The notes under the pieces: model-generated
Seen by the model: the letters and a program-made list of their open reading frames with translations, nothing else
What the model was told of the DNA's origin: nothing
Databases searched by the model: none
Part shown: positions 1 to 64,000 of the stretch, piece after piece
How positions within the stretch are numbered: the first letter of the stretch is position 1
How the letters are laid out: every line of letters starts with the position of its first letter
Assembly: GCF_007748175.1 (NCBI RefSeq)
Contig: NZ_CP037422.1
Coordinates: 6,030,334-6,094,333 of the forward strand
Direction of reading: 5' to 3'
DNA: 64,000 bases
DNA from: Gimesia aquarii
Lineage (GTDB): Bacteria; Planctomycetota; Planctomycetia; Planctomycetales; Planctomycetaceae
Translations under genes and position numbers: made by a program

Positions 1-164
1 AATCCACCCGTCCAAGTCATATAGACCAAACCAGAAAGCACCATTGGATATGTGATCCAGTTTGGAACTCGAAGTTCTTTTCCATCAATGTAAGCTGCAT
101 AGATCAAAACGATGGATACAAATTTTACGTGCCAATTCTCTAGAAGTAACTGTTGCCAATCCAT
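1..164 (-). CDS. Prepilin peptidase (CpaA/TadV, A24), N-terminal part
   Basis: The first 54 codons of a gene that leaves the window at its left edge. Reading the minus strand from an ATG at 164 gives a short N-terminus, a hydrophobic stretch (FVSIVLIYAAY, about residues 15-25), then IDGKELRVPNWITYPM. This matches the start of A24A prepilin peptidases, where the Asp (here residue 27) lies just before a basic xVPNW/IPNW motif and is one of the two catalytic aspartates. An AAAGG lies about 8 nt upstream of the ATG. It would cleave the Flp prepilin encoded upstream on the same strand. The rest of the protein, including the second catalytic Asp, is outside the window. The call rests on the motif and on the nearby Flp pilin gene. 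Confidence 0.8.
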   Translation of the reverse strand, partial: MDWQQLLLENWHVKFVSIVLIYAAYIDGKELRVPNWITYPMVLSGLVYMTWTGG

Positions 165-439
165 CAATATGGCCTTTCTTATTAGTCTTATTGAAATACT
201 TTTTTCGTATTTCGTTGGGGATGTTTATGTCATTCAAATTCACAAATCAGGACTGTTGCCACTTGATGAAAGCGCTCAAATCCCCTGATATTGGTCATTT
301 AACTTTTGTATTCTTATTATTAATTTAGGTCACAGGCAGAGCGGTGAGGTGATTATCTTGAAAAATATTGCTGTTTTTTCACAACCAGATTAAAGCACAC
401 CGGTTGCCAGCAATACTGTCGTCTCCTTGTCCCGACCAG

Positions 440-550
440 TTAGCAACGGCTGCACATCAGAAGGGAGGTGAACCAAACAATTACTGGAACGATCAGCAGG
501 ATTAACTCCATAACCGCTCCCACCTGGGGATCTATGAAGTAAGGAAACAT
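440..550 (-). CDS. 36-residue membrane microprotein in the Tad/Flp locus
   Basis: A short ORF starting at an ATG at 550 with a clear GAGGAG Shine-Dalgarno sequence 6-7 nt upstream. It encodes a 10-15-residue N-terminus, one hydrophobic segment (ELILLIVPVIVWFTSLLM) and a short Cys-Ser-Arg-Cys tail. It lies between the Flp pilin and the prepilin peptidase, on the same strand. No family is recognised. The good ribosome site, the single membrane helix and the position suggest a real small protein linked to the pilus, possibly a minor pilin-like or assembly peptide. The function is inference. Confidence 0.5.
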   Translation of the reverse strand: MFPYFIDPQVGAVMELILLIVPVIVWFTSLLMCSRC

Positions 551-645
551 GCTGCTTTCTCCTCGGGTTAAAGACTTATTTTTTTGTTATTCACTAAATC
601 AAATTGTTTGAAAACAAAGATTCGCGTTTTGAGAATCTGATACGC

Positions 646-679
646 AATAAAACGCTCAGCCGAAAAGTTCGACTGAGCG
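646..679 (-). terminator. Rho-independent terminator after the Flp pilin gene
   Basis: An inverted repeat (CGCTCAG-CGAA / TTCG-CTGAGCG, one mismatch pair, 3-nt loop) at 653-679 is followed on the minus strand by TTTTATT. It begins 39 nt after the pilin stop codon. It would let the very abundant pilin be transcribed separately from the downstream genes. Confidence 0.75.
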
Positions 680-717
680 ATTCACTCGTACTCGCGTTGT
701 AATACGATTGACTGCTA

Positions 718-891
718 TTAGGTCAACGCATCACGAACTTGTTCGAACTTCGCGTTAGCGTTTGTTCCGACAGCCTGAATTGCTGTTAAACAAACAATCA
801 CAATCAGAGCAAGCATCACAGCGTATTCAACAGCTGTAGGACCATCTTCTGAAACCAGGAAATTCTTGATGCTCTTTGTCAGATTCTTCAT
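718..891 (-). CDS. Flp/Fap-type pilin (prepilin)
   Basis: A 57-residue class IVb (Flp) prepilin, the major subunit of Tad pili used for surface attachment. It starts at the ATG at 891, with a purine-rich AAGAGAG before it; a longer in-frame ORF to 939 adds an unlikely 16 residues. After the short basic leader (KNLTKSIKNFLVSEDG) comes the processing motif G-PTAVEY, with the Glu-Tyr at +5/+6 that is diagnostic for Flp pilins, then a hydrophobic helix (AVMLALIVIVCLTAI) and a short tail ending in FEQVRDALT. Cleavage after the Gly by a TadV/CpaA peptidase is expected, and the start of such a gene lies downstream at 1-164. It has its own terminator. Confidence 0.93.
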   Translation of the reverse strand: MKNLTKSIKNFLVSEDGPTAVEYAVMLALIVIVCLTAIQAVGTNANAKFEQVRDALT

Positions 892-1484
892 TGTTGTTGC
901 TCTCTTTCTTTCCAATTGGAGTCGATTCATGAACCACATTCACCGACACTAAACAACTAAGTTATGAGAAATATGAGATTTCTCACAACTCACCCGAAAC
1001 AATTGCTTCTCTGAGTCACATCCTCAGGTGAAGCATCCCAATATGCCCCCTCTTTTGAAGAGCAAAATCTCTACACTCAAAAACTGAACTGCAGAAATGG
1101 TATTGGACTATTCATAAATTACAATTTATCGAAAAACTAATTCCGAAATGATGTCACTCAATTTGTTCTCACTGATTGGCCCGTTGAGTTACAGATCAAA
1201 GTGTCAACACTCAAAAGTAGGTCACAGGAAATAACAGTCAAGCAGTGAACCAAAAGATTTTTTTGAAAAAACAAAGGTCTTTCAAAAGAAACATTAAAGC
1301 GGCCGTAAGGTCTATCTAATCAAACAATTAGAACGATGATGACAAAAAACAACGGCATATTTTTTTTGTGGGGCAGAGAAAACTGAGTCTGATTTCGTTC
1401 AGAATTTCGAAATCTGACCAGGCCCAACCAGTGAAAGAGGGGTATTCACGTAATGCTTCATGTAGAATTATTGTTGTTTGACCA
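892..1484. other. 593-base intergenic region
   Basis: AT-rich, with no convincing gene. It must hold the pilin promoter. A perfect inverted repeat (GAGAAAT-5-ATTTCTC, 966-984) lies about 75-95 bases upstream of the pilin start and could be an operator. Nothing else is recognised. Confidence 0.4.
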
Positions 1485-2933
1485 TTATCTAAGCCGCTCC
1501 CATTCCTGAAGCTTTTGTTCCATTCTCTGGCGGTCCAGTTCATCAGGTGTTGTACTCTCAATTGCCCGTTTGATAATCGCAATCGCCTCTGCATGTTGCC
1601 CCTGGTTGTGATAGCTATTAGCTAACTGGATCTGGACAACCGGTATTTGAGGTACTTGCTGTGCAGTATATTGCCACAATGAGAGGCCATCTTTCCAGAC
1701 AGAGAGATATTGTTCAGTCTGCAGGTTGTACCTGGTAAGCAATGGCAATACCAATCCACCAAAAACTGCAGGAACCAGATAACCAGAAACCGGTTTCCCA
1801 TTTCGCAAAGGTACAATTACCTGTAGTCGCATTTTCTCCAATAAATTCATAATGGCACTAAAAACGAGAGCAAAGAAAGGAATACAGGGCAGGTATAAAT
1901 AACGATCATTCATCAACGTCGTAATGGGAAATAAATTGAGAACAGGTAACAGAAGTAAGAGAAAAGTAACACCTGCAAATGGAATTAATGGCTGATGTTT
2001 CCCCATTCGAACAAACACCCAAGCAGCAACCAGCCAGCAAAATAGTGAGATCATAATTTCCCAGCCGATTCCCGATACAGGTGGATCATAAAGGACAGAT
2101 CTCGTTTCAGGCCATAATAACATTTGCACATATTTTGACATGATCACAGTATCAACACCGAGAAGTTCGACTTTGCTCATACCAAAGTGATCGCGCACTC
2201 CACCGAGTTCGCTAGTTTGAGCCAACATGGTGATCATCAGCAATAAAAGGGCACAACAGCCCGGAAAAATCTGTCGTTTAACAGCTTCGCGAAATGGCAC
2301 TTTCGCCACCAGGAAGTCATAACAGAATACGATCGCAGGTACCACAACTGCTAATGCTTTTGAAAGCAACGCACAAATAAAGAAAATAAATCCACAAGTA
2401 TTCTGCTCCAGAGTTCTCTGCTTTCTAAGCCAATACCAAAGTGAAGCCAGTATAAAAGCCCCCGAAAGTAATCCTTTACGGGACGAAATCCAGACGACAG
2501 TCTCCACCTGGACGGGGTGAATCGCAAATGCGGCAGCAGTCGCCCAGCCAATGAAACGATTTCGGGTAAAACGAGTGACCAATAGAAAAACGAGAATAGT
2601 GTTGATGACATGCAATAAAATATTCGTGAGATGATACCCACCGGCCCAAAGTCCATAGAGACTATGATCAATCAAAAACGAAAAGATGGTTAATGGGGCA
2701 TAATTTCGGGTGACAACCTGAGTTGCGATCTTTTGTAAATTTTCAGGATGCCAACTCTTTGCGAGGGGATTGTGAATGACATACCAGGGGTCATCCCAGT
2801 TTACAAAATCAAAACTGGTTGCCATGCCAAAACAAATCAAAACAACGAATGCCAAAGAAAAGATGGGCACTTTCTGGCTTTTCATTGCCTGAAATAGTTG
2901 CCAGGGAGGTTCTTGTTGTACTTGTTTCACCAT
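1485..2933 (-). CDS. Multi-pass membrane protein, TMTC/GT-C-like, with C-terminal TPR
   Basis: About 482 residues with roughly ten hydrophobic segments and a short TPR-like C-terminus (VQIQLANSYHNQGQHAEAIAIIKRAIE). The N-terminal loop carries FVNWDDPWYVIHNP, the acidic first-loop motif of TMTC-type O-mannosyltransferase relatives and other GT-C enzymes that use lipid-linked sugars. Planctomycetes have many such TPR membrane proteins. The likely role is sugar transfer at the outer face of the cytoplasmic membrane; no substrate can be named. The ATG at 2933 is preferred, with a weak GGGA upstream; an in-frame GTG at 2951 is possible. It lies divergent to the GT2 gene at 3243, consistent with an envelope-glycan neighbourhood. 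Confidence 0.65.
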   Translation of the reverse strand: MVKQVQQEPPWQLFQAMKSQKVPIFSLAFVVLICFGMATSFDFVNWDDPWYVIHNPLAKSWHPENLQKIATQVVTRNYAPLTIFSFLIDHSLYGLWAGGYHLTNILLHVINTILVFLLVTRFTRNRFIGWATAAAFAIHPVQVETVVWISSRKGLLSGAFILASLWYWLRKQRTLEQNTCGFIFFICALLSKALAVVVPAIVFCYDFLVAKVPFREAVKRQIFPGCCALLLLMITMLAQTSELGGVRDHFGMSKVELLGVDTVIMSKYVQMLLWPETRSVLYDPPVSGIGWEIMISLFCWLVAAWVFVRMGKHQPLIPFAGVTFLLLLLPVLNLFPITTLMNDRYLYLPCIPFFALVFSAIMNLLEKMRLQVIVPLRNGKPVSGYLVPAVFGGLVLPLLTRYNLQTEQYLSVWKDGLSLWQYTAQQVPQIPVVQIQLANSYHNQGQHAEAIAIIKRAIESTTPDELDRQRMEQKLQEWERLR

Positions 2934-3242
2934 ATTTATAATCCCGTTCACGACAGGGATTAATAGAACATCTCCCTGGTTACCTTTAACATAGGTCTCA
3001 CTCAGTTCACTGTCGAAATTTCAGGAAAAATGATGATTAATTGAAACATCAACCAGGGTAGAAAACCTGATAACCGGCACAATCGATTCAACAGAACCAA
3101 GTATCCATTGGTACCTCGTTTATAAGCTTTGCTGTTCGAATCAGATAATCCATCACCAAATCTATAAGCTAGATTTCAATGATAATGTGCGCCTATTGCC
3201 ATTAGATCGAGTCTTTGAGTTGCAACAGCGAGGGAGATTATC

Positions 3243-4157
3243 ATGCCAATACACACTTCATTAATGAGTCCAAGTATTAAACAATTAGAACCTGCTGTTG
3301 CTCCTGACTGTGCCGAGGTGATGACACAAATCCGAAGTATGGAGCCACTGCTTGAAGAAATTGAGCGAAATTGCATTCCACAAGGTAAAACAATCATCGT
3401 TATGCCCGCATTTAATGCAGCTTCCACCTTGAGCAAAACATTAACAGATCTTCCTACAGGTATCGTAGACGAAATCATCCTTGTTGATGATGGTAGTACC
3501 GACAACACGGTTGAACTCGCTTTGAGTCATGGCTTAACAGTCATCAAACATAAAGAAAATCGTGGCTACGGTGGAAACCAGAAAACCTGCTACCAATATG
3601 CACTTGAGCATGGCGCCGAGTATGTCGTCATGCTTCATCCCGACTACCAATATGACAGTCGTGTGGTTGGTGTCGCCATTCAGCTTTTGAAATTAGGGAT
3701 TTGCGATGTGGTGCTTGGCTCACGAATTCGTACACGGCGAGAAGCGCTTGCAGGTGGCATGCCGGCCTGGAAATATCTTGCCAATCGTCTTTTGACTATT
3801 ACAGAGAATGTGGCACTTGGTCAAAATGTAGGTGATTTTCATAGCGGATTTCGTGCTTACCGGAAAGAGGTCCTGGAAACAATTCCCTTTGAACATAACT
3901 CAGACGACTTTGTGTTTGACAGTCAGTTTTTAGCACAAGCGGTTCACTTTAACTTCCGCATTGGTGACATTCCCGTACCAGTCCGCTACTTTCCCGAAGC
4001 CTCGAGCATCAACTTCCGACGCTGTGTTAAATACGGGCTGGGAACTCTGGCTGTACTGACGCGATTCTGGGCGCAACGCTTAAGAATTCGTCCCTCAAGA
4101 ATTTTCTTCAGTAAACAAATTGATTCAGACTCAGAAAACCGCATCCAATTACAATAA
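3243..4157 (+). CDS. Family 2 glycosyltransferase
   Basis: A 304-residue soluble GT-A enzyme of the GT2 family (dolichol-phosphate-mannose-synthase-like). Residues around 55-95 carry the nucleotide-binding fold ([13 protein letters not shown], then [15 protein letters not shown]). A second acidic motif, HPDYQYD, follows near 130. Late residues include [15 protein letters not shown], typical of GT2 members that act on polyprenyl-phosphate. There are no C-terminal membrane helices. A strong GAGGGAG site precedes the ATG. The role is transfer of a sugar from an NDP donor during envelope-glycan or glycolipid synthesis; the donor cannot be read from the sequence. Confidence 0.88.
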
Positions 4158-4202
4158 TCCTGCTTTTCAGGATCAAAACCTCAAATAGTGGAAACGGTAG
4201 CA

Positions 4203-5936
4203 TTAAGTATCTTGGACAGTCGAGGTACTTAATGAAGGCTTCCGTATAAAGTGGACAAGAATTGCCAATCCAATGAACGCTCCAAATGCACAGAATCCAG
4301 CAATGGGATAGTCAGAGGACTTGATACTCCAGAGAGATCCAAGTGCCGCTAACAGTGTTGAGATCCCCATCGCCAAGTTCCAGCCAATTCGTTTACCTCC
4401 CTGGGGAAGATGCTCACCCAAAATTTGAGGGGAATTCATCATAAAAAAGAATGTAGCATACGCGATCGGCAATAAAACAAATCCAAACATGGATGTGGGC
4501 ACTGCTAACCAGGCTCTGGCATCACCCGTCCAGAAAAAAGAACCAACGGCTCCTGTAATTGCGGGCATATAGCAGCCAACACGATGGAGTGTTCCCTTGG
4601 ATTCAACTCCCAGCATTTCACAAAAGACGAATCCATTGATTAGCATCAAAATGATAATCGTCGAAATGGCCATTGCCACAACTCCTAAACCAAAAATTAA
4701 CTGAGAGGCCGTTTTACCTGCCAAAGGGGCAAGAGCTGCTGCTAACTGAAACACATCCCGTTTGATCAGCATGGCTGCCAAGGTTCGCTCAGCGAGAGGA
4801 ATTTCAGATCGTTTCTGCTGTAACGCCGACGGATCCTCTTTTAATTGATTCCAAACTTCAGGTGACAGTTCTTTTTCCAGTCTTTCATCTAATAGTTTGT
4901 GATACTTTTTCAATAGACCTGGATCTGCCTGAACGATCTGACCTTCTGCATTTTTCTCGCCCAATAATCCGGCAGCCGGCTTAGCATGAAACTGCGAGGC
5001 TGCTGCAATCACAACACAGCTGGTCGCCAGCAAGAATGGAATAAACAAACCTGTCGACAAATCAAATGCGGCCAACCCGCGGAAATCTTTGTCCCAACCT
5101 TTGGCACGCATGGAGTAGGGAAGCAAAAACGTCATATTAATGCCAACCGCAGTTGCAGCCGCTGTAATCATCACTTTTTGTTGATCGCCAATAATCAGTT
5201 TTTTCCAATATTCGGCATAAGTTCCAGCTTGTGAAAGTACGTCAGCAAATTCAGGAGAAGGGTTTGTTAACAGGCTGAAATTAGGAATATAACCTGCCAA
5301 AATTTTTCTCCACTCCAGATCATCTGTGGCGAAACTCATTTTCAACACAACACCTATGAAACAGAGGACGACAATACCGACCATAATTTTTAGAATTACC
5401 TCAAATAACTTGATTCCCCATCCGCCAGAATCATAAAACCAAATCACAATGCCTGAAAGTACAAATAGCACAGCGACAGCGAGCATTTTTCCAGTATCAT
5501 TGTCGGCAAAAATCTCGGGTGCCAGATTTTGCTGTAACGCAGCAGAACCTAACGCAAACTGTGGCATACACCAGACTAAGTTCGCCATCAAGGTGGCGAT
5601 TGCCCAACCCCAACCCAGAACAGGGCTGATGTGATTGTTAATCGCAGCGAACGGACGTTCTTTAGTCGATAAAGCAACATAACCAATTGCGCTTAGCATA
5701 ATCACGCCCATGATCATCGCCAGTGGTTGTAACCACATCAGGTGATAACCAGACAAAATGCCAAGATACAAGCCCCCCGCCAGAGAACCACTGCCGAGTG
5801 TAATCGCACTTTGCAACCAACCTGGTCCAGAGAGGATGGTATAAGCTTTGAGCTTGGCACCAACGCCTTTTTGCTTCGCATCCAGAATTAACTGGCGGTC
5901 TTGTTCAATCCGTGAATTTGCTTGTTCGTCTGTCAT
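4203..5936 (-). CDS. Nramp-related transporter lacking the DPGN motif
   Basis: 577 residues with about 11-12 membrane segments. The first helix, GPGWLQSAITLGSGSLAGGLYLG, aligns with Nramp helix 1, but where metal-transporting Nramps have DPGN this protein has LGSG. The helix-6 region reads GINMTFLLPYSMRAKGW in place of the MPHN motif. An extra soluble stretch (about residues 325-400, rich in Glu/Lys) sits between helices. The fold assignment is good. The substrate is doubtful: loss of both metal-ligand motifs argues against ordinary Mn/Fe uptake, and Nramp-related families with other substrates, including magnesium, are known. It starts at the ATG at 5936 and is transcribed alone. Confidence 0.7.
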   Translation of the reverse strand: MTDEQANSRIEQDRQLILDAKQKGVGAKLKAYTILSGPGWLQSAITLGSGSLAGGLYLGILSGYHLMWLQPLAMIMGVIMLSAIGYVALSTKERPFAAINNHISPVLGWGWAIATLMANLVWCMPQFALGSAALQQNLAPEIFADNDTGKMLAVAVLFVLSGIVIWFYDSGGWGIKLFEVILKIMVGIVVLCFIGVVLKMSFATDDLEWRKILAGYIPNFSLLTNPSPEFADVLSQAGTYAEYWKKLIIGDQQKVMITAAATAVGINMTFLLPYSMRAKGWDKDFRGLAAFDLSTGLFIPFLLATSCVVIAAASQFHAKPAAGLLGEKNAEGQIVQADPGLLKKYHKLLDERLEKELSPEVWNQLKEDPSALQQKRSEIPLAERTLAAMLIKRDVFQLAAALAPLAGKTASQLIFGLGVVAMAISTIIILMLINGFVFCEMLGVESKGTLHRVGCYMPAITGAVGSFFWTGDARAWLAVPTSMFGFVLLPIAYATFFFMMNSPQILGEHLPQGGKRIGWNLAMGISTLLAALGSLWSIKSSDYPIAGFCAFGAFIGLAILVHFIRKPSLSTSTVQDT

Positions 5937-6093
5937 TGCAAACTCTTGCTATACCAATATTTATTGGCTATGTTAAATTAAAAGAAAAGGTCAATTCCGA
6001 GAAACCAAGGTAACCAGTTCTGGATTGAGAATCAAGCATTGAACAGAATTAGAAATCCACTGATTCTAACGAGTTCATTTAGAAATCAGTAAC

Positions 6094-7005
6094 ATGAGCT
6101 TCAAATCAACTTTAAAAAAAGCAGTTTCTTACTGTGTAAAATTCGATCTCATCTGGAAAATCCTCAATGCAACTTTTCTGCAACTGGCTCGATTTATCGA
6201 ATGGGAACATCACACTCAAACAGTACGCTTGAAGGGGATCCCTATTGAAGTGGAAGCAATAGAACGTTTTTGTCCGGACTTCATTGTAAAACGCGGCCCT
6301 TTTGCAGGACTAAAATATCCAAGCTCAACAATCACCCGTGGGACTTTCAAGGACATCACTTATGCGGAAATCAATCCTGTTTGCGGCAATCTCTTTCCCA
6401 AATTGATTGGTTCTTACGAGTCTGAACTGCATACTACCATTAGTATAATCAGTGACCGTTCCTATTCGGAAATTATCAATGTCGGTTGCGCTGAAGGATA
6501 TTACGCAGTTGGTTTCACATTAAAATTCCCGGAAGCCAGAATATACGCTTACGACGTCAAACAGCTGGCACAAGAGCATTGCTTACGATTGGCCCAATTG
6601 AATCACTGTGAACAAAGAATTGAGATCAGTGACTTTTGCAGCCCGGAAACCTTATTGTCCATTCCCATTTCAAGCAGAGGACTCATTATCTGTGACTGCG
6701 AAGGATATGAAGCAGAACTCTTTTCTGATCGAGTGATTGCACATTTAAAAAAATGTGACTTGCTAGTTGAACTCCACGATTTTATTGATCTAAATATTTC
6801 AAATAAAATCAAACAGCAATTTGCTGATACTCATGAGATCACCATTATCAAGAGCATAGATGACCTCGAAAAAGCGCGAACATACTCAATCGCAGAATTA
6901 AAAGACTACGATCTCAATGATCGGAGAGAACTATTGCGTGAAAATCGTACCTGCATCATGGACTGGATCTTTCTGACACCGCTAAATGAAGAAAACTCAC
7001 CTTAG
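6094..7005 (+). CDS. SAM-dependent methyltransferase-like protein (FkbM-like)
   Basis: 303 residues. The central part has a Rossmann methyltransferase core: motif I (EIINVGCAEGYYAVGFTLKFP, about 130-150), an acidic strand-2 end (ARIYAYDV), and a motif IV-like LIICDCEGYEAELF near 200. The D-x-E-G-x-E arrangement recalls FkbM-type enzymes that methylate glycans. The N-terminal 100 residues are not recognised. No strong ribosome site is visible. The stop overlaps the convergent glycosyltransferase stop by 4 nt. The neighbourhood of glycosyltransferases suggests methylation of an envelope saccharide, which is inference. Confidence 0.65.
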   Translation: MSFKSTLKKAVSYCVKFDLIWKILNATFLQLARFIEWEHHTQTVRLKGIPIEVEAIERFCPDFIVKRGPFAGLKYPSSTITRGTFKDITYAEINPVCGNLFPKLIGSYESELHTTISIISDRSYSEIINVGCAEGYYAVGFTLKFPEARIYAYDVKQLAQEHCLRLAQLNHCEQRIEISDFCSPETLLSIPISSRGLIICDCEGYEAELFSDRVIAHLKKCDLLVELHDFIDLNISNKIKQQFADTHEITIIKSIDDLEKARTYSIAELKDYDLNDRRELLRENRTCIMDWIFLTPLNEENSP

Positions 7006-8159
7006 TCATCACACACACTTTCAAACAGCGTTTCTAATTTCTTTATCGCCGAATCATAACCAAACATATTCTCAATACGTTCGCGAGCAGCCGGGACCAA
7101 CGCCTGCCAGACATCATAATGTGAAACCGCATCAAAAATAGATTCTACCAGAGCCTCGACATCGCCTGGCTGAACGAGCCGGCCATACTCTCCATTCCCC
7201 AGAATCTCCGCAGGACCACTAGGAGAATCAGTTGAAACAACGGGAATCCGACAAACCATCGCTTCTGCCAATACCAAACCGAACCCTTCATACAATGAAG
7301 GCAAACAAAACAGTTGTGCTTCACGATAAAATTGAAAGGGATTGCTTTGATAACCTTCCAAGACAACATGGTCACTCAAACGCTTTTGTTTGATCTGTTC
7401 CAGTAATGCTTCGCGACAGGGACCTTCCCCCAGAATATGAAACCTTAAATTAGTCAAACCCCGATCATAAACCAGCTTCGCAGCCGCGTCGATCAAATAC
7501 GAAATTCCTTTCTGGTGATGAAGCCTCCCACAGCTTACGATATGAAATTTTTCTGAATCCAGTTGAAGCGTTCCCTGTTGATACAGCCGATTAATTCGTT
7601 CGATATTAATGGGATTGTAATGAGTTTGAACCAGTTCAGGATCTAAATCGTAACAGGTAATTGCTGCTTGTCTTACTCCTTCTGAAACGGCAACCACAGT
7701 CTGTGCAGTTTGATAAGCGCGCTTTAAAATCCGTTTCTTGAAGAACTGAAAACGGCGTTCTGTACTTATAAAATCATTTTCGGGATCACAGACAATTAAT
7801 GAGATTCTGTTTGACTTTGTCTGTGCGGTCGCAGGCCCTGCAATCAGTGTCATGTGGAATGTATGATCGAATACCAGATCAATCTGCTGCTCTTGAATGA
7901 CTGCCACCAGGTCAGCCACTAGCTGTTGATGGATTCTCCCCGGCCAATTCCACCGAGAAACTGGCTTCCGTAAGTTGAAAGCAAAAACGGGAACATCTTC
8001 AGGAAGCTCACTAAGAAGCGAACCTGTGTGATCAACAAGATACAAGAGCGGGGTAAACCGCTCTCGATTGAGTTTTGCCAATTGATCTAACAGCACACGC
8101 TCGGCTCCACCTCCTCCTAAGCTTCCAATTGCAAAAAGAATGCGAATCTTCTTTGTCAT
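7002..8159 (-). CDS. Family 4 glycosyltransferase
   Basis: 385-residue GT-B enzyme. The N-terminus has the glycine-rich donor-side loop (IGSLGGGGAERVLLDQLAKL). The C-terminal Rossmann domain has HIVSCGRLHHQKGISYLIDAAA, a GEGP loop, and the signature LPSLYEGFGLVLAEAMVCRIPVVSTDSPSGPAEIL, with the E-x7-E pair that binds the nucleotide-sugar. It is a retaining glycosyltransferase of the GT4 group, most likely acting in exopolysaccharide or O-antigen-type synthesis. It faces the methyltransferase gene tail to tail with a 4-nt overlap. Confidence 0.9.
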   Translation of the reverse strand: MTKKIRILFAIGSLGGGGAERVLLDQLAKLNRERFTPLLYLVDHTGSLLSELPEDVPVFAFNLRKPVSRWNWPGRIHQQLVADLVAVIQEQQIDLVFDHTFHMTLIAGPATAQTKSNRISLIVCDPENDFISTERRFQFFKKRILKRAYQTAQTVVAVSEGVRQAAITCYDLDPELVQTHYNPINIERINRLYQQGTLQLDSEKFHIVSCGRLHHQKGISYLIDAAAKLVYDRGLTNLRFHILGEGPCREALLEQIKQKRLSDHVVLEGYQSNPFQFYREAQLFCLPSLYEGFGLVLAEAMVCRIPVVSTDSPSGPAEILGNGEYGRLVQPGDVEALVESIFDAVSHYDVWQALVPAARERIENMFGYDSAIKKLETLFESVCDD

Positions 8160-8234
8160 CGAATGCTTAAACTAACTCCATTAAGAGGAACCGAGCTTCC
8201 TTAACTCCGTCAATCAGAACCGAAATTCGCAGCA

Positions 8235-10973
8235 CTAATCCGTCAAACTACCCGAAACAGTAATGATTAGATTCTCAGGATGAATATATTTTGCAAACGC
8301 CTGCTGTGCTGCTTCAGCCGTCACAGCGTTAATTTTTTCCTCCAACTCGGAATAATATTTCATATCCCGTTTGGCAAATAAATTCGCAGTTAGAATCGAA
8401 GCCAATGAAGAATCGTTGGTTCGCGAGACTTCCTGCTGTTCCAGATAACCTTTCTGTGCATTGGCAAGCTCTTCCTTGGTGATTCCCTTGGAGCTTAAAA
8501 GGTTGAGCTCTTCTTTGATCGCCACTTCTACTTTATTCATGTTTGCAGGATTACAACTGGCGTAAATCGAAATCGAGCCTCGCTCATCAATCGAGTCAGC
8601 GTGAATGAATGCACCGACACCATATGCCAGGCCTTCTTTCTGACGAACACGATCACCCAAACGGGATGAGAGGCCGCTTGACCCCAGTACCGAACCTGCA
8701 ACGATGAGGTCGGGATAATCGGGAGAGGACGTATTCATCGGAAATGTCAGACCTGCGAAATAAAAGGCATTCGCTTTGTCCGGAATGATAATCTCTGTGA
8801 AGTTACCAGGAATCTGATGTGCCATAGCGGGAATATGCTTGTAGGCCGCTTTGGACTCCCAATTCTCCAACATCGAATTGAGTTGTGAAAATGTCTGATC
8901 TTCAGCAAAATCACCAACGACGGCAATTTCACCAACGGATGCCCCAATAAAGTTCTCATAAAGTGATTGCAGGTCACTCTGCGTTAATGCTTTAATTCGC
9001 TTAATCTCCTGGTCAATGTCAGGTACATAGCGAGGGTCTTCAACAGAGTAAGGTCGAAGCTGTCGACGGACCGACAGAATCGCCCGCGATTGCGGGTCAG
9101 TCTTTTGTTTCTCAAGCATCGCGATTTGCTGAGTTTTGAGAACTTCCAGTTCTGATTCTGGAAGAGTGGGCTCACGTAAAATGTCTTTCAGAATGTCTAA
9201 GACTTTACCCAGATTTTCCCTGCGAGTTTTTATGCTTGCATTTATTTGACCGGGAGAACCAGAAATACTTAATTGTGCACGTAATTTATTCAGTGCATCC
9301 TCAATTTCCTGACGAGTCATCTTCTTCGTCCCCCGTTTCATCACCACGGGTAGGAATTCACAGGCGAGCCGTTTTCCATTCAGGTTTTCCAGGTTGCCAT
9401 ACCGCAACGTCATCTTCAAATTGACTTCTTCTCCACGTGTCTTCTTTGAAAGCAATGCGACCTTAACACCTGACGATAACGTTTTAAGGGTTGTCCGTTT
9501 ATCAATATTTTCAGGAGAAACATCGAAGTCTTCTCCCATCGCTACCGTTTCACGCCCTTTATAGTCACCAATCATTTTCGCAATGTCGTTGACTTGCGGA
9601 ATGGAAACTTTTTCACTTTTATCAACGGGGACAAAGATCCCCACTGTGCGGTTATTTTCTTTGAGATAGAGGTCCGCTACACGTTTCACATCTGCGGGAG
9701 TCACTTTTTCTAATGCATCGCGATAAAGAAATCGAAGCCGCCAATCTCCCATTGCGACCCACTCAGAAAGCTCGACTGCCAATCGGGAACTGTTATTTTC
9801 TGCCTGTTCGTATTGTTTTAACAGCTTCTCTTTGGCACGAGTCACATCGTCAGGAGAAATTCCTTTGTCAATGACAGTCTGAAGAGTGTCAAACATAATA
9901 CCCAGAATCACTTGTGGATCATTCCCTTTAACGACTTCGACGATTAATCGTAAAACACCCGGGTCATGCAACGCGAAGATTGACCCTGAAACGCTGGACG
10001 CTTTTTTGGTCTTCACCAAAGCCTGATAGAGTACGCCCGATGGATCACTTGTGAGCGCAGATTCCAGTACATCGAGGGCAGCCATATCTTTGTGAGCAGC
10101 AGCAGGGATATGATAGACTACGCCGACAACAGGAACTTCTCCCACACGCCGCAGAGTGACAACCCGCTCACCTTCCTGAGGAGGCTCTTCAGTATAAGTC
10201 GAATCCAATTTTCGCTCAGGGCGCGGAATCGTACCAAAATATTGATTGATTAGCTTCAGAGCTTCTGTCTGATCAAACTTACCAGCGACAATTAAAACCG
10301 CATTATCAGGCTGGTAGTATTTCTTGTAAAACTTTTTCAAGCGATCAATGGGAACACGTTCGATGTCTGCCCGGTTACCAATCGTAGACTTTCCATAATT
10401 ATGCCATTCAAAGGCGGATCCCATCACTTTTTGCATCAGCATCCGAGATGGGCTGTTTTCACCTCGCTCGAATTCGTTTCGTACCACCGTCATTTCAGAA
10501 GCGAGATCTTCCGCTTTCACATAACTATTCATCATACGGTCTGCTTCCATCTTTAAAGCAAACTCGAGATTATCCTCACTGGCAGGCAACGTTTCGTAAT
10601 AGTTGGTTCGGTCAAACCAGGTGGTACCATTGAATTGGGCACCACGCGCCTGTAATTCTTTGGGAATATTTTTATGTGTGGGAGTCCCTTTGAATAGCAT
10701 ATGCTCCAGCAGGTGAGCCATACCCGTTTCCCCATATCCTTCATGTCGCGAACCGACTAAGAGAGTCAGATTCACCGTGACCTTGGGACTGGAAGGATCT
10801 GGAAAGAGCAACACTTTCATCCCGTTTTCCAGAGAGTATTCGGTAATGCCTTCTACCGTTCGCACTTTTTCAGGAGGAGCAGGGGACTTGGCAGCTGAAA
10901 GAAATGAATTTGATGCAAAGCTCATTACTAAAAATACCCCTGCAGTTAAACTCCATTTTTGACGATTCATCAT
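8235..10973 (-). CDS. M16 family zinc metallopeptidase (two-repeat form), exported
   Basis: About 912 residues, a full-length pitrilysin/PqqL-like protein with two M16 halves. A signal peptide follows the start (MNRQKWSLTAGVFLVMSFASNSFLSAA). The inverted zinc motif HLLEH (about residues 87-91) and downstream EMTVVRNEFERGE, which supplies the third ligand, mark an active N-terminal half. The C-terminal half repeats the fold without the motif. Tandem ATGs at 10973 and 10970 follow a GGAGCGAG site; a TTG at 11006 would give an improbable longer leader. It probably degrades peptides outside the cytoplasm. Confidence 0.9.
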   Translation of the reverse strand: MMNRQKWSLTAGVFLVMSFASNSFLSAAKSPAPPEKVRTVEGITEYSLENGMKVLLFPDPSSPKVTVNLTLLVGSRHEGYGETGMAHLLEHMLFKGTPTHKNIPKELQARGAQFNGTTWFDRTNYYETLPASEDNLEFALKMEADRMMNSYVKAEDLASEMTVVRNEFERGENSPSRMLMQKVMGSAFEWHNYGKSTIGNRADIERVPIDRLKKFYKKYYQPDNAVLIVAGKFDQTEALKLINQYFGTIPRPERKLDSTYTEEPPQEGERVVTLRRVGEVPVVGVVYHIPAAAHKDMAALDVLESALTSDPSGVLYQALVKTKKASSVSGSIFALHDPGVLRLIVEVVKGNDPQVILGIMFDTLQTVIDKGISPDDVTRAKEKLLKQYEQAENNSSRLAVELSEWVAMGDWRLRFLYRDALEKVTPADVKRVADLYLKENNRTVGIFVPVDKSEKVSIPQVNDIAKMIGDYKGRETVAMGEDFDVSPENIDKRTTLKTLSSGVKVALLSKKTRGEEVNLKMTLRYGNLENLNGKRLACEFLPVVMKRGTKKMTRQEIEDALNKLRAQLSISGSPGQINASIKTRRENLGKVLDILKDILREPTLPESELEVLKTQQIAMLEKQKTDPQSRAILSVRRQLRPYSVEDPRYVPDIDQEIKRIKALTQSDLQSLYENFIGASVGEIAVVGDFAEDQTFSQLNSMLENWESKAAYKHIPAMAHQIPGNFTEIIIPDKANAFYFAGLTFPMNTSSPDYPDLIVAGSVLGSSGLSSRLGDRVRQKEGLAYGVGAFIHADSIDERGSISIYASCNPANMNKVEVAIKEELNLLSSKGITKEELANAQKGYLEQQEVSRTNDSSLASILTANLFAKRDMKYYSELEEKINAVTAEAAQQAFAKYIHPENLIITVSGSLTD

Positions 10974-11106
10974 TCGAAATCTCGCTCCACTTGAGAGGGT
11001 AAGCAATATTGTTTGTCCTTAACTCAACTGTGTTTAATGTCCAGTTTGGGAATTATAGGCAAATCCAGGAATGCCAACAATCTCCGACTATTAGAAATCA
11101 TGGAGA

Positions 11107-12018
11107 TCATCTTGATTTACCAGCTTGTTTTAAAAATGTCGTTGCAACACCGATTGCCATGCCGGTCCCCAATCCAAATCCATGTGCCATATTTGCAACC
11201 GGTCCAACAAACCCAGTCATGCAGAGAAAAAACCATCCGATCAGAATAAAAACCATGTTGGGTGGTACAAAGAAATACGATTGCGGATCAAATTTACTTT
11301 TCATCCACATATACCCAAACATTCCATACACAACCCCCGAGAGACCTCCAAAACTGGGACCGCTCCAATAAAACTGTGCCAGATTAGAAGGAATTGCCGT
11401 TAATAACACTAATAATAGTAGCCGACCGCTCCCTCGATTGGCCTCAATAGCACCTCCCAACTGGTAAGTCATGATGCAGTTGAACACAATATGCATGATC
11501 GAGAAGTGAATGAAGATTGGTGTTACCAATCGCCAGACCTCACCTTCCCGGACGTCAACCAGGCGTTTGTCATATCTGATCATATCGCCTGAAACTTGAA
11601 AGGAACAAATACTCAATGCCTGCCTGACTTGAGTCTTAGATTCATCGGACTGCATGAAAAGAAACACAACCACACTGATACCAATTAGCAATGAAGTCAC
11701 AGGACAACGGCTCGTAAAGGGACGATTCCAGGTTTCGCGAACGTCGACTTGACGACTCTGGTTCTCGCGCACTTTTTTGATTTTTTCTTCACGAATTGAA
11801 TCCGCCTGCTGAGAAACTCCCTGATATTTTTCAGCTGAAGAGTTCTCTAAGAATTCATCTAATTCTGATTTAGACTGTTCCACATGATCTTCATCGTATA
11901 CCCAAACAGTCCATTGATCGGAGGCTGACTCAACAGTGACATCAATTCCCTTTGTTAGCAAATAATCTCTAAACAAATTTGCCTGCTGCCCTGATTCGAG
12001 CGAGCCTATTTTTCTCAT
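11107..12018 (-). CDS. Rhomboid-family intramembrane serine protease
   Basis: 303 residues. The first ~95 are a cytoplasmic domain with an N-terminal fold like that of GlpG (MRKIGSLESGQQANLFRDYLLTKGIDVTVE) plus a charged linker. The membrane part has WRLVTPIFIHFSIMHIVFN (HxxxxHxxxN, residues 171-180), GLSG with the nucleophile Ser227, and His279 in MAHGFGLGTG. All catalytic elements are present, so it should cleave membrane proteins within the bilayer. It lies just upstream of the M16 gene on the same strand. Substrates are unknown. Confidence 0.92.
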   Translation of the reverse strand: MRKIGSLESGQQANLFRDYLLTKGIDVTVESASDQWTVWVYDEDHVEQSKSELDEFLENSSAEKYQGVSQQADSIREEKIKKVRENQSRQVDVRETWNRPFTSRCPVTSLLIGISVVVFLFMQSDESKTQVRQALSICSFQVSGDMIRYDKRLVDVREGEVWRLVTPIFIHFSIMHIVFNCIMTYQLGGAIEANRGSGRLLLLVLLTAIPSNLAQFYWSGPSFGGLSGVVYGMFGYMWMKSKFDPQSYFFVPPNMVFILIGWFFLCMTGFVGPVANMAHGFGLGTGMAIGVATTFLKQAGKSR

Positions 12019-12072
12019 CGTGATTTCAATCTATGCTTGAATCAAAACTGCACTAATCGTCTTGTGACCGGC

Positions 12073-13089
12073 TTATTCTTGTGCCAAGGCAGATAAATGT
12101 TTCCTGACTGATTTTTGTAATGATTCGTGATCTGTCCAGGGAGCATAATGCGCCCGTATGATAAATCCATAGGCTTTACCAACTTCGTAATTGGGAATAA
12201 ACCATTGGAAATCCCAGGCTGGATTGAGTCGCCCCCCTCCTGTCGGAGACTGAGCAAACCAGATATGATCACGATCACGAAAAATCTGAGTATAAGAATA
12301 TTTCCCACGAATACCATAGTACCAGGGTTGGGAATACACATAGTCAGAAGGGTGATTCACGAGAGTGAGGGGAAAATCGGGAGCGAAATTGGGATAAAAC
12401 AACACATTCAACGGTGGGTGAGTGCTGTTGACACCATGTGAGGGAGTTCTGGCAGTAATCAAAGTTTCCCTTTTAGCTAAATTCGCTATTGATTTTCCAT
12501 AAAAGTTAATTCTGCGATCTTCCGGTGCTTGTATATAGCTGGCCCAAAACAAGCCGATATAACCATTCTTGAATCGATCCGCATGCGGAATACATTCAAA
12601 CGTATATTCGATCGTACCATCTTCCAAAATCTGATAGCGTCCACAGCTCTCCAGTTTCCAATTTGGAGTCGGAGCCTGATAAAGTTCCACCGTATCATCT
12701 GAAATGATTCGCAACTGCATCGGGAATTTACGCGGTTCGAATTTCTCTTTGAGTGTAGGAGTTCCATCATGAATATGTTCAAAATTCAATCCTGCTAATG
12801 AGGGGACAAAGAGATTATCGCTTTGGTCTCGATGTTTCAGGAGAGCCAGACCGTTATAGCCGGCACGATGCCCCGGTAGTTCTTTTATATCCACAGCTGC
12901 ATTATCAACGACAATCGCCGTGTTCGGCCCGCGTTTTAAAACGACATAGTGCTGATCAGCCACTTTGTATTTGACTTGAGAATTTGTCAGACTTGTCACC
13001 CCGGGAGCACGGTAAAGGTGAGTTCCTGACATCATAGTCACAAACCCCGTTAATATGAAAACATAAAAAAAATATTTCATCAAGCGCAC
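12073..13089 (-). CDS. Exported protein of unknown function
   Basis: About 339 residues. A signal peptide (MRLMKYFFYVFILTGFVTMMSG) is followed by a protein rich in aromatic residues and predicted beta strands (for example DTVELYQAPTPNWKLESCGRYQILEDGTIEYTFECIPHADRF), which would suit a carbohydrate-binding or mutarotase-like beta sandwich. No catalytic motif is recognised. The GTG at 13089 is chosen because GGGGAG sits 7 nt upstream; an ATG at 13080 and a TTG at 13110 are in frame. It is 41 nt from the protease gene upstream, so probably co-transcribed. Confidence 0.6.
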   Translation of the reverse strand: MRLMKYFFYVFILTGFVTMMSGTHLYRAPGVTSLTNSQVKYKVADQHYVVLKRGPNTAIVVDNAAVDIKELPGHRAGYNGLALLKHRDQSDNLFVPSLAGLNFEHIHDGTPTLKEKFEPRKFPMQLRIISDDTVELYQAPTPNWKLESCGRYQILEDGTIEYTFECIPHADRFKNGYIGLFWASYIQAPEDRRINFYGKSIANLAKRETLITARTPSHGVNSTHPPLNVLFYPNFAPDFPLTLVNHPSDYVYSQPWYYGIRGKYSYTQIFRDRDHIWFAQSPTGGGRLNPAWDFQWFIPNYEVGKAYGFIIRAHYAPWTDHESLQKSVRKHLSALAQE

Positions 13090-13130
13090 GTTAATACTCC
13101 CCGTTCTCAATCAATTTTGTTTGGAGCCAA

Positions 13131-15458
13131 TTATTCAGGTTGCTTCACTGTTGTTAAAAAGTTTCTGAATTCATGGATACGGCGTAAATCAAACCCTTCA
13201 GGTGATTTTTCTAATAGGTAATCGGCATCCATAATCGCTTCCGTGATCCGTCCCGTCTGGTACCGCAAAACGGCGCGCAACCAGCGTTCCTGAAGCAGGT
13301 CGTCATCGATGGCGATCATCGTTTCGACATAGCGTAGCATGGAAGGAATATCTTCACGATCTCGGGCAAGATTTAACAAATTTCTCAGCATACGTTTAAT
13401 AATGTCTTTTTTGGTCTGAGCTTTCAGAAACGCAGCATCAAATTGACCCTGGTTTGCATTTAGAATCATGATTTTGGCAGCTTCATCACTCAGGATTTTG
13501 CCCCCTTCGAACACATCAATTAATTGCGTTTTCTCTTCTTGAGAATCGACACGTACGACAAAATGACCGGGAAGCCCAACCCCTTCAATATTGACCCCCA
13601 ACCGCCGCCCCATTTCCATATAGAGAATTGCCAGAGTGATGGGAAGTCCTTCACGGTCATCGATTGTCTCATTAATATAACTGTTGGATTTGTTATAATA
13701 ATTGGTACGGCTGCCATGAAAACCAGTTTCGAGGAACAGATACCGGTTCAGTGCATCGAGCTTGATCTGTTGATTTGCATTCTCAGGCAACGAGTTTTGC
13801 ACCTCTGCCACCATGCCTGCCACCTGATTGAGATATGACTTGAGTTCCACTTCAGAATTATCCAGTCGGGCCACCAACAAGGCAGCCGATAATAAATCGA
13901 TGTCTGCTTCTTTTTTTCCAACAAACAGTTTTGCGAGTTCATTTCGTACGACGCGTTCATGGATGGACTGCGCTAACTGCTGCAGACGTTCTGCCTGCCT
14001 TTTGAGCAACCGGGCCCTCTCCTGCAGTGCTTGTTGTGCACGTGTTTCATCTGTCGCTTTCACAACCTTTTCGATGAGTTCATCCAAAGGGGGACGATCA
14101 ACTCTGAGGTCCTCCGTCAGATCCAGAATTTTTTGTGCCGTCTCTTTAGAAGGGCGATACGGTTCAATCCGAGATGCGACTTGAAATCCTCGAAATGTCG
14201 CAATCGTATTCCGAAATTTCGCAAGGCCGACTTTTCCAGTTTGATACTGTCTGTCTTTGATTTCAAATACCTGCTGATCATTGATGAAACATAATGTACG
14301 ATCTGCCTCAAGCCTGACTTTTAGATGGTTCCATTCTCCCTGACGATAGAAAGGACTCTTTTTTTCTTCGAGAACATGCCAGGAGAAGACATCTGCACCA
14401 TCAAAACGACTGATTCGTAAATTTTTATTACTCGGATAAAATCCATAATGCTTCGTTTTTTCATCGGAATAAAAAATGAGACCAGCCGCTCCCGATTCAT
14501 CATCCAGCTTTACTTCGACTGCAATTTCATAAGGCAGTTCTGGTAAGTCTTCCTGTGAAACACATAACGAGCGGCTACCTAATCCAGTGCCAAAACCATC
14601 AACCATAATGCGCCCCGCTCGCTGTCGCCAACGCGAACCAAACAAAGGCTTCCAATGCTGTTCATCCAATGTCCCAATGGTTAACCAACGATTGATGGGA
14701 ACAGGATTTGGTTTCTCTAACAGCACTTTGAGCGCACTGATATTGACGGCATACCCTAAGTTTCGAGTCACCGCTGATTTCAACGTAACAATACCCTGAA
14801 CACGGCCTAAAGAGTCCAGGACGGGACCTCCGCTATTGCCCGGTTCGATAGGAATCGCCAGTTGGATCATTGGCTTTCCCTCAATTTCCCTCGTCCCTGA
14901 ATTCACACCTTTCACAACACTGTAACGAAGCCCTTGTGGATTACCGAGTGCCACGACTGCGGCCCCCTGTTTTAAGGAATCGGGTTCTGCTAAAGGAAGT
15001 GGGGTCAGATCCTTGGCCTCTATTTTCAACACAGCCAGATCCATCTGACGATCAGTGGCATAAACCTCTTTCACGTCGTATTGTTTCCCGTTTAAAAATT
15101 GAACGGAGATCGGCCGCGCTTCTCCAATCACGTGCAAATTCGTAGCGATAAGCCCCTCTGCTGCAATCACAAAACCGGTCCCCAGTCCAGCCTGTTTTCC
15201 ATCTCGTCCAGCAAAAGAGACAGCGGCTACGGATTCTTTTGCGTATTCAGCAATTTGCTCGGCAGTCATTTCCTGAGAGGAGGTTGATGTACCGATCGCA
15301 GGACGCTTGGCAACAATCGGTTGTTCAGAATTGGTTTCTGCAGCAAAAACGACTGGCGTCAAAAACAAAACACAAAAACCAGACAACACAATCCCACCTC
15401 GTCTGTGATTGAGTTGCGCAATCGGACTTTGACGTTTGACCATCTGCAGAAATCCCAT
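13131..15458 (-). CDS. Exported trypsin-like protease with LamG-like and SirB1/transglutaminase-like domains
   Basis: 775 residues with three modules. After a signal peptide (to about residue 40) a Deg-type trypsin domain carries the full triad: His109 (ATNLHVIG), Asp140 (DRQMDLAVLKI) and Ser209 (EPGNSGGP). Residues ~255-425 form a LamG/concanavalin-like beta domain (YEIAVEVKLDDESGAAGLIFYS ... GKVGLAKFRN). After an alpha-helical linker (~440-510), residues ~520-770 match the SirB1/transglutaminase-like fold (NYYNKSNSYINETIDDREGLPITLAILYMEMGRRLG ... GLPGHFVVR). No PDZ domain is present. The order is unusual and suggests an envelope protease anchored to a glycan or partner protein. Confidence 0.85.
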   Translation of the reverse strand: MGFLQMVKRQSPIAQLNHRRGGIVLSGFCVLFLTPVVFAAETNSEQPIVAKRPAIGTSTSSQEMTAEQIAEYAKESVAAVSFAGRDGKQAGLGTGFVIAAEGLIATNLHVIGEARPISVQFLNGKQYDVKEVYATDRQMDLAVLKIEAKDLTPLPLAEPDSLKQGAAVVALGNPQGLRYSVVKGVNSGTREIEGKPMIQLAIPIEPGNSGGPVLDSLGRVQGIVTLKSAVTRNLGYAVNISALKVLLEKPNPVPINRWLTIGTLDEQHWKPLFGSRWRQRAGRIMVDGFGTGLGSRSLCVSQEDLPELPYEIAVEVKLDDESGAAGLIFYSDEKTKHYGFYPSNKNLRISRFDGADVFSWHVLEEKKSPFYRQGEWNHLKVRLEADRTLCFINDQQVFEIKDRQYQTGKVGLAKFRNTIATFRGFQVASRIEPYRPSKETAQKILDLTEDLRVDRPPLDELIEKVVKATDETRAQQALQERARLLKRQAERLQQLAQSIHERVVRNELAKLFVGKKEADIDLLSAALLVARLDNSEVELKSYLNQVAGMVAEVQNSLPENANQQIKLDALNRYLFLETGFHGSRTNYYNKSNSYINETIDDREGLPITLAILYMEMGRRLGVNIEGVGLPGHFVVRVDSQEEKTQLIDVFEGGKILSDEAAKIMILNANQGQFDAAFLKAQTKKDIIKRMLRNLLNLARDREDIPSMLRYVETMIAIDDDLLQERWLRAVLRYQTGRITEAIMDADYLLEKSPEGFDLRRIHEFRNFLTTVKQPE

Positions 15459-15655
15459 TAGTAAGAAATAAGATGAACGAGCGATATATCAGTCACTATT
15501 GTATTTTCTTGGGCGACAGAATGCAAAAAAGAACACCTGAATTCGTATTCATTGGAAAAATGGTCTATCAAGATCACACTTGACGGCCCTGTTCGTACAT
15601 GACAAGCTGGTGTCCACGAATTGTCATTAATCTGGAAATAAGTAAGGTAAATCAC

Positions 15656-17095
15656 ATGTGGAACTCTCTGAAACCTTTTCTATTGCTATTGGCCATTTTA
15701 AGTTTGTCCAGCAACGTAGTCGATGCAGCCACACAACCGAATATCCTTTTCATTTTTACAGATGATCAGGCTCCCTGGGCTTTGGGACGTTCCGGTCATC
15801 CTCACGCACACACCCCACACATCGATCAAATTTTTCAAGAGGGTGCCTATCTGATTAATTCCTTTACGACAACACCGGTCTGTAGCCCTTCACGTGCCAG
15901 CTTGATTACAAGTCGGTATGGCAGTGAAGTTGGCATCACCGATTGGATCAACCCTCGTGTCGAACCCAAGCATGGGCTCAATCCAAAAATCACAACCTGG
16001 ATGCACCTGCTGAAAGAATCAGGCTATCGTACCGGACTCATTGGAAAATGGCATCTGGGTTTGCTTGACAAACAGCATCCGACAAAATTCGGGTATGACT
16101 ATTTTATGGGATTTCGTGGAGGAGGAAATGTTCCCAAAGATCCGAAACTTGAGGTGAACGGCAAAGAAACCAAACTCAAAGGATTACTTCCAGACATTCT
16201 TGTCGATGATGCCATCCGGTTTATCGGACAGGAGCAGGGGATCCCCTTCCTGCTTTCGCTGCATTTTCGCGCCCCGCATGCACGCTGGCTGCCAGTTGCC
16301 GCTGAAGACTGGCAACCCTTCGAAAATCTTGATCCACAAATTCCGAATCCAGACTATCCTGACCTCAACGTAAAACGAGTCAAAACAATGACGCGTGAAT
16401 ATCTGGCAAGCGTCGCCAGTGTGGACCGCAACGTTGGTCGCCTGCTTGAAGCATTAAAAACACAAAATTTGCACCACAACACGATTATCATTTTCTCCAG
16501 CGATCATGGTTATAACATGGGACATAATGGGATCTGGCATAAAGGAAATGGTCATTGGGTCCTCAACACGAAACCGAAGGCAACCAAAAATATTCCCGCA
16601 GGACAACGCCCGAATATGTACGATCATTCGATCAAAGTCCCAACCGCAGTCCTTTGGCCGGGAGTCACGCAACATAATCAGCTAGTCAAACAAACGGTTT
16701 CCAACCTGGATTGGTTTCCAACGATATTAGAAATGGCCCACGTTGCCAAACCAGATCAGTTAACACTCCGTGGCAGGAGTATTGTCCCGTTGTTAAAAAA
16801 TCGAAATGTGAATGACTGGGACAACGGATTCTATGCAGAGTATAGCACCAAACATCAGTCAAAGACGCACATGCGTATGTTCCGCACCCCGGAATGGAAG
16901 CTGGTCCGTGACTTCTTGAATCCCGCCAGAGATGAACTCTACAACCTGACTCAAGACCCGGAAGAGACCACGAATCTGATTGATTCAGAAGATTCGAAAA
17001 CAGTTAAAATGAAAGAGAAATTACATCAAAAAATTCTCTCTCACTTGAAAGCAAACAACGACAAAGTTCTAGATCAAATAAGACAGGGGACTTAA
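15656..17095 (+). CDS. Exported sulfatase (formylglycine type)
   Basis: 479 residues: signal peptide (about 1-25), then NILFIFTDDQAPWALG with the metal-binding Asp pair, and the FGly signature CSPSRASLITS with Cys76 as the residue oxidised to formylglycine. A conserved IGKWHLG follows, and SSDHGYNMGHNG supplies further metal ligands. It hydrolyses sulfate esters, probably on algal polysaccharides, in the periplasm or outside the cell. The ATG at 15656 has AAGG upstream; an earlier in-frame ATG at 15599 would bury the signal peptide. Planctomycetes carry many sulfatases; maturation needs a formylglycine-generating enzyme, not seen here. Confidence 0.93.
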   Translation: MWNSLKPFLLLLAILSLSSNVVDAATQPNILFIFTDDQAPWALGRSGHPHAHTPHIDQIFQEGAYLINSFTTTPVCSPSRASLITSRYGSEVGITDWINPRVEPKHGLNPKITTWMHLLKESGYRTGLIGKWHLGLLDKQHPTKFGYDYFMGFRGGGNVPKDPKLEVNGKETKLKGLLPDILVDDAIRFIGQEQGIPFLLSLHFRAPHARWLPVAAEDWQPFENLDPQIPNPDYPDLNVKRVKTMTREYLASVASVDRNVGRLLEALKTQNLHHNTIIIFSSDHGYNMGHNGIWHKGNGHWVLNTKPKATKNIPAGQRPNMYDHSIKVPTAVLWPGVTQHNQLVKQTVSNLDWFPTILEMAHVAKPDQLTLRGRSIVPLLKNRNVNDWDNGFYAEYSTKHQSKTHMRMFRTPEWKLVRDFLNPARDELYNLTQDPEETTNLIDSEDSKTVKMKEKLHQKILSHLKANNDKVLDQIRQGT

Positions 17096-17140
17096 CACCG
17101 GCGAATTATAAAATAAACCGAAACTGCTCTTGCAATAAAA

Positions 17141-17450
17141 AACTGAGGAGGTATATTTCCCTCAGCAATCAACTACTCGCCCGGCAGGTGCCGGCCGCAT
17201 GCTCGCCGCTGGAGGTGCGAGCCTTACTAACTAGCGACGCGATAGCAATATTTTGCTGCGGTTAAGCTGAAGACTCAGTTTGACAGCGATTTTGATTGCC
17301 TTTGTCTACATTCAGACTTTTTGACTGTTTTGACTACGAAATGGAAGTGTCCTTGTAAATATTTGGCAAGGTCAGTCCAAGCTCGGCTTGGCAATTCAAA
17401 AGAATTTTGAAACATGTTCCTATTCCACCATGACAAGAAGGAGTCTTTCA
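17141..17450 (+). promoter_or_regulatory. Structured csrA leader with several GGA sites
   Basis: The 355 bases between the sulfatase and csrA hold three perfect small hairpins: CTGAGG/CCTCAG at 17143-17165, CCGGCA/TGCCGG at 17181-17194, and CTCGC/GCGAG at 17202-17221, the last with GGA (17211-17213) in its loop. Another GGA lies in the csrA ribosome-binding site (17440-17442). CsrA binds GGA in hairpin loops and often represses its own translation this way, so this may be an autoregulatory leader. The transcription start is not known. Confidence 0.4.
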
Positions 17451-17684
17451 ATGTTGGTCTTATCCCGCAAAACCAATGAATCCATTCAAATTGGTAACAA
17501 TATTCATGTTACAGTTTTAGAAACGCGAAAAGGTGCGGTCCGAATTGGAATCTCGGCACCACCAGAAGTTCCCATTTCCCGCCCAGAATGTGCGAAACAA
17601 ACCGTGACACAGGAAACGGCACTACACGATGGCACAAGAGAGAATTCGCAATTCTCACTTTCCTTTTGCGGAACGATTTCCTAA
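17451..17684 (+). CDS. csrA: Carbon storage regulator CsrA
   Basis: 77 residues. The RNA-binding dimer fold is clear: MLVLSRKTNESIQIGNNIHVTVLETRKGAVRIGISAPPEVPISRPE, including the N-terminal LVLSRK and the conserved Arg of strand 5 (VxxxR). The usual HREEIY is replaced by SRPECA, and the tail is about 20 residues longer than in most CsrA proteins, with no family resemblance. A strong AAGGAG precedes the ATG at 17451, the normal CsrA start; the frame is open to 17388. It regulates translation and stability of target mRNAs. No flagellar genes are near, unlike in many bacteria. Confidence 0.92.
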   Translation: MLVLSRKTNESIQIGNNIHVTVLETRKGAVRIGISAPPEVPISRPECAKQTVTQETALHDGTRENSQFSLSFCGTIS

Positions 17685-17901
17685 GAATGCTCGGTGATAC
17701 ATTTCAAACGAAGGAGAGTCACTATAGGCTTTCCTTCGTTTGTCTTTTACTGTTTTCTATTTGGAATCACATTCCAAACTCTTTTGCATCGCGACCTGAT
17801 CCGAATGGCACTTTTTACTTCCACGTTAGTTAATTATCTTCTGTTCGAACTCTAACACCAAAGAGTGTTAATAAAAGGGTAATGTATCTAAAGGTTGCAT
17901 C

Positions 17902-18228
17902 CTAATCCTCTTGCGACAAATGTGGAAATGCAGCTTTAATGTGCTCAGGGATAGGCTCGCCTTCTAAATGGTTAGTAATATCGGCTAATTCTGTTTGGTA
18001 GTTTTTTAAACGAAAAAAGAAATCTGTAATTTGTTCATTTACTTTGTGTGGTGCAAATTCAATTCTTGAAATTGCATCGATGTTATCTTCTGAATGGGAT
18101 CCATGTAAAAGAAGGTTTTCATTAAATTCTTGCTGTTGCTCAGGTACTAATTTACCTTCATAGGCAGAGTGAATTAATTCTTCGAGATTTTTTCGAACAT
18201 TGAGATCTTGTTGAAAATAAAACTCCAT
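17902..18228 (-). CDS. Hypothetical protein, 108 residues
   Basis: A soluble, acidic, probably all-helical protein (FQQDLNVRKNLEELIHSAYEGKLVPEQQQEFNENLL...). It has no signal peptide, cysteine pairs or known motif. AGG lies 7 nt upstream of the ATG at 18228. It sits alone next to a tRNA gene, a common place for acquired genes, but no integrase or repeat is visible. Function unknown. Confidence 0.55.
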   Translation of the reverse strand: MEFYFQQDLNVRKNLEELIHSAYEGKLVPEQQQEFNENLLLHGSHSEDNIDAISRIEFAPHKVNEQITDFFFRLKNYQTELADITNHLEGEPIPEHIKAAFPHLSQED

Positions 18229-18369
18229 AGTAAACCTATATCTAGGGATGGAAAAAAAGAATCAGGTTCAATCCTGTTCGGCACGAACATGATTGACTTG
18301 CAAAGCCGCTGCACTCTAAAGCTACCCAGCTCGGATTCTGGCGCAGCACTCGCTAGATGAAGAAAAATA

Positions 18370-18443
18370 TACCCCCGGCTGGGCTCGAACCAGCAACCTC
18401 TGGCTTCGGAAGCCAGCACTCTATCCAATTGAGCTACGGGGGC
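18370..18443 (-). tRNA. tRNA-Arg (anticodon CCG)
   Basis: A complete cloverleaf on the minus strand. The acceptor stem GCCCCCG/CGGGGGT has a terminal G-U pair and discriminator A. The D arm contains GCTCAATTGGATAGAGT, the anticodon arm CTGGC-TTCCGAA-GCCAG has anticodon CCG, and the T arm contains GGTTCGAGCC. It reads CGG codons. CCA is not encoded. Confidence 0.97.
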
Positions 18444-18748
18444 CTGAGAAGTTGAGCAACTGCTTGAAAAAGCCCTGTTTTCAGCCACTGCTGCTCTGAT
18501 CCTGTCATTTGAATCAGGCTCTATGAACTGATTTACCGTTCATCAGGCGATCTCACAAGTATCAGCTCTCAAATTTTGATACTGAGTTGAAAGACTGCCC
18601 TGTCCGAGGCTTGTAATATTAAGAGATCTTCATAATAAATAGGCAGAATCTTAACATTTATCAATTCAAATGAACACCAAAGCGTACTCTCATTCCTCAA
18701 CACAAAATGCTGGGGTTCTGAGTCAACACGACAGGGTCCCTGAATATT
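18444..18748. other. 305-base intergenic region
   Basis: Between the tRNA gene and the phosphate transporter gene. It should hold both divergent promoters. No gene, repeat or clear hairpin is seen. Confidence 0.3.
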
Positions 18749-20413
18749 ATGTTTGAAATGTCGACCACCCTCATTGGAGGTTTGGGAATTTTTCTCCTCG
18801 GGATGAAATACATGTCCCAGGGGCTGCAGTCCATTGCAGGAGCCAGTCTGAGAAGACTGATTGGCGCGGTGACCAATAACCGTCTTCTGGCCACCATTGT
18901 CGGATTTCTGGTGACGGTTCTGGTGCAGTCCAGTTCAGTCACGACGGTGATGACTGTCGGCTTTGTGAACAGCGGGCTGATGTCGTTGACGCAGGCGATC
19001 GGAGTGATCATGGGCGCCAATGTCGGGACGACTGTGACAGGCTGGATTCTGGTTCTGAAAATTGGCAAATACGGTCTCCCGATGCTGGGTGTCGCCGCAT
19101 TTGTGTATCTCTTTACCAAACACGAAAAAGTGCGCTATACGGCTCTGGCAGTGATGGGCGTTGGGATGGTTTTCTTTGGTTTACAACTGATGAAAGAAGC
19201 CTGCAAATTCTTAAAAGACATGCCCGAATTTCAAGACTGGTTTCTTCACTTTACGGCGAATACCTATGTGGGGCTTTATCAGTGTATGCTGGTTGGCTGT
19301 ATTTTGACGATTCTGGTGCAGTCCTCATCCGCCACGCTGGGCATTACGATTTCACTCGCGGCGACAGGCCTCATTCCTTTTGAAACGGCAGCTGCGCTGG
19401 TGCTGGGAGAAAACATTGGCACCACAGTCACCGCATTACTCGCCTCATTGGGTACGACCACAAATGCTCGCCGTGCCGCCTATTTTCATGTCCTGTTCAA
19501 TATCAGCGGGGTGATTTGGATTTCGACAATCTTTTTCTGGTATGTCAAATTTATTCCCTGGCTGATTGATGCAGATGTTACAAAGGCCGTCATGGTCAAT
19601 GGTCAGGCGAGTTATCCCGGTAGTGTCAAGGCGATTGCCGCCACTCATTCGGTATTTAATATTTTGAATACACTCGTATTTCTCCCCTTTGCGGGAAAGA
19701 TCGCAAAGCTACTGACGCGCATTGTTAAAGATCAGCCTGAGGAAATTTCACACCTGACCAGCCTTGATATTCGCATTCTTGAAACCCCGGTTCTGGCCAT
19801 TGAGCAGTCTCGTGGCGAAGTGATTAAAATGGGTGAAATCTGTGACGAAATGGCTCAAATTCTTAACCGGATTCTCTCACGAGAAAAGCCAGATCCGGAA
19901 GAAGTTGAGAAGCTCTTTCAAGATGAAAAAGAGCTGGACCGCATGCAGGATGAAATCACGCATTATATTACCCATCTCTTGTCGATGGATCTGCCACAGG
20001 AGATCATTTCAAATGGGCGCTGTCAGTTAAGAATGGCAGATGAGTATGAATCGATCAGCGATTACCTGGAGCGTATCGCGAAATTCAGGCTGAAACTGAA
20101 TAAGCAGGGTAGGGTATTTGACCAGGCGCATAACGATTCGCTGCTCGATTTGCTCAACATGGTCGAGAAACAGCTGACGCATGTCACGAAGGCATACATC
20201 GAAGACAATGCTGATGTCGTGGCAGCGACTGTTCAATCCGGCGAAGAAATTAAACGCAAAGTCAAAACGTTGCAGCGAGAACATCTAGATTATTTGTCGG
20301 CGGAAAAAGTCGACCCCTACATCAATGTCTCTTACACATCAACTCTGAATGCATTGCGACGTGTGCGAGACCATGTTGTGAATCTGGCTGAAGCGATGGC
20401 TGGGGAAAAATAG
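18749..20413 (+). CDS. Na/Pi cotransporter family protein with PhoU-like domain
   Basis: 554 residues. The membrane half has two inverted repeats with the family hallmark QSSS motifs (VQSSSVTTVMTVGFVNSGL near residue 55; VQSSSATLGITISLAATGLI near 190) and GANVGTT / GENIGTT in each repeat. From about residue 345 a PhoU-like four-helix domain follows (MGEICDEMAQILNRILSREKPDPEEVEKL...). The protein takes up phosphate (or exports it) with sodium, and the PhoU-like tail may sense phosphate status. Start at 18749 or at the ATG nine bases later; the ribosome site is weak. G+C is slightly higher than in the genes just upstream. Confidence 0.92.
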   Translation: MFEMSTTLIGGLGIFLLGMKYMSQGLQSIAGASLRRLIGAVTNNRLLATIVGFLVTVLVQSSSVTTVMTVGFVNSGLMSLTQAIGVIMGANVGTTVTGWILVLKIGKYGLPMLGVAAFVYLFTKHEKVRYTALAVMGVGMVFFGLQLMKEACKFLKDMPEFQDWFLHFTANTYVGLYQCMLVGCILTILVQSSSATLGITISLAATGLIPFETAAALVLGENIGTTVTALLASLGTTTNARRAAYFHVLFNISGVIWISTIFFWYVKFIPWLIDADVTKAVMVNGQASYPGSVKAIAATHSVFNILNTLVFLPFAGKIAKLLTRIVKDQPEEISHLTSLDIRILETPVLAIEQSRGEVIKMGEICDEMAQILNRILSREKPDPEEVEKLFQDEKELDRMQDEITHYITHLLSMDLPQEIISNGRCQLRMADEYESISDYLERIAKFRLKLNKQGRVFDQAHNDSLLDLLNMVEKQLTHVTKAYIEDNADVVAATVQSGEEIKRKVKTLQREHLDYLSAEKVDPYINVSYTSTLNALRRVRDHVVNLAEAMAGEK

Positions 20414-20419
20414 TAACCG

Positions 20420-21520
20420 TCAGTCAAGCACACAGGCAAATTCTTTCATGTTGGCATGCACGACGGGTTGCGGACAGGACCAGACGAGGAAGAACATCGC
20501 TTCACGGATTGCTCTTTCTGCCGGATGGCCTTTGACAAAACCCGCACCTTTCACAGCCGCCAGTAACGCCTGGGAGGCGCGAAGTACCAAGGAGTTGGAT
20601 CGCTCGCGTATCTTTTCAGAAATTGAACCGTTCAGTGTTCCCGAATTTAAAGCACCAAACATATCGGTAAAGATTACTTCACACTCGGCATTGAATGGCT
20701 GATAGATTTCTTCCAGATCAGGGCGTTTGTCGGCTTCTGCTTTTAATTTTATAATTGTTCGCCTGGCGACGCCCAAAGCTAATGCTGAAGTCGTCAAAGA
20801 ACCGGCGCCTCCCTGACCATCGGGACGCTTCATGACATTTTCTACCGGGCCGGCAATCAGATGTTCTGCAGGAATCTCCACTTCATTGAGTTTAACGGGA
20901 CCTGTTTGTGACCCTGTCATCGATAACATTTCAATCGCGGGCTGAACTTCCACACCTTGCAATCCCGTACTAACCAGTCCGAGGATTTGGGTCCCATCCT
21001 CACAGACGCCACCGGTCACAATGTAGTCGGCATGGACGGCTCCCGTGACCCAGGGGACAAAGCCATCCAACAACCACCCCGTTGCTGTCTGTTTTGCAAC
21101 CACTGTTGGTTTACTCAAGTGTTGTCTGGAAGTAGTGAGATGGGAAATTCCCACCGTGGCAAATTTCGCCCCGGTTGCCAATTCATTGAACACTCTGGCT
21201 TTGACATCATGATCTTCAGACCAGTTGATCCGTTGGCAAGCCGCATTAAACTGAGTTAAAACAAACGTTGTCGTTAAACAGGCCTCTGCCAAACTCGCAT
21301 AGCCGTATGTCATCTCGATTGCACTGAAATCGGCTCCACCAAATTGAAGCGGGATATTCCAACCCAGGACGCCCGCTTGCTTGAGTACTTCCCACGATTC
21401 GTCGGGCCAGAGATGCTCTGTCTCGGGACGGTGCGCGTAATCTGAAACCGTCTTTAACAAAGCATCGAATTCTGCAGCAAATCGTTCTGGCTTGATTTGA
21501 TTTAAGTAATCGTCCGACAT
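20420..21520 (-). CDS. Acyl-CoA dehydrogenase-like flavoprotein
   Basis: 366 residues in the acyl-CoA dehydrogenase fold: N-terminal helices (LKQAGVLGWNIPLQFGGADFSAIEMTYGYASLAEAC), a beta domain (FATVGISHLTT ... GWLLDGFVPWVTGAVHADYIVTGG), and a C-terminal helical domain. The C-terminal motif that normally carries the catalytic Glu (YEGT) reads WSCPQPV here, so classic alpha-beta dehydrogenation is doubtful. It may instead be one of the flavin-monooxygenase-like or non-catalytic members. It stands alone, convergent with the phosphate transporter gene (6-nt gap). Confidence 0.78.
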   Translation of the reverse strand: MSDDYLNQIKPERFAAEFDALLKTVSDYAHRPETEHLWPDESWEVLKQAGVLGWNIPLQFGGADFSAIEMTYGYASLAEACLTTTFVLTQFNAACQRINWSEDHDVKARVFNELATGAKFATVGISHLTTSRQHLSKPTVVAKQTATGWLLDGFVPWVTGAVHADYIVTGGVCEDGTQILGLVSTGLQGVEVQPAIEMLSMTGSQTGPVKLNEVEIPAEHLIAGPVENVMKRPDGQGGAGSLTTSALALGVARRTIIKLKAEADKRPDLEEIYQPFNAECEVIFTDMFGALNSGTLNGSISEKIRERSNSLVLRASQALLAAVKGAGFVKGHPAERAIREAMFFLVWSCPQPVVHANMKEFACVLD

Positions 21521-21682
21521 CCCTTTTCTCTTCTCGTGTAAACAGGGGAACTCTTCACTCTAGTACTTTGTCAAGCTTGAAATTGCGGGTTGGAAGTGTA
21601 GTTTACGTGCTCCGTTGGCGCACTCCCATGATCTCGATCACCCCAAAATTCAAAAATGACACTCCACTCATCCTCAGTCTAT

Positions 21683-21713
21683 AAAAAAAGCCTCATACTC
21701 GAAAGTATGAGGC
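21683..21713 (-). terminator. Strong Rho-independent terminator of the YTV gene
   Basis: A perfect 10-bp stem (GCCTCATACT/AGTATGAGGC, 4-nt loop) is followed on the minus strand by seven T residues. It lies about 50 nt beyond the YTV-protein stop codon. Confidence 0.93.
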
Positions 21714-21762
21714 TCGAATCTGTTGAGGAAGATACAAGATCTTACCCTATTTTCTCAGCCAT

Positions 21763-23076
21763 TCAGTTACAGGTCACACAGTCGACATCGCAATCAGGTA
21801 CCTGGACCAAGACCTTTTTAGCGACATGCCGACAAACCTGAACGGGAACTTCTTTCTCGACCGTCTTGGGAACACAAACAGTATAGGCCTGCTTGACCAC
21901 TTTCGGCACACGCTTGCAAACCGTAACTCTCCGTGTGCAGGTCTTTTGCTGTGGCACACAAACCGTATAGTTCACTTTACGTGTTTTTTCCTCTTTGACA
22001 TAAGAGCAGACTTTCACGTCACAGGTACGTGTTTCCTGCTTACAAAGCTTTACCTGATAAGTATACTCTTCAGGAACACAAGTCACTTCGCAAACTTTCA
22101 CAGTACGAGTTCGTTTTTCCCGCTTACAAAGCTGAACGTGATAAGTGTATTTTTCAGGAACACAAACGGTTTCACATACTTTCACGGTACGAGTCCGCTT
22201 TTCCAACTTACAACGTTGGACTTCATAAGTATAAGGGACTTGTTCGCACTGACGTTGATACGAAGTGTACTCGACTTTCTTTTTGACAATTTTAGGTACC
22301 CAGACGCGCTGTGTGCAAACTGGAGCACATGCAGTCTGGCAACAATTGTCACAAGTTCCACAATCACCACAAGCAGGGGCAGGGCAGGCAGACTTGATCG
22401 GACGCTCTTCCCAATGCCCTTGATCTTCACAGACCATGCGGTAACTCTTCACAGGAACGCATTTCATAACAGTGCGTGTTCCCTGACACTTTTCTGTATA
22501 AGGAACTCGGACACAGTACTCTTGCTTGACATCCTTCATAACCATTTTTTGAACTTGGCGTGTACCTGTTCGTTTTTCGGTGTAAGGCACGTTCGCGTAG
22601 TAATCCTGTTTGACATCATTCCAAGTTGTCTTTTTAACCAGACGGGTTCCTGTCCGCTTTTCATAATAGGGAACGTTGACTGTATAAGTCTTTTTTGAAG
22701 TCTTCCAAACTGGCTTACAGGCAATGTATTTTTCCATACGCGTTCGGACTTCTGGAACCTGAACCGTATAAGTGTGAGTGACTTCTTTCGTTTCGGGAAC
22801 CAGATCGTAAACAGTCACATCACGATGACGTGTTTCGGGATGGTACTCGGTGCACTTTACTTTGCGCATCTCGGTTACCATTTGTGGTACCATCACGGTT
22901 CGTTCGACCGTTTTGCATTGTGGTTTGCAGACGACGGTCGCACATGGATTACATCCAGTCTGACACGGTGCAGCAGACACACAACATTGCTGCGCCCGGC
23001 ATTTCCCAGCCTGAGCTGCTGACGTCATCATCGTAATGGCCGTCAGAGCACATAAAAACTTAAACATTGGTTTCAC
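21763..23076 (-). CDS. YTV-repeat cysteine-rich envelope protein
   Basis: 437 residues: signal peptide (MKPMFKFLCALTAITMMTSAAQA), a Cys-rich patch (CRAQQCCVSAAPCQTGCNPC), then about ten degenerate repeats around YTV-x-VPYxEKRTGTR and CVPExYTYxVxLCKREKRTRTVKVCE. The middle is split by a Cys-rich segment (ACPAPACGDCGTCDNCC). This is the planctomycete YTV pattern, which is known from cysteine-rich cell-wall proteins. It is probably exported and crosslinked by disulfides. GTG at 23076 or ATG at 23067 may be the start; both lie close to the AAGGGGAGG site. It is a single-gene unit with a strong terminator, suggesting high expression. Confidence 0.88.
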   Translation of the reverse strand: MKPMFKFLCALTAITMMTSAAQAGKCRAQQCCVSAAPCQTGCNPCATVVCKPQCKTVERTVMVPQMVTEMRKVKCTEYHPETRHRDVTVYDLVPETKEVTHTYTVQVPEVRTRMEKYIACKPVWKTSKKTYTVNVPYYEKRTGTRLVKKTTWNDVKQDYYANVPYTEKRTGTRQVQKMVMKDVKQEYCVRVPYTEKCQGTRTVMKCVPVKSYRMVCEDQGHWEERPIKSACPAPACGDCGTCDNCCQTACAPVCTQRVWVPKIVKKKVEYTSYQRQCEQVPYTYEVQRCKLEKRTRTVKVCETVCVPEKYTYHVQLCKREKRTRTVKVCEVTCVPEEYTYQVKLCKQETRTCDVKVCSYVKEEKTRKVNYTVCVPQQKTCTRRVTVCKRVPKVVKQAYTVCVPKTVEKEVPVQVCRHVAKKVLVQVPDCDVDCVTCN

Positions 23077-23281
23077 TTTCCTCCCCTTTCATTGTTGCTT
23101 GTAGTTCGCGACCCAAAAAAATGACCATCTGAATTTTCTAATTCCCTTTAGTTTGGGAAAGAGTTATATGAAGCTATAGGATACCATGTTAATATAGGAA
23201 TACTACGAAATATGCCAACTATATCAAAATAAGTACCAATTTTCACAATCAAACGATTAGGTAGACCTGGACACCAGCGTA

Positions 23282-24379
23282 ATGTTAAGAAAACGAGAAC
23301 TCTATGCGGCGCTATTGATAGTTTTGACGGTCGTAATTCTTGATTTTGAGGTCGTTTATGGATTGGAAGAACCAAAAATCTTTTCCAAAACCAAAATTGT
23401 GACTTCAAAAGGGGCGGAAATCAAAACTGGTACTGGCACTATTCATCAGGTTAGTCCTGGTGAAGTGCTCGTTGTTACACAAAGCAATAAAGAATGGCTG
23501 TGGATTCCACTTCTCGGGGGATGGATCAAAGAGACTGATGTCAAAGCCCCTGATGTGCTGATTCAACTTCTCGATCAATCGATTCAGGCGGCACCTACTG
23601 CAGATCGCTATCAACTGAGAGGAATCGCCTACCAGGCGCTTCAGCAATATGAAAAGGCTTTGGCAGACTTCAATGCTTCCCTCTCTTTGGAATCTGACAA
23701 CGCGCATCTCTATGTTAATCGGGGAAATATCTGGCGTTTACAAAATAAGCCTGCGGAAGCACTGCAAGACCTCAATCGTGCTATCAAACTCGAACCATCC
23801 CGCGCGAACGCGTTTCATATTCGTGGACTGGTTTACTTTTACAACCAGGAAATCAAGAAAGCGATCCAGGACTTTAGTGCAGCAATTCGCATTCGACCTC
23901 AAATGATTTCTGCTTTGAATGCCAGGGGAATTGCCTACCGGGAGTTGAACCAACTGGATTCTGCACTACAGGATTTCAATCAGGCTATCAAAGCCAATAG
24001 CTTCGTATCCGAAGTATTCAGCAATCGTGCATCAGTTTGGGAGCAAAAAAAACAGTTTGAATCTGCGATCAAAGACTATAAAAGGGCGATCGAGCTTAAT
24101 CCCTCGTCGGCAATCGCTCACAATGACCTCGCCTGGCTTTACGTCACTTGTGATGACTCTCGATTTCGTGACTCAACAGCAGCTGTGCTCCATTCCCAAA
24201 AAGCATGTGAATTGACAGAATTTGGAGACGCCAACCTGCTCGATACTTTAGCGACAGCTTATCTTGAAAATCAACAAACTGACAAAGCAGTGGAATTCCT
24301 CAAAAAAGCGATTGAAAAGGCTCCTGACGATCAAAAAAATATAATAAAAAAGAAGCTCGAGAAAATCAAAAAAGATTAA
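23282..24379 (+). CDS. Exported SH3-like/TPR protein
   Basis: 365 residues. An N-terminal hydrophobic signal (ELYAALLIVLTVVILDFEVVYG) is followed by a bacterial SH3-like domain (KIVTSKGAEIKTGTGTIHQVSPGEVLVVTQSNKEWLWI, about 35-85), then six or seven TPRs in tandem (LRGIAYQALQQYEKALADFNASLSLE; VNRGNIWRLQNKPAEALQDLNRAIKLE; and so on) to the end. It probably holds protein partners at the membrane or in the periplasm. No catalytic part. It stands alone between the YTV and HtrA genes. Confidence 0.8.
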   Translation: MLRKRELYAALLIVLTVVILDFEVVYGLEEPKIFSKTKIVTSKGAEIKTGTGTIHQVSPGEVLVVTQSNKEWLWIPLLGGWIKETDVKAPDVLIQLLDQSIQAAPTADRYQLRGIAYQALQQYEKALADFNASLSLESDNAHLYVNRGNIWRLQNKPAEALQDLNRAIKLEPSRANAFHIRGLVYFYNQEIKKAIQDFSAAIRIRPQMISALNARGIAYRELNQLDSALQDFNQAIKANSFVSEVFSNRASVWEQKKQFESAIKDYKRAIELNPSSAIAHNDLAWLYVTCDDSRFRDSTAAVLHSQKACELTEFGDANLLDTLATAYLENQQTDKAVEFLKKAIEKAPDDQKNIIKKKLEKIKKD

Positions 24380-24724
24380 ATTCTGATTCAAGAAATCTTT
24401 TTCATGACGAATTTTAAGGCGATTTCTGCCCCAGCGACTCATTCCTCATTGCTACGGCTTCTGTGCGCATAAAATTCATGAGGAGATTTCCAGATCGCCT
24501 CACATTTTTCCCAAAGACGAGGCCGAATTATCGATACTGTTTATCCAAATTAACGCACTGTCAACTAGGTAAACTATTCCAGAGAGTGTGTTCATGATTA
24601 AGACACTATAGAAATCATTCCGATATCCAGTTCTACGGAGCATTGATGGATCGCTTCCGGTCGGTAGATGGAACTAGGACACACGCGAGTAATCGCCCGC
24701 CACCTCGATGAACTGAGCCACCGA
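24380..24724 (+). other. 345-base intergenic region upstream of the HtrA gene
   Basis: No gene is supported. An in-frame upstream ATG at 24668 would add 19 residues before the signal peptide, which is unlikely. The promoter of the protease gene should lie here. Confidence 0.3.
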
Positions 24725-26122
24725 ATGATTAAGTGTTTTTATAAATTTACACTATGCACCGCTCTCCTTCTCACTGGATTAGGTGCGTTTTGTGAACATA
24801 GTGCCGCTTCCGATATCAGAAAAACTCCACTGGTACGCGCTATCGAACGTGCTAAAACCTCTGTGGTGAACATCCACAGCGAAAAAACAGCTCGTACCGA
24901 TGACTCGCTCTTCGGCTCTGGAAAAAGCCGAAAAGTCAATGGAATGGGAACGGGAATTGTCGTCGACCCCAGAGGCTATATTGTCACGAATCATCACGTT
25001 GTGGATGGTGTCGATTCGTTACGTGTGACAATGATAGATGGCGGCACGTTTAACGCCCGAGTCATTTCTTCAAACCAAAGCGAAGATCTTGCGATCATCA
25101 AGATCAATCCCACGAAAAAATTGACTGTAATGCCACCAGGAACTTCCTCAGATCTGATGTTGGGAGAAACCGTCATTGCTGTCGGGAATGCTTTTGGCTA
25201 CGAACATACCGTCACTTCCGGAATCATCAGTTCGCTCTCGCGTGATGTTGAAGTGAATGAAAAACAATCATACAAAAATCTGATCCAGACCGATGCCAGT
25301 ATCAACCCGGGAAACAGTGGTGGACCGCTCCTGAATCTTGATGGTGAGGTCGTCGGCATCAATGTCGCCATTCGCGCTGGTGCACAACGAATCGGTTTCG
25401 CGATTCCCATCGATGATGCTCGAAAAATTATTGCCAACCTGATTAGTACCGAATTGATCGACCACACTTATCACGGAATTCAAGCCAAAGATGTTAAGCA
25501 GGGTGACAAGCAGATGCTTGTACTCAAGCAACCGCTGAAAAACAGTCCTGCTGAAAAATCAGGTTTGCAAAAAGATGACATCGTCATGAAAGCAGGCTCT
25601 GTAAACGTGGTCGACCGTGCCGATCTGGAACGGGCTTTAATGGGCCACAAAGTGGGTGACACCATCGACCTGTTGATTCGACGTAAAGAAAAAACTCAAA
25701 CCGTTCAAATCACTCTGGTAGACGTTGGAAATGTTGTTCGTACGACTCCCGTAAGTGCTCCCATTGTTCGCGCTCAAAATACAGAAGTTTCGACTGACCC
25801 TACCATCAACAAAACATGGGAACTGCTTGGCATTCGAATCTCTAAAGTCCCTGAAACACAAAAACATCTGCTAAATCCTCGCTACGAAGGGGGGATGTTG
25901 ATCGAAGAAGTTCGTCCTAAAAGTCCTGCCGCTATCAACGGCATGCGAAGAGGCGACATTCTCGTTGGACTGCACATCTGGGAGACCGTCAATCTGAGTA
26001 ATGTTTCCTACGTACTAAGCAACTCAAAGCTAGCCAGCTTTAGTCCGCTTAAGTTTTACATTCTCCGGAAAAATGAAACATTGTACGGTCATTTACCACT
26101 GAATCTCACTAGTTCCCACTAA
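24725..26122 (+). CDS. HtrA/Deg-type serine protease with two PDZ domains
   Basis: About 465 residues: signal peptide (MIKCFYKFTLCTALLLTGLGAFCEHSAA), trypsin-like domain with triad His91 (VTNHHVVDG), Asp121 (SEDLAIIKI) and Ser198 (NPGNSGGPLL), then PDZ1 (about 245-335, SPAEKSGLQKDDIVMKAG) and PDZ2 (about 365-455, KSPAAINGMRRGDILVGL). It has the layout and length of periplasmic DegP/DegQ proteins, which degrade or refold damaged envelope proteins. The ATG at 24725 is chosen because it starts the signal peptide directly. A terminator follows at 26161. Confidence 0.93.
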   Translation: MIKCFYKFTLCTALLLTGLGAFCEHSAASDIRKTPLVRAIERAKTSVVNIHSEKTARTDDSLFGSGKSRKVNGMGTGIVVDPRGYIVTNHHVVDGVDSLRVTMIDGGTFNARVISSNQSEDLAIIKINPTKKLTVMPPGTSSDLMLGETVIAVGNAFGYEHTVTSGIISSLSRDVEVNEKQSYKNLIQTDASINPGNSGGPLLNLDGEVVGINVAIRAGAQRIGFAIPIDDARKIIANLISTELIDHTYHGIQAKDVKQGDKQMLVLKQPLKNSPAEKSGLQKDDIVMKAGSVNVVDRADLERALMGHKVGDTIDLLIRRKEKTQTVQITLVDVGNVVRTTPVSAPIVRAQNTEVSTDPTINKTWELLGIRISKVPETQKHLLNPRYEGGMLIEEVRPKSPAAINGMRRGDILVGLHIWETVNLSNVSYVLSNSKLASFSPLKFYILRKNETLYGHLPLNLTSSH

Positions 26123-26160
26123 ATGAGATTCTTGGCTTCATCTACCTTTATACGATTATC

Positions 26161-26200
26161 AAGCTCGGCGCTATGATCTAAACATCTGCCGGGCTTTTTT
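26161..26200 (+). terminator. Rho-independent terminator after the HtrA gene
   Basis: Stem AAGCTCGGC/GCCGGGCTT (one G-U pair, 18-nt loop) followed by TTTTTT, 38 nt beyond the protease stop codon. Confidence 0.85.
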
Positions 26201-26354
26201 GTATTAAGTCAGAGTAGTTCTTGAAAATTTACTCAGATCACAAACCTCTGACATTCAGACTCTCGCTGTAGATTATATAATCCTGGTATAATAACACTTT
26301 GTTAGTGATCCTTTTCAGATAAATAGTCTACTAGAAACAATTCAAACGCTTAAC

Positions 26355-27302
26355 ATGACTCCTCCATTTCACGAATTTGACCTGATTCAATGGATTCGTG
26401 AGCAGTGCCCCGATTCACAAACGGATCTTCTGGGCATTGGTGATGACACCGCGATCCTTCAACCACTCAAAGATCGCGAGCTACTACTGGCAACAGACAT
26501 GCTGATGGAAGGGACTCACTTCACGCTTCCACCCGCTACTCCTGAACTGGCAGGTCGTAAAGCGTTAGCCGTGAATCTGAGCGATCTCGCAGCGATGGGG
26601 GGTAAACCACATTCGGCACTTGTCAGTCTGGCGTTACCCCAATCAAAAGGACCAGAATTCGCTAAGGCCGTGATGCAGGGGATGATTGATCTGGCACAAG
26701 AGTTTCAAGTACAGCTCATTGGTGGTGATACAAACAGCTGGCAGGGACCGCTCGTTATTAATGTCGCAATTATTGGAACCGCGCTACAAGCACAATCAGT
26801 AACACGTTCAGGGAGTACTCCCGGCGATTGGATTTTTGTAACCGGCAAGTTAGGTGGCAGCATCCATTCGCATCATCTCACATTTACCCCCAGAGTGGAT
26901 GAGGCAAACCGGCTCAGTCAATCCGTGACCATCAAATCGATGATTGATATTAGCGATGGCCTGGCCTCTGATCTGTTCCATATTCTGGACGAATCTAAAG
27001 TTGGTGCCCAAATTAATGCAGCAGAGATTCCCATTAGCAACAGAGTTACCCTGGATCATCCACAGACCTCTCGGTTGCAACATGCTTTGTCGGATGGAGA
27101 AGATTTTGAGCTACTGTTTACCGTTTCGCCGGAAGACGGAAAACGACTTGTAAGTCAAAATCCGTTACAAATTAAGCTGACACATATCGGTGAAATTACT
27201 CAAGAGCAGGGCGCCGTTCTCCATCACGCAGATGGTTCTCGAACTTCGCTCAAACGGACTGGCTGGGAACATTCGCTATCAGGTCAAAAGCGAAATGATT
27301 AA
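26355..27302 (+). CDS. thiL: Thiamine-monophosphate kinase
   Basis: 315 residues, the usual length. The PurM/ThiL fold is clear: [13 protein letters not shown] with the metal-binding Asp pair, [49 protein letters not shown], and [14 protein letters not shown] with [10 protein letters not shown] near the end. It phosphorylates thiamine monophosphate to the active diphosphate with ATP, the last step of thiamine synthesis. The stop overlaps that of rpoN by 4 nt, tail to tail. No TPP riboswitch is visible upstream. Confidence 0.95.
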
Positions 27303-28789
27303 TATTCGCGTCTCTGGCGTGATGAAGGAATATTCATCGCTTTACGATATTTCGTCACGGTTCTGCGAGCGAGATTATAGCCTTCCTTAGACAGTGCCTC
27401 CACAAGGGCATCATCGCTGAGTGGCTTATTTTTGTCTTCCGCGTCGATAATCTCTTTCATCTTCAAGCGGATAATTCCCCAGGCAACGTCTTCTCCATCC
27501 GACGTCTTTGTGCCTCCGCCAAAGAACCGCTTGAGTGGATAGAGTCCACGTGGAGTCTGAATCCATTTGTCGTCGACAGCTCTGGAAACGGTCGTTACAT
27601 GGACGCCGACCACATCTGCAATTTGCTGCATCTTTAAAGGAACAATGTGCTCAGGACCATTATCCAGAAACTCTGTCTGAAAGTCGACGATCGCTTGTGC
27701 CACACGTTTCAAAGTACTATGACGCTGTTCAATGGCTTCGATCAACCATTTGGCAGAATCAATTTTTTTCTTAATGTATTCTTTGGTCTGATCGTCTGCG
27801 TTGTTACGCAATAAATTTTGAAAATAGCGGCTAATTCTTAGTGGTGGCGTGTATTCATTCTCCACTTCGACAACATATTTCCCGTTTTCATCGCGTTTGA
27901 CAAAGACATCAGGTGTGACCTTCAAAACGGGTTCCGATTCAAAGCCACGCCCGGGGAAAGGATCAAGATAACGCAAATACGACATCGCGTTCTTGATGGT
28001 ATCGATTGAATAGCCTGTTTTGCGTTGAATCACGGGAAGACGGTTCTGCCCCAGGTCATCCAGATGAGAAGAAATCAATGTGACCAGCACTTCTCGAAAT
28101 GGTGCATCCGGTTTCAACTGGAGCAGCAAACATTCCTTCAGATCTCTGGCTCCCACGCCAGGAGGATCACATTTTTGAATTAAACGGAGCGCTGCTTCCG
28201 CATCTTCTTGTGAGATTTTTTTCTCATAAACCTGTACGATCTCAGGCAATGAGCTTTGCAACCGACCATTATGGTCCAGGTTTTGAATGAGATACTCACC
28301 AAATTCCCGCACTTCCGGAGAACAATTGAAGAAATGAAACTGTTCCACCAGGTATTCATTAATTGTCTGTTGTCGTTCTGAAATATTCGCAACGGCGTCA
28401 TTACTACGTTCCATATCATCGCTGATACGGTTCGCTGAAGGCTTCGTGGCTGAAGTCACATTATCTTCCGGCCATTGCTCTGCCATCTCTAATAAACGCT
28501 CAAAGTCCGACTCGTTATTCTGCTCACTCCCCGCGATGATTTCTTTTTCGTCAATCTCATGGCCGTTCGATTCTGAGTTCGCTTGATCACGCAGAAGTTC
28601 CGATTCAGTGTCGGGGGTACTCTCGTTGTTACTCTCACGTTCCAGACAGACGTTCTCTTCCAGTTCCTGGTCGATGCGTTCTTCCAGCGCCTGTAATGGA
28701 AGCTGTAAGATTTCCATCGACTGAATCATTCTGGGTGCCAGCTTCATTTGCTGGCCCAGTTTCATTTGCTGGGAAATATTCAGATGCAT
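27299..28789 (-). CDS. rpoN: RNA polymerase sigma-54 factor
   Basis: 496 residues with the three sigma-54 regions: a Gln/Leu-rich activator-interacting N-terminus ([37 protein letters not shown]), an acidic linker (about 60-125), the core-binding domain, a helix-turn-helix ([39 protein letters not shown]), and the diagnostic RpoN box ARRTVTKYR near the C-terminus. It directs transcription from -24/-12 promoters with AAA+ activators; none is encoded in this window. Confidence 0.97.
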
Positions 28790-28846
28790 GTATTATCCGA
28801 ATCCAAACTCATATGTAATGTAGTGTAAATAAAACCAGCGTTTTTT

Positions 28847-29473
28847 TTAAAAACGTTGTCGCCCCTGTAACGCATCAGATAACATCTCTTTGTTAGCAAA
28901 CTCTAGCACACTCCCAGAAGCAATCCCCCGCGCCAATCTGGTAATTTCGACATTTTCGTTTTCTAAAAGATTTGATATGTATAAAGCCGTCCCATCCCCT
29001 TCGAGTGTCGGGTTTGTCGCCATGATGATCTCGCTGACACCATCCTGTTTCACACGACGAACGAGCGCATCGATTGTCAGTTTTTCAGGCCCCACTCCCT
29101 CCAAAGGGGAAATCCGTCCTTGTAGAACGTGATAAACTCCCTGAAAGGAACTGGTTGCTTCCAGAGAGACCACATCGCGTGGTTGCTCTACAACACAAAC
29201 CAGCGTTTTATCCCGTCGAGTATCCGCACAGATGCTACAGACTTCATTTTCGGTAAGGTTGTAACAAACGGTGCAGGGCCGTACGGACTGTTTGACAGCC
29301 ATGATTGCATCAGCCAACTGCCGCGCATTTCCTTCGGATATCGATAAAATATAATGAGCGAGTCGCTCTGCAGATTTGCGACCAATCCCAGGCAGAGTGG
29401 CAAATTGATCGATCAATTGTCCCACACTGGAACCATAAGGATGAGACTGACTCTCTCTTCCACGTATCGACAT
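28847..29473 (-). CDS. recR: Recombination mediator RecR
   Basis: 208 residues from the ATG at 29473, matching the family's usual ~200; a longer open frame reaches 29587 but would overlap ebfC. It has the helix-hairpin-helix ([20 protein letters not shown]), the Cys4 zinc site ([16 protein letters not shown]), and the Toprim domain ([15 protein letters not shown] ... [16 protein letters not shown]). RecR loads RecA on gapped DNA with RecF/RecO. It is the last gene of the conserved dnaX-ebfC-recR operon. Confidence 0.95.
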
Positions 29474-29552
29474 AACACTGAATCTTTTACAACTGAAGAA
29501 TCGCGAACTCTTATCTGGAGATCGATGAAAACGATCGCCAGTTAGAAACGTA

Positions 29553-29906
29553 CTAAGCATTCGGATTGAATTTTGCCAATGCCTCATCCAATCCGGGAAT
29601 ATTCATTCCTCCCGTCAGTTGAGCCATTTCTTCGGCGGCCCCTTCACGAGCCTTTTCCAATGCCTGATTGGTTGCCGCGGTCAAAAGGTCTTCGAGCATC
29701 TCCTTATCATCACTGTCGAGTAGAGTCTGATCTATCTTGTAACTCAGAATTTTCTGCTGACCATTGGCTTCGACGTTAACCATTCCACCCCCGGCGGAAC
29801 CTTCAAATCGAAGCTTTCCCAATTTCTCCTGCATTTCCTGCATGCGCCCCTGCATCTCTGAAAATTGTTTCATCATGCCGGCGATATTTCCCAGTCCTTT
29901 GAACAT
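29553..29906 (-). CDS. ebfC: YbaB/EbfC family nucleoid-associated protein
   Basis: 117-119 residues of the YbaB/EbfC family: N-terminal amphipathic helix ([39 protein letters not shown]), central beta hairpin, and a helical C-terminus. These proteins form dimers that bind DNA. A GTG at 29912 overlaps the dnaX stop (GTGA), which would couple translation; an ATG at 29906 is also well placed behind GAGGA. It lies between dnaX and recR as in most bacteria. Confidence 0.94.
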
Positions 29907-29908
29907 GG

Positions 29909-31681
29909 TCACGAATCCTCTTTTTCATCTTCTGTTTGCTTATTTAAAACACTGACCCGCACACTTTTCGCATTGAAAACCGCAAGTGCTTCCTGCAAAA
30001 ACTCGTCTGAGTCAGGCGATAAATCGCGCTGCTCAACCCGTCTTTTTGTCAGCGTTGAATTGCTTTCTTTCTCTGCTGTCGTTTCTGACGAGGACTCCTG
30101 TAATCGAATTTTGATTCGTTCCCCAGTCAGTTTTTCCAGCGATCCTTCGAGTTTGACCATGATTTCCGGTCGCTCGCAGTATTGCTTTGAAAAATTATAG
30201 CTCTTAGAGAATTGTAAATCCAGTTGTTTCGGCCCAGAAATTGCTATTGACTCCACTCCCTTCAAAGAGTCTTTTAGCAGATCTTCATTGATTTCAATGA
30301 GTTGCGTTAACAATAAACTTTCTACTCCTGCGCGAAATGGGATCAATTCAGCTGTCGAAGTAGCACTTTCAATTGAATTTTGTGTTACAACCGAATTTAT
30401 TTCACTTTTTTTTTCAATTTTTTTTTGAGTAGGAGGCTCATTCTGAGTAGATGGATTCACCTCAGGGGTAGAAACAGCGTTTTGCGTGCTGCCTTTAGGC
30501 TGTGAGGCAGGTCGCTGGGTGGGAGGCAGAGCAGGAATCTGGACCCCATTTGTCAACAGGGAACACAACTGATCCAGATCTTCCAGCAGCGAAATTCGAA
30601 TCAATGCCAATTCAACCAGTGCTCGTCCATGACTGGCACGAAACATTTTATTGCGTGCTTCATTCAGAATTTCAAAGGCAGCCAGACAGGTCTGAATTCC
30701 CCAAATCTGAGCCTGTTTCTGTAAACTGCTGCGGTTAATTTCAGAGATTGCCAATAAGGTTACCTGATCGGCACCAGTTGCAACCACTGATAAATCTCTT
30801 AGATAGTTCAGTAATTGATCGACGAATTCATTGAGCTGCACACCAGAATTCAAAGCCGCCTCAAACAGGGCAAGGGCCACATCTCGCTTGCGGTCAATCA
30901 AAGCGTCAATCAACTCAATCAACCGCTCATCACTGGCTGTTCCCAAGATGCGGTGCACACTTTCTGCTGTCAGATGGGAATCGCCAAACGAGAGTAATTG
31001 ATCAAAAATGGATTGGCTGTCACGCATCGAACCGCCGGCACGACGTGCTACAAGCTGGATCGCACTCTCATCCACTTCGACCTGTTCCAATTCTGCAATC
31101 TGCTTCAAGCGGTTGCAGATGCTGGTCTCTTCAATGTATCCAAAATCGAACCGCTGGCAACGAGACAAAATGGTATCTGGCAGCTTATTCGGTTCTGTCG
31201 TGCAGAAAATAAACTTCACATTAGGAGGGGGCTCTTCAAGAGTCTTCAATAAGGCATTAAACGCCTCTTTGGTTAACATGTGAACTTCGTCGATGATATA
31301 AATCTTATACTGAGATCGCATCGACTTTACGTTTACATTGGCCCTCAATGACCGGATATCATCAATCCCGCGGTTCGAGGCACCATCGATTTCTAAAACA
31401 TCAATATCACTACCCACGGAAATATTCTGGCAGACTTCACACTCTCCACACGGAATGCCCTCTTGTGAATTCGGGCAATTCAAAGCTTTGGCCAGTATGC
31501 GCGCCATGGATGTCTTACCCACTCCACGTGCGCCGGTAAACAGGTACGCATGCGCCACTCGATCAGCACAAATTGCATTTTGAAGGGCTTTGGCGACCAT
31601 TTCCTGTCCGACGACTTCCGAGAAATTCTGAGGACGGAACCGACGGGCCAACACCGTATACTGTATCGATTTATTAGACAT
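29909..31681 (-). CDS. dnaX: DNA polymerase III subunit tau (and probably gamma)
   Basis: 590 residues. AAA+ clamp loader with Walker A (GARGVGKTSMA), a four-Cys zinc site (CPNSQEGIPCGECEVC), Walker B (IIDEVHMLT), sensor 1, and SRC (LSRCQRFDF). After domain III a low-complexity linker (about 385-430) leads to the tau-specific C-terminus. The linker contains two A9 runs in the coding strand (codons ~419-426). Slippage by one base in either direction at either run meets a stop within a few codons, predicting a gamma-like product of about 422-427 residues, close to known gamma lengths. The gene starts the dnaX-ebfC-recR operon. Confidence 0.96.
   Translation of the reverse strand: MSNKSIQYTVLARRFRPQNFSEVVGQEMVAKALQNAICADRVAHAYLFTGARGVGKTSMARILAKALNCPNSQEGIPCGECEVCQNISVGSDIDVLEIDGASNRGIDDIRSLRANVNVKSMRSQYKIYIIDEVHMLTKEAFNALLKTLEEPPPNVKFIFCTTEPNKLPDTILSRCQRFDFGYIEETSICNRLKQIAELEQVEVDESAIQLVARRAGGSMRDSQSIFDQLLSFGDSHLTAESVHRILGTASDERLIELIDALIDRKRDVALALFEAALNSGVQLNEFVDQLLNYLRDLSVVATGADQVTLLAISEINRSSLQKQAQIWGIQTCLAAFEILNEARNKMFRASHGRALVELALIRISLLEDLDQLCSLLTNGVQIPALPPTQRPASQPKGSTQNAVSTPEVNPSTQNEPPTQKKIEKKSEINSVVTQNSIESATSTAELIPFRAGVESLLLTQLIEINEDLLKDSLKGVESIAISGPKQLDLQFSKSYNFSKQYCERPEIMVKLEGSLEKLTGERIKIRLQESSSETTAEKESNSTLTKRRVEQRDLSPDSDEFLQEALAVFNAKSVRVSVLNKQTEDEKEDS
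30406..30426 (-). promoter_or_regulatory. Putative dnaX frameshift/slippage site (two A9 runs)
   Basis: Coding strand: A9 (complement of 30418-30426), TTG, A9 (complement of 30406-30414), GTG. In the -1 frame the first run is followed by AAT TGA and the second by AAG TGA. In the +1 frame both lead to GTG AAA TAA. This arrangement is what a slippage site needs to make gamma and tau from one gene, as known for dnaX of Thermus (A9 transcriptional slippage) and E. coli (ribosomal frameshift). Confidence 0.65.
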
Positions 31682-31844
31682 GCTTGTTTTCAGAGATCTG
31701 AATCAGTAAGAGGCAAACTTCCAATGACGATAATCATCAGATTCCAGAGTGATTCACAATACGTAACTCTGGTCTGACAATCCAGTGAGAGATTATACTG
31801 AATTTGCATCGGGGACTCGAACGAGTCGAACTAAAAATAAAAAA

Positions 31845-31959
31845 GGGGCGAAAAGCTGCCTCCTCGTACACCTGGAATAAACCATTGTGGGCTGCTTCGG
31901 TTAAGATCTGACCCGGTCAACGACTACCCCACCATACTCGGAGACAGCTTTTCGCCCCC
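31845..31959 (-). ncRNA. ffs: Bacterial signal recognition particle RNA (4.5S-type)
   Basis: About 115 nt on the minus strand. The ends pair in a 19-bp stem (GGGGCGAAAAGCTG.CTCC with its complement, one G-U). The apical domain IV carries the SRP signature GGGTCAG ... GAAGCAGCCC (31888-31914). Downstream on the minus strand follows TTTTTTATTT, so the stem also acts as terminator. It lies directly upstream of dnaX, as scRNA does in Bacillus. The apical loop is UUAACC-like instead of the common GGAA. Confidence 0.93.
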
Positions 31960-32105
31960 TCATAGATAGCGAATTAATGCTTGGACCATGCATTATGAAG
32001 CTAATTTCTCAAGCGTCAAGCCACTGACATTTGAATTCCGGAAGTGAATCGTCGAAAATCACAAAAATCCGGTCACAACCCTCACTTATGCATCAGAAAC
32101 CGAAC

Positions 32106-33434
32106 ATGAATCTATTCCAGACACCTCCCCAGACAATCACCGACATTCAGGTCGCTATGAAAGCAGGGCAACTTACCTGCGGCGAACTGCTAGAAACCTG
32201 TTTCGAACAAATCAAACAAAAAGAACCGCTCCTGCACGCCTGGGCCTATCTCGACGAGGAATCGGCGTTCCAGCAAGCTGAAACTCTTGACCAAGAATTG
32301 AAACAAGGCAAATGGAGAGGTCCATTGCATGGCATCCCCGTTGGTATCAAAGACATCATTGATGTTAAAGGTATGCCTACCAAAGCCGGTTTTCCAGAAC
32401 GCGAAGATTCCCCCGCCATTCGGGATGCGACAGTCGTCGAAAACCTGCGAATCGAAGGCGCTATCTTTCCCGGTAAAACTGTGACGACACAACTAGCCTG
32501 TTTTGACCCACCTCCCACACGAAACCCCTGGAATCAGGAGCAGACTCCCGGTGGTTCCTCCAGCGGGTCAGCGGCTGCAGTCGCCGCAGGCATGTGTCTG
32601 GCAGCCGTCGGAACACAGACAGGCGGATCGATTATCAGACCTGCTTCGTTCTGTGGAGTTGCTGGCTTGAAACCGACTTATGGTATGGTCGATCGCCAAG
32701 GTCTGATTCTACTTTCCGAGCATCTGGATCACATCGGCCCCATCGCCCATACCTTAACGGACCTGGTGATGATGCTGGATGCGATGACGGATCAAGCAAC
32801 ATACCTTCCGCTGTTAATTGAACCGGTCAAAGAGGCCCCACGGATTGGTTGGCTCTCCGATTTCTTCGAAAGCAAAGCAGATGAAACGATGCGTCAGGCG
32901 ATGGCAATAACTCGACAGAAACTGGAAGCTGCTGGAGCGACAGTCAAAAATGGTGAATTGCCTGCAGAGTTTGCATCGATTCTCGAAAACCATCTGAACT
33001 TGATGCAATATGAAATGGCTCAGAATCTAGGGAAGGACTATGAGCAAGAGCCCGATGCTTACGGCACCGCCATCAGTCAGGTTCTGGACGCGGGCAGGGC
33101 AGTCACCGATGAAATGTATCAGGCAAGTTTGAACTATCAGACTCAGATTGCCCCTCAAATGAGAAAACTCTTTTCCAGATACGAAATTTTAATCTCACCC
33201 GCTACCGTAGGGGCTGCGCCTGATATCTCAACGACGGGTGATCCGAGTCTGAACGCTCCCTGGAGCATGACCGGTTTTCCGACGATTTCCATTCCCGTTA
33301 CTGTCACGGAACAAGGGCTTCCGCTGGCGATTCAAATCACAGGACACCCCGATAAATTCGACGATCTCCTACTCGCCGCTCAATGGTGCGAAGACGTTTT
33401 GCGTCCTGGCTATCTTGAACAGATCTTGTCCTGA
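32106..33434 (+). CDS. Amidase signature family protein
   Basis: About 442 residues. The Ser-cisSer-Lys triad is visible: Lys in GIPVGIKDIIDVKG, and the Ser-rich loop GGSSSGSAAAVAAGM with the cis-Ser and nucleophile. The following GTQTGGSIIRPASFCGVAGLKPTYG is typical. It hydrolyses a C-N amide bond. It could be a GatA-like amidotransferase subunit, but no gatB or gatC is adjacent and the substrate pocket is not conserved with GatA as far as can be judged by eye. In-frame ATGs at 32031 and 32088 are alternative starts. Confidence 0.85.
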   Translation: MNLFQTPPQTITDIQVAMKAGQLTCGELLETCFEQIKQKEPLLHAWAYLDEESAFQQAETLDQELKQGKWRGPLHGIPVGIKDIIDVKGMPTKAGFPEREDSPAIRDATVVENLRIEGAIFPGKTVTTQLACFDPPPTRNPWNQEQTPGGSSSGSAAAVAAGMCLAAVGTQTGGSIIRPASFCGVAGLKPTYGMVDRQGLILLSEHLDHIGPIAHTLTDLVMMLDAMTDQATYLPLLIEPVKEAPRIGWLSDFFESKADETMRQAMAITRQKLEAAGATVKNGELPAEFASILENHLNLMQYEMAQNLGKDYEQEPDAYGTAISQVLDAGRAVTDEMYQASLNYQTQIAPQMRKLFSRYEILISPATVGAAPDISTTGDPSLNAPWSMTGFPTISIPVTVTEQGLPLAIQITGHPDKFDDLLLAAQWCEDVLRPGYLEQILS

Positions 33435-33753
33435 AAAAACGGTTATCATTTCCCACCGGATTGTTTTAAGAATCGACAAAATAGTGAGCGGTTCGGCGCT
33501 AGCCGCCGGTTTAGTGATATCATATTCTTCGTTATATTCTGCATTCCCTATTGAGTATTATTTCGCAGGGAAACCTGAAGTCGAATTTTACCGAGTGCTA
33601 GCGCACTTTCGCTCACAAGATTGATTGATCGACTCGGTAGAAATGGATATTCAGCGACACTCAAACATTGTTTTTCAGAATTCATAATAAAGAGCATTAC
33701 CAATTCTCGCTGGTAATGCTCTTTGAATTAACATTTTCTAGATGTTACGTCTC
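33435..33753. other. Intergenic region between amidase and desaturase genes
   Basis: It holds a strong inverted repeat (see the terminator entry) and otherwise nothing recognisable. A 69-codon open frame at 33415-33624 has no start signal or family. Confidence 0.35.
33689..33724 (-). terminator. Probable terminator of the desaturase gene
   Basis: A perfect 14-bp stem (AAAGAGCATTACCA/TGGTAATGCTCTTT, 8-nt loop) 30 nt beyond the desaturase stop codon. The U-tract is imperfect (TTTATTAT on the minus strand). It may serve both strands. Confidence 0.65.
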
Positions 33754-34761
33754 TTACGACTTAACAACAATCCCGTTTTTTCCCGGTTCGGGGTCGACTT
33801 CCGGTGTTGCATTTCGCTCAGGGATGCGATCGTTAACATCATAAGCCAAACCCACTGCCCGCAAAAGCTTGATCGACCACCAGGTAATATCAAATTCCCA
33901 TTTACGGTGACCGGCGGGCGCAACAGAAGGATGAGCATGGTGATTGTTATGCCAGCCTTCGCCGTAAGCAACGATGGCAACCCACCAAAGATTTTTCGAC
34001 TGATCTGTCGTTTCGTAATTGCGATAGCCCCACAGGTGTGTTGCAGAATTCACGAACCAGGTTGAGTTGTAGACAAATGCCATACGGGCACATAAGCCCC
34101 AGAGCAACATTGACCAGCCCATATAATTGCCACCCATAGCATAGCCTGCACCAAACATGGCAAACCCAGAGGCAACCAACCAGAGAGGGTATGTCTTTTC
34201 GAAGAACTGAATCATCGGGCGATCTTTAAAGTCGGGAATATAGTGTTCCGCAAATTTGTCGTTGATTTCTTTACTACGATAGACGAACAACCACAGAATG
34301 TGAGACCACCAGGTTCCTTCAAAAGGAGAATGGGGATCACCATCCTTGTCTGACTTTTGATGATGTAACCGGTGCGTGGCAGCCCACGTTAATGGGGAAC
34401 CTTCACCCGACAACACACCACACAGTAAAACAAAGAATTCCGCAGGTGCTTTGAGCTTAAAAGATTTGTGTGACATATAGCGGTGAAAGCCCAGACAAAT
34501 ACCGATACTGGCTGTCGCCCAATGCAGTACCAGACAAGTGACGATTGCCTGCCACGAGATGAAAAAGAAGGCGGCGACGGCACCCACATGAATTCCGATC
34601 ATCCACAACAGGACAACCCAATCCACATTACTCCATTTCAAATTTTCCTTATGAAACTTGGCAAGAATCTGCTCACGCTCTTCACGTTTTTTTGATTTCG
34701 TGATTTGCGGTGAAACAGCCGAGTCTTTTTGAACAGGTTCCTCCAGGGTGACACTCGACAT
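33754..34761 (-). CDS. Acyl-CoA/acyl-lipid delta-9-type desaturase
   Basis: 335 residues, integral membrane diiron desaturase. All three His boxes are present: HRYMSH (GFHRYMSHKSF), HRLHH (ATHRLHHQKSD) and HNNHH (GEGWHNNHHAHPS). Two pairs of membrane helices flank them. It inserts a cis double bond in saturated acyl chains using O2 and an electron donor, adjusting membrane fluidity. GAGG lies 6 nt before the ATG at 34761. It is probably a single-gene unit. Confidence 0.94.
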   Translation of the reverse strand: MSSVTLEEPVQKDSAVSPQITKSKKREEREQILAKFHKENLKWSNVDWVVLLWMIGIHVGAVAAFFFISWQAIVTCLVLHWATASIGICLGFHRYMSHKSFKLKAPAEFFVLLCGVLSGEGSPLTWAATHRLHHQKSDKDGDPHSPFEGTWWSHILWLFVYRSKEINDKFAEHYIPDFKDRPMIQFFEKTYPLWLVASGFAMFGAGYAMGGNYMGWSMLLWGLCARMAFVYNSTWFVNSATHLWGYRNYETTDQSKNLWWVAIVAYGEGWHNNHHAHPSVAPAGHRKWEFDITWWSIKLLRAVGLAYDVNDRIPERNATPEVDPEPGKNGIVVKS

Positions 34762-34971
34762 CGTGGCCTCGCTATTTGATTGGGTGCTTCAATGATTCAT
34801 ATTCCGGGAATGAGCATTTTGCTCCTTCCCACATTTCAGCAGAATTCTATCAATGAGGTCGGAATCCGTTGTCTGGTAAGCGTCATAGAACTGTCAAAAT
34901 TGTGTCAAAGTGAAAAATAGATTGAAAATTCAGAGAAACAACGCCTTAGAAAACTACGTTTGTTCACATTT

Positions 34972-35706
34972 TCACTCTGAAGATTCCTCTGGCATAAAGC
35001 GATAGCCAGCACCACGCACGGAAACGATATACACGGGTTCCGCGGGATTCGTCTCAACCAACTTGCGTAATCGCAGAACAAAATTGTCGATCGTACGTGT
35101 TGTCACATAAGCGGATTGCTCCCCCCAGACGTCTTCCAAGATTTGAGAGCGGGTGAGTACCATACCTTCATGTTCAATGAAATACTTGAGTAATCTCAAT
35201 TCAAGATTTGTCAAGCTTTTGCGTTCCTCTCCGACTTCAATTTCAAACGACTCAAAATCGACGGTCACATTGCCAAAATGATAGAGGGCCGGCAATTTTT
35301 TGGACGTGTTTGTCACTGGCTGAACCAGGCTTTTTCGCTTTAACAAATTTTTGACCCGGCTGAGTAATTCAGGCAAAGCAAATGGCTTCGTCATATACTG
35401 GTCGGTACCGCAGTCAAATGCATAGGCTTTGTCTTCGCTCAGTTCTCGTGCGCTGAGGACCAAAATGGGAACAACTTCATCAATTCTGCGAATCTCCTTG
35501 GCAATTTCGTAACCACTCATGCCAGGTAACATGAGATCCAGAACCACAAGATCAATGTTGTCTTGATCTGTTTCATAACACTCTCTGAAGTAATTGAGGG
35601 CAGTCGGGCCATCTTCCGCAGTGAGAACAGTATAACCTTCCTGTTCGAAGTTGAATTTCAATCCCTGCGAGAGTGCTTTTTCATCTTCGACAACCAACAG
35701 TTTCAT
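34972..35706 (-). CDS. OmpR/PhoB-family response regulator
   Basis: 244 residues: receiver domain (MKLLVVEDEKAL, phospho-acceptor Asp57 in VVLDLMLPG, Lys in YMTKPFALPELL), and a C-terminal winged-helix domain (LTNLELRLLKYFIEHEGMVLTRSQILEDVWG ... VYIVSVRGAGYRF). It is the partner of the histidine kinase upstream, whose stop codon overlaps this start by 4 nt (ATGA). Target genes are not evident. Confidence 0.95.
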   Translation of the reverse strand: MKLLVVEDEKALSQGLKFNFEQEGYTVLTAEDGPTALNYFRECYETDQDNIDLVVLDLMLPGMSGYEIAKEIRRIDEVVPILVLSARELSEDKAYAFDCGTDQYMTKPFALPELLSRVKNLLKRKSLVQPVTNTSKKLPALYHFGNVTVDFESFEIEVGEERKSLTNLELRLLKYFIEHEGMVLTRSQILEDVWGEQSAYVTTRTIDNFVLRLRKLVETNPAEPVYIVSVRGAGYRFMPEESSE

Positions 35707-36749
35707 GATTCCGCGCTCCCGGGTAAATCGATGGCAAACACACTCCCAGACTCATCCAGGCGATCATGCACTGTTACTTTTCCTCCCAATAAATGTACTA
35801 AAGTTTTCACAATATAGAGTCCCAGACCCGTACCTGTTTTCCGCCTCTCAAGTTCACTTTCGCCGCGGTAAAAGATTTTAAAGATATCTTTGCGAATTTC
35901 AGGATCAACGCCTTCCCCATTATCCATAATGCGGGTGATTACACGGCCGCCTTTACTCAATCGAACTTGAACCAAAATCCGAGGCTGTGCACTACCATAT
36001 TTAATGGCGTTGTCGATCACATTGCGAAAGATCATTTCCAATAAAATACGTCGCGTATGGATTACGGTGGGCTCAAAATCAAACTCGAAAATCTGATCCA
36101 CTTCTAAATGACGTCGGTTGCATTCCACGCGTGCACAATGCCTGATTAATGGTTCAAGTGCAATATCTTCCGGATCGGACTCCATGCCTAACGCATCCAG
36201 ACGTTTGACTTCTAGCAACTGGGAGATTAAATGATCCAGTCGCTCCAGCTCGACTTTCATCGTCTCATAAAATTCGCCGCGTTTCTCATCTGACAACGAA
36301 TGCAGTTGCAGCGTTTCCAGATAGAGTTTGAGAGAAGCAATGGGAGTTTTCAATTCATGGGTCACACTATCAATAAAATCAGACTGCCGCTGGCTCAGAC
36401 GTACTTCTTTAATTGTCAGGATCAAGTAGAAAGTTAATCCAACCAGAATCAACGCAAACACGACGGTACCGATCGTCAAAGCAGTCCACCAATAGATTTG
36501 GGCGGCCAGTACGATCCAGAACACCATCAATGCGATGTTCAAAGACATCAATACCACACTCAGAGTAATCGGCAGTCGCAAACGACCACTGCGCACCTTG
36601 CGCATCAGCTTCAAGGCCTTACCATTTCCAGAACGCATTTGCGTCTCAACAACAGAAGTTCCCTCCTGCTGTCGATCATCAATTTGTTGATGTCCAGTGG
36701 ATGACACCATACTTTCCTTACTCTGAGTTTTCGATTTTGCCACGATCAA
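35703..36749 (-). CDS. Sensor histidine kinase
   Basis: 348 residues. A 55-residue cytoplasmic N-terminus, two closely spaced membrane helices (about 60-82 and 90-113) with almost no periplasmic loop, then HisKA (FIDSVTHELKTPIASL, His131) and HATPase (VIDNAIKYG, IMDNGEGVD, TGLGLYIVK). The minimal loop suggests it senses membrane or internal state. It phosphorylates the response regulator gene product translated in overlap downstream. Start at 36749 or at an internal ATG 39 nt later. Confidence 0.93.
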   Translation of the reverse strand: MIVAKSKTQSKESMVSSTGHQQIDDRQQEGTSVVETQMRSGNGKALKLMRKVRSGRLRLPITLSVVLMSLNIALMVFWIVLAAQIYWWTALTIGTVVFALILVGLTFYLILTIKEVRLSQRQSDFIDSVTHELKTPIASLKLYLETLQLHSLSDEKRGEFYETMKVELERLDHLISQLLEVKRLDALGMESDPEDIALEPLIRHCARVECNRRHLEVDQIFEFDFEPTVIHTRRILLEMIFRNVIDNAIKYGSAQPRILVQVRLSKGGRVITRIMDNGEGVDPEIRKDIFKIFYRGESELERRKTGTGLGLYIVKTLVHLLGGKVTVHDRLDESGSVFAIDLPGSAES

Positions 36750-37113
36750 TCATGCGCCTTAGAGTATTGATTCGCTACTATGCACTGCATGCCCACTTTG
36801 TAAACACACTTATCACACCAGCTTCATTTGATACTTACCAGTATATCTAAAAATAATAATGGAGAGTATGAACAAAACAACAATTCCCCGGAACTTCACT
36901 ACCTGTTTTTTATGAGAATCATGGCTGAAAATAAAATAAGTGCAGTTCAACATTCAGATGCTTGCCTACCAAAGAATTTTGTATTTTTTTGATGAATCGC
37001 TTTTTCTCCAGGAATATTTCCACTTTTCGAAGCCTCTAAAAGAGTGCGGTTCAGCAACAGATTACAGTCGTGTAGAGTGCCTTCTCTGCAGTTCAGCGCA
37101 TCAGGACTATCAA
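36750..37113. other. 364-base region between kinase and DUF2784 genes
   Basis: Divergent promoters are expected here. The reading frame of the DUF2784 gene is open upstream to 36940, but that part has no family similarity or ribosome site. Nothing else is recognised. Confidence 0.3.
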
Positions 37114-37548
37114 ATGGAATTCCTCGCAACAGAGTTACTGTACCGTATTGGTGCCGATCTAACTGTCGTAATTCATTTCTCTTTTGTCATGTTTGTTCTA
37201 TTAGGACAAATACTGATTCTCATCGGTGCGCTGGCAGGATGGAAGTGGGTTCGTAATTTCAAATTCCGCATGATCCACCTTCTTTCTATCCTGTTCGTGG
37301 TGCTCGAATCGCTGGTGGGAGTAACCTGTCCTTTAACAACATTCGAAAAATGGTTGCGCGATCAGGCGGGTGAAGTCAGCTATCAAGGCGATTTTATTGC
37401 AGCCTGTGTTCATGAAGCCTTGTTCATGGAAGCACCTCCCTGGGTGTTTACACTCTGCTATAGCCTATTTGGTCTCTTTGTGTTGATCACGTTTTTTCTT
37501 GCTCCTCCTCAAAGAGCGAAAAAGCAAGAGGTCACAAAAGAAACTTAA
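37114..37548 (+). CDS. DUF2784 family membrane protein
   Basis: 145 residues with four hydrophobic segments. The family pattern is present: ADLTVVIHFSFVMFVLLGQILILIGALAGWKWVRNFKFRMIHLLSILFVVLESLVGVTCPLTTFEKWLR, with conserved His and CPLTxxE. Function of the family is unknown; it sits in the cytoplasmic membrane. The ATG at 37114 has AGGA upstream, making it better than the far upstream start at 36940. Confidence 0.8.
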   Translation: MEFLATELLYRIGADLTVVIHFSFVMFVLLGQILILIGALAGWKWVRNFKFRMIHLLSILFVVLESLVGVTCPLTTFEKWLRDQAGEVSYQGDFIAACVHEALFMEAPPWVFTLCYSLFGLFVLITFFLAPPQRAKKQEVTKET

Positions 37549-37706
37549 AAATCTCATCTCATTCAGCGATTCACGCTATTTTTAGCTCATTACCACTATT
37601 TCAATTTTTCGCTCGATGTCGTAAACTCTGGAATATCACGAATATTGACTCACGACATCATCAAGAGTAACCCACCTTAGTGAAAACAGAGCGAGAAATA
37701 GAAAAC

Positions 37707-38435
37707 ATGTCAGGACTAGAAAACAAAAATATCGTTGTTTCCGGTGGAGGCACTGGAATCGGGGCCGCCTGTGCTTTGAGTTTAGCCAAAGCAGGTGCCA
37801 ATGTCATGATTGGTGGCAGACGTCTTGAGCCACTTGAAAAAACTGCTGCAGAAGCCGAAGGGAAAATCAAATGTCATGTGCTGGACGTCGCTGACCGTGA
37901 GAGTGTCTCAATGTTCTTCGCGGCTGTAAATCAGCAGTTAGGCCAGATTGATATTCTCGTAAATTGTGCAGGTATCAACTGTCGTGACCGTTCCATGGAA
38001 GTCGTCTCACCTGAAGATTGGGACCGTTTAATGAACGTGAATGCGACTGGGGCCTTCAATTGTATGCAGGCTGTACTGCCCCAAATGCGAGAGCGTCAGG
38101 ACGGCTTGATTATTAACATCTGCTCTGTCTCTGGAATTCGGGCTGGTCTGTTAGGGGGAGTTGCCTATAATGCTTCTAAATTCGCGATGACAGCGCTCGG
38201 TACGACGGTCGCTCAGGAAGAAAAAGACCGTGGAGTACGCATCTCCACAATCTATCCAGGTGAAGTGGAAACCCCGATTCTGGATGATCGACCTGTTCCC
38301 GTCAGTAAAGAACATCGTGCCAAAATATTACAGCCGGAAGATGTTGCTGCTGCAGTGATGATGATTTGTCATCTCCCTCCACGTGCTCATGTTCCTGATT
38401 TAACAATTAAACCCACAACAGCCGCTTTTGTTTGA
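37707..38435 (+). CDS. Short-chain dehydrogenase/reductase
   Basis: 242 residues, classical SDR. Cofactor loop GGGTGIG, strand-2 GGRRLEPLEK (Arg suggesting NADP), DVAD, VNCAGIN, catalytic Ser in ICSVSGI, and YNASK with Tyr/Lys. Reduces a carbonyl or oxidises an alcohol with NAD(P). An in-frame GTG at 37680 would add nine residues; neither start has a strong ribosome site. It is followed 39 nt later by the YheT-like hydrolase gene on the same strand, so likely co-transcribed. Confidence 0.9.
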   Translation: MSGLENKNIVVSGGGTGIGAACALSLAKAGANVMIGGRRLEPLEKTAAEAEGKIKCHVLDVADRESVSMFFAAVNQQLGQIDILVNCAGINCRDRSMEVVSPEDWDRLMNVNATGAFNCMQAVLPQMRERQDGLIINICSVSGIRAGLLGGVAYNASKFAMTALGTTVAQEEKDRGVRISTIYPGEVETPILDDRPVPVSKEHRAKILQPEDVAAAVMMICHLPPRAHVPDLTIKPTTAAFV

Positions 38436-38474
38436 TCAGTCCCAACTCGAGAGCGTTCTGCAGGACAGGACAGA

Positions 38475-39530
38475 ATGAAGAGTGATTTGGAATTTCCACT
38501 ATTTATTCCACACCGATTTTATCGAAATCCGCACCTGCAAACGATTGTAGGGCAATTTCACTCGCGGATTAAAACCAGCTATCAGGCTGAGCAGCACAGC
38601 TGCCGCTTGCCTGATAATGATCTGCTGATCCTGCACGACGATTGTCCCGGTAATTGGATGCTGGGAGATCGTGTTGTCATTTTACTACACGGTCTCTCGG
38701 GGTGTCACGGCAGCTCCTACATGATTCGCATGGCGCACAAACTCAATCAAAAGGGAGTGCGCGTTTTTCGGATGGATTTACGAGGTTGCGGAGCAGGGAC
38801 CGGATTAGCAAAATCTCCCTATCATGCCGGCAGCTTCCTGGACTTGCAAGTTGCTCTTGAACGCATCGAGTCGTTGTGTCCTCGTTCACCCATCGGTATC
38901 GCGGGCTTTTCACTTGGTGGTACAATCACCCTGAATTTTTTGGGGAGATACGCTGCTTCGTCTGATCTGGTAGACCGCGCAGTGGTCCTCAATCCTCCGT
39001 TACAATTATCCGAGAGCGTGAAAGTCTTCGGCAGACCTTTATTTGGAAGATACCAACGGCACTTCGTCAGTAATCTGATTAAACATGTCCGGAAATCACA
39101 TCTCTTTAAAGAACATACACATAAGATTTCGGGAGAGAACTACCCCAGGAGCATGCTCGCTTTTGACGATCAATTCACGGCACCTCTTGCCGGGTTTGAA
39201 TCGGCAGAAGATTATTATTCACAATGCAGTCCTGCAGAAGTCCTGAAAGAGATCAGTGTCCCCACATTAATCATCTCAGCACAGGATGATCCTCTGGTTC
39301 CTGTCACAACATACCAGGATGCACTGGAAAATTTGTCAGATCACGACAAAGTGACTCTGCACTTGACCAGGCATGGTGGTCACCTGGGTTATATCTCCGG
39401 TCCCACATCGGACCCCGACCCGCGCTGGTCAGACTGGCGCATCATGGATTGGCTGCTCTGTGAATCACCTGAAAGCCTCGCAGGCCAAATTCGGGAGCGC
39501 TCTCGCCAACCGCTTGCACAGTCGGCCTGA
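38475..39530 (+). CDS. Alpha/beta hydrolase, YheT family
   Basis: 351 residues. The N-terminal family motif YRNPHLQTIVGQF, the nucleophile elbow GFSLGG (Ser near 149), Asp in SAQDDPLVP, and His in HGGHLGYI form a full triad. It has the HGLSG oxyanion motif. YheT-type hydrolases act on ester or lipid substrates that are mostly undefined. AGGACAG precedes the ATG. It ends 27 nt from the convergent aldehyde-dehydrogenase-like gene. Confidence 0.88.
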   Translation: MKSDLEFPLFIPHRFYRNPHLQTIVGQFHSRIKTSYQAEQHSCRLPDNDLLILHDDCPGNWMLGDRVVILLHGLSGCHGSSYMIRMAHKLNQKGVRVFRMDLRGCGAGTGLAKSPYHAGSFLDLQVALERIESLCPRSPIGIAGFSLGGTITLNFLGRYAASSDLVDRAVVLNPPLQLSESVKVFGRPLFGRYQRHFVSNLIKHVRKSHLFKEHTHKISGENYPRSMLAFDDQFTAPLAGFESAEDYYSQCSPAEVLKEISVPTLIISAQDDPLVPVTTYQDALENLSDHDKVTLHLTRHGGHLGYISGPTSDPDPRWSDWRIMDWLLCESPESLAGQIRERSRQPLAQSA

Positions 39531-39557
39531 TCACAGGATGTGAAACAGGGCCGTATG

Positions 39558-40994
39558 CTAATGTGCGGCCGGTGCTTCATTCTGGAATGCACGTGCACGG
39601 TAGAGGAACTCGACAATATTCCCTTCGTGCGGCTGTAACCAGTTCAGTGCATTTGTCTTGATCGGCCCGATGTTGAGCCGGTCAATATGAGTCGCATCGA
39701 GCAACTGCTGGGACCATTGCTGGTCTTCGGTAATCGCCGTACAAACTAACGTTGGTCCGATTTTCCTCAACATCTCTTTTTGATCGCATTGTACGACCGA
39801 CGCCATCGGAAACATGTACTCCGTATTTGCCAGGGTGGCATCCGTGTTCGCACAATGCACAATGGTCGGTCTGAGGTAATCGCACCGTTCCAACTCAATG
39901 AGCCGCTCGCCATCCCGATACTTCGCAGTCACTTCAGTCACTCCCGGTTCACTCAAACCGGTTTCAATTTGACCATTCATTGCTTTGGCAGCACCAGTCA
40001 TTGTGAAGGCAGCCAGTGGTGCTTCAGGATCAGTCATCGATGTCGGTCCGGCTGGTCCGATGCGTTTTGCAATCGCATCCGCAATCGCTTCGGTATGTCG
40101 CGATGCCCAAACACCGGAGGCATTAATACAACTGCGACCGCCGTTCTGGAAAATACTATCCACCAGCAAGTCCAGATAGTCTTCCCAACGGTCGACCACA
40201 TCGTCACCCAGTAGAATTTTACTGAAACCGGGGCCATGTGCCTGGACGTTCGGATTTCCTTTATACTTATCAATGGTCTGTTGACCGCCGAATAACATCA
40301 CCCGCTGGCAGAGCTCAGTGACTGTCGAACCGACATCATGCGGTCCCGGATAAACAGAAATACATTCACGGGGAATACCAGCCTGATAGAAGGCTTCGGT
40401 CATCCGATAGGGAGTCCAGGGTTCAGACGATCCTGGCTTAAGCACAAGCCCAACCTGCATCGGCAGAATCGGCATCCACAGTGTATGTACTCCAGGGGAG
40501 TTCGATGGCAATACGAGACCCAGAACTGGTGAATTCGCCTGATAACTCATCATCACGCCACGTTCTTCTTTGCCGTATCCACGGGTTAAAATATCCAGTG
40601 GCAGGCCGCGTGTCAGAGAATCGAGAATCGATTCCATGTTCTCCAGCACGAAGGAAATCTTTTTCATATTTCCGGCACACATCCACTCTGGCATTCCGGT
40701 ACTGGCAGATTGAATGCGACAAAATTCTTCGGGTGTCTGCTTTCCATTGCCTAAAGGAAGCTCCGCTGTCATATAAAGATCGGCAGCGTTCTTGCAAATT
40801 TCCAGCAGTTTTGAACAGGGAATTTCACGCAGTAAATCGCGGGCACGCTGTGCTTTTCGCATGTCCATTTTGACCAGACCCGCGTTGGCCTGATGGACTT
40901 TGGCCAAAGGTTCGCCCGTTTCAAAATGAACGACTTCCTGTTGATCAAAACTTTCGTAAGGTTTTCCCCAGCGAAGTACAGGTATTTCCAACAC
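39558..40994 (-). CDS. Aldehyde-dehydrogenase-fold acyl reductase (LuxC-like)
   Basis: 478 residues in the ALDH fold. The catalytic Cys lies in NGGRSCINASGVW. QANSPVLGLVLPSNSPGVHTLWMPIL and LKPGSSEPWTPYRM are cofactor-side segments. Its length and N-terminal shape are closer to LuxC-type acyl reductases than to classical ALDHs. The gene directly upstream on the same strand encodes an adenylate-forming ligase, so a joint acid-to-aldehyde reduction is plausible: activation to an acyl-AMP or thioester, transfer to the Cys, and reduction with NAD(P)H. This pathway is inference. Confidence 0.72.
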   Translation of the reverse strand: MLEIPVLRWGKPYESFDQQEVVHFETGEPLAKVHQANAGLVKMDMRKAQRARDLLREIPCSKLLEICKNAADLYMTAELPLGNGKQTPEEFCRIQSASTGMPEWMCAGNMKKISFVLENMESILDSLTRGLPLDILTRGYGKEERGVMMSYQANSPVLGLVLPSNSPGVHTLWMPILPMQVGLVLKPGSSEPWTPYRMTEAFYQAGIPRECISVYPGPHDVGSTVTELCQRVMLFGGQQTIDKYKGNPNVQAHGPGFSKILLGDDVVDRWEDYLDLLVDSIFQNGGRSCINASGVWASRHTEAIADAIAKRIGPAGPTSMTDPEAPLAAFTMTGAAKAMNGQIETGLSEPGVTEVTAKYRDGERLIELERCDYLRPTIVHCANTDATLANTEYMFPMASVVQCDQKEMLRKIGPTLVCTAITEDQQWSQQLLDATHIDRLNIGPIKTNALNWLQPHEGNIVEFLYRARAFQNEAPAAH

Positions 40995-41146
40995 GACGGC
41001 TTTCCTTTGTGAATAGAACGCGAGTCAAATGCGATCTCGCATTAAGGCAAATGTTTCAAAACTTAATATAGTCACTCGCAGACGAACCACAATTTGACTG
41101 ACAAGACAGACATCAGCAAATCAGATCGCCAATACAGACGAGTTGA

Positions 41147-42331
41147 TTAATAAACGCCCACAGTCGTTGACTGGGCAATCTTATGATACGGACGCACGCC
41201 ACTCACTCCATCCCACGGATACTTCTCGTGAGGTACTTCACGTTCGCCTTCATCTCGTTCCAGAAAGCCGGGGATAAACAGTTCTTTGGTCATCGTGAAC
41301 AGTTTCACGCGGCCTGTTTCGCCGTAACCAACGACTTTTGTATGATCGTCGAAATCGACAACACGAATCACAGCTCGCGGCTGCGGTGCGTAGTAAGTAA
41401 TTTTATAGTCATCAGCAGGATCAAAGGGACGACCGCAAGCCAGACCCATTAACGTGTTTCCATAAGTCGGGGTAATGTAAACGTTTTCTCCCAGCAATTC
41501 TTCACGGGCGAAACGATACCATTGCTGCGTGAATTCGGTTCCACCACAGAAGATACCTTTGATACCGGCTTCTTCAATACTCGAACCTTCATCCATCAAT
41601 CGCATCGCCAGCGCTTCGAGTAGCTTCGGAGTGGTAAACATGCATTTGATGTCATGACCGGCTCCTAAAATCGCCATTGCCTGATCGATGACATGTGCGC
41701 TGTACTCTTTCACTTCATCAATCTTACCCTTCTTGATCAGTTTGACCACCCACCGAGGATCCAGGTCGACACAAAATGAAATCCCGCCGCGGTATTGCGC
41801 GAGGTGCTCAACAGCCAGTCGCAGACGGCGCGGACCAGAGGGACCGAGCATTAACCAGTTGGAGCCTTTAGGAAACGACTCATCGGGCAGGGTGTCACTG
41901 AAATTTTCATAGTCAATGCGGAAATCGTCAATCACGACGCGCGACTTGGGAATGCCCGTGGTGCCCCCGGTTTCGAAGACATAGGTCGGTTTCCCGAGTA
42001 ATGCTTTGGGGATCCAACGGTCGACGGGTCCGCCCCGCAGTTCATCATCTTCAAACAGAGGGAACTTGTTTAAATCTTCGAAACAGTTCACGTCGGTCAA
42101 AGGATTGAAATCGAGCGTTTTGGCTTTTTCCAGCCAATAGGGAGAACCGGTTTCCGGACTGAAGTGCCACTGAACAGACTCACGAGTATGAGCATCTAAT
42201 GCTTCCTGATTCTGTTTTACCAATTCGTCGAGGTTGTTATTGTCTGTCACTGTGGGAATTACTCCAAACAGGGAAGGAAAAGCGGCGGGGAACATGACAC
42301 GTTCACCAGGAAACGTGTACTCAGATTTCAT
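41147..42331 (-). CDS. Adenylate-forming ligase (PaaK/LuxE-like)
   Basis: 394 residues. The AMP-binding loop reads FETGGTTGIPKSRV (about 117-130); later GGTEFTQQWYRFA, ITPTYGNTLMGLACG and GYGETGRVKLFT match the ANL superfamily. It is shorter than typical CoA ligases, near the size of LuxE acyl-protein synthetases and PaaK-like enzymes. It should activate a carboxylic acid with ATP. The start is uncertain: ATG at 42331 has no ribosome site, and an internal ATG at 42295 follows GGTGAA. It precedes the reductase gene by 152 nt. Confidence 0.75.
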   Translation of the reverse strand: MKSEYTFPGERVMFPAAFPSLFGVIPTVTDNNNLDELVKQNQEALDAHTRESVQWHFSPETGSPYWLEKAKTLDFNPLTDVNCFEDLNKFPLFEDDELRGGPVDRWIPKALLGKPTYVFETGGTTGIPKSRVVIDDFRIDYENFSDTLPDESFPKGSNWLMLGPSGPRRLRLAVEHLAQYRGGISFCVDLDPRWVVKLIKKGKIDEVKEYSAHVIDQAMAILGAGHDIKCMFTTPKLLEALAMRLMDEGSSIEEAGIKGIFCGGTEFTQQWYRFAREELLGENVYITPTYGNTLMGLACGRPFDPADDYKITYYAPQPRAVIRVVDFDDHTKVVGYGETGRVKLFTMTKELFIPGFLERDEGEREVPHEKYPWDGVSGVRPYHKIAQSTTVGVY

Positions 42332-42662
42332 TTTAGAGCATTCAGCCTGATTTTCAACTAAGGAACCTAACGACTATTTGGGAACAGCATAAACCGCTGG
42401 GAAACTTCAGTGAAAGTAGGTAGAAAAGAAAGCAAATCCGCATTTTTTTGAGACGAATAGAGTTAACCCGCATTTTGATTACATTGGGTGTACGACACGA
42501 ATTACATACAGCAGACACGATGCATCCGCTTCATGGAGAAAATAGGACGATTCCACCGCAAATCAGGTCTCCCAATTGACAGTAGTATAGAGTATGGTAG
42601 AATTTCCTATGTTGCTGTTGGACCGGTTCTCAGTGCGGCTCCTCATTTCCTGTGAGACTCTC
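42332..42662. other. 331-base region between ligase and GNAT genes
   Basis: Divergent promoter region. No gene, hairpin or repeat is recognised. Confidence 0.3.
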
Positions 42663-43238
42663 ATGGATTTTACCGATACGTATTTTCGTAGATTTCGAAT
42701 GGAGATCGATTTATACAATGCGCGTCTGGAGGATTCCAAACTCCCCGACGGGTATCGCTGGTGTCCCTGGGAACTCACCACCGTCGATCGCCATGCGATC
42801 GTCAAATACCACAGCTTCAAATCAGAATTGGATGCCAAGGTGTTTCCCTGTCTTGGCGAATACGAGGGTTGCCACAAATTGATGACCGATATTTCTCGCC
42901 AGCGCAACTTTCTGGCGACGGGCACCTGGCTGATTACCTGGGACGGTATGGGCAATGAAGATCCCGTCGACTGTGGAACGATTCAAGCCATCGTGCCCAG
43001 TAAGATCATGGGTGCGGTTCAGAATGTGGGCATCACCCCCAAACATCGCGGCATGGGATTGGGCCGAGCCCTGGTCAATAAATGTCTGATCGGATTCCGC
43101 GAAGCGGGTATGAAACGTGTGTACCTGGAAGTCACCGCCGACAACGAACCGGCGATCAACCTCTATCGCTCAATCGGTTTTCGCCTCACACGGACTCTCT
43201 ACAAACCAAGCCAACACGTGGAAGCCCCCTCCTATTAA
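42663..43238 (+). CDS. GNAT family N-acetyltransferase
   Basis: About 192 residues. The C-terminal half is a GNAT domain with the acetyl-CoA pyrophosphate loop HRGMGLGRALV and the following RVYLEVTADNEPAINLYRSIGFR. The N-terminal ~90 residues are not assigned. The substrate is unknown. The ATG at 42663 follows GTGAG; the frame is open to 42594. It is convergent with the exported enolase-superfamily gene. Confidence 0.85.
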   Translation: MDFTDTYFRRFRMEIDLYNARLEDSKLPDGYRWCPWELTTVDRHAIVKYHSFKSELDAKVFPCLGEYEGCHKLMTDISRQRNFLATGTWLITWDGMGNEDPVDCGTIQAIVPSKIMGAVQNVGITPKHRGMGLGRALVNKCLIGFREAGMKRVYLEVTADNEPAINLYRSIGFRLTRTLYKPSQHVEAPSY

Positions 43239-43272
43239 AGAGAGTATCCGCGTAAGGGTATGTCTTTTTGCT

Positions 43273-44661
43273 TTACCCTTTAATTAAGAATGGTTGTTGG
43301 CTGGCTTTGCGATACAGTTCTTTCCATTCTTTCGAGCCATCGTTCGGAACCAGACGTGTATCGACACCACGTTCGAAGAAGGGAACCTTTCCTTCCTGCC
43401 CTGCGGTGAGTACAAAATTCACTTCACCCGTGTTACCGAAATACATCTTCCGGCCATCTTTCCATGTCGTTTCGATTAAACGAGGCGGGTCCGGGCGAGC
43501 GGACGGTTTTTTGACGCGGAGTTTTTCAATCAAATCACGATCCAGTTCATAGCCCAGTCCCGGCTTATCGGGAACTTGGGCAAATCCGTCTTTGACGACA
43601 ATCGGTTCGGTTAACAGATTGTGCTTATAAAGCTGGTGACAATTTACTGCTGGCCACGTCGCATGGCTCAGAACTCCACCAAAATGCAATGAGAAGGCAG
43701 CGGTAATTCCCGTGCCGACTAATTGTAACCAGAACGGTTTGTCCGCCATCGCAGCGACTGCTCCGGCGGCCATCAGCTCACTGGCTCCGTGACCAATCAC
43801 AAAACCATCGCAGATGTTTTCGCGAATCGCAATCAGTGGACTGGGGATCCCATAATGCATGGCGATATTCACATCGGTGGCCGCCATCAACTTTTTGTTT
43901 CCGGCGATGTCGGTTTGAAAGATGGGAGACTCAAAAATATCGACCTGCGGGAACTCGGCCAGATCTTTCAGAATCGGAATCGCCCGCTTAGCATCGAGCA
44001 ACGTATCGTTGAAGTCCATGTCGATTTTGAAGTTCTCGGGAACGACTTTGCTCGCCTCTTCGACTTGCGCCCAGACATCGAACCATGGACGGCCTTTGGT
44101 TTTGTAGGACATATAGCCCTGCTTATAAGCCTCGGCACATTCCAGAGCCATATCTTTGACCGAAGTATCGATGTTCCACCAGGAGAGGGGAGTCTGCTCA
44201 TTAATCTTCTTTCCCAGTAATGCGTGCACGGGAACCTCGGCTGCTTTCGCGACCGCATCGAATAGAGCCATTTGCAGACCGGCTCCCAATTCGTCATCCC
44301 ACATTAACTCGGCGGCATTCTTGCCTTGCGCCTGCTGCACCGCCTCGTCGGACGTCGCATTCCAGGTATAGTAGAGCAGGGTCTCACCGAAACCGACATG
44401 GCCCGATTTTAAATGCACTTCGATAATTTCGGTATAAGCCCAATGCGGCAATTCACGCGCCATGTTCCGGGCAGGCACTTCCCGAAAGGGAACTTTCACC
44501 GTGGTTCGCTCGATACGTTCGATTTGTAAATGCTTCTTTGCTACCCGTTTTTCTGCTGCCTGCACAGAATGGGAAATCGTGGTCAGAATTCCGGAACCTG
44601 CAACGCCGGCCAGACTGGTTGCCAAAAATTTTCTTCGGGAGATTCGGTTCGTTGTAAACAT
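43273..44661 (-). CDS. Tat-exported mandelate racemase/enolase-superfamily protein
   Basis: 462 residues. A Tat signal (SRRKFLATSLAGVAGSG, ending near AAEK) precedes an enolase-superfamily barrel: a KxK motif in YMSYKTKGRP, metal ligands Asp in KIDMDFNDTL and Glu in DIFESPIF, and MHYGIPSPL plus HFGGVLSH later. It would abstract a proton next to a carboxylate (racemase or dehydratase type). Export of such an enzyme is unusual but seen in planctomycetes. The ATG at 44661 is chosen because it begins the Tat signal; the frame is open to 44835. Confidence 0.82.
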   Translation of the reverse strand: MFTTNRISRRKFLATSLAGVAGSGILTTISHSVQAAEKRVAKKHLQIERIERTTVKVPFREVPARNMARELPHWAYTEIIEVHLKSGHVGFGETLLYYTWNATSDEAVQQAQGKNAAELMWDDELGAGLQMALFDAVAKAAEVPVHALLGKKINEQTPLSWWNIDTSVKDMALECAEAYKQGYMSYKTKGRPWFDVWAQVEEASKVVPENFKIDMDFNDTLLDAKRAIPILKDLAEFPQVDIFESPIFQTDIAGNKKLMAATDVNIAMHYGIPSPLIAIRENICDGFVIGHGASELMAAGAVAAMADKPFWLQLVGTGITAAFSLHFGGVLSHATWPAVNCHQLYKHNLLTEPIVVKDGFAQVPDKPGLGYELDRDLIEKLRVKKPSARPDPPRLIETTWKDGRKMYFGNTGEVNFVLTAGQEGKVPFFERGVDTRLVPNDGSKEWKELYRKASQQPFLIKG

Positions 44662-45076
44662 TGTTATCGATTGATTCTGTGCGTGCACCAAATGATTCCT
44701 TGATTCGGGATTCCCCATTTGGGTTGAACTGAGTCGAGCCTGGACCCGCTCCAGACCTGTTTCACTTCCCATCCTAACATCGCGTCCCCCCCTTGCGTCC
44801 AGCGCCGAGCGATTTTTTCTGTTATTTTTTGCCACCGCGGAAGTTCGTAGCTCATACGGACTCTGTACAAATCGAGTCGGTAGATTCCGTCTTCTTCTTT
44901 GTGAATCAAACTACCAATTCGCTCTGGCAATCGCTAAGATCGCGAAGTTAATATTGATATTGAAATGGGTTCGCAGGAGGCAACGGGCCACCACAGGCCG
45001 TTCAACATGAGCGAGGATTGTGCCTGCTTCCCAAGATCCTTGAAATCATAAAACAAGAAGGAAGGTTGCCCCCCGC
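44662..45076. other. 415-base divergent intergenic region
   Basis: An 88-codon minus-strand frame (44664-44930) has no recognisable family and no ribosome site. AAGGAAGG near 45061 serves the M16 gene. No other signal is seen. Confidence 0.35.
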
Positions 45077-46327
45077 ATGGGTAAACAACTGATTCAAACG
45101 CATCAATTTTCGAACGGCTTAACGCTGGTCATGGAATCGATGCAAAATGTTCAATCGGCCGCATTTTCACTCATGGTTCCGGGCGGCAGTATTTACGATC
45201 AACCAAATCGACATGGAACCGCCAGTATCCTTTCCGATCTCATCACCCGTGGTGCCGGTCCCTATGATAGTCAGCAGCTTTCCAGTGCCCTCGATAACCT
45301 GGGCGTCCAGCGGCACGAAGGTGCTTCGAGTGCCCACATTACATTTAGTGGCGCCACTCTCGCGGACAATCTGGCCGAGACGTTCAAAATCTATAGCGAG
45401 ATTCTCAAAGCACCGCATTTGCCTGAGAACCAATTTGATGCTTCCAGAGCAGGGGCCGAACAGGCGCTGCTCTCCGTGGAGGATGATCCACGACAAAAGG
45501 CAATGGTCGAATTAAAACGGCGGTCCTTTCCCGCGCCCTGGGGTCTGCCCAGTGATGGTGAGCTGGCTTCACTCCCCCATATCACGATTGAAGACGTCAA
45601 ACGACATTATGAAACCTGTTTTCATCCGAATGAAATGATTATCGGAGTCGCGGGAAAAATCGACTTTGACGAGATTCAGCAATTAGTCGAAGAGACCTTT
45701 GGTTCCTGGAAGTCCAGCGACATCAGCGAAGAGCCGGCGATGGTCTTCGACGACGAAAAGGTGTTCTTCACAAAACAGGAGACAACACAAACCCATCTTG
45801 GCATCGCCTACGATGCGGTGCCTTACGGCCATCCCGACTATTACACTTCCTGGGCCGCCGTTGGTATCTTAAGTGGCGGCATGAGTTCCCGACTCTTTAC
45901 CGAAGTCCGCGAGAAACGGGGATTGTGCTACACCGTGTCCGCTTCACTGACCGGCATGCCGGGACTGGGGCGTGTGCTCTGTTATGCAGGCACCACATCG
46001 GAACGTGCTCAGGAAACATTGGATGTCACAATACAGGAATTACTTCGTCTGAGCGAGGGCATTGAAGAATCGGAACTTGAGCGCTGTAAAGCACGCGCGA
46101 AAAGTTCGCTGATCATGTCGCAGGAGTCCACGTCGTCGCGTGCGTCTTCCATTGCCCGCGACTGGTTCTATCTCAAACGCGTGACCACACTCGATCAGGT
46201 CAATGACGAAATTCAAAAACTGACAATACAGCGCGTGCTCGATTATACCCATGCGTATCCCGCCAGGAATTTCACTATCTTAACGATCGGCCCCCAACCC
46301 TTAGAGGTTCCCAGTGATATTTCATAA
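45077..46327 (+). CDS. M16 peptidase-like protein without zinc motif
   Basis: 416 residues with the M16 fold ([30 protein letters not shown]; later [23 protein letters not shown]). Where active members have HxxEH, it has [13 protein letters not shown], so it cannot bind zinc there. Its gene overlaps by 14 nt the next M16 gene, which has the motif; together they form the usual active/inactive pair, with this subunit shaping the substrate chamber. AAGGAAGG precedes the ATG. No signal peptide. Confidence 0.9.
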
Positions 46328-47549
46328 CACACAACTCGAGAACGGACTGCAGATCATTGCAGAACTCAACCCGCATGCCCACAGCGTAGCCATCGGCTAT
46401 TTCGTACGCACCGGCGCACGCGATGAAGTCATGCCCGTTTCGGGCGTCAGCCATTTTCTGGAACACATGGCCTTTAAAGGGAACGAAAAATATTCTGCCG
46501 ACGATGTGAATCGCATCTTCGATGAGATCGGCGCCAACTACAACGCCTCGACCAGCGAAGAAATTACGCTTTACTATGGTTCCTTTCTCCCGGAATACAT
46601 CGGCACGGCAATGGAGTTGCTCTCCACCTTGATCTATCCTACCTTACGACAGGACGATTTTGACATCGAGAAAAAAGTGATCCTGGAAGAGATCGGCATG
46701 TACGACGATCTGCACAGTTTCACCGCGTATGAAAAAGTGATGCAGGCGCATTTCCAGGGGCATCCGCTGGGACAAAGCATCCTGGGTTCGGTGCAATCGA
46801 TCACCGATCTCACTTCGGAACAAATGCGTGCGTATCACGCCAAACAGTACATGGCCGGCAATATCACACTCGCCATCGCGGGCAACGCCGACTGGGATCA
46901 GATTCTCGAATTGGTGCACCAGTTCTGTGACGTCTGGCCCGCCGGTTCTACAGACCGGCCCACCGACGAAGCCAAACCGACTCCCGGCGCACAGATCATC
47001 ACAGAAAAACCAATTCAGCAACAGCACATTATGCAACTGGCCCCCGCACCCGCGGCAAAAGACCCGCTGCGACTGGCGGCCGAATTACTTTCGGTGATCA
47101 TCGGCGACGATTCCAACAGCCGCATGTTCTGGACGCTGGTCGATCCCGGCTTAGCCGAATCCGCCGAACTCGGCTTCAACGAATACGACGGCAGCGGCAC
47201 CTGGCTGACCTATCTCTGTTCCGATCCCGAATTGACTCAAAGCAACCTCAAACTGATTCAACAAATCTACAACGAAGTCAACACCAACAGCATCACCCAG
47301 GAAGAACTAGACCGCGCCAAAAACAAAATCGCCTCGCGTCTGGTTCTAAGAAGCGAACGCCCGATGGGCCGCCTGTCATCCTTAGGCGGCAACTGGGTCT
47401 ACCGCCAGGAATATGTTTCGGTGGAAGATGACCTAAAACTGCTTAATGGTGTGACGCTGGATGCGATTCGAGAACTGCTCAAAAAATATCCGCTGGGGCA
47501 TAGTACAACGGCGGCGGTAGGGCCGATGGCTAACGTAATTGTGGATTAA
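46314..47549 (+). CDS. M16 zinc metallopeptidase (active subunit)
   Basis: 411 residues. The inverted zinc motif HFLEH ([12 protein letters not shown], about 44-56) and downstream [14 protein letters not shown] provide the ligands. The C-terminal half has the paired inactive domain pattern ([16 protein letters not shown]). It starts with GTG within the end of the preceding gene. It should act as a heterodimer with that product, digesting peptides in the cytoplasm. Codon and base use are GC-richer than the TIR gene that follows. Confidence 0.92.
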
Positions 47550-47635
47550 GATATTCAGAATTGATATATCAAATGTAATAAATTACGGCAAATACTTAGA
47601 GGCATTCCATTTTGGTAACGGATGGCCCCCATACT

Positions 47636-50200
47636 TTATTGTGCTTGTTTATCACACCCACTTTGCTTCTCTTTTAATTGTTCATAATTTTTAATCACAA
47701 TCTTCGTATCCGGATGCTCTGGACCAAAGGTTAATTTTAAAATGTTGATCGTCTGTAGATAATTTTGAGCGGCCTCATCATAGCGTCCCTGGTCCATGAA
47801 AAGGTTAGCTAAATTGTTTATTGTTACGGCAAAGTGCGGATGTGTGATGCCTAATACAGTTTGATAAATATCTTTTGCTTGAAGATAAAGTTCTTCGGCA
47901 TCTGAAAAACGCCCCTGACTTTTATAATAAACAGCAAGGTCATTCAGGGACAAAGCAAAGTCTGGATGTCTTTCCCCCAAGGCTGTTCGGCGTATTTCCA
48001 TTGCCTGGAGAAAGAATTGTTCGGCCTCAGCATAACGTTTTTGGCTTATATATACTCTGGCTAAATTATGGAGTGAAGCCGCAAAGTAATGATGGTTTTC
48101 ACCTAACACCGAACGATAAATATCTATTGCTTGGAGATAAAGTTCTTCAGCATCTACACACCTCTTTTGGCAAAAATAAAGATAAGCTAGATCGTGGATG
48201 GATTGGGCATAGGATGTATGATTCTCCCCAAAAACAGAACGGCGAATTTTTATTGCTTGGAGAAGAAGTGGTTTGGCATCTGTGAAACGTCCCTGAATCA
48301 TATAAGTACTAGCGAGGTCATTGAGAGAAGTACCGAATAATGGATGGTCTTCTTCTAATACAGAATGACAGATTTCTAATGCTTGGAGAAAGAGTGAATT
48401 AGCTTCCAAATATTCACCAATATCACATAAAAAACGACCGTATTTACATAACAACTCTCCACTGTATTCTGTTTCAATTTTTAATTGTTCGATATAACCA
48501 GTTGCTACTAAACATTGTAATGTGAAACGACGACAAGTTGACCAATTACTAAAATCAGGATGGGGATAAATTGCATTCATGGCATTCACAACTCGAACTA
48601 TCCACTTCTGCTCCTCATTCTCAGAACGTACTTCTGCTTTCATGACTTCCTGTACAAGACGGTGAATGCTGAATTCTTCTTCTCCAGGAGCCAAGTTAAT
48701 CAGCGAATAATTTGCGAGTGGTTGGAGCAGTTCAACAACTGCCAACATGGGATCCTCAAATTGCCTTATGAACTTGTGGATAGAGTCACCTAAGAAACTG
48801 GCGCCTTCAGCAATCAATTCATGCGGTATAGCATCGGGAGCAAGAAAAGCGCTAAAACGAAGTAAATCAGCAGTTGCTTCTGATTGTTGTCTGATTGCTT
48901 CGAAATTCATCGACCATGTTGTTTGAACCGATTTCGGATACTCTCCCAAAACTGGTTTCTGCTTTGCCAACAGATCAAGTTTTGAACGTTGATAGTTCTC
49001 CAAATATCTCTTAAAAGTAAGGGACGATTCATGTATATAAGCTCCGGCTTGCTCCAGAGCCAAAGGTAGCCCATCTAACTCTTTTGCTAATTGCTCAGCG
49101 AAATCCTTTTCTGAATCTTCCAATTCTCTGGCAATTCTTTCAATCAGAAAATCCGTTGCTTCATTGAGAGGTAGTTTTTCAACTTCAATCGGTTTTAGGA
49201 TTCCCAGTGAGTCAAAAGTATGAGCCCTAGATGTAAGAATAATATGCCCCTGAGGTTGTGGGGGTAAAAACGACTTTAATAGTTTTGGATCATCCGCATT
49301 ATCAAAAATTAGTAACCAATTAGGATTCTGCTCCATCCACTGCTGAAAAGCATAGATAGCAGTCTGCGGTTGCGAGTCATCAAAGGGAACGCGCAGCTTT
49401 TGGCATAATTCGACGTAGCTGTTTACGATTTGCAGCTTTGGCTCAGTTTCTTCGGCTATAGACCCCTCGTCGCTTTTAGAAAACTTGTTTGACAACTGAA
49501 CCCAGAATACATGCTCGTATTCATATTGATATAGGTAGGCGTATTTAACGGCGAGCTGTGTTTTCCCAATTCCACCCAATCCACGAATAGCTTGTGTTAA
49601 AGCTGCTTTTTTTCCAGAGATCAGTCGTTCTCGAAGCTTTTGAAGTTCCTCATCCCGACCCGTAAAAAGAGGATTCTCACGAAACGGGACATCAAAGACT
49701 TTTAATAGCTCGTTTTTCGCTACAGAACTTGATGATAAATCTTGATCTGATATTTTCTTGTCTACGTTTTTAAGAAATTTTAGAACTTCAATAAGTTTTG
49801 AGATTGCTGTTTGAATCGTGCAGTTTTCTGAAATAATTAAACTATGTTTTAGCCGAAGGCCATAAGGAATTTCATTACTTTCTCTGCATTCATCATCTAA
49901 ATAAATAGGGATTATCCTGTGGCCATTTGGATTTTTCCGAGCATAAGCAATTGCCGCTGCTATTTCTTCGCGTTGATAATAGGCAGCTCCTGTCTTAGAC
50001 GAGATTAGGACAACAGTAATCAGTGATTGCTTCTGCGCTTTGGATAAAGCTATATCCCAATCATCACCAAGAATCAATGATTTAGAATCAAGGAAGACCT
50101 GGGAATGGTTTTGAAGTCCATCATAAAATTGTTTTGCTATTTCTTTGTCACTTCCAGCATGAGCAATAAAAAAATCCCATTTTATCATTTGGTGAGACAT
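47636..50200 (-). CDS. TIR-NB-ARC-TPR protein (STAND NTPase, candidate immune sensor)
   Basis: About 854 residues from the ATG at 50200 (a TTG at 50224 is also possible). TIR domain (about 5-135): WDFFIAHAGSDKEIAKQFYDGL, and a Glu pair in AYYQREEIAAA where NAD-cleaving TIRs have their catalytic Glu. NB-ARC: Walker A GLGGIGKTQLA near 210, Walker B WLLIFDNADD, sensor IILTSR, GLPLALEQAGAYI. C-terminal: about six 42-residue kinesin-light-chain-type TPRs. The layout is that of bacterial NLR-like defence proteins: the TPRs sense, the NTPase oligomerises, and the TIR cleaves NAD. AT-rich compared with its left neighbours. Confidence 0.9.
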   Translation of the reverse strand: MSHQMIKWDFFIAHAGSDKEIAKQFYDGLQNHSQVFLDSKSLILGDDWDIALSKAQKQSLITVVLISSKTGAAYYQREEIAAAIAYARKNPNGHRIIPIYLDDECRESNEIPYGLRLKHSLIISENCTIQTAISKLIEVLKFLKNVDKKISDQDLSSSSVAKNELLKVFDVPFRENPLFTGRDEELQKLRERLISGKKAALTQAIRGLGGIGKTQLAVKYAYLYQYEYEHVFWVQLSNKFSKSDEGSIAEETEPKLQIVNSYVELCQKLRVPFDDSQPQTAIYAFQQWMEQNPNWLLIFDNADDPKLLKSFLPPQPQGHIILTSRAHTFDSLGILKPIEVEKLPLNEATDFLIERIARELEDSEKDFAEQLAKELDGLPLALEQAGAYIHESSLTFKRYLENYQRSKLDLLAKQKPVLGEYPKSVQTTWSMNFEAIRQQSEATADLLRFSAFLAPDAIPHELIAEGASFLGDSIHKFIRQFEDPMLAVVELLQPLANYSLINLAPGEEEFSIHRLVQEVMKAEVRSENEEQKWIVRVVNAMNAIYPHPDFSNWSTCRRFTLQCLVATGYIEQLKIETEYSGELLCKYGRFLCDIGEYLEANSLFLQALEICHSVLEEDHPLFGTSLNDLASTYMIQGRFTDAKPLLLQAIKIRRSVFGENHTSYAQSIHDLAYLYFCQKRCVDAEELYLQAIDIYRSVLGENHHYFAASLHNLARVYISQKRYAEAEQFFLQAMEIRRTALGERHPDFALSLNDLAVYYKSQGRFSDAEELYLQAKDIYQTVLGITHPHFAVTINNLANLFMDQGRYDEAAQNYLQTINILKLTFGPEHPDTKIVIKNYEQLKEKQSGCDKQAQ

Positions 50201-50417
50201 CAGCCCATTTCTTTCGATTGACAATCAATAACAATACTACCAGAACATGAACTTAACTACACATTGTAGTATTCTGGCCTGGGAAGATCACGATGTCAAA
50301 TTGAGCGTTCGAGATTCTCCAGCCTAATAACTATTATACTAAATGAGATTTTTCAGGAACCATATTCATTTTTGAAAATTTATGTTTGCTACACGAAGAA
50401 GTTTCAGAAAGGTAATT

Positions 50418-50657
50418 TCAGACGAATAATAGAGTTAAAACCAAACTGATTATGGCACCAACAATTCCACCAAGTACATATTCTCGTGCTTTGGATTTCC
50501 ATTTCTGTGAATATTCTTGAGCTTCTTTCAGATCATTAACTTGATCTTCGAGACTGTTGATATTTTTCTTTATTGATTCGACGGATTCAGGAACTTCCAG
50601 TAGCATTTCTTTTTTTTGGTATCGCTCCATCATCACTTCATCATATAGTCGACTCAT
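50418..50657 (-). CDS. Small coiled-coil protein with C-terminal membrane helix
   Basis: 79 residues. A charged coiled coil (VPESVESIKKNINSLEDQVNDLKEAQEYSQKWKSKAREY) is followed by one membrane helix (VLGGIVGAIISLVLTLLFV) at the very C-terminus, a tail-anchored layout. It lies upstream of the TIR-NB-ARC gene on the same strand, with about 220 nt between. No family is known. It could be an anchor or accessory of the TIR protein, which is inference from position, or an unrelated small gene. Confidence 0.6.
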   Translation of the reverse strand: MSRLYDEVMMERYQKKEMLLEVPESVESIKKNINSLEDQVNDLKEAQEYSQKWKSKAREYVLGGIVGAIISLVLTLLFV

Positions 50658-50838
50658 CGATTTTACTCCTGAATGTACCTAGTATCATACTGCTTATACG
50701 CACCTCTAAATGTTAAGAAATCTTCTACTTGATTAGAACGAAGTTATCAGAAAAAAGATCATTTAGAGCAATGATTATTTACGAGAAATTACCAGTTACT
50801 TAATTAAGATGTCAAAGTTTCCAGGAACCGATTTCAGT

Positions 50839-51366
50839 TCAAGCCCTCCCGTTTGATGCAGCTTCAATGTCACTTGCTTGTAAAACACTGATTAAGGAAA
50901 TGCCGGCTTTCTGCAAATTTTCTGCTCCGCCGGTTTGTCTGTCGATGACACAGATTGCAGTGTCTACGTCGATTCCGCTTGCCCTCATCATGTTTGCTGC
51001 GTCAATAATCGCACCGCCGCTCGATACAACGTCCTCGACCAGGACAATCCGCTTCCCGGCCAGGTCCGCGCCCTCGGCGAACTTGCACGTGCCATACTCC
51101 TTGGGTGCTTTGCGAATAAATGCCGCAGGAAGTTGAGTGAAGTGACTGAGCATTGTGACGACGGGGATTCCTCCCATTTCCAATCCACACAACACCTCCG
51201 TCTTTGCTGGTACCAGTGGTAACATCGCTTTGGCAACGTCAGCCAACAGAAGTGGATCGGACTCAAATCGATACTTATCAAAATACAGATTGCTTTTCTT
51301 GCCACTCCGCAGAGTGAAATCCCCATGAATTTCAGCGGCTTCCTTGATCCGTAAGGCGAGGTTCAA
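50839..51366 (-). CDS. pyrE: Orotate phosphoribosyltransferase (short form)
   Basis: 175 residues. The PRPP loop VLVEDVVSSGGA (Glu111-Asp112) and the OPRT features LRSGKKSNLYFDKYRFESDP and GLEMGGIPVVTMLS are present. It is shorter than the usual ~210 residues, like archaeal forms. It makes OMP from orotate and PRPP in pyrimidine synthesis; a related PRTase with another base cannot be excluded. Its start lies 33 nt after the M24 gene, suggesting one transcript. Confidence 0.87.
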   Translation of the reverse strand: MNLALRIKEAAEIHGDFTLRSGKKSNLYFDKYRFESDPLLLADVAKAMLPLVPAKTEVLCGLEMGGIPVVTMLSHFTQLPAAFIRKAPKEYGTCKFAEGADLAGKRIVLVEDVVSSGGAIIDAANMMRASGIDVDTAICVIDRQTGGAENLQKAGISLISVLQASDIEAASNGRA

Positions 51367-51399
51367 AATTTTCTCCCATATTTGTAGTCTTTAAAAGTG

Positions 51400-52095
51400 T
51401 TAGAGTTCTGTAGGATTACCAGCATCGTTGAAGTAGTAAATGTTTTCATGCTTGAATCCCCATCGACTGTCGATCTTCCGAATATGTGGTTCAAACGTAA
51501 AACCTGGCACAGTCCCAAGAGCGCGACGATTACCTTCCTCAACGAACTCACGATCGTCCAGTGTCTTTGCGATGCTATGTCCAACGTTACCAAGGAAGTC
51601 CAGATTTTCAAATCCCCCCGAAGTGATCTGCTGATTCGCAAATTCATATAAATCGCCAAACGTTGTTTGTGGCGTTACAAAACTTCGAACCTGAAGGTGT
51701 AGCTCCTTAACAAATGTAATCCCGCGCTGAAACTCAACGTCAACTGGAGTACAGACAACGCGGCCATTTTCGACGACAAAAGACCGCGCACAATCTCCCC
51801 AAAACGATTCTTTGCACGGGCTCAGATCAACTGTGACAAGGTTTATTTCACCTACTGGCTCCGTATCAGGTTTGTAGTCACGACCGGAGATGGATAAGCA
51901 ACTTCGTGAGCCCAACAGAACAAGTGCGGGACAAGCATAATACCACGTCTGTAAAAATCTGAGCTGCGCAAGTCGTTCGGTCGCGAATGTCGCGATACTC
52001 CGTTCTGTGGATGTCGGTGAAATGAAGTCCGAAATCTCGGAGAGAACCTGTTTGGCGGCTTGCTGGACAGCCACATACTGAGAAGACGGAATCAC
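51400..52095 (-). CDS. M24 family metallopeptidase-like protein
   Basis: 231 residues with the pita-bread fold of methionine/Xaa-Pro aminopeptidases: VTVDLSPCKESFWGDCARSF (two Asp ligands), NVGHSI (His), FTFEPHI (Glu), and HENIYYF (Glu). All five metal ligands appear present. It lacks the N-terminal domain of Xaa-Pro peptidases. It shares a transcript with the OPRT gene; the link between the two activities is not obvious. Confidence 0.82.
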   Translation of the reverse strand: MIPSSQYVAVQQAAKQVLSEISDFISPTSTERSIATFATERLAQLRFLQTWYYACPALVLLGSRSCLSISGRDYKPDTEPVGEINLVTVDLSPCKESFWGDCARSFVVENGRVVCTPVDVEFQRGITFVKELHLQVRSFVTPQTTFGDLYEFANQQITSGGFENLDFLGNVGHSIAKTLDDREFVEEGNRRALGTVPGFTFEPHIRKIDSRWGFKHENIYYFNDAGNPTEL

Positions 52096-52230
52096 GAGTT
52101 ATGGTCTCCTACCGACACTGACTGATTATGTGGTTCAACAGACCCCACCGCTACAATGGTACTCATCACATAAGTACATGCTCCCATTCTAAAAAACAAG
52201 TCTGGTTGTCATTATGGGAGCGAAAAGGGG

Positions 52231-52463
52231 ATTTTGTACTACCACGAAAAACACGAAAGGCACGAAACTTTTGTAAAACCAGTCTGAAGACTCTGTTTGT
52301 GTTCTGTTCGAATAAAAAAGGCTCCTTTGAAAAACAAAAAACACAATATCATCTATGTACTATGCTGTAGTGACACCTGCCGGATTTTCATCTGTGGTGA
52401 GTTGGGTGATATCGGGTAAACCCTTTCCTGCAGGTTTTTATTACCGGGTGCCATTGTCGGCTT
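52231..52463. repeat. Repeat copy 1 (CACGAAA-type block and TGTCGG block)
   Basis: About 233 bp. Its left part (52231-52308) matches 52984-53061 at 74 of 78 bases and contains CACGAAA three times at 9-base spacing. Its right part (52372-52463) matches 53124-53214 with more divergence. The spacing between the two parts is nearly the same in both copies (63 and 62 bases). It lies between the M24 gene and a small Zn-ribbon ORF. Confidence 0.85.
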
Positions 52464-52488
52464 GTTATTTAGTCCGGGCATATGATCA

Positions 52489-52878
52489 TTAATCATTCTC
52501 TAATAATTTAAGTTTCATACTATGATCGCGTAGAACCTGATGCTTGGCGCGGCATTCCGGGCAAGCGACAATCGTTCCAATTGGTGGATTGCCCCAGTGA
52601 GGCATACCGTTCCAACCGCGGCCGTGCTTTGATCCTCCGCCTCTTAAGCCGCCTGAACAACGCGTTTTATAAACCCATCCCTGTTCTTGGCAAATCAAGC
52701 AACAATGTGACAGATAAGTTTTGATAAACCATTCAGCAGAGTCACGTTTTGAAAACGACTTTTTGAACTTCAGTCCTTTTTTCTTACTGACGAATAGTTT
52801 GAACGAGCCATTTTCTTCCCGAATTTCATAAAGCATGGCGGTCTCACTTTCACCAACGTTGAGAAGGTGCCTTCCCAT
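52489..52878 (-). CDS. Small Zn-ribbon-like hypothetical protein
   Basis: 129 residues. The C-terminal half has two CxxC pairs (CLICQ and CPEC) that could form a zinc ribbon, with a Gly/Arg-rich loop between (SGGLRGGGSKHGRG). The N-terminal half is basic and beta-rich (LYEIREENGSFKLFVSKKKGLKFKKSF). No family is recognised. ATG at 52878 has AGG upstream; ATG at 52836 is an alternative. It is bounded by two copies of the same repeat, so it may be cargo of a mobile unit. Confidence 0.55.
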   Translation of the reverse strand: MGRHLLNVGESETAMLYEIREENGSFKLFVSKKKGLKFKKSFSKRDSAEWFIKTYLSHCCLICQEQGWVYKTRCSGGLRGGGSKHGRGWNGMPHWGNPPIGTIVACPECRAKHQVLRDHSMKLKLLEND

Positions 52879-52983
52879 TGACCTGTGCGGCTATGCCCCG
52901 CGACGTTTTTTTCACAGTTATTACAGCACAACACGTGGTTCTTATCAATGTCGGGTGGCAGATAGGGAATTCACTTCAACAAG

Positions 52984-53214
52984 ATTTTGTACTACCACGA
53001 AAAACACGAAAGGCACGAAATTTTTGTAAAACATGTCTGAAGTCTCTGTTTGTGTTCTGTTTCAGTAACAGTGATTTCTGCTGAGAACCAAAACCTAGTA
53101 ATCTTTATCTACTCTGCTCGTATGACACGTGCCAGATCTTCATCTGTGGTGTGTTGGGTGATATCGGGTAAACTCTTTCCGACGTGATTTTATTAGCGGG
53201 TGGCACTGTCGGCT
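52984..53214. repeat. Repeat copy 2 (direct repeat of 52231-52463)
   Basis: The second, direct-orientation copy, on the other side of the Zn-ribbon ORF. It ends in a perfect palindrome half (GGCACTGTCGG), which copy 1 has in decayed form. No transposase is encoded between the copies. Confidence 0.85.
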
Positions 53215-53226
53215 CGTCCGACAGTG
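53204..53226. repeat. Palindrome CACTGTCGG/CCGACAGTG
   Basis: A perfect 9-bp inverted repeat with a 5-base spacer, at the edge of repeat copy 2. It has the same arms as the longer palindrome at 53417-53443. REP-like. Confidence 0.8.
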
Positions 53227-53416
53227 AAAAGCAGGGGCAATCAGTCTCAATGCCAAATGAGTTTGGCTGAGATGCTTAGAATTTAACAGAGATCAAATGT
53301 TTTGTTTCAGCAATGATTGTTTCCTTGATTGAACTGACCCTTGGTTCCAATGTCATTTTTAACAAAAGCGAAGTAGTACTATGTGTATGATTTTATGGTT
53401 TGTCTGTTCTATACCA

Positions 53417-53443
53417 GGCACTGTCGGGCCAGCCGACAGTGCC
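53417..53443. repeat. Palindrome GGCACTGTCGG/CCGACAGTGCC
   Basis: A perfect 11-bp inverted repeat with the spacer GCCAG. With the palindrome at 53204 it suggests a dispersed REP-like family. No gene is supported in the surrounding 52879-53987, about 1.1 kb of repeat-rich sequence. Confidence 0.8.
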
Positions 53444-53987
53444 ACGCAGAGGATAAATTATTACGAGCAGAAGCCTGTTGTTTCAATGTTGTCGATTATG
53501 GTGAAGGGCGTGTGATGGTCAAGCTGGAGTTATGCGCCTTAATGTCTCGGGATTGGTACAGAGCGAGAAGACTTATGCGCCTTAGTGTCTCGAATGTTGT
53601 CATTCTTGGTCGAAAATCAGGTGCACAGGCTGCACTCGTTTTGGGGACGCATTTCACAGACTCTACTATTGTAGCGTTTTTGATAGTGATCAACAGGAAC
53701 TACGTTGCTTTATGCACTCACAGAATTTTCTCACTCGCGCGCGCGAGCCACTTAAGCAAGCAGTTTCGTCAGAGTCACGACGGTGTCAAGTTGAAAATCA
53801 ATACTGAAAATCGGGAACCAGATTCCCCTCTTTTCAGGTTGTGATTTGACATTCTGTGCTAGGATTTTTGATGTCTCTCTGGTACTGTGAACGATGAGGG
53901 AGAGGCTTACTATTGTAAGCGTCATGACAGCAGAAGGAGCGTGCCAAATCGTTTCCATTTTGAGTTACTTGAAGAAGGGGGAGTACC

Positions 53988-55049
53988 ATGTTTCGTTGCT
54001 GTACCATTCTTGCCGGTTTTGTGTTCGCGTTCGCTGCTCTGAATGAGAGCGAGACTGCTCAGGCCCAATCGATTCAAGTTCGTTTCTCGCCGAGTTCAAA
54101 AAATTCCAGCGTCAAGCTCCTTGAACTCGTGTACTACATTCGTACCGACAAAATCACCAGCACTGCCAGGAGCGAACAACTCGCTAAGGAAGCCAAACGA
54201 TATGGCGGTATCCTGGATACGAACCAATGCAAACGCAAACAGGGGCCGGCAACCGAGCAGGACTGTGTCGGTTTTGTCACTGAACGTCTATTTTGGGGCG
54301 GCAACCTCTCTTCGCGAAATCGTGTTGCGGAATTGCGCGGTCCGGGAGCGAACAATTTTTATCTTAAATTTATGCCGCGATTTTGTGAGAAAATTAACGG
54401 TGAATCTGCACGAAAGAAAGGCGATATTGTCGCCTGCATACAGCACTACCCAAACGGCACACAGAAATGTATGCATGTGGCAATTGTGACCGACAACGGT
54501 AAAATCTTGACAAAGGATGGTGATGAAAGTGTGTTTCTTGTAACGGGCGGGAACAAATCTCTCAACGTGCCCTTCAAAGATCACAGCTTTGAGTACTGGC
54601 GATTGAAGGAAAAACTGCGTGCGGAAATGTTGTACGATTTCTCATTCGGAAAGAAGAAAGCAGAAAATACGACATCGTTTTTGGTCGGTTGGGAACCCGT
54701 CGACAGCCAAACTGTTCAGGGACGGTTTTATCTTCCAAAAGAGTTTATTCAGGTATTAGGCAAGAATGCTGATTTGGGCGTACTCTCATTCATCGCAAAA
54801 CAAAAAAACGATACTTTTGTGGTCAACGACAATCATTTTACTAAGCAAATTCAACAGGTTGGCGATGCTCTCAACAAAGCAACCAATAATAAGAACTCAA
54901 AAGACAAAGTAGTCATTGATCATGTTTCATTTACACTCCGTGGATCGAGAATCAAATGGAATATTGAAGGTGTCTCCAAAACGACGACCACGACTTTCAA
55001 GGATGGTGAAAAAAAGTGCGTTCCAGCAAGAATCCTTTTACTGCTGTAG
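53988..55049 (+). CDS. Secreted NlpC/P60-like protein
   Basis: 353 residues. A signal peptide (MFRCCTILAGFVFAFAALNESETAQA) leads into a domain with QDCVGFVTERLFWGG (candidate nucleophile Cys), KKGDIVACIQHYPNGTQKCMHVAIV (His), and GKILTKDG, the order of Cys and His in NlpC/P60 and CHAP peptidases. Residues after ~215 form an unassigned domain. It may cut peptidoglycan-type or other peptide bonds outside the cytoplasm. AAGGGGGA precedes the ATG. The last codons (ARILLLL) follow an A7 run and look unlike a normal end, so a frameshift is possible. Confidence 0.6.
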   Translation: MFRCCTILAGFVFAFAALNESETAQAQSIQVRFSPSSKNSSVKLLELVYYIRTDKITSTARSEQLAKEAKRYGGILDTNQCKRKQGPATEQDCVGFVTERLFWGGNLSSRNRVAELRGPGANNFYLKFMPRFCEKINGESARKKGDIVACIQHYPNGTQKCMHVAIVTDNGKILTKDGDESVFLVTGGNKSLNVPFKDHSFEYWRLKEKLRAEMLYDFSFGKKKAENTTSFLVGWEPVDSQTVQGRFYLPKEFIQVLGKNADLGVLSFIAKQKNDTFVVNDNHFTKQIQQVGDALNKATNNKNSKDKVVIDHVSFTLRGSRIKWNIEGVSKTTTTTFKDGEKKCVPARILLLL

Positions 55050-55065
55050 CCACCCCTCACGAGAA

Positions 55066-55380
55066 ATGAGTCAAACAAGTGAAGCAACAAAAGGTGATCG
55101 AATGGCGGCAGAGGACTTAATTGGAATGGTTGACACAACGTACGAATATTTCGGAGCACTCGGCGACTGGCATCAGGATCCTGACGGCGTTGATGCGGTC
55201 CATGAAGTGCGAGACCGGATGGTGCGTGATTTAGAAATGTTCGAAGGCGATCCGTCAAAGTCTGAGGTAGCTGAGCTCTGTCGCGAATGGCGGGCATTGC
55301 GGATCGAGTTAAGAGGGGAAGCAACTTATCCGCCGGACATGTTTATCGAAAGTGTCTGCCAGGTGATCGAGATTTCGTAG
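55066..55380 (+). CDS. Small acidic hypothetical protein
   Basis: 105 residues from the ATG at 55066, or 93 from the ATG at 55102, which has AAGGTGA upstream. It is helical and acidic (YEYFGALGDWHQDPDGVDAVHEVRDRMVRDLEMFEGDPSKSEVAELCREWRALRIEL). No motif. It starts 17 nt after the NlpC/P60-like gene and is probably translated with it. Function unknown; an immunity or chaperone role for the secreted enzyme is only a guess. Confidence 0.55.
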   Translation: MSQTSEATKGDRMAAEDLIGMVDTTYEYFGALGDWHQDPDGVDAVHEVRDRMVRDLEMFEGDPSKSEVAELCREWRALRIELRGEATYPPDMFIESVCQVIEIS

Positions 55381-55419
55381 TCGGTGTTGAAAAGAAAACC
55401 GATACTCAGAAACTTGATA

Positions 55420-57186
55420 CTATTGTTTGCCTAATTGGAAAAGCGTCTGAATTTCGTCAGCGGACAAGGCTGTTGCATAAATGGAAAATTCATCAATACA
55501 GCCATTCAAGTTTCTCAAGACCCACTCCGGATTCTTCGGACGTTTTGGGCTCCAATTCCCTAGTTCTGCCTTTCCAATCCGCAGCTTGAACGGCTCGATG
55601 ACTGGTTCTCTGACGCTGTCATTTCCCGTTGACAGTTTCTCATGATAGACGGGAATTCCATCAAGATAATGAGTCACCAGATTCCGTGGCCGGTCAATGA
55701 CAGTGGCGAGATAAAACCAGCGTCCCAGGTCGTCGTAATGCAACATTCTGTGTGGTGTCAGAAACAATAATCGAAGATCATCTTTCGGTTTAATTCCGAG
55801 ATCAATCGTCCCATCTGATTTGACTTGCCAATGCACGTCTCCATCCTCAAATTGATCGGTTAACATGATCGAGTTGAAATGACGATCAAAGCCATCCAGA
55901 CGCATCCAGGTTGTCAGCGTCAGTGAATCGAATTCACCAGGAATATCGAGCCGCACCCTGTCATTAGGCCGCTTGAATTCCAAAGCTTTTTTGCCCGCCC
56001 AACGTCCTTCAGTCCATCGACATCCGATAATAGCACCATGGGTTTTCTTGTCTTGTAGATTGATTAAGGTCTGTGGTCTGTCGGCATCGAATTCAAATTC
56101 ATAGTGTACGATCAGAGCAGGGTGAGATCGAACGAATTCACGGCTCCGCTTCCATCTATTGAACGAATCTGCTGCCGACTGTGCCACCATTTGCGACACC
56201 AGTTTACTATCAGTAAAGCGTCCCGGTTCTGATTTGATAGATTCCCAGAGACTCTCTGGATTGACAGAAAGCCCGGTTCCGGACTTAATCAGTCGTTTTG
56301 ACAAATTATCCGCGCGAGGTCTTACCTCAACCTCTCCGTCAAAAACATGTAGTTCCTGGTTACCGTTGTCTTTCACTTCCACGGCGAATTCTGTCCCCAG
56401 ATCAACATACTGGGCTTTCGAGGTTTCGATCACAAATCCCCTGGCCTGAGGAGGCACATGAATCCTTACTTTCCCGTTATGTAAAACCCCCTTGAAAGCC
56501 GTCTTCAGATCCAAAGTTGCCGGGCCCTCAATGATGACCGAAGCACCACTGAGAAATACAATTTCGACCACACCCGCATCAATTTTAATTTGACCCGCCC
56601 CGATCGAATCGCCCGGACGATGCGCTGTGGAATTGGTTCCCCAAACCACATTCACCAGACTTTGCAATATAGCCACAGGATTTTTGACCACATTAGGATT
56701 TGAAGGTATAGAAACCGCAGTAAATTTCTCGGAGACTATTGTCCGCTCATCTGGCTCAGGAGTAATGAGCGGTTTCTCGTGACTGACGGATGGCGCTTCG
56801 ATTCCGTTTCTTTCAACGAGGTTTGCACTGTTTCTTCCTTGCCATAACCAGATCATCCCCACTCCAACAACGATGGACAGTACTGCAATTGCTGATAGCA
56901 GGAATTTGCGTTCACCTGCATAATTGATTTCTGGCTGAGAATAATTCTTAATCGATGATTGCAAGGGGGCAAACTCTTCATTGCTACTGGTAACCGAATC
57001 AGCGATTTCATAGAGAGAGGAATGGACGCGCATCTGACGCCGAAACTCAGCACGTGCGTCAGCGTCCGATTCCAGGATCGCTTCCAGAGCGGCAAACTCT
57101 TCCGCAGAGATAATACCACAGCAGTAACGATCGATTAATTCGTTTGTCGCTGCAGAGTCTTTTGAATGTCCAGAATTTGAATTCAT
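55420..57186 (-). CDS. FecR/LamG anti-sigma-type membrane protein
   Basis: 588 residues. The N-terminus (ELIDRYCCGIISAEEFAALEAILESDADARAEFRRQMRVHSSLYE) is an anti-sigma-like cytoplasmic region, followed by one membrane helix (FLLSAIAVLSIVVGVGMIWLW, about 93-115), a FecR domain (about 195-300, GFVIETSKAQYVDLGTEFAVEV ... LHVFDGEVEVRPR), and a LamG-like domain (about 355-585). The stop-start overlap of 4 nt with the sigma gene shows pairing. The outer LamG part may bind a carbohydrate and signal release of the sigma factor. Confidence 0.9.
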   Translation of the reverse strand: MNSNSGHSKDSAATNELIDRYCCGIISAEEFAALEAILESDADARAEFRRQMRVHSSLYEIADSVTSSNEEFAPLQSSIKNYSQPEINYAGERKFLLSAIAVLSIVVGVGMIWLWQGRNSANLVERNGIEAPSVSHEKPLITPEPDERTIVSEKFTAVSIPSNPNVVKNPVAILQSLVNVVWGTNSTAHRPGDSIGAGQIKIDAGVVEIVFLSGASVIIEGPATLDLKTAFKGVLHNGKVRIHVPPQARGFVIETSKAQYVDLGTEFAVEVKDNGNQELHVFDGEVEVRPRADNLSKRLIKSGTGLSVNPESLWESIKSEPGRFTDSKLVSQMVAQSAADSFNRWKRSREFVRSHPALIVHYEFEFDADRPQTLINLQDKKTHGAIIGCRWTEGRWAGKKALEFKRPNDRVRLDIPGEFDSLTLTTWMRLDGFDRHFNSIMLTDQFEDGDVHWQVKSDGTIDLGIKPKDDLRLLFLTPHRMLHYDDLGRWFYLATVIDRPRNLVTHYLDGIPVYHEKLSTGNDSVREPVIEPFKLRIGKAELGNWSPKRPKNPEWVLRNLNGCIDEFSIYATALSADEIQTLFQLGKQ

Positions 57187-57755
57187 CGTACTGATGCCTC
57201 AGTTTGCAGCCTGACACACTTTTCCAAGCGCCGTCTCAGCCGACTAATATTCTTGTAAACACTGTTGACGGTTCGGTCCAGTTGATCGGCCAACTGATTT
57301 ACTTTCATCCCTCCACCATAGGCAACCATCAGCAACCGACGATCCTCTTCGGTAAGCTTATTCAGGCAACCATCCAGGGCTTTCCGTATTTCTCCGCGTT
57401 CGTGTTCATCTTCCTTTGAGTATTCTTCTGATAGTGTGGTCAATAAACCTTCACCGAAAACCAGACGATCTCTTGAAAGCCTGCGGCGGTACATCAGTAT
57501 CTCGTACCGTGCAATCACATAGGTCCATGGCAGGAAACCGGAGTCGTCTTCAAGTTCTCCAAACTTCTTCCAGAGAACAGTACTGATTTCCTGCATGACT
57601 TCATCCACTTCATTCGTGCCCGGCAGAAAGTTATATAAATAGGAACGAATCCGCCGTTCATTCTCTGTGAACAGGCGCACGAACCGCTCCGCCTCCTCAT
57701 CTCGAGAAGATGAGGAATGATTGGAATATCGCAGGATGTTTTCTGAATGTTCCAT
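57183..57755 (-). CDS. ECF-type sigma-70 factor (planctomycete/verrucomicrobial family)
   Basis: 190-202 residues. Region 2 (RFVRLFTENERRIRSYLYNFLPGTNEVDEVMQEISTVLWKKFGEL ... FLPWTYVIARYEILMYRR) and region 4 (LTEEDRRLLMVAYGGGMKVNQLADQLDRTVNSVYKNISRLRRRLEKCV) are clear. It pairs with the downstream FecR/LamG gene by a 4-nt overlap. An ATG at 57791 is an alternative start. The perfect palindrome GAATGAATTCATTC at 57799-57812, just upstream, may be a regulator site. Confidence 0.92.
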   Translation of the reverse strand: MEHSENILRYSNHSSSSRDEEAERFVRLFTENERRIRSYLYNFLPGTNEVDEVMQEISTVLWKKFGELEDDSGFLPWTYVIARYEILMYRRRLSRDRLVFGEGLLTTLSEEYSKEDEHERGEIRKALDGCLNKLTEEDRRLLMVAYGGGMKVNQLADQLDRTVNSVYKNISRLRRRLEKCVRLQTEASVR

Positions 57756-58066
57756 TACAAGTAAACTGCCGCAGACACTGTAAATGGCCATGAATAGTGA
57801 ATGAATTCATTCATTTTTCATAAAAAACAGAAAAAGGGTGTCAAGATTTGAATTCTTCGGCAGTAAATGCCTGAAGAGTGCTCATATTGTAAAACACTTA
57901 TACAGAACCACTCTCTCAATATTACAAAATACCTCTCTACATATTCCTGGAACAAGTCCGATTTTCAACAACGCTCACGAGTAATTAAGACCATTTTTCA
58001 GTATTTTTGGCATCGGGCCTTGCTGAACATTTTCATTTTTCTTTTATTCATTAGGACGCGCCGCTA
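57756..58066. other. 311-base region between sigma and DUF1559 genes
   Basis: AT-rich. It holds the 14-bp palindrome at 57799-57812 and should hold divergent promoters, possibly one recognised by the sigma factor itself. No gene. Confidence 0.4.
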
Positions 58067-58972
58067 ATGCCTAGAACCACACTTAAGCACAACTCAAAAG
58101 GCTTTACTCTTATTGAACTGTTGGTCGTGATAGCTATCATTGCGATTCTGATCGCACTCTTGTTGCCAGCCGTGCAGCAGGCCCGCGAAGCAGCACGAAG
58201 AAGTTCCTGCAAGAACAATATGAAACAGATTTCGCTGGCATTGCATAACTATCACGACACTCACAATGTCATTCCATTCGGATCTGATGGGAGTTCACGT
58301 CGTACAACATGGTTTCACATGTTGCTTCCTTATGTAGAAGCAGCCAACGTATACAATTTAGCAAATTTTGAAATTAATGTCTCGATCTGTTGTTCTCCAG
58401 CTTTTCAAGAATTTCGTGAGGAGATTATTCCGAGCTATCGATGCCCGTCTGATATCGGTGTCGTTGCGGCTGGTGTTTCTGCTCAAGGTGCACGAGGTAA
58501 CTATGCGGGGTCTTTTGGAAGCACAGACTTTCAAGAAGGAACTCAAATTCGCACAATGGGACGTGGTAATGGTCTCTTTTTTATGCAATCTCGTATCAGT
58601 TTTCGTGATATCACGGATGGCACTTCTAATACATTGGCATTTTCGGAAGTTCGGGTCCACCCAGAACCCGCAACAGGAGGTTTTGATGTTCGCGGGCTCT
58701 ATCATAACGACGATGGTGGAGGCCCTTTCTTTTCGACACTCACGGGGCCTAATTCAAGCGTCGGTGACAGGGGCTGGTGTATTAGTGGTGAGTCGGGAAT
58801 GCCTTGTGTTACAACGGGAGACAGATACATCGGCTCGCGAAGCCTCCACACGGGAGGCGTCCATGTAGGACTTGCTGATGGTTCGGCCCGGTTTGTCTCT
58901 GAAAACATTGACCTGTCTCTCTGGCAAGCATTGTCAACACGCCGTGGAAACGAAGTGATCGGAGAATTCTAA
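58067..58972 (+). CDS. DUF1559 prepilin-like protein
   Basis: 301 residues with a type II prepilin leader and helix ([15 protein letters not shown], Glu at +5) and the planctomycete signature [31 protein letters not shown]. The C-terminus has the family end [32 protein letters not shown]. It is processed by a prepilin peptidase and probably placed in the envelope. Such genes occur in dozens of copies in planctomycetes. The next gene is its usual lipoprotein neighbour. Confidence 0.95.
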
Positions 58973-58995
58973 CCGTTTACTTTGACTAATAAAAA

Positions 58996-59046
58996 GTCGG
59001 CCCACCAAACATTCTTGAATTACTCAGGTCTGTTCGGCGGGTTGAC
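58996..59046 (+). repeat. 51-nt stem-loop element, copy 1
   Basis: Ends GTCGGCCCACC and GGCGGGTTGAC pair imperfectly (several G-U pairs). It has the same length and similar ends to the stem-loop at 59846-59896. Each follows a gene of the DUF1559/lipoprotein pair, so it may end transcription or protect the mRNA 3' end. Confidence 0.65.
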
Positions 59047-59186
59047 ACCATTGTTTGAATCATGCCTAACTTAGATATCTGATAGCAAAGAACATAAACT
59101 CCGTATTTAGGCTTCTTCTCAATACAGATGATATAAGGGGCTGGTTCGTTACATTCTTTACCGAACTTGATACAAGGTGTGGATTA

Positions 59187-59618
59187 ATGCTTACGTCAAA
59201 TCAATTCTACTCCCGGATAGTTGCAGGAATGGCCTTCGTGTGTTCGTTGATGCTGTTCAGTGGTTGCGGTTCGAGCGAGGCAAAACCGGAGACGTTTAAA
59301 GTGAGTGGTACTGTCACATTCGATGGCAAACCGATTCAAGAAGGTGATATTCTTTTTTTTCCGTCTGATGGCAAGGGCCGCGAAGTGGCAGCAACCATAA
59401 AAGATGGAAAATACGAAGCACTCGTTCAACCGGGAGTAAAAGAAGTTCGCATTCTGGCAACCCGTCAACATCCAACAGAAACGGAGCCAGACATTAATGG
59501 CAATCCAATTCCCAAAATTGTTTCCTACATCCCCAAGAAGTATAACGAAGAGTCAGAGCTTACACTTCAAGTCACGGGAGATATAATACAGGATTACACC
59601 AACCTAGTTTCGAAATAG
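59187..59618 (+). CDS. Transthyretin-like (carboxypeptidase regulatory-like) lipoprotein
   Basis: 143 residues. Signal peptide with lipobox (MLFSGC, lipidated Cys near 27), then a beta-sandwich domain (FKVSGTVTFDGKPIQEGDILFFPSDGKGREVAATIKDGKYEALVQPGVKEVRI). This is the standard partner of DUF1559 genes in planctomycetes. AAGGTGTGGA precedes the ATG. Function unknown; membrane-anchored on the outside. Confidence 0.9.
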   Translation: MLTSNQFYSRIVAGMAFVCSLMLFSGCGSSEAKPETFKVSGTVTFDGKPIQEGDILFFPSDGKGREVAATIKDGKYEALVQPGVKEVRILATRQHPTETEPDINGNPIPKIVSYIPKKYNEESELTLQVTGDIIQDYTNLVSK

Positions 59619-60025
59619 GTATTCTTATTGAATCTGATTGCCGATTTCGCTCATTCCCCAAAAATACAACGATTTCAAAAAATCTGGTCTCAACGCCCTG
59701 ATCAAAAGCAATGAAGAAAACACGGTTAGCTTTGATTTGAAAAAATAATCAGTGAAAAGATTGAACTAGCACTCTAGCAGGCGCTAACAATAATTCATGA
59801 ACATCAAATAAATAGACGTCTCCAGCTGATATATGGATGCGAAAAGTCAGCCTGCCAATTAGATCGAACCAGATCGGGCCTGTTTGGCGGGCTGACAATT
59901 TTCTATTCCTAACCGTCCACCATGAGGTTGGAACCTATCATATAACTGGATACGTCTAAAGTTAATAAAAGCAAAAGATTGATCACTCTGGTACATATAA
60001 TGGTTTACAAACTTATTGGGAATCG
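59619..60025. other. 407-base convergent intergenic region
   Basis: It contains the second 51-nt stem-loop (59846-59896). No gene is seen. Confidence 0.5.
59846..59896 (+). repeat. 51-nt stem-loop element, copy 2 (terminator-like)
   Basis: GTCAGCCTGCCAA pairs over 13 bp (one G-U) with TTGGCGGGCTGAC, followed by AATTTTCT. It is exactly as long as the element at 58996-59046 and shares its ends, so the two are related copies. Confidence 0.75.
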
Positions 60026-60454
60026 TCACTCAAAGTGTAAATTTCCACTGCGAATTTTTTTGCAGTTCTTAAGACTAAACGATGTTGCACCTGGAATACC
60101 ATCGGAGGTAATCTTAAATTCCAAAGGAGCCGAAGAGACAGGCACGGTGCATTCATAGATTGTGTACCCACCTTCGATCTCAGGTGTGTACTGAAACGTG
60201 AGCTTACTGTCTTTAACATGCAAGGTTTCAAGTGTGATGGAACCCTGTCCAATGTCGAATCGCTGAGACTGGGGGGGCGCAATTTGGGTATCGAGATAAA
60301 TAACAAGATTCTGTTCGTCAAACCGAAAGGTGCTCGTTTTCGTTGATGAGTCGACAACGGCTTTGGTTACGTTTGGTTTTTGAGTCGATGCATTATCAGA
60401 CGGCCCACAACCGCAGATGAATACCAAACCGAGTAATAATGAGAACTGCTTCAT
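60026..60454 (-). CDS. Small lipoprotein of unknown function
   Basis: 142 residues with signal and lipobox (MKQFSLLLGLVFICGCG), then a beta-rich domain (STFRFDEQNLVIYLDTQIAPPQSQRFDIGQGSITLETLHVKDSKLTFQY). Anchored by lipid outside the cytoplasmic membrane. No family is recognised. It is 75 nt from the next exported small protein upstream on the same strand. Confidence 0.65.
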   Translation of the reverse strand: MKQFSLLLGLVFICGCGPSDNASTQKPNVTKAVVDSSTKTSTFRFDEQNLVIYLDTQIAPPQSQRFDIGQGSITLETLHVKDSKLTFQYTPEIEGGYTIYECTVPVSSAPLEFKITSDGIPGATSFSLKNCKKIRSGNLHFE

Positions 60455-60529
60455 ATTCTGAAGCTCTGATGTTGATAGAATTGAACAATACGAAAAAGCA
60501 ACTAGTTTGCATCAAAATAGTAGTTACAT

Positions 60530-60880
60530 TCAACGTGTATATTCTGTTGATGAATTCTCTGATGTATTGAGAGGCACAATATAGTAATCGAGGCCGTTAA
60601 ATTGTTTACGTTTCCAATCTTTGTGCGGTAGGAGAGTCACCGATTGAGGAATCATTTTAGGAACGTGAGGTGTCAGCGTCACAGGAACTAGATTTTTGAC
60701 TTGTTTTTTTTCCAAGTCGGCAACACGTTTTTCCAACTTTACAATCCGTTCGAGTAATTCAGTCATATCAAGATCTGATTTCGTTTGAGTTTTCTCAATT
60801 TCAGGAGCACTCTTTAACCCTTCACTGGCTATGCAAAACAGTAACGTCACTACCATCAGTGAAAGAGACCATTTTTTCAT
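60530..60880 (-). CDS. Small exported coiled-coil protein
   Basis: 116 residues: signal peptide (MKKWSLSLMVVTLLFCIASEG), a coiled coil (DMTELLERIVKLEKRVADLEKKQVKNL, about 38-64), and a Pro-rich C-terminal part ending in DYYIVPLNTS. A perfect AAGGAG lies 8-9 nt before the ATG. It may form oligomers with the lipoprotein downstream. Function unknown. Confidence 0.65.
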   Translation of the reverse strand: MKKWSLSLMVVTLLFCIASEGLKSAPEIEKTQTKSDLDMTELLERIVKLEKRVADLEKKQVKNLVPVTLTPHVPKMIPQSVTLLPHKDWKRKQFNGLDYYIVPLNTSENSSTEYTR

Positions 60881-61085
60881 CGTCGGAACTCCTTACATTG
60901 GATTTTGAATTGTTTATGATTCGGCTTCATTTAGAACCAAAGGAACCGCTTATGGGATAGTCTACGAGCCTACAATATCTAACTGTCGACCATATTATGA
61001 TCGTATCAAAAAACAAAATCGCCAGTCAACAGGTATCTTTATTCCACTGCTATTTAAGGATATAAGAGTGATGCCACCAATATTT

Positions 61086-61406
61086 CTACTCAACAGTTTT
61101 GCCCAGTTCCCTCAAAAGTTCGAAGGTAAAGAGTCCTGTATTGTGTCCATCACTGAAGGTGATCCGGTAAGCATAATTACCAGTGGGAACCATTTGAGTA
61201 ATTTTGATAGGTTCAATCTCACTGGGTGAGAGCAGGGGAAGTTTCATTGGATCTGCAGGTTCCTCAGACTTGCTGTGCCGGCAAGCGGCACAAGGGCATG
61301 CATTACGTAACTGCGAAAATTCATAACGCCGCCGTAGACCATCATTCCATTCAATAAGTAAGGCACTGTCGTCAACAATCTTTAATTCTGTAAGGAAAAG
61401 CTCCAT
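61086..61406 (-). CDS. DUF971 family protein
   Basis: 106 residues matching the DUF971/gamma-butyrobetaine-hydroxylase-like N-terminal domain: LLIEWNDGLRRRYEFSQLRNACPCAACRH and TQMVPTGNYAYRITFSDGHNTGLFTFELLREL. The Cys-x-Cys-x2-Cys and His suggest a metal or iron-sulfur role; stand-alone members are linked with Fe-S protein handling. It follows the DUF1501 gene by 45 nt. Confidence 0.9.
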   Translation of the reverse strand: MELFLTELKIVDDSALLIEWNDGLRRRYEFSQLRNACPCAACRHSKSEEPADPMKLPLLSPSEIEPIKITQMVPTGNYAYRITFSDGHNTGLFTFELLRELGKTVE

Positions 61407-61451
61407 TTTATATTCTTCTTTTTTATAAACATCAACTTGATTTTTCAGGCA

Positions 61452-62888
61452 TTAACTTAATAGCGGCTTCACCACATCACCATGCACATCGGTCAGGCGA
61501 TAGTAGCGTCCTTGAAATTTGAAAGTCAATTTTTTGTGATCAATTCCGAGACAGTGCAAAATTGTCGCATTAAGATCATGGATGGGTAGGGGGTTTTCAG
61601 TGATGTTATAGCTGAAGTCATCGGTCTGCCCGTACGTCATCCCTGGCCTCATGCCACCACCGGCAATCCAGATGGAGAAACAACGTGGGTGATGATCGCG
61701 CCCGTAGTTGGTGGCAGTCAGCGTGCCTTGACAATAAACAGTTCGCCCAAATTCTCCGGCCCAGACGACAAGCGTATCATCCAACATACCTCGTTGTTTT
61801 AAATCGAGAATTAAAGCGGCTGTTGCCTGATCCGTTTCTTTAGCAAGTTGCTTGATTTTTGTTGGTAAGTTCAGATGATGATCCCAGCCACGATGATACA
61901 ACTGGATAAACCGTACCCCTCGTTCCGCCAGACGTCGCGCCAACAAACAGTTGGCAGCGTATGTGCCCGGCTGCTTTGCTTGCTCGCCGTATAATTCAAA
62001 TGTTGTTGCAGTTTCTTTAGAAAGATCAGCCAATTCTGGAACGGAAGCCTGCATACGAAAAGCAAGTTCATATTGTGCAATCCGCGTTGCGATCTCGGGG
62101 TCTCTCTTTTGCTCTAGGGACAAACGATTCAGCGCGTCTAAATCATCGAGCATTTCACGACGCGCCTGTTGATCAATGCCTGGTGGATTAGCAAGAAAGA
62201 GCACGGGATCGCTGGAACGACGAAATTTCACTCCCTGATGTTTTGTAGGTAGAAAGCCACTTCCCCAGAGTCGATCATACAACGGTTGGCCACCCGCGCC
62301 GGATGTCAAGGCAACAAAGGTAGGCAGATCTCGATTCTCGCTACCTAAACCATACGAAATCCAAGAACCCATACTGGGACGTCCCGCTTGAATACTACCT
62401 GTCTGCAAAAACGTGATTGCCGGATCATGATTGATTGCTTCGGTAAACATCGATTTCACGACGCAAATCTCATCAGCGATTTTTGCTGTATGCGGCAGGA
62501 GCTCACTCATCCAGATTCCACTTTTACCATGTTGCGCAAATCGAAACATAGACGCGGCAATTGGAAAACTTTTTTGACCGGAAGTCATACCCGTTAATCT
62601 CTGCCCACGACGTATTGAATCAGGCAGTTCGGTTTTATGATACTTTTTTAATTCCGGCTTATAATCAAACAAGTCCATCTGAGATGGTGCCCCTGACTGA
62701 CTCAAATAAATCACCCGCTTGGCACGCGCGGGGAAGTGCAAACCGCTGATGCTGGCCTTTTGCTGATCTGTCGCTTCCGCTTCCTGCAGCAGAGTCGCCA
62801 AAGCAGCCATTCCTACACCGGCAGCATTTTTGCGAAGAAATGCACGCCGATTTACTACACTCTGAAATCCATATCGTGTATTTTGCAT
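61452..62888 (-). CDS. DUF1501 family protein with Tat signal
   Basis: 478 residues. A Tat-type N-terminus ([22 protein letters not shown]) precedes a sulfatase-like alkaline-phosphatase fold ([63 protein letters not shown]). Function of DUF1501 is not firmly known. It is the partner of DUF1549/DUF1553 proteins; here the upstream gene ends 3 nt before this start. Confidence 0.94.
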
Positions 62889-62891
62889 TTG

Positions 62892-64000
62892 TTATTCTCT
62901 GTTGATTGTTTCATCCAGATTAAGAATCAGGCTCGCGATAACGGTATATGCTGCATGTTGTGCAATATCATATTGTTTTTGGGAACGTGATTCCCCTACA
63001 GACAAGAATTTCTTCGCTGCTTCTGGCTCAGCCTGAAAGCGTTTTAAATACCGCTCATAACCTTTCAGTAAAATTGTCGATTCATGTCCGTCCGGCTCAC
63101 GTGCCAGGACCAACTGCATCGCATATTGAATACGTTTTTCTGGCTGTTGAGCCTGTTTTTGCAGCATTCGTTCTGCCAACTTTCGTGCCGCTTCCACATA
63201 GGTCACATCATTCAACAATGCTAATGCCTGTAAGGGCGTGTTTGTGCGCGAACGTTTCACAATACAAGTTTCACGCGAAGGAGCATCGAATGTCGCCATC
63301 GCAGGAGGTGGTACCGTCCGCTTCCAATAGGTATACATACTGCGTCGAAACAGATCGTCGCCAGTTCCCTGTTGATATTCCTGACTGGCAATCTCTTTCC
63401 AAACCCCCGAGGGTTGATACGGTTTTACAGATGGACCGCCGATTTTTGTACGCAGCAAGCCCGCAGAGAATAATGCCTGATCACGAATCGTTTCTGCAGG
63501 TAAACGTAATCGACTGGCGCGGGCTAATAATCGGTTCTCGGGATCAGATTGTTTTAATGCAGAAGAAATATGAGAAGACTGCCGGTAGGTGGCAGAAGTC
63601 ACAATCAGTCTCTGTAACTGTTTGACATCCCACCCGGAACGAATAAATTCAGTAGCCAGCCAATCCAGTAAACCAGGATGCGTCGGCCAGTCCCCCTGCG
63701 AGCCAAAATCTTCGGCCGTCTTCACGAGTCCATTACCAAAATACATCTGCCAGTACCGATTCACGATGACACGTGCTGTTAATGGATTGGAGGGATCAAC
63801 CAACCAGCGGGCTAACCCCAAACGGTTGCGAGGCAATCCCTCTGGCATCGCCCCTAAACTATCAGGGATATCAGCTGTCACTTTTTCGCCCGGCTTATCA
63901 TACTCACCACGCATTAGCACAAACGTTGATTTTGATTGCTTGCGTTCCTGCATTACCATGCTAGTCGGCAAACTTCGATAAAACAAATGGCGTTTGTCTT
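62892..64000 (-). CDS. DUF1553 (PSD1)-type protein, C-terminal part
   Basis: The frame is open to the right edge, so the start is outside the window; a TTG at 63986 is not a real start. The 369 visible residues show the DUF1553 domain: PRNRLGLARWLVDPSNPLTARVIVNRYWQMYFGNGLVKTAEDFGSQGDWPTHPGLLDWLATEF, ATYRQSSH, and FDAPSRETCIVKRSRTNTPLQALALLND. The missing N-terminus probably holds a cytochrome-like and a DUF1549 domain. Co-transcribed with DUF1501. Confidence 0.93.
   Translation of the reverse strand, partial: DKRHLFYRSLPTSMVMQERKQSKSTFVLMRGEYDKPGEKVTADIPDSLGAMPEGLPRNRLGLARWLVDPSNPLTARVIVNRYWQMYFGNGLVKTAEDFGSQGDWPTHPGLLDWLATEFIRSGWDVKQLQRLIVTSATYRQSSHISSALKQSDPENRLLARASRLRLPAETIRDQALFSAGLLRTKIGGPSVKPYQPSGVWKEIASQEYQQGTGDDLFRRSMYTYWKRTVPPPAMATFDAPSRETCIVKRSRTNTPLQALALLNDVTYVEAARKLAERMLQKQAQQPEKRIQYAMQLVLAREPDGHESTILLKGYERYLKRFQAEPEAAKKFLSVGESRSQKQYDIAQHAAYTVIASLILNLDETINRE

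Follow-up and report, generated by a model that had tools for sequence, protein, structure and literature searches.

A probable Thermus-type transcriptional slippage site for gamma in planctomycete dnaX genes, present as twin A9 runs in Gimesia aquarii

The window analysed here, a 64,000-nt stretch of the Gimesia aquarii genome (contig NZ_CP037422.1), carries on its minus strand the gene cluster dnaX-ybaB-recR, a common gene order. The first gene, dnaX (29909..31681), encodes DNA polymerase III gamma/tau; its ORF yields 590 aa when read unslipped, the full-length tau, and the protein matches NCBIfam NF004046 over residues 8-572 as well as TIGR02397, with Pfam ATPase, lid and domain III assignments reaching residue 369. 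The GTG start of ybaB (29553..29912, minus strand; Pfam PF02575) overlaps the dnaX stop, and given this overlap the translation of ybaB is possibly coupled to that of tau. The cluster ends with recR (28847..29587, minus strand, start uncertain; Pfam Toprim_4 and RecR_HhH). Just upstream of dnaX, at 31850-31950 of the window and also on the minus strand, lies a probable small SRP RNA gene: the candidate scores 31.7 bits against Rfam RF00169 (E 3.7e-5), under the gathering score of 40; it comes with a promoter-like site (32019-31992) and is followed by a run of T's.

The feature of concern lies in the linker after domain III, where the coding strand of dnaX holds two runs of nine adenines. Run 1 (30418..30426, minus strand) follows ACT and is read as CAA AAA AAA ATT, residues 419-422; run 2 (30406..30414) is read as GAA AAA AAA AGT, residues 423-426, and is followed by GAA ATA AAT; a TTG spacer (30415..30417) separates the two. 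An earlier note on this DNA, made from the letters and their reading frames, had described precisely this arrangement, together with a TGA after each run and a shared TAA beyond them, and both descriptions are exact: the -1 frame is closed past run 1 by TGA at 30414..30416 and past run 2 by TGA at 30402..30404, the +1 frame is closed past either run by TAA at 30397..30399, and all three stops fall within 21 nt of run 1. Simulated slips gave the products that the note had predicted for single-nucleotide events, 422-427 residues: one nucleotide gained at run 1 yields a DnaX of 422 aa, one gained at run 2 yields 426 aa and one lost at either run yields 427 aa, whilst two-nucleotide shifts at the runs yield 421-428 aa. 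The gamma of E. coli has 431 aa. The note's broader statement that escape is closed in every frame holds for single slips, but the frame, and with it the 590 aa product, is regained when the two runs slip in opposite directions (-1 then +1, or +2 then -2).

Within the window itself an A9 tract is not improbable: dinucleotide shuffles contain 4.5 A9/T9 tracts on average, and the twin runs are the sole such tracts in the 64 kb. A pattern search of the whole genome found no other two separate A9 tracts this close together, and a sample of 22 tracts showed that other A9 tracts of the genome also fall in ORFs, so that such a tract is tolerated in other genes, a point against the slippage reading. 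Two tracts of this same genome (L342, tracts at 1500 and 6031) lie four bases ahead of the ends of two ORFs, of 121 and 120 codons, that are separated by about 4.5 kb and may represent a repeated gene whose C-terminus is slippery. The case that the twin run in dnaX exceeds chance is thus made by its relatives and not by the window.

The search for dnaX in these relatives covered genomes of the genus (17), the family (120), the class (149) and the phylum (157), with named GTDB contigs added (including Gemmata sp. IIL30, Aporhodopirellula aestuarii and an uncultured Schlesneria), and about 190 class genomes supplied the gene. Beyond residue 370, 87 of the 99 family genes and 71 of the 91 other class genes have a longest A-run of 9 or 10; among the same genes no linker run has a length of 8, and none has 11 or more. 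Where the run is missing, the longest linker run is A3-A7 (A7 in two genes), and the linker differs altogether in sequence. The run persists in dnaX genes of up to 73% GC, and all 172 A9/T9 tracts of the class dnaX genes sit after residue 370, with none before it; the flanking DNA, 303 kb in total, contains a single one. All of the runs encode two lysines, but synonymous codons resampled under the same proteins give an A9 in only about 17 genes against the 158 observed, and codon shuffling of the linker gives one in about one gene. Synonymous resampling was used in place of the AAA:AAG ratio within the run, which was dropped as evidence as an A-run forces AAA by definition. The codon phase of the run (0, 1 or 2), considered as proof that the site is blind to frame, was likewise given little weight, as a single substitution turns a phase-1 A10 into a phase-2 A9. 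A single A9/A10 site of this kind is widespread in the class and probably ancestral there.

The stops behind the run are kept as well. Both non-zero frames are stopped within 30 nt in 131 of the 158 run-bearing class genes, where codon shuffling gives about 16. This holds in the family (75/87; shuffles mean 12.5, maximum 20) and in the other class genes (56/71; shuffles mean 4.0, maximum 8). Counts over related sequences are not counts of independent events, a concern lessened by taking one gene per cluster: amongst representatives clustered at 80% identity, both frames are stopped in 73 of 94, against 7.4 (sd 2.4). Close pairs of stops, whose starts lie 4 or 5 nt apart and therefore in different frames, occur in 46 genes where 7.8 are expected, and near-stop enrichment is equal in the +1 and -1 frames. 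Closure of the +1 frame is needed if mRNAs gain or lose A's, but is needless for a -1 ribosomal shift, which favours slippage by the polymerase. A-runs and stops are kept in near and distant relatives whilst the linker's amino acids vary, as found when the relatives were compared at the place which the earlier note had proposed for alignment. That note had argued for selection over chance and had laid stress on the duplication of the tract; its argument for selection is borne out by the relatives, but the best evidence comes from the single run kept across the class, the duplication being a genus-level elaboration and not the strongest support. Compared across the class in this way, dnaX sequences support well the view that a truncated, gamma-like product has been selected for.

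The twin run is confined to the window's genus, where it is kept in 12 of 13 distinct dnaX genes. Run 1 is A9 in all genus members read, and the TTG spacer is kept, except in L009 and its near-copy L058; the clade to which the window belongs carries A9+A9, and most other members A9+A10. In L009/L058 run 2 has been lost (A6), and run 1 has become A10 with a TGA directly behind it. The genus tree places this pair inside the genus with support of 89/78, which is not strong, and on this placement the twin run is ancestral in the genus. Codons ~418-438 show the best synonymous-site conservation of dnaX in the genus, the rest of the linker varying by species. Behind the twin run, a stretch of about 11 codons (residues 428-438; window 30365-30396, minus strand) is also unusually conserved at synonymous sites, a pattern partly explained by reserve stops in both frames. 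The changes in the runs look like adjustments of slip rate. Since the twin run appears ancestral and the lineage that lost run 2 has a run 1 grown from A9 to A10, it is conceivable, at somewhat less than even odds, that the two runs form a tandem module whose number and lengths are tuned jointly to hold a set tau:gamma ratio. If true, no earlier example of a doubled slippage site in a cellular gene is known to us.

Taken together, the twin A9 is best read as a Thermus-type programmed transcriptional slippage site that makes gamma from a single dnaX gene, to which we assign a probability of about 0.77. RNA polymerase would slip on the A-run, leaving some mRNAs with one or more A's extra or missing; translation of a slipped mRNA would pass into another frame and meet a stop within a few codons, releasing a gamma-like DnaX of 421-428 residues with the ATPase domains and domain III but lacking the C-terminal part of tau. 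Unslipped mRNAs, or those with a net change of three, would give full-length tau of 590 aa. Such a gamma would presumably be stable and put to use by the cell, and the second run, added in the genus, would probably adjust its share.

The precedent is the dnaX of T. thermophilus, in which the polymerase slips on an A9 with stops in both frames (PMC1088944; PMC5009743), a finding that both of these papers credit to Larsen et al. 2000. As in Thermus, one dnaX frame encodes tau, the sense strand has an A9 towards the end of the gene, both other frames have stops nearby and gamma is the expected short product. Unlike in Thermus, there are two tandem tracts (in one genus), run length is 9 or 10, the hosts are mostly mesophilic planctomycetes, and the mechanism is here proposed from sequence comparison. 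The contrasting route is that of E. coli, where gamma arises by a -1 ribosomal shift at A_AAA_AAG, stimulated by an upstream Shine-Dalgarno and a downstream stem-loop (PMC3711429). The predicted planctomycete product is similar in size to the E. coli gamma, would be stopped one codon past the slip site and would end in the same linker, but the ribosomal stimulators are absent and the +1 frame is closed too. No A_AAA_AAG occurs in the window, whose runs are followed by TT and GT, and mixtures of T, G and C follow the run across the class. Upstream of the run, Shine-Dalgarno-like elements show no excess in the class (14/158, against 18.6, sd 3.7, in shuffled sequence), and none precedes run 1 in the window. 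No downstream stem-loop was detected in the class genes, where two stretches behind the run had mean z values of -0.11 and -0.34, nor any upstream structure; over both sides mean z ranges from -0.1 to -0.3. No common fold emerged in the genus, where the RNAalifold consensus is -0.5 kcal/mol; a hairpin in which the ATTGAA spacer would pair with a TTCAAT further downstream was considered there and rejected, on this consensus and on the broken pairing in L010 and L011.

The absence of stimulators, the closure of both frames and the limit at A9/A10 together point to polymerase slippage rather than a -1 ribosomal frameshift. A ribosomal origin of gamma at the same site, by a -1 shift or by sliding on AAA AAA with the mRNA unchanged, is nevertheless a serious alternative, albeit an unlikely one: A_AAA_AAA is present within every A9/A10 run, the gamma of E. 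coli arises from a -1 shift located in the same linker (PMC5009743; PMC3711429) and ribosomes are able to slide on A-runs (PMC4363877). Against it, seven A's and a single closed frame would suffice for a -1 shift, yet hardly any runs of 7-8 occur and +1 stops are enriched equally; and sliding, as studied in vitro with the E. coli system, is robust at A11 but slight at A9 and A10 (PMC4363877), so that runs which stop at A10 favour the polymerase over the ribosome. That the selected effect is instead on the genes behind, with early termination lowering ybaB-recR expression by uncoupling the genes or admitting Rho, is very improbable. The overlap of the ybaB start with the dnaX stop is in its favour, as are the ~490 nt that a gamma stop would leave untranslated ahead of the ybaB start, but for this purpose a stop anywhere would serve; the position after domain III in every lineage would stay unexplained, and it is at this same place that known gamma proteins end.

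Two further explanations dispense with slippage during expression, and both are barely credible. Selection for a lysine-rich linker or Lys-Lys motif, with the A-run as a by-product, would accommodate the two lysines encoded by every run, but would not account for the wide gap between the observed A9 tracts and those expected from synonymous codons under the same proteins, nor for the near absence of runs of 7-8; it offers no protein-level reason for stops in both silent frames, and most run-less relatives lack a lysine pair in the linker. Homopolymers of about this length are often mutable, as phase variation would require if changes in genomic tract length switched dnaX on and off; however, the frame is open in all listed run-bearing class members and the length is constantly 9 or 10. 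Moreover, tau is essential in E. coli, according to the title of Blinkova 1993 as cited in PMC11253446.

Programmed slippage, if it operates here, has not been retained everywhere. Some 12-22% of the class is without the run, so that gamma made via the slip site is not indispensable, and on a tree of 187 class members (a quick tree, of limited support) the run-less state requires 18 changes, at least 12 of them on well supported branches. These losses agree with E. coli, which lives without gamma, although cells without it are UV-sensitive (PMC11253446); whether gamma plays a real role was long a matter of argument (PMC11253446; PMC5009743). The independent losses of the run offer natural comparisons in which to ask whether gamma is absent or made otherwise. 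One such other route is that of Caulobacter, where gamma is produced by partial proteolysis of tau (PMC5009743): as proposed here, tau and gamma come from a single gene, but the route is post-translational and a slippery tract is needless. By analogy, proteolysis is a possible source of gamma in run-less members of the class.

The Thermus-type kind of site is already known; what is new, to our knowledge, is the class-wide evidence and the doubled slippery tract in dnaX. The earlier note's belief that the site was undescribed in planctomycetes is in line with full-text searches of mainly open papers, which gave no account of it. The maintenance of 9-10 A's and of closure in both frames over a bacterial class, in genes of up to 73% GC, is evidence that the making of gamma has been selected. 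Slippage that truncates a product has been considered hard to judge comparatively, because no extended new frame is opened that could be put to a test (Baranov et al. 2005; PMC1088944). All-or-nothing run length, combined with closure of two frames, provides a workable comparative test that is usable on other genes.

Related designs occur elsewhere. In the split dnaX genes reported by GeneTack (Chlorobi and others), tau itself needs a frame change (PMC3711429); like the present genes, they have an A-run (of 7-10) at this position of dnaX, but their zero frame ends after the run with tau lying in another frame, whereas here tau is the zero frame, and its opening for 590 aa excludes the split type for the window. 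One dnaX from another class of the phylum (L311, genome G134; run at codon 384) looks like the split type, requiring slippage for tau, or else like a homopolymer error of metagenome assembly: its zero frame ends a few codons past an A10 (KKKSSAS*) and the C-terminal part of tau goes on in the -1 frame. No second case was seen in 2 genomes of its order. Outside the class the run is uncommon (6/41 genes), and an A9/A10 at the same place in dnaX was seen in L128 (Verrucomicrobia, codon 447), L071 (Ignavibacteria, codon 399), L099 and L127 (Phycisphaerae, codons 403 and 387) and L113 (codon 425); judged by these sequences, the design may be spread among bacteria more widely than has been described.
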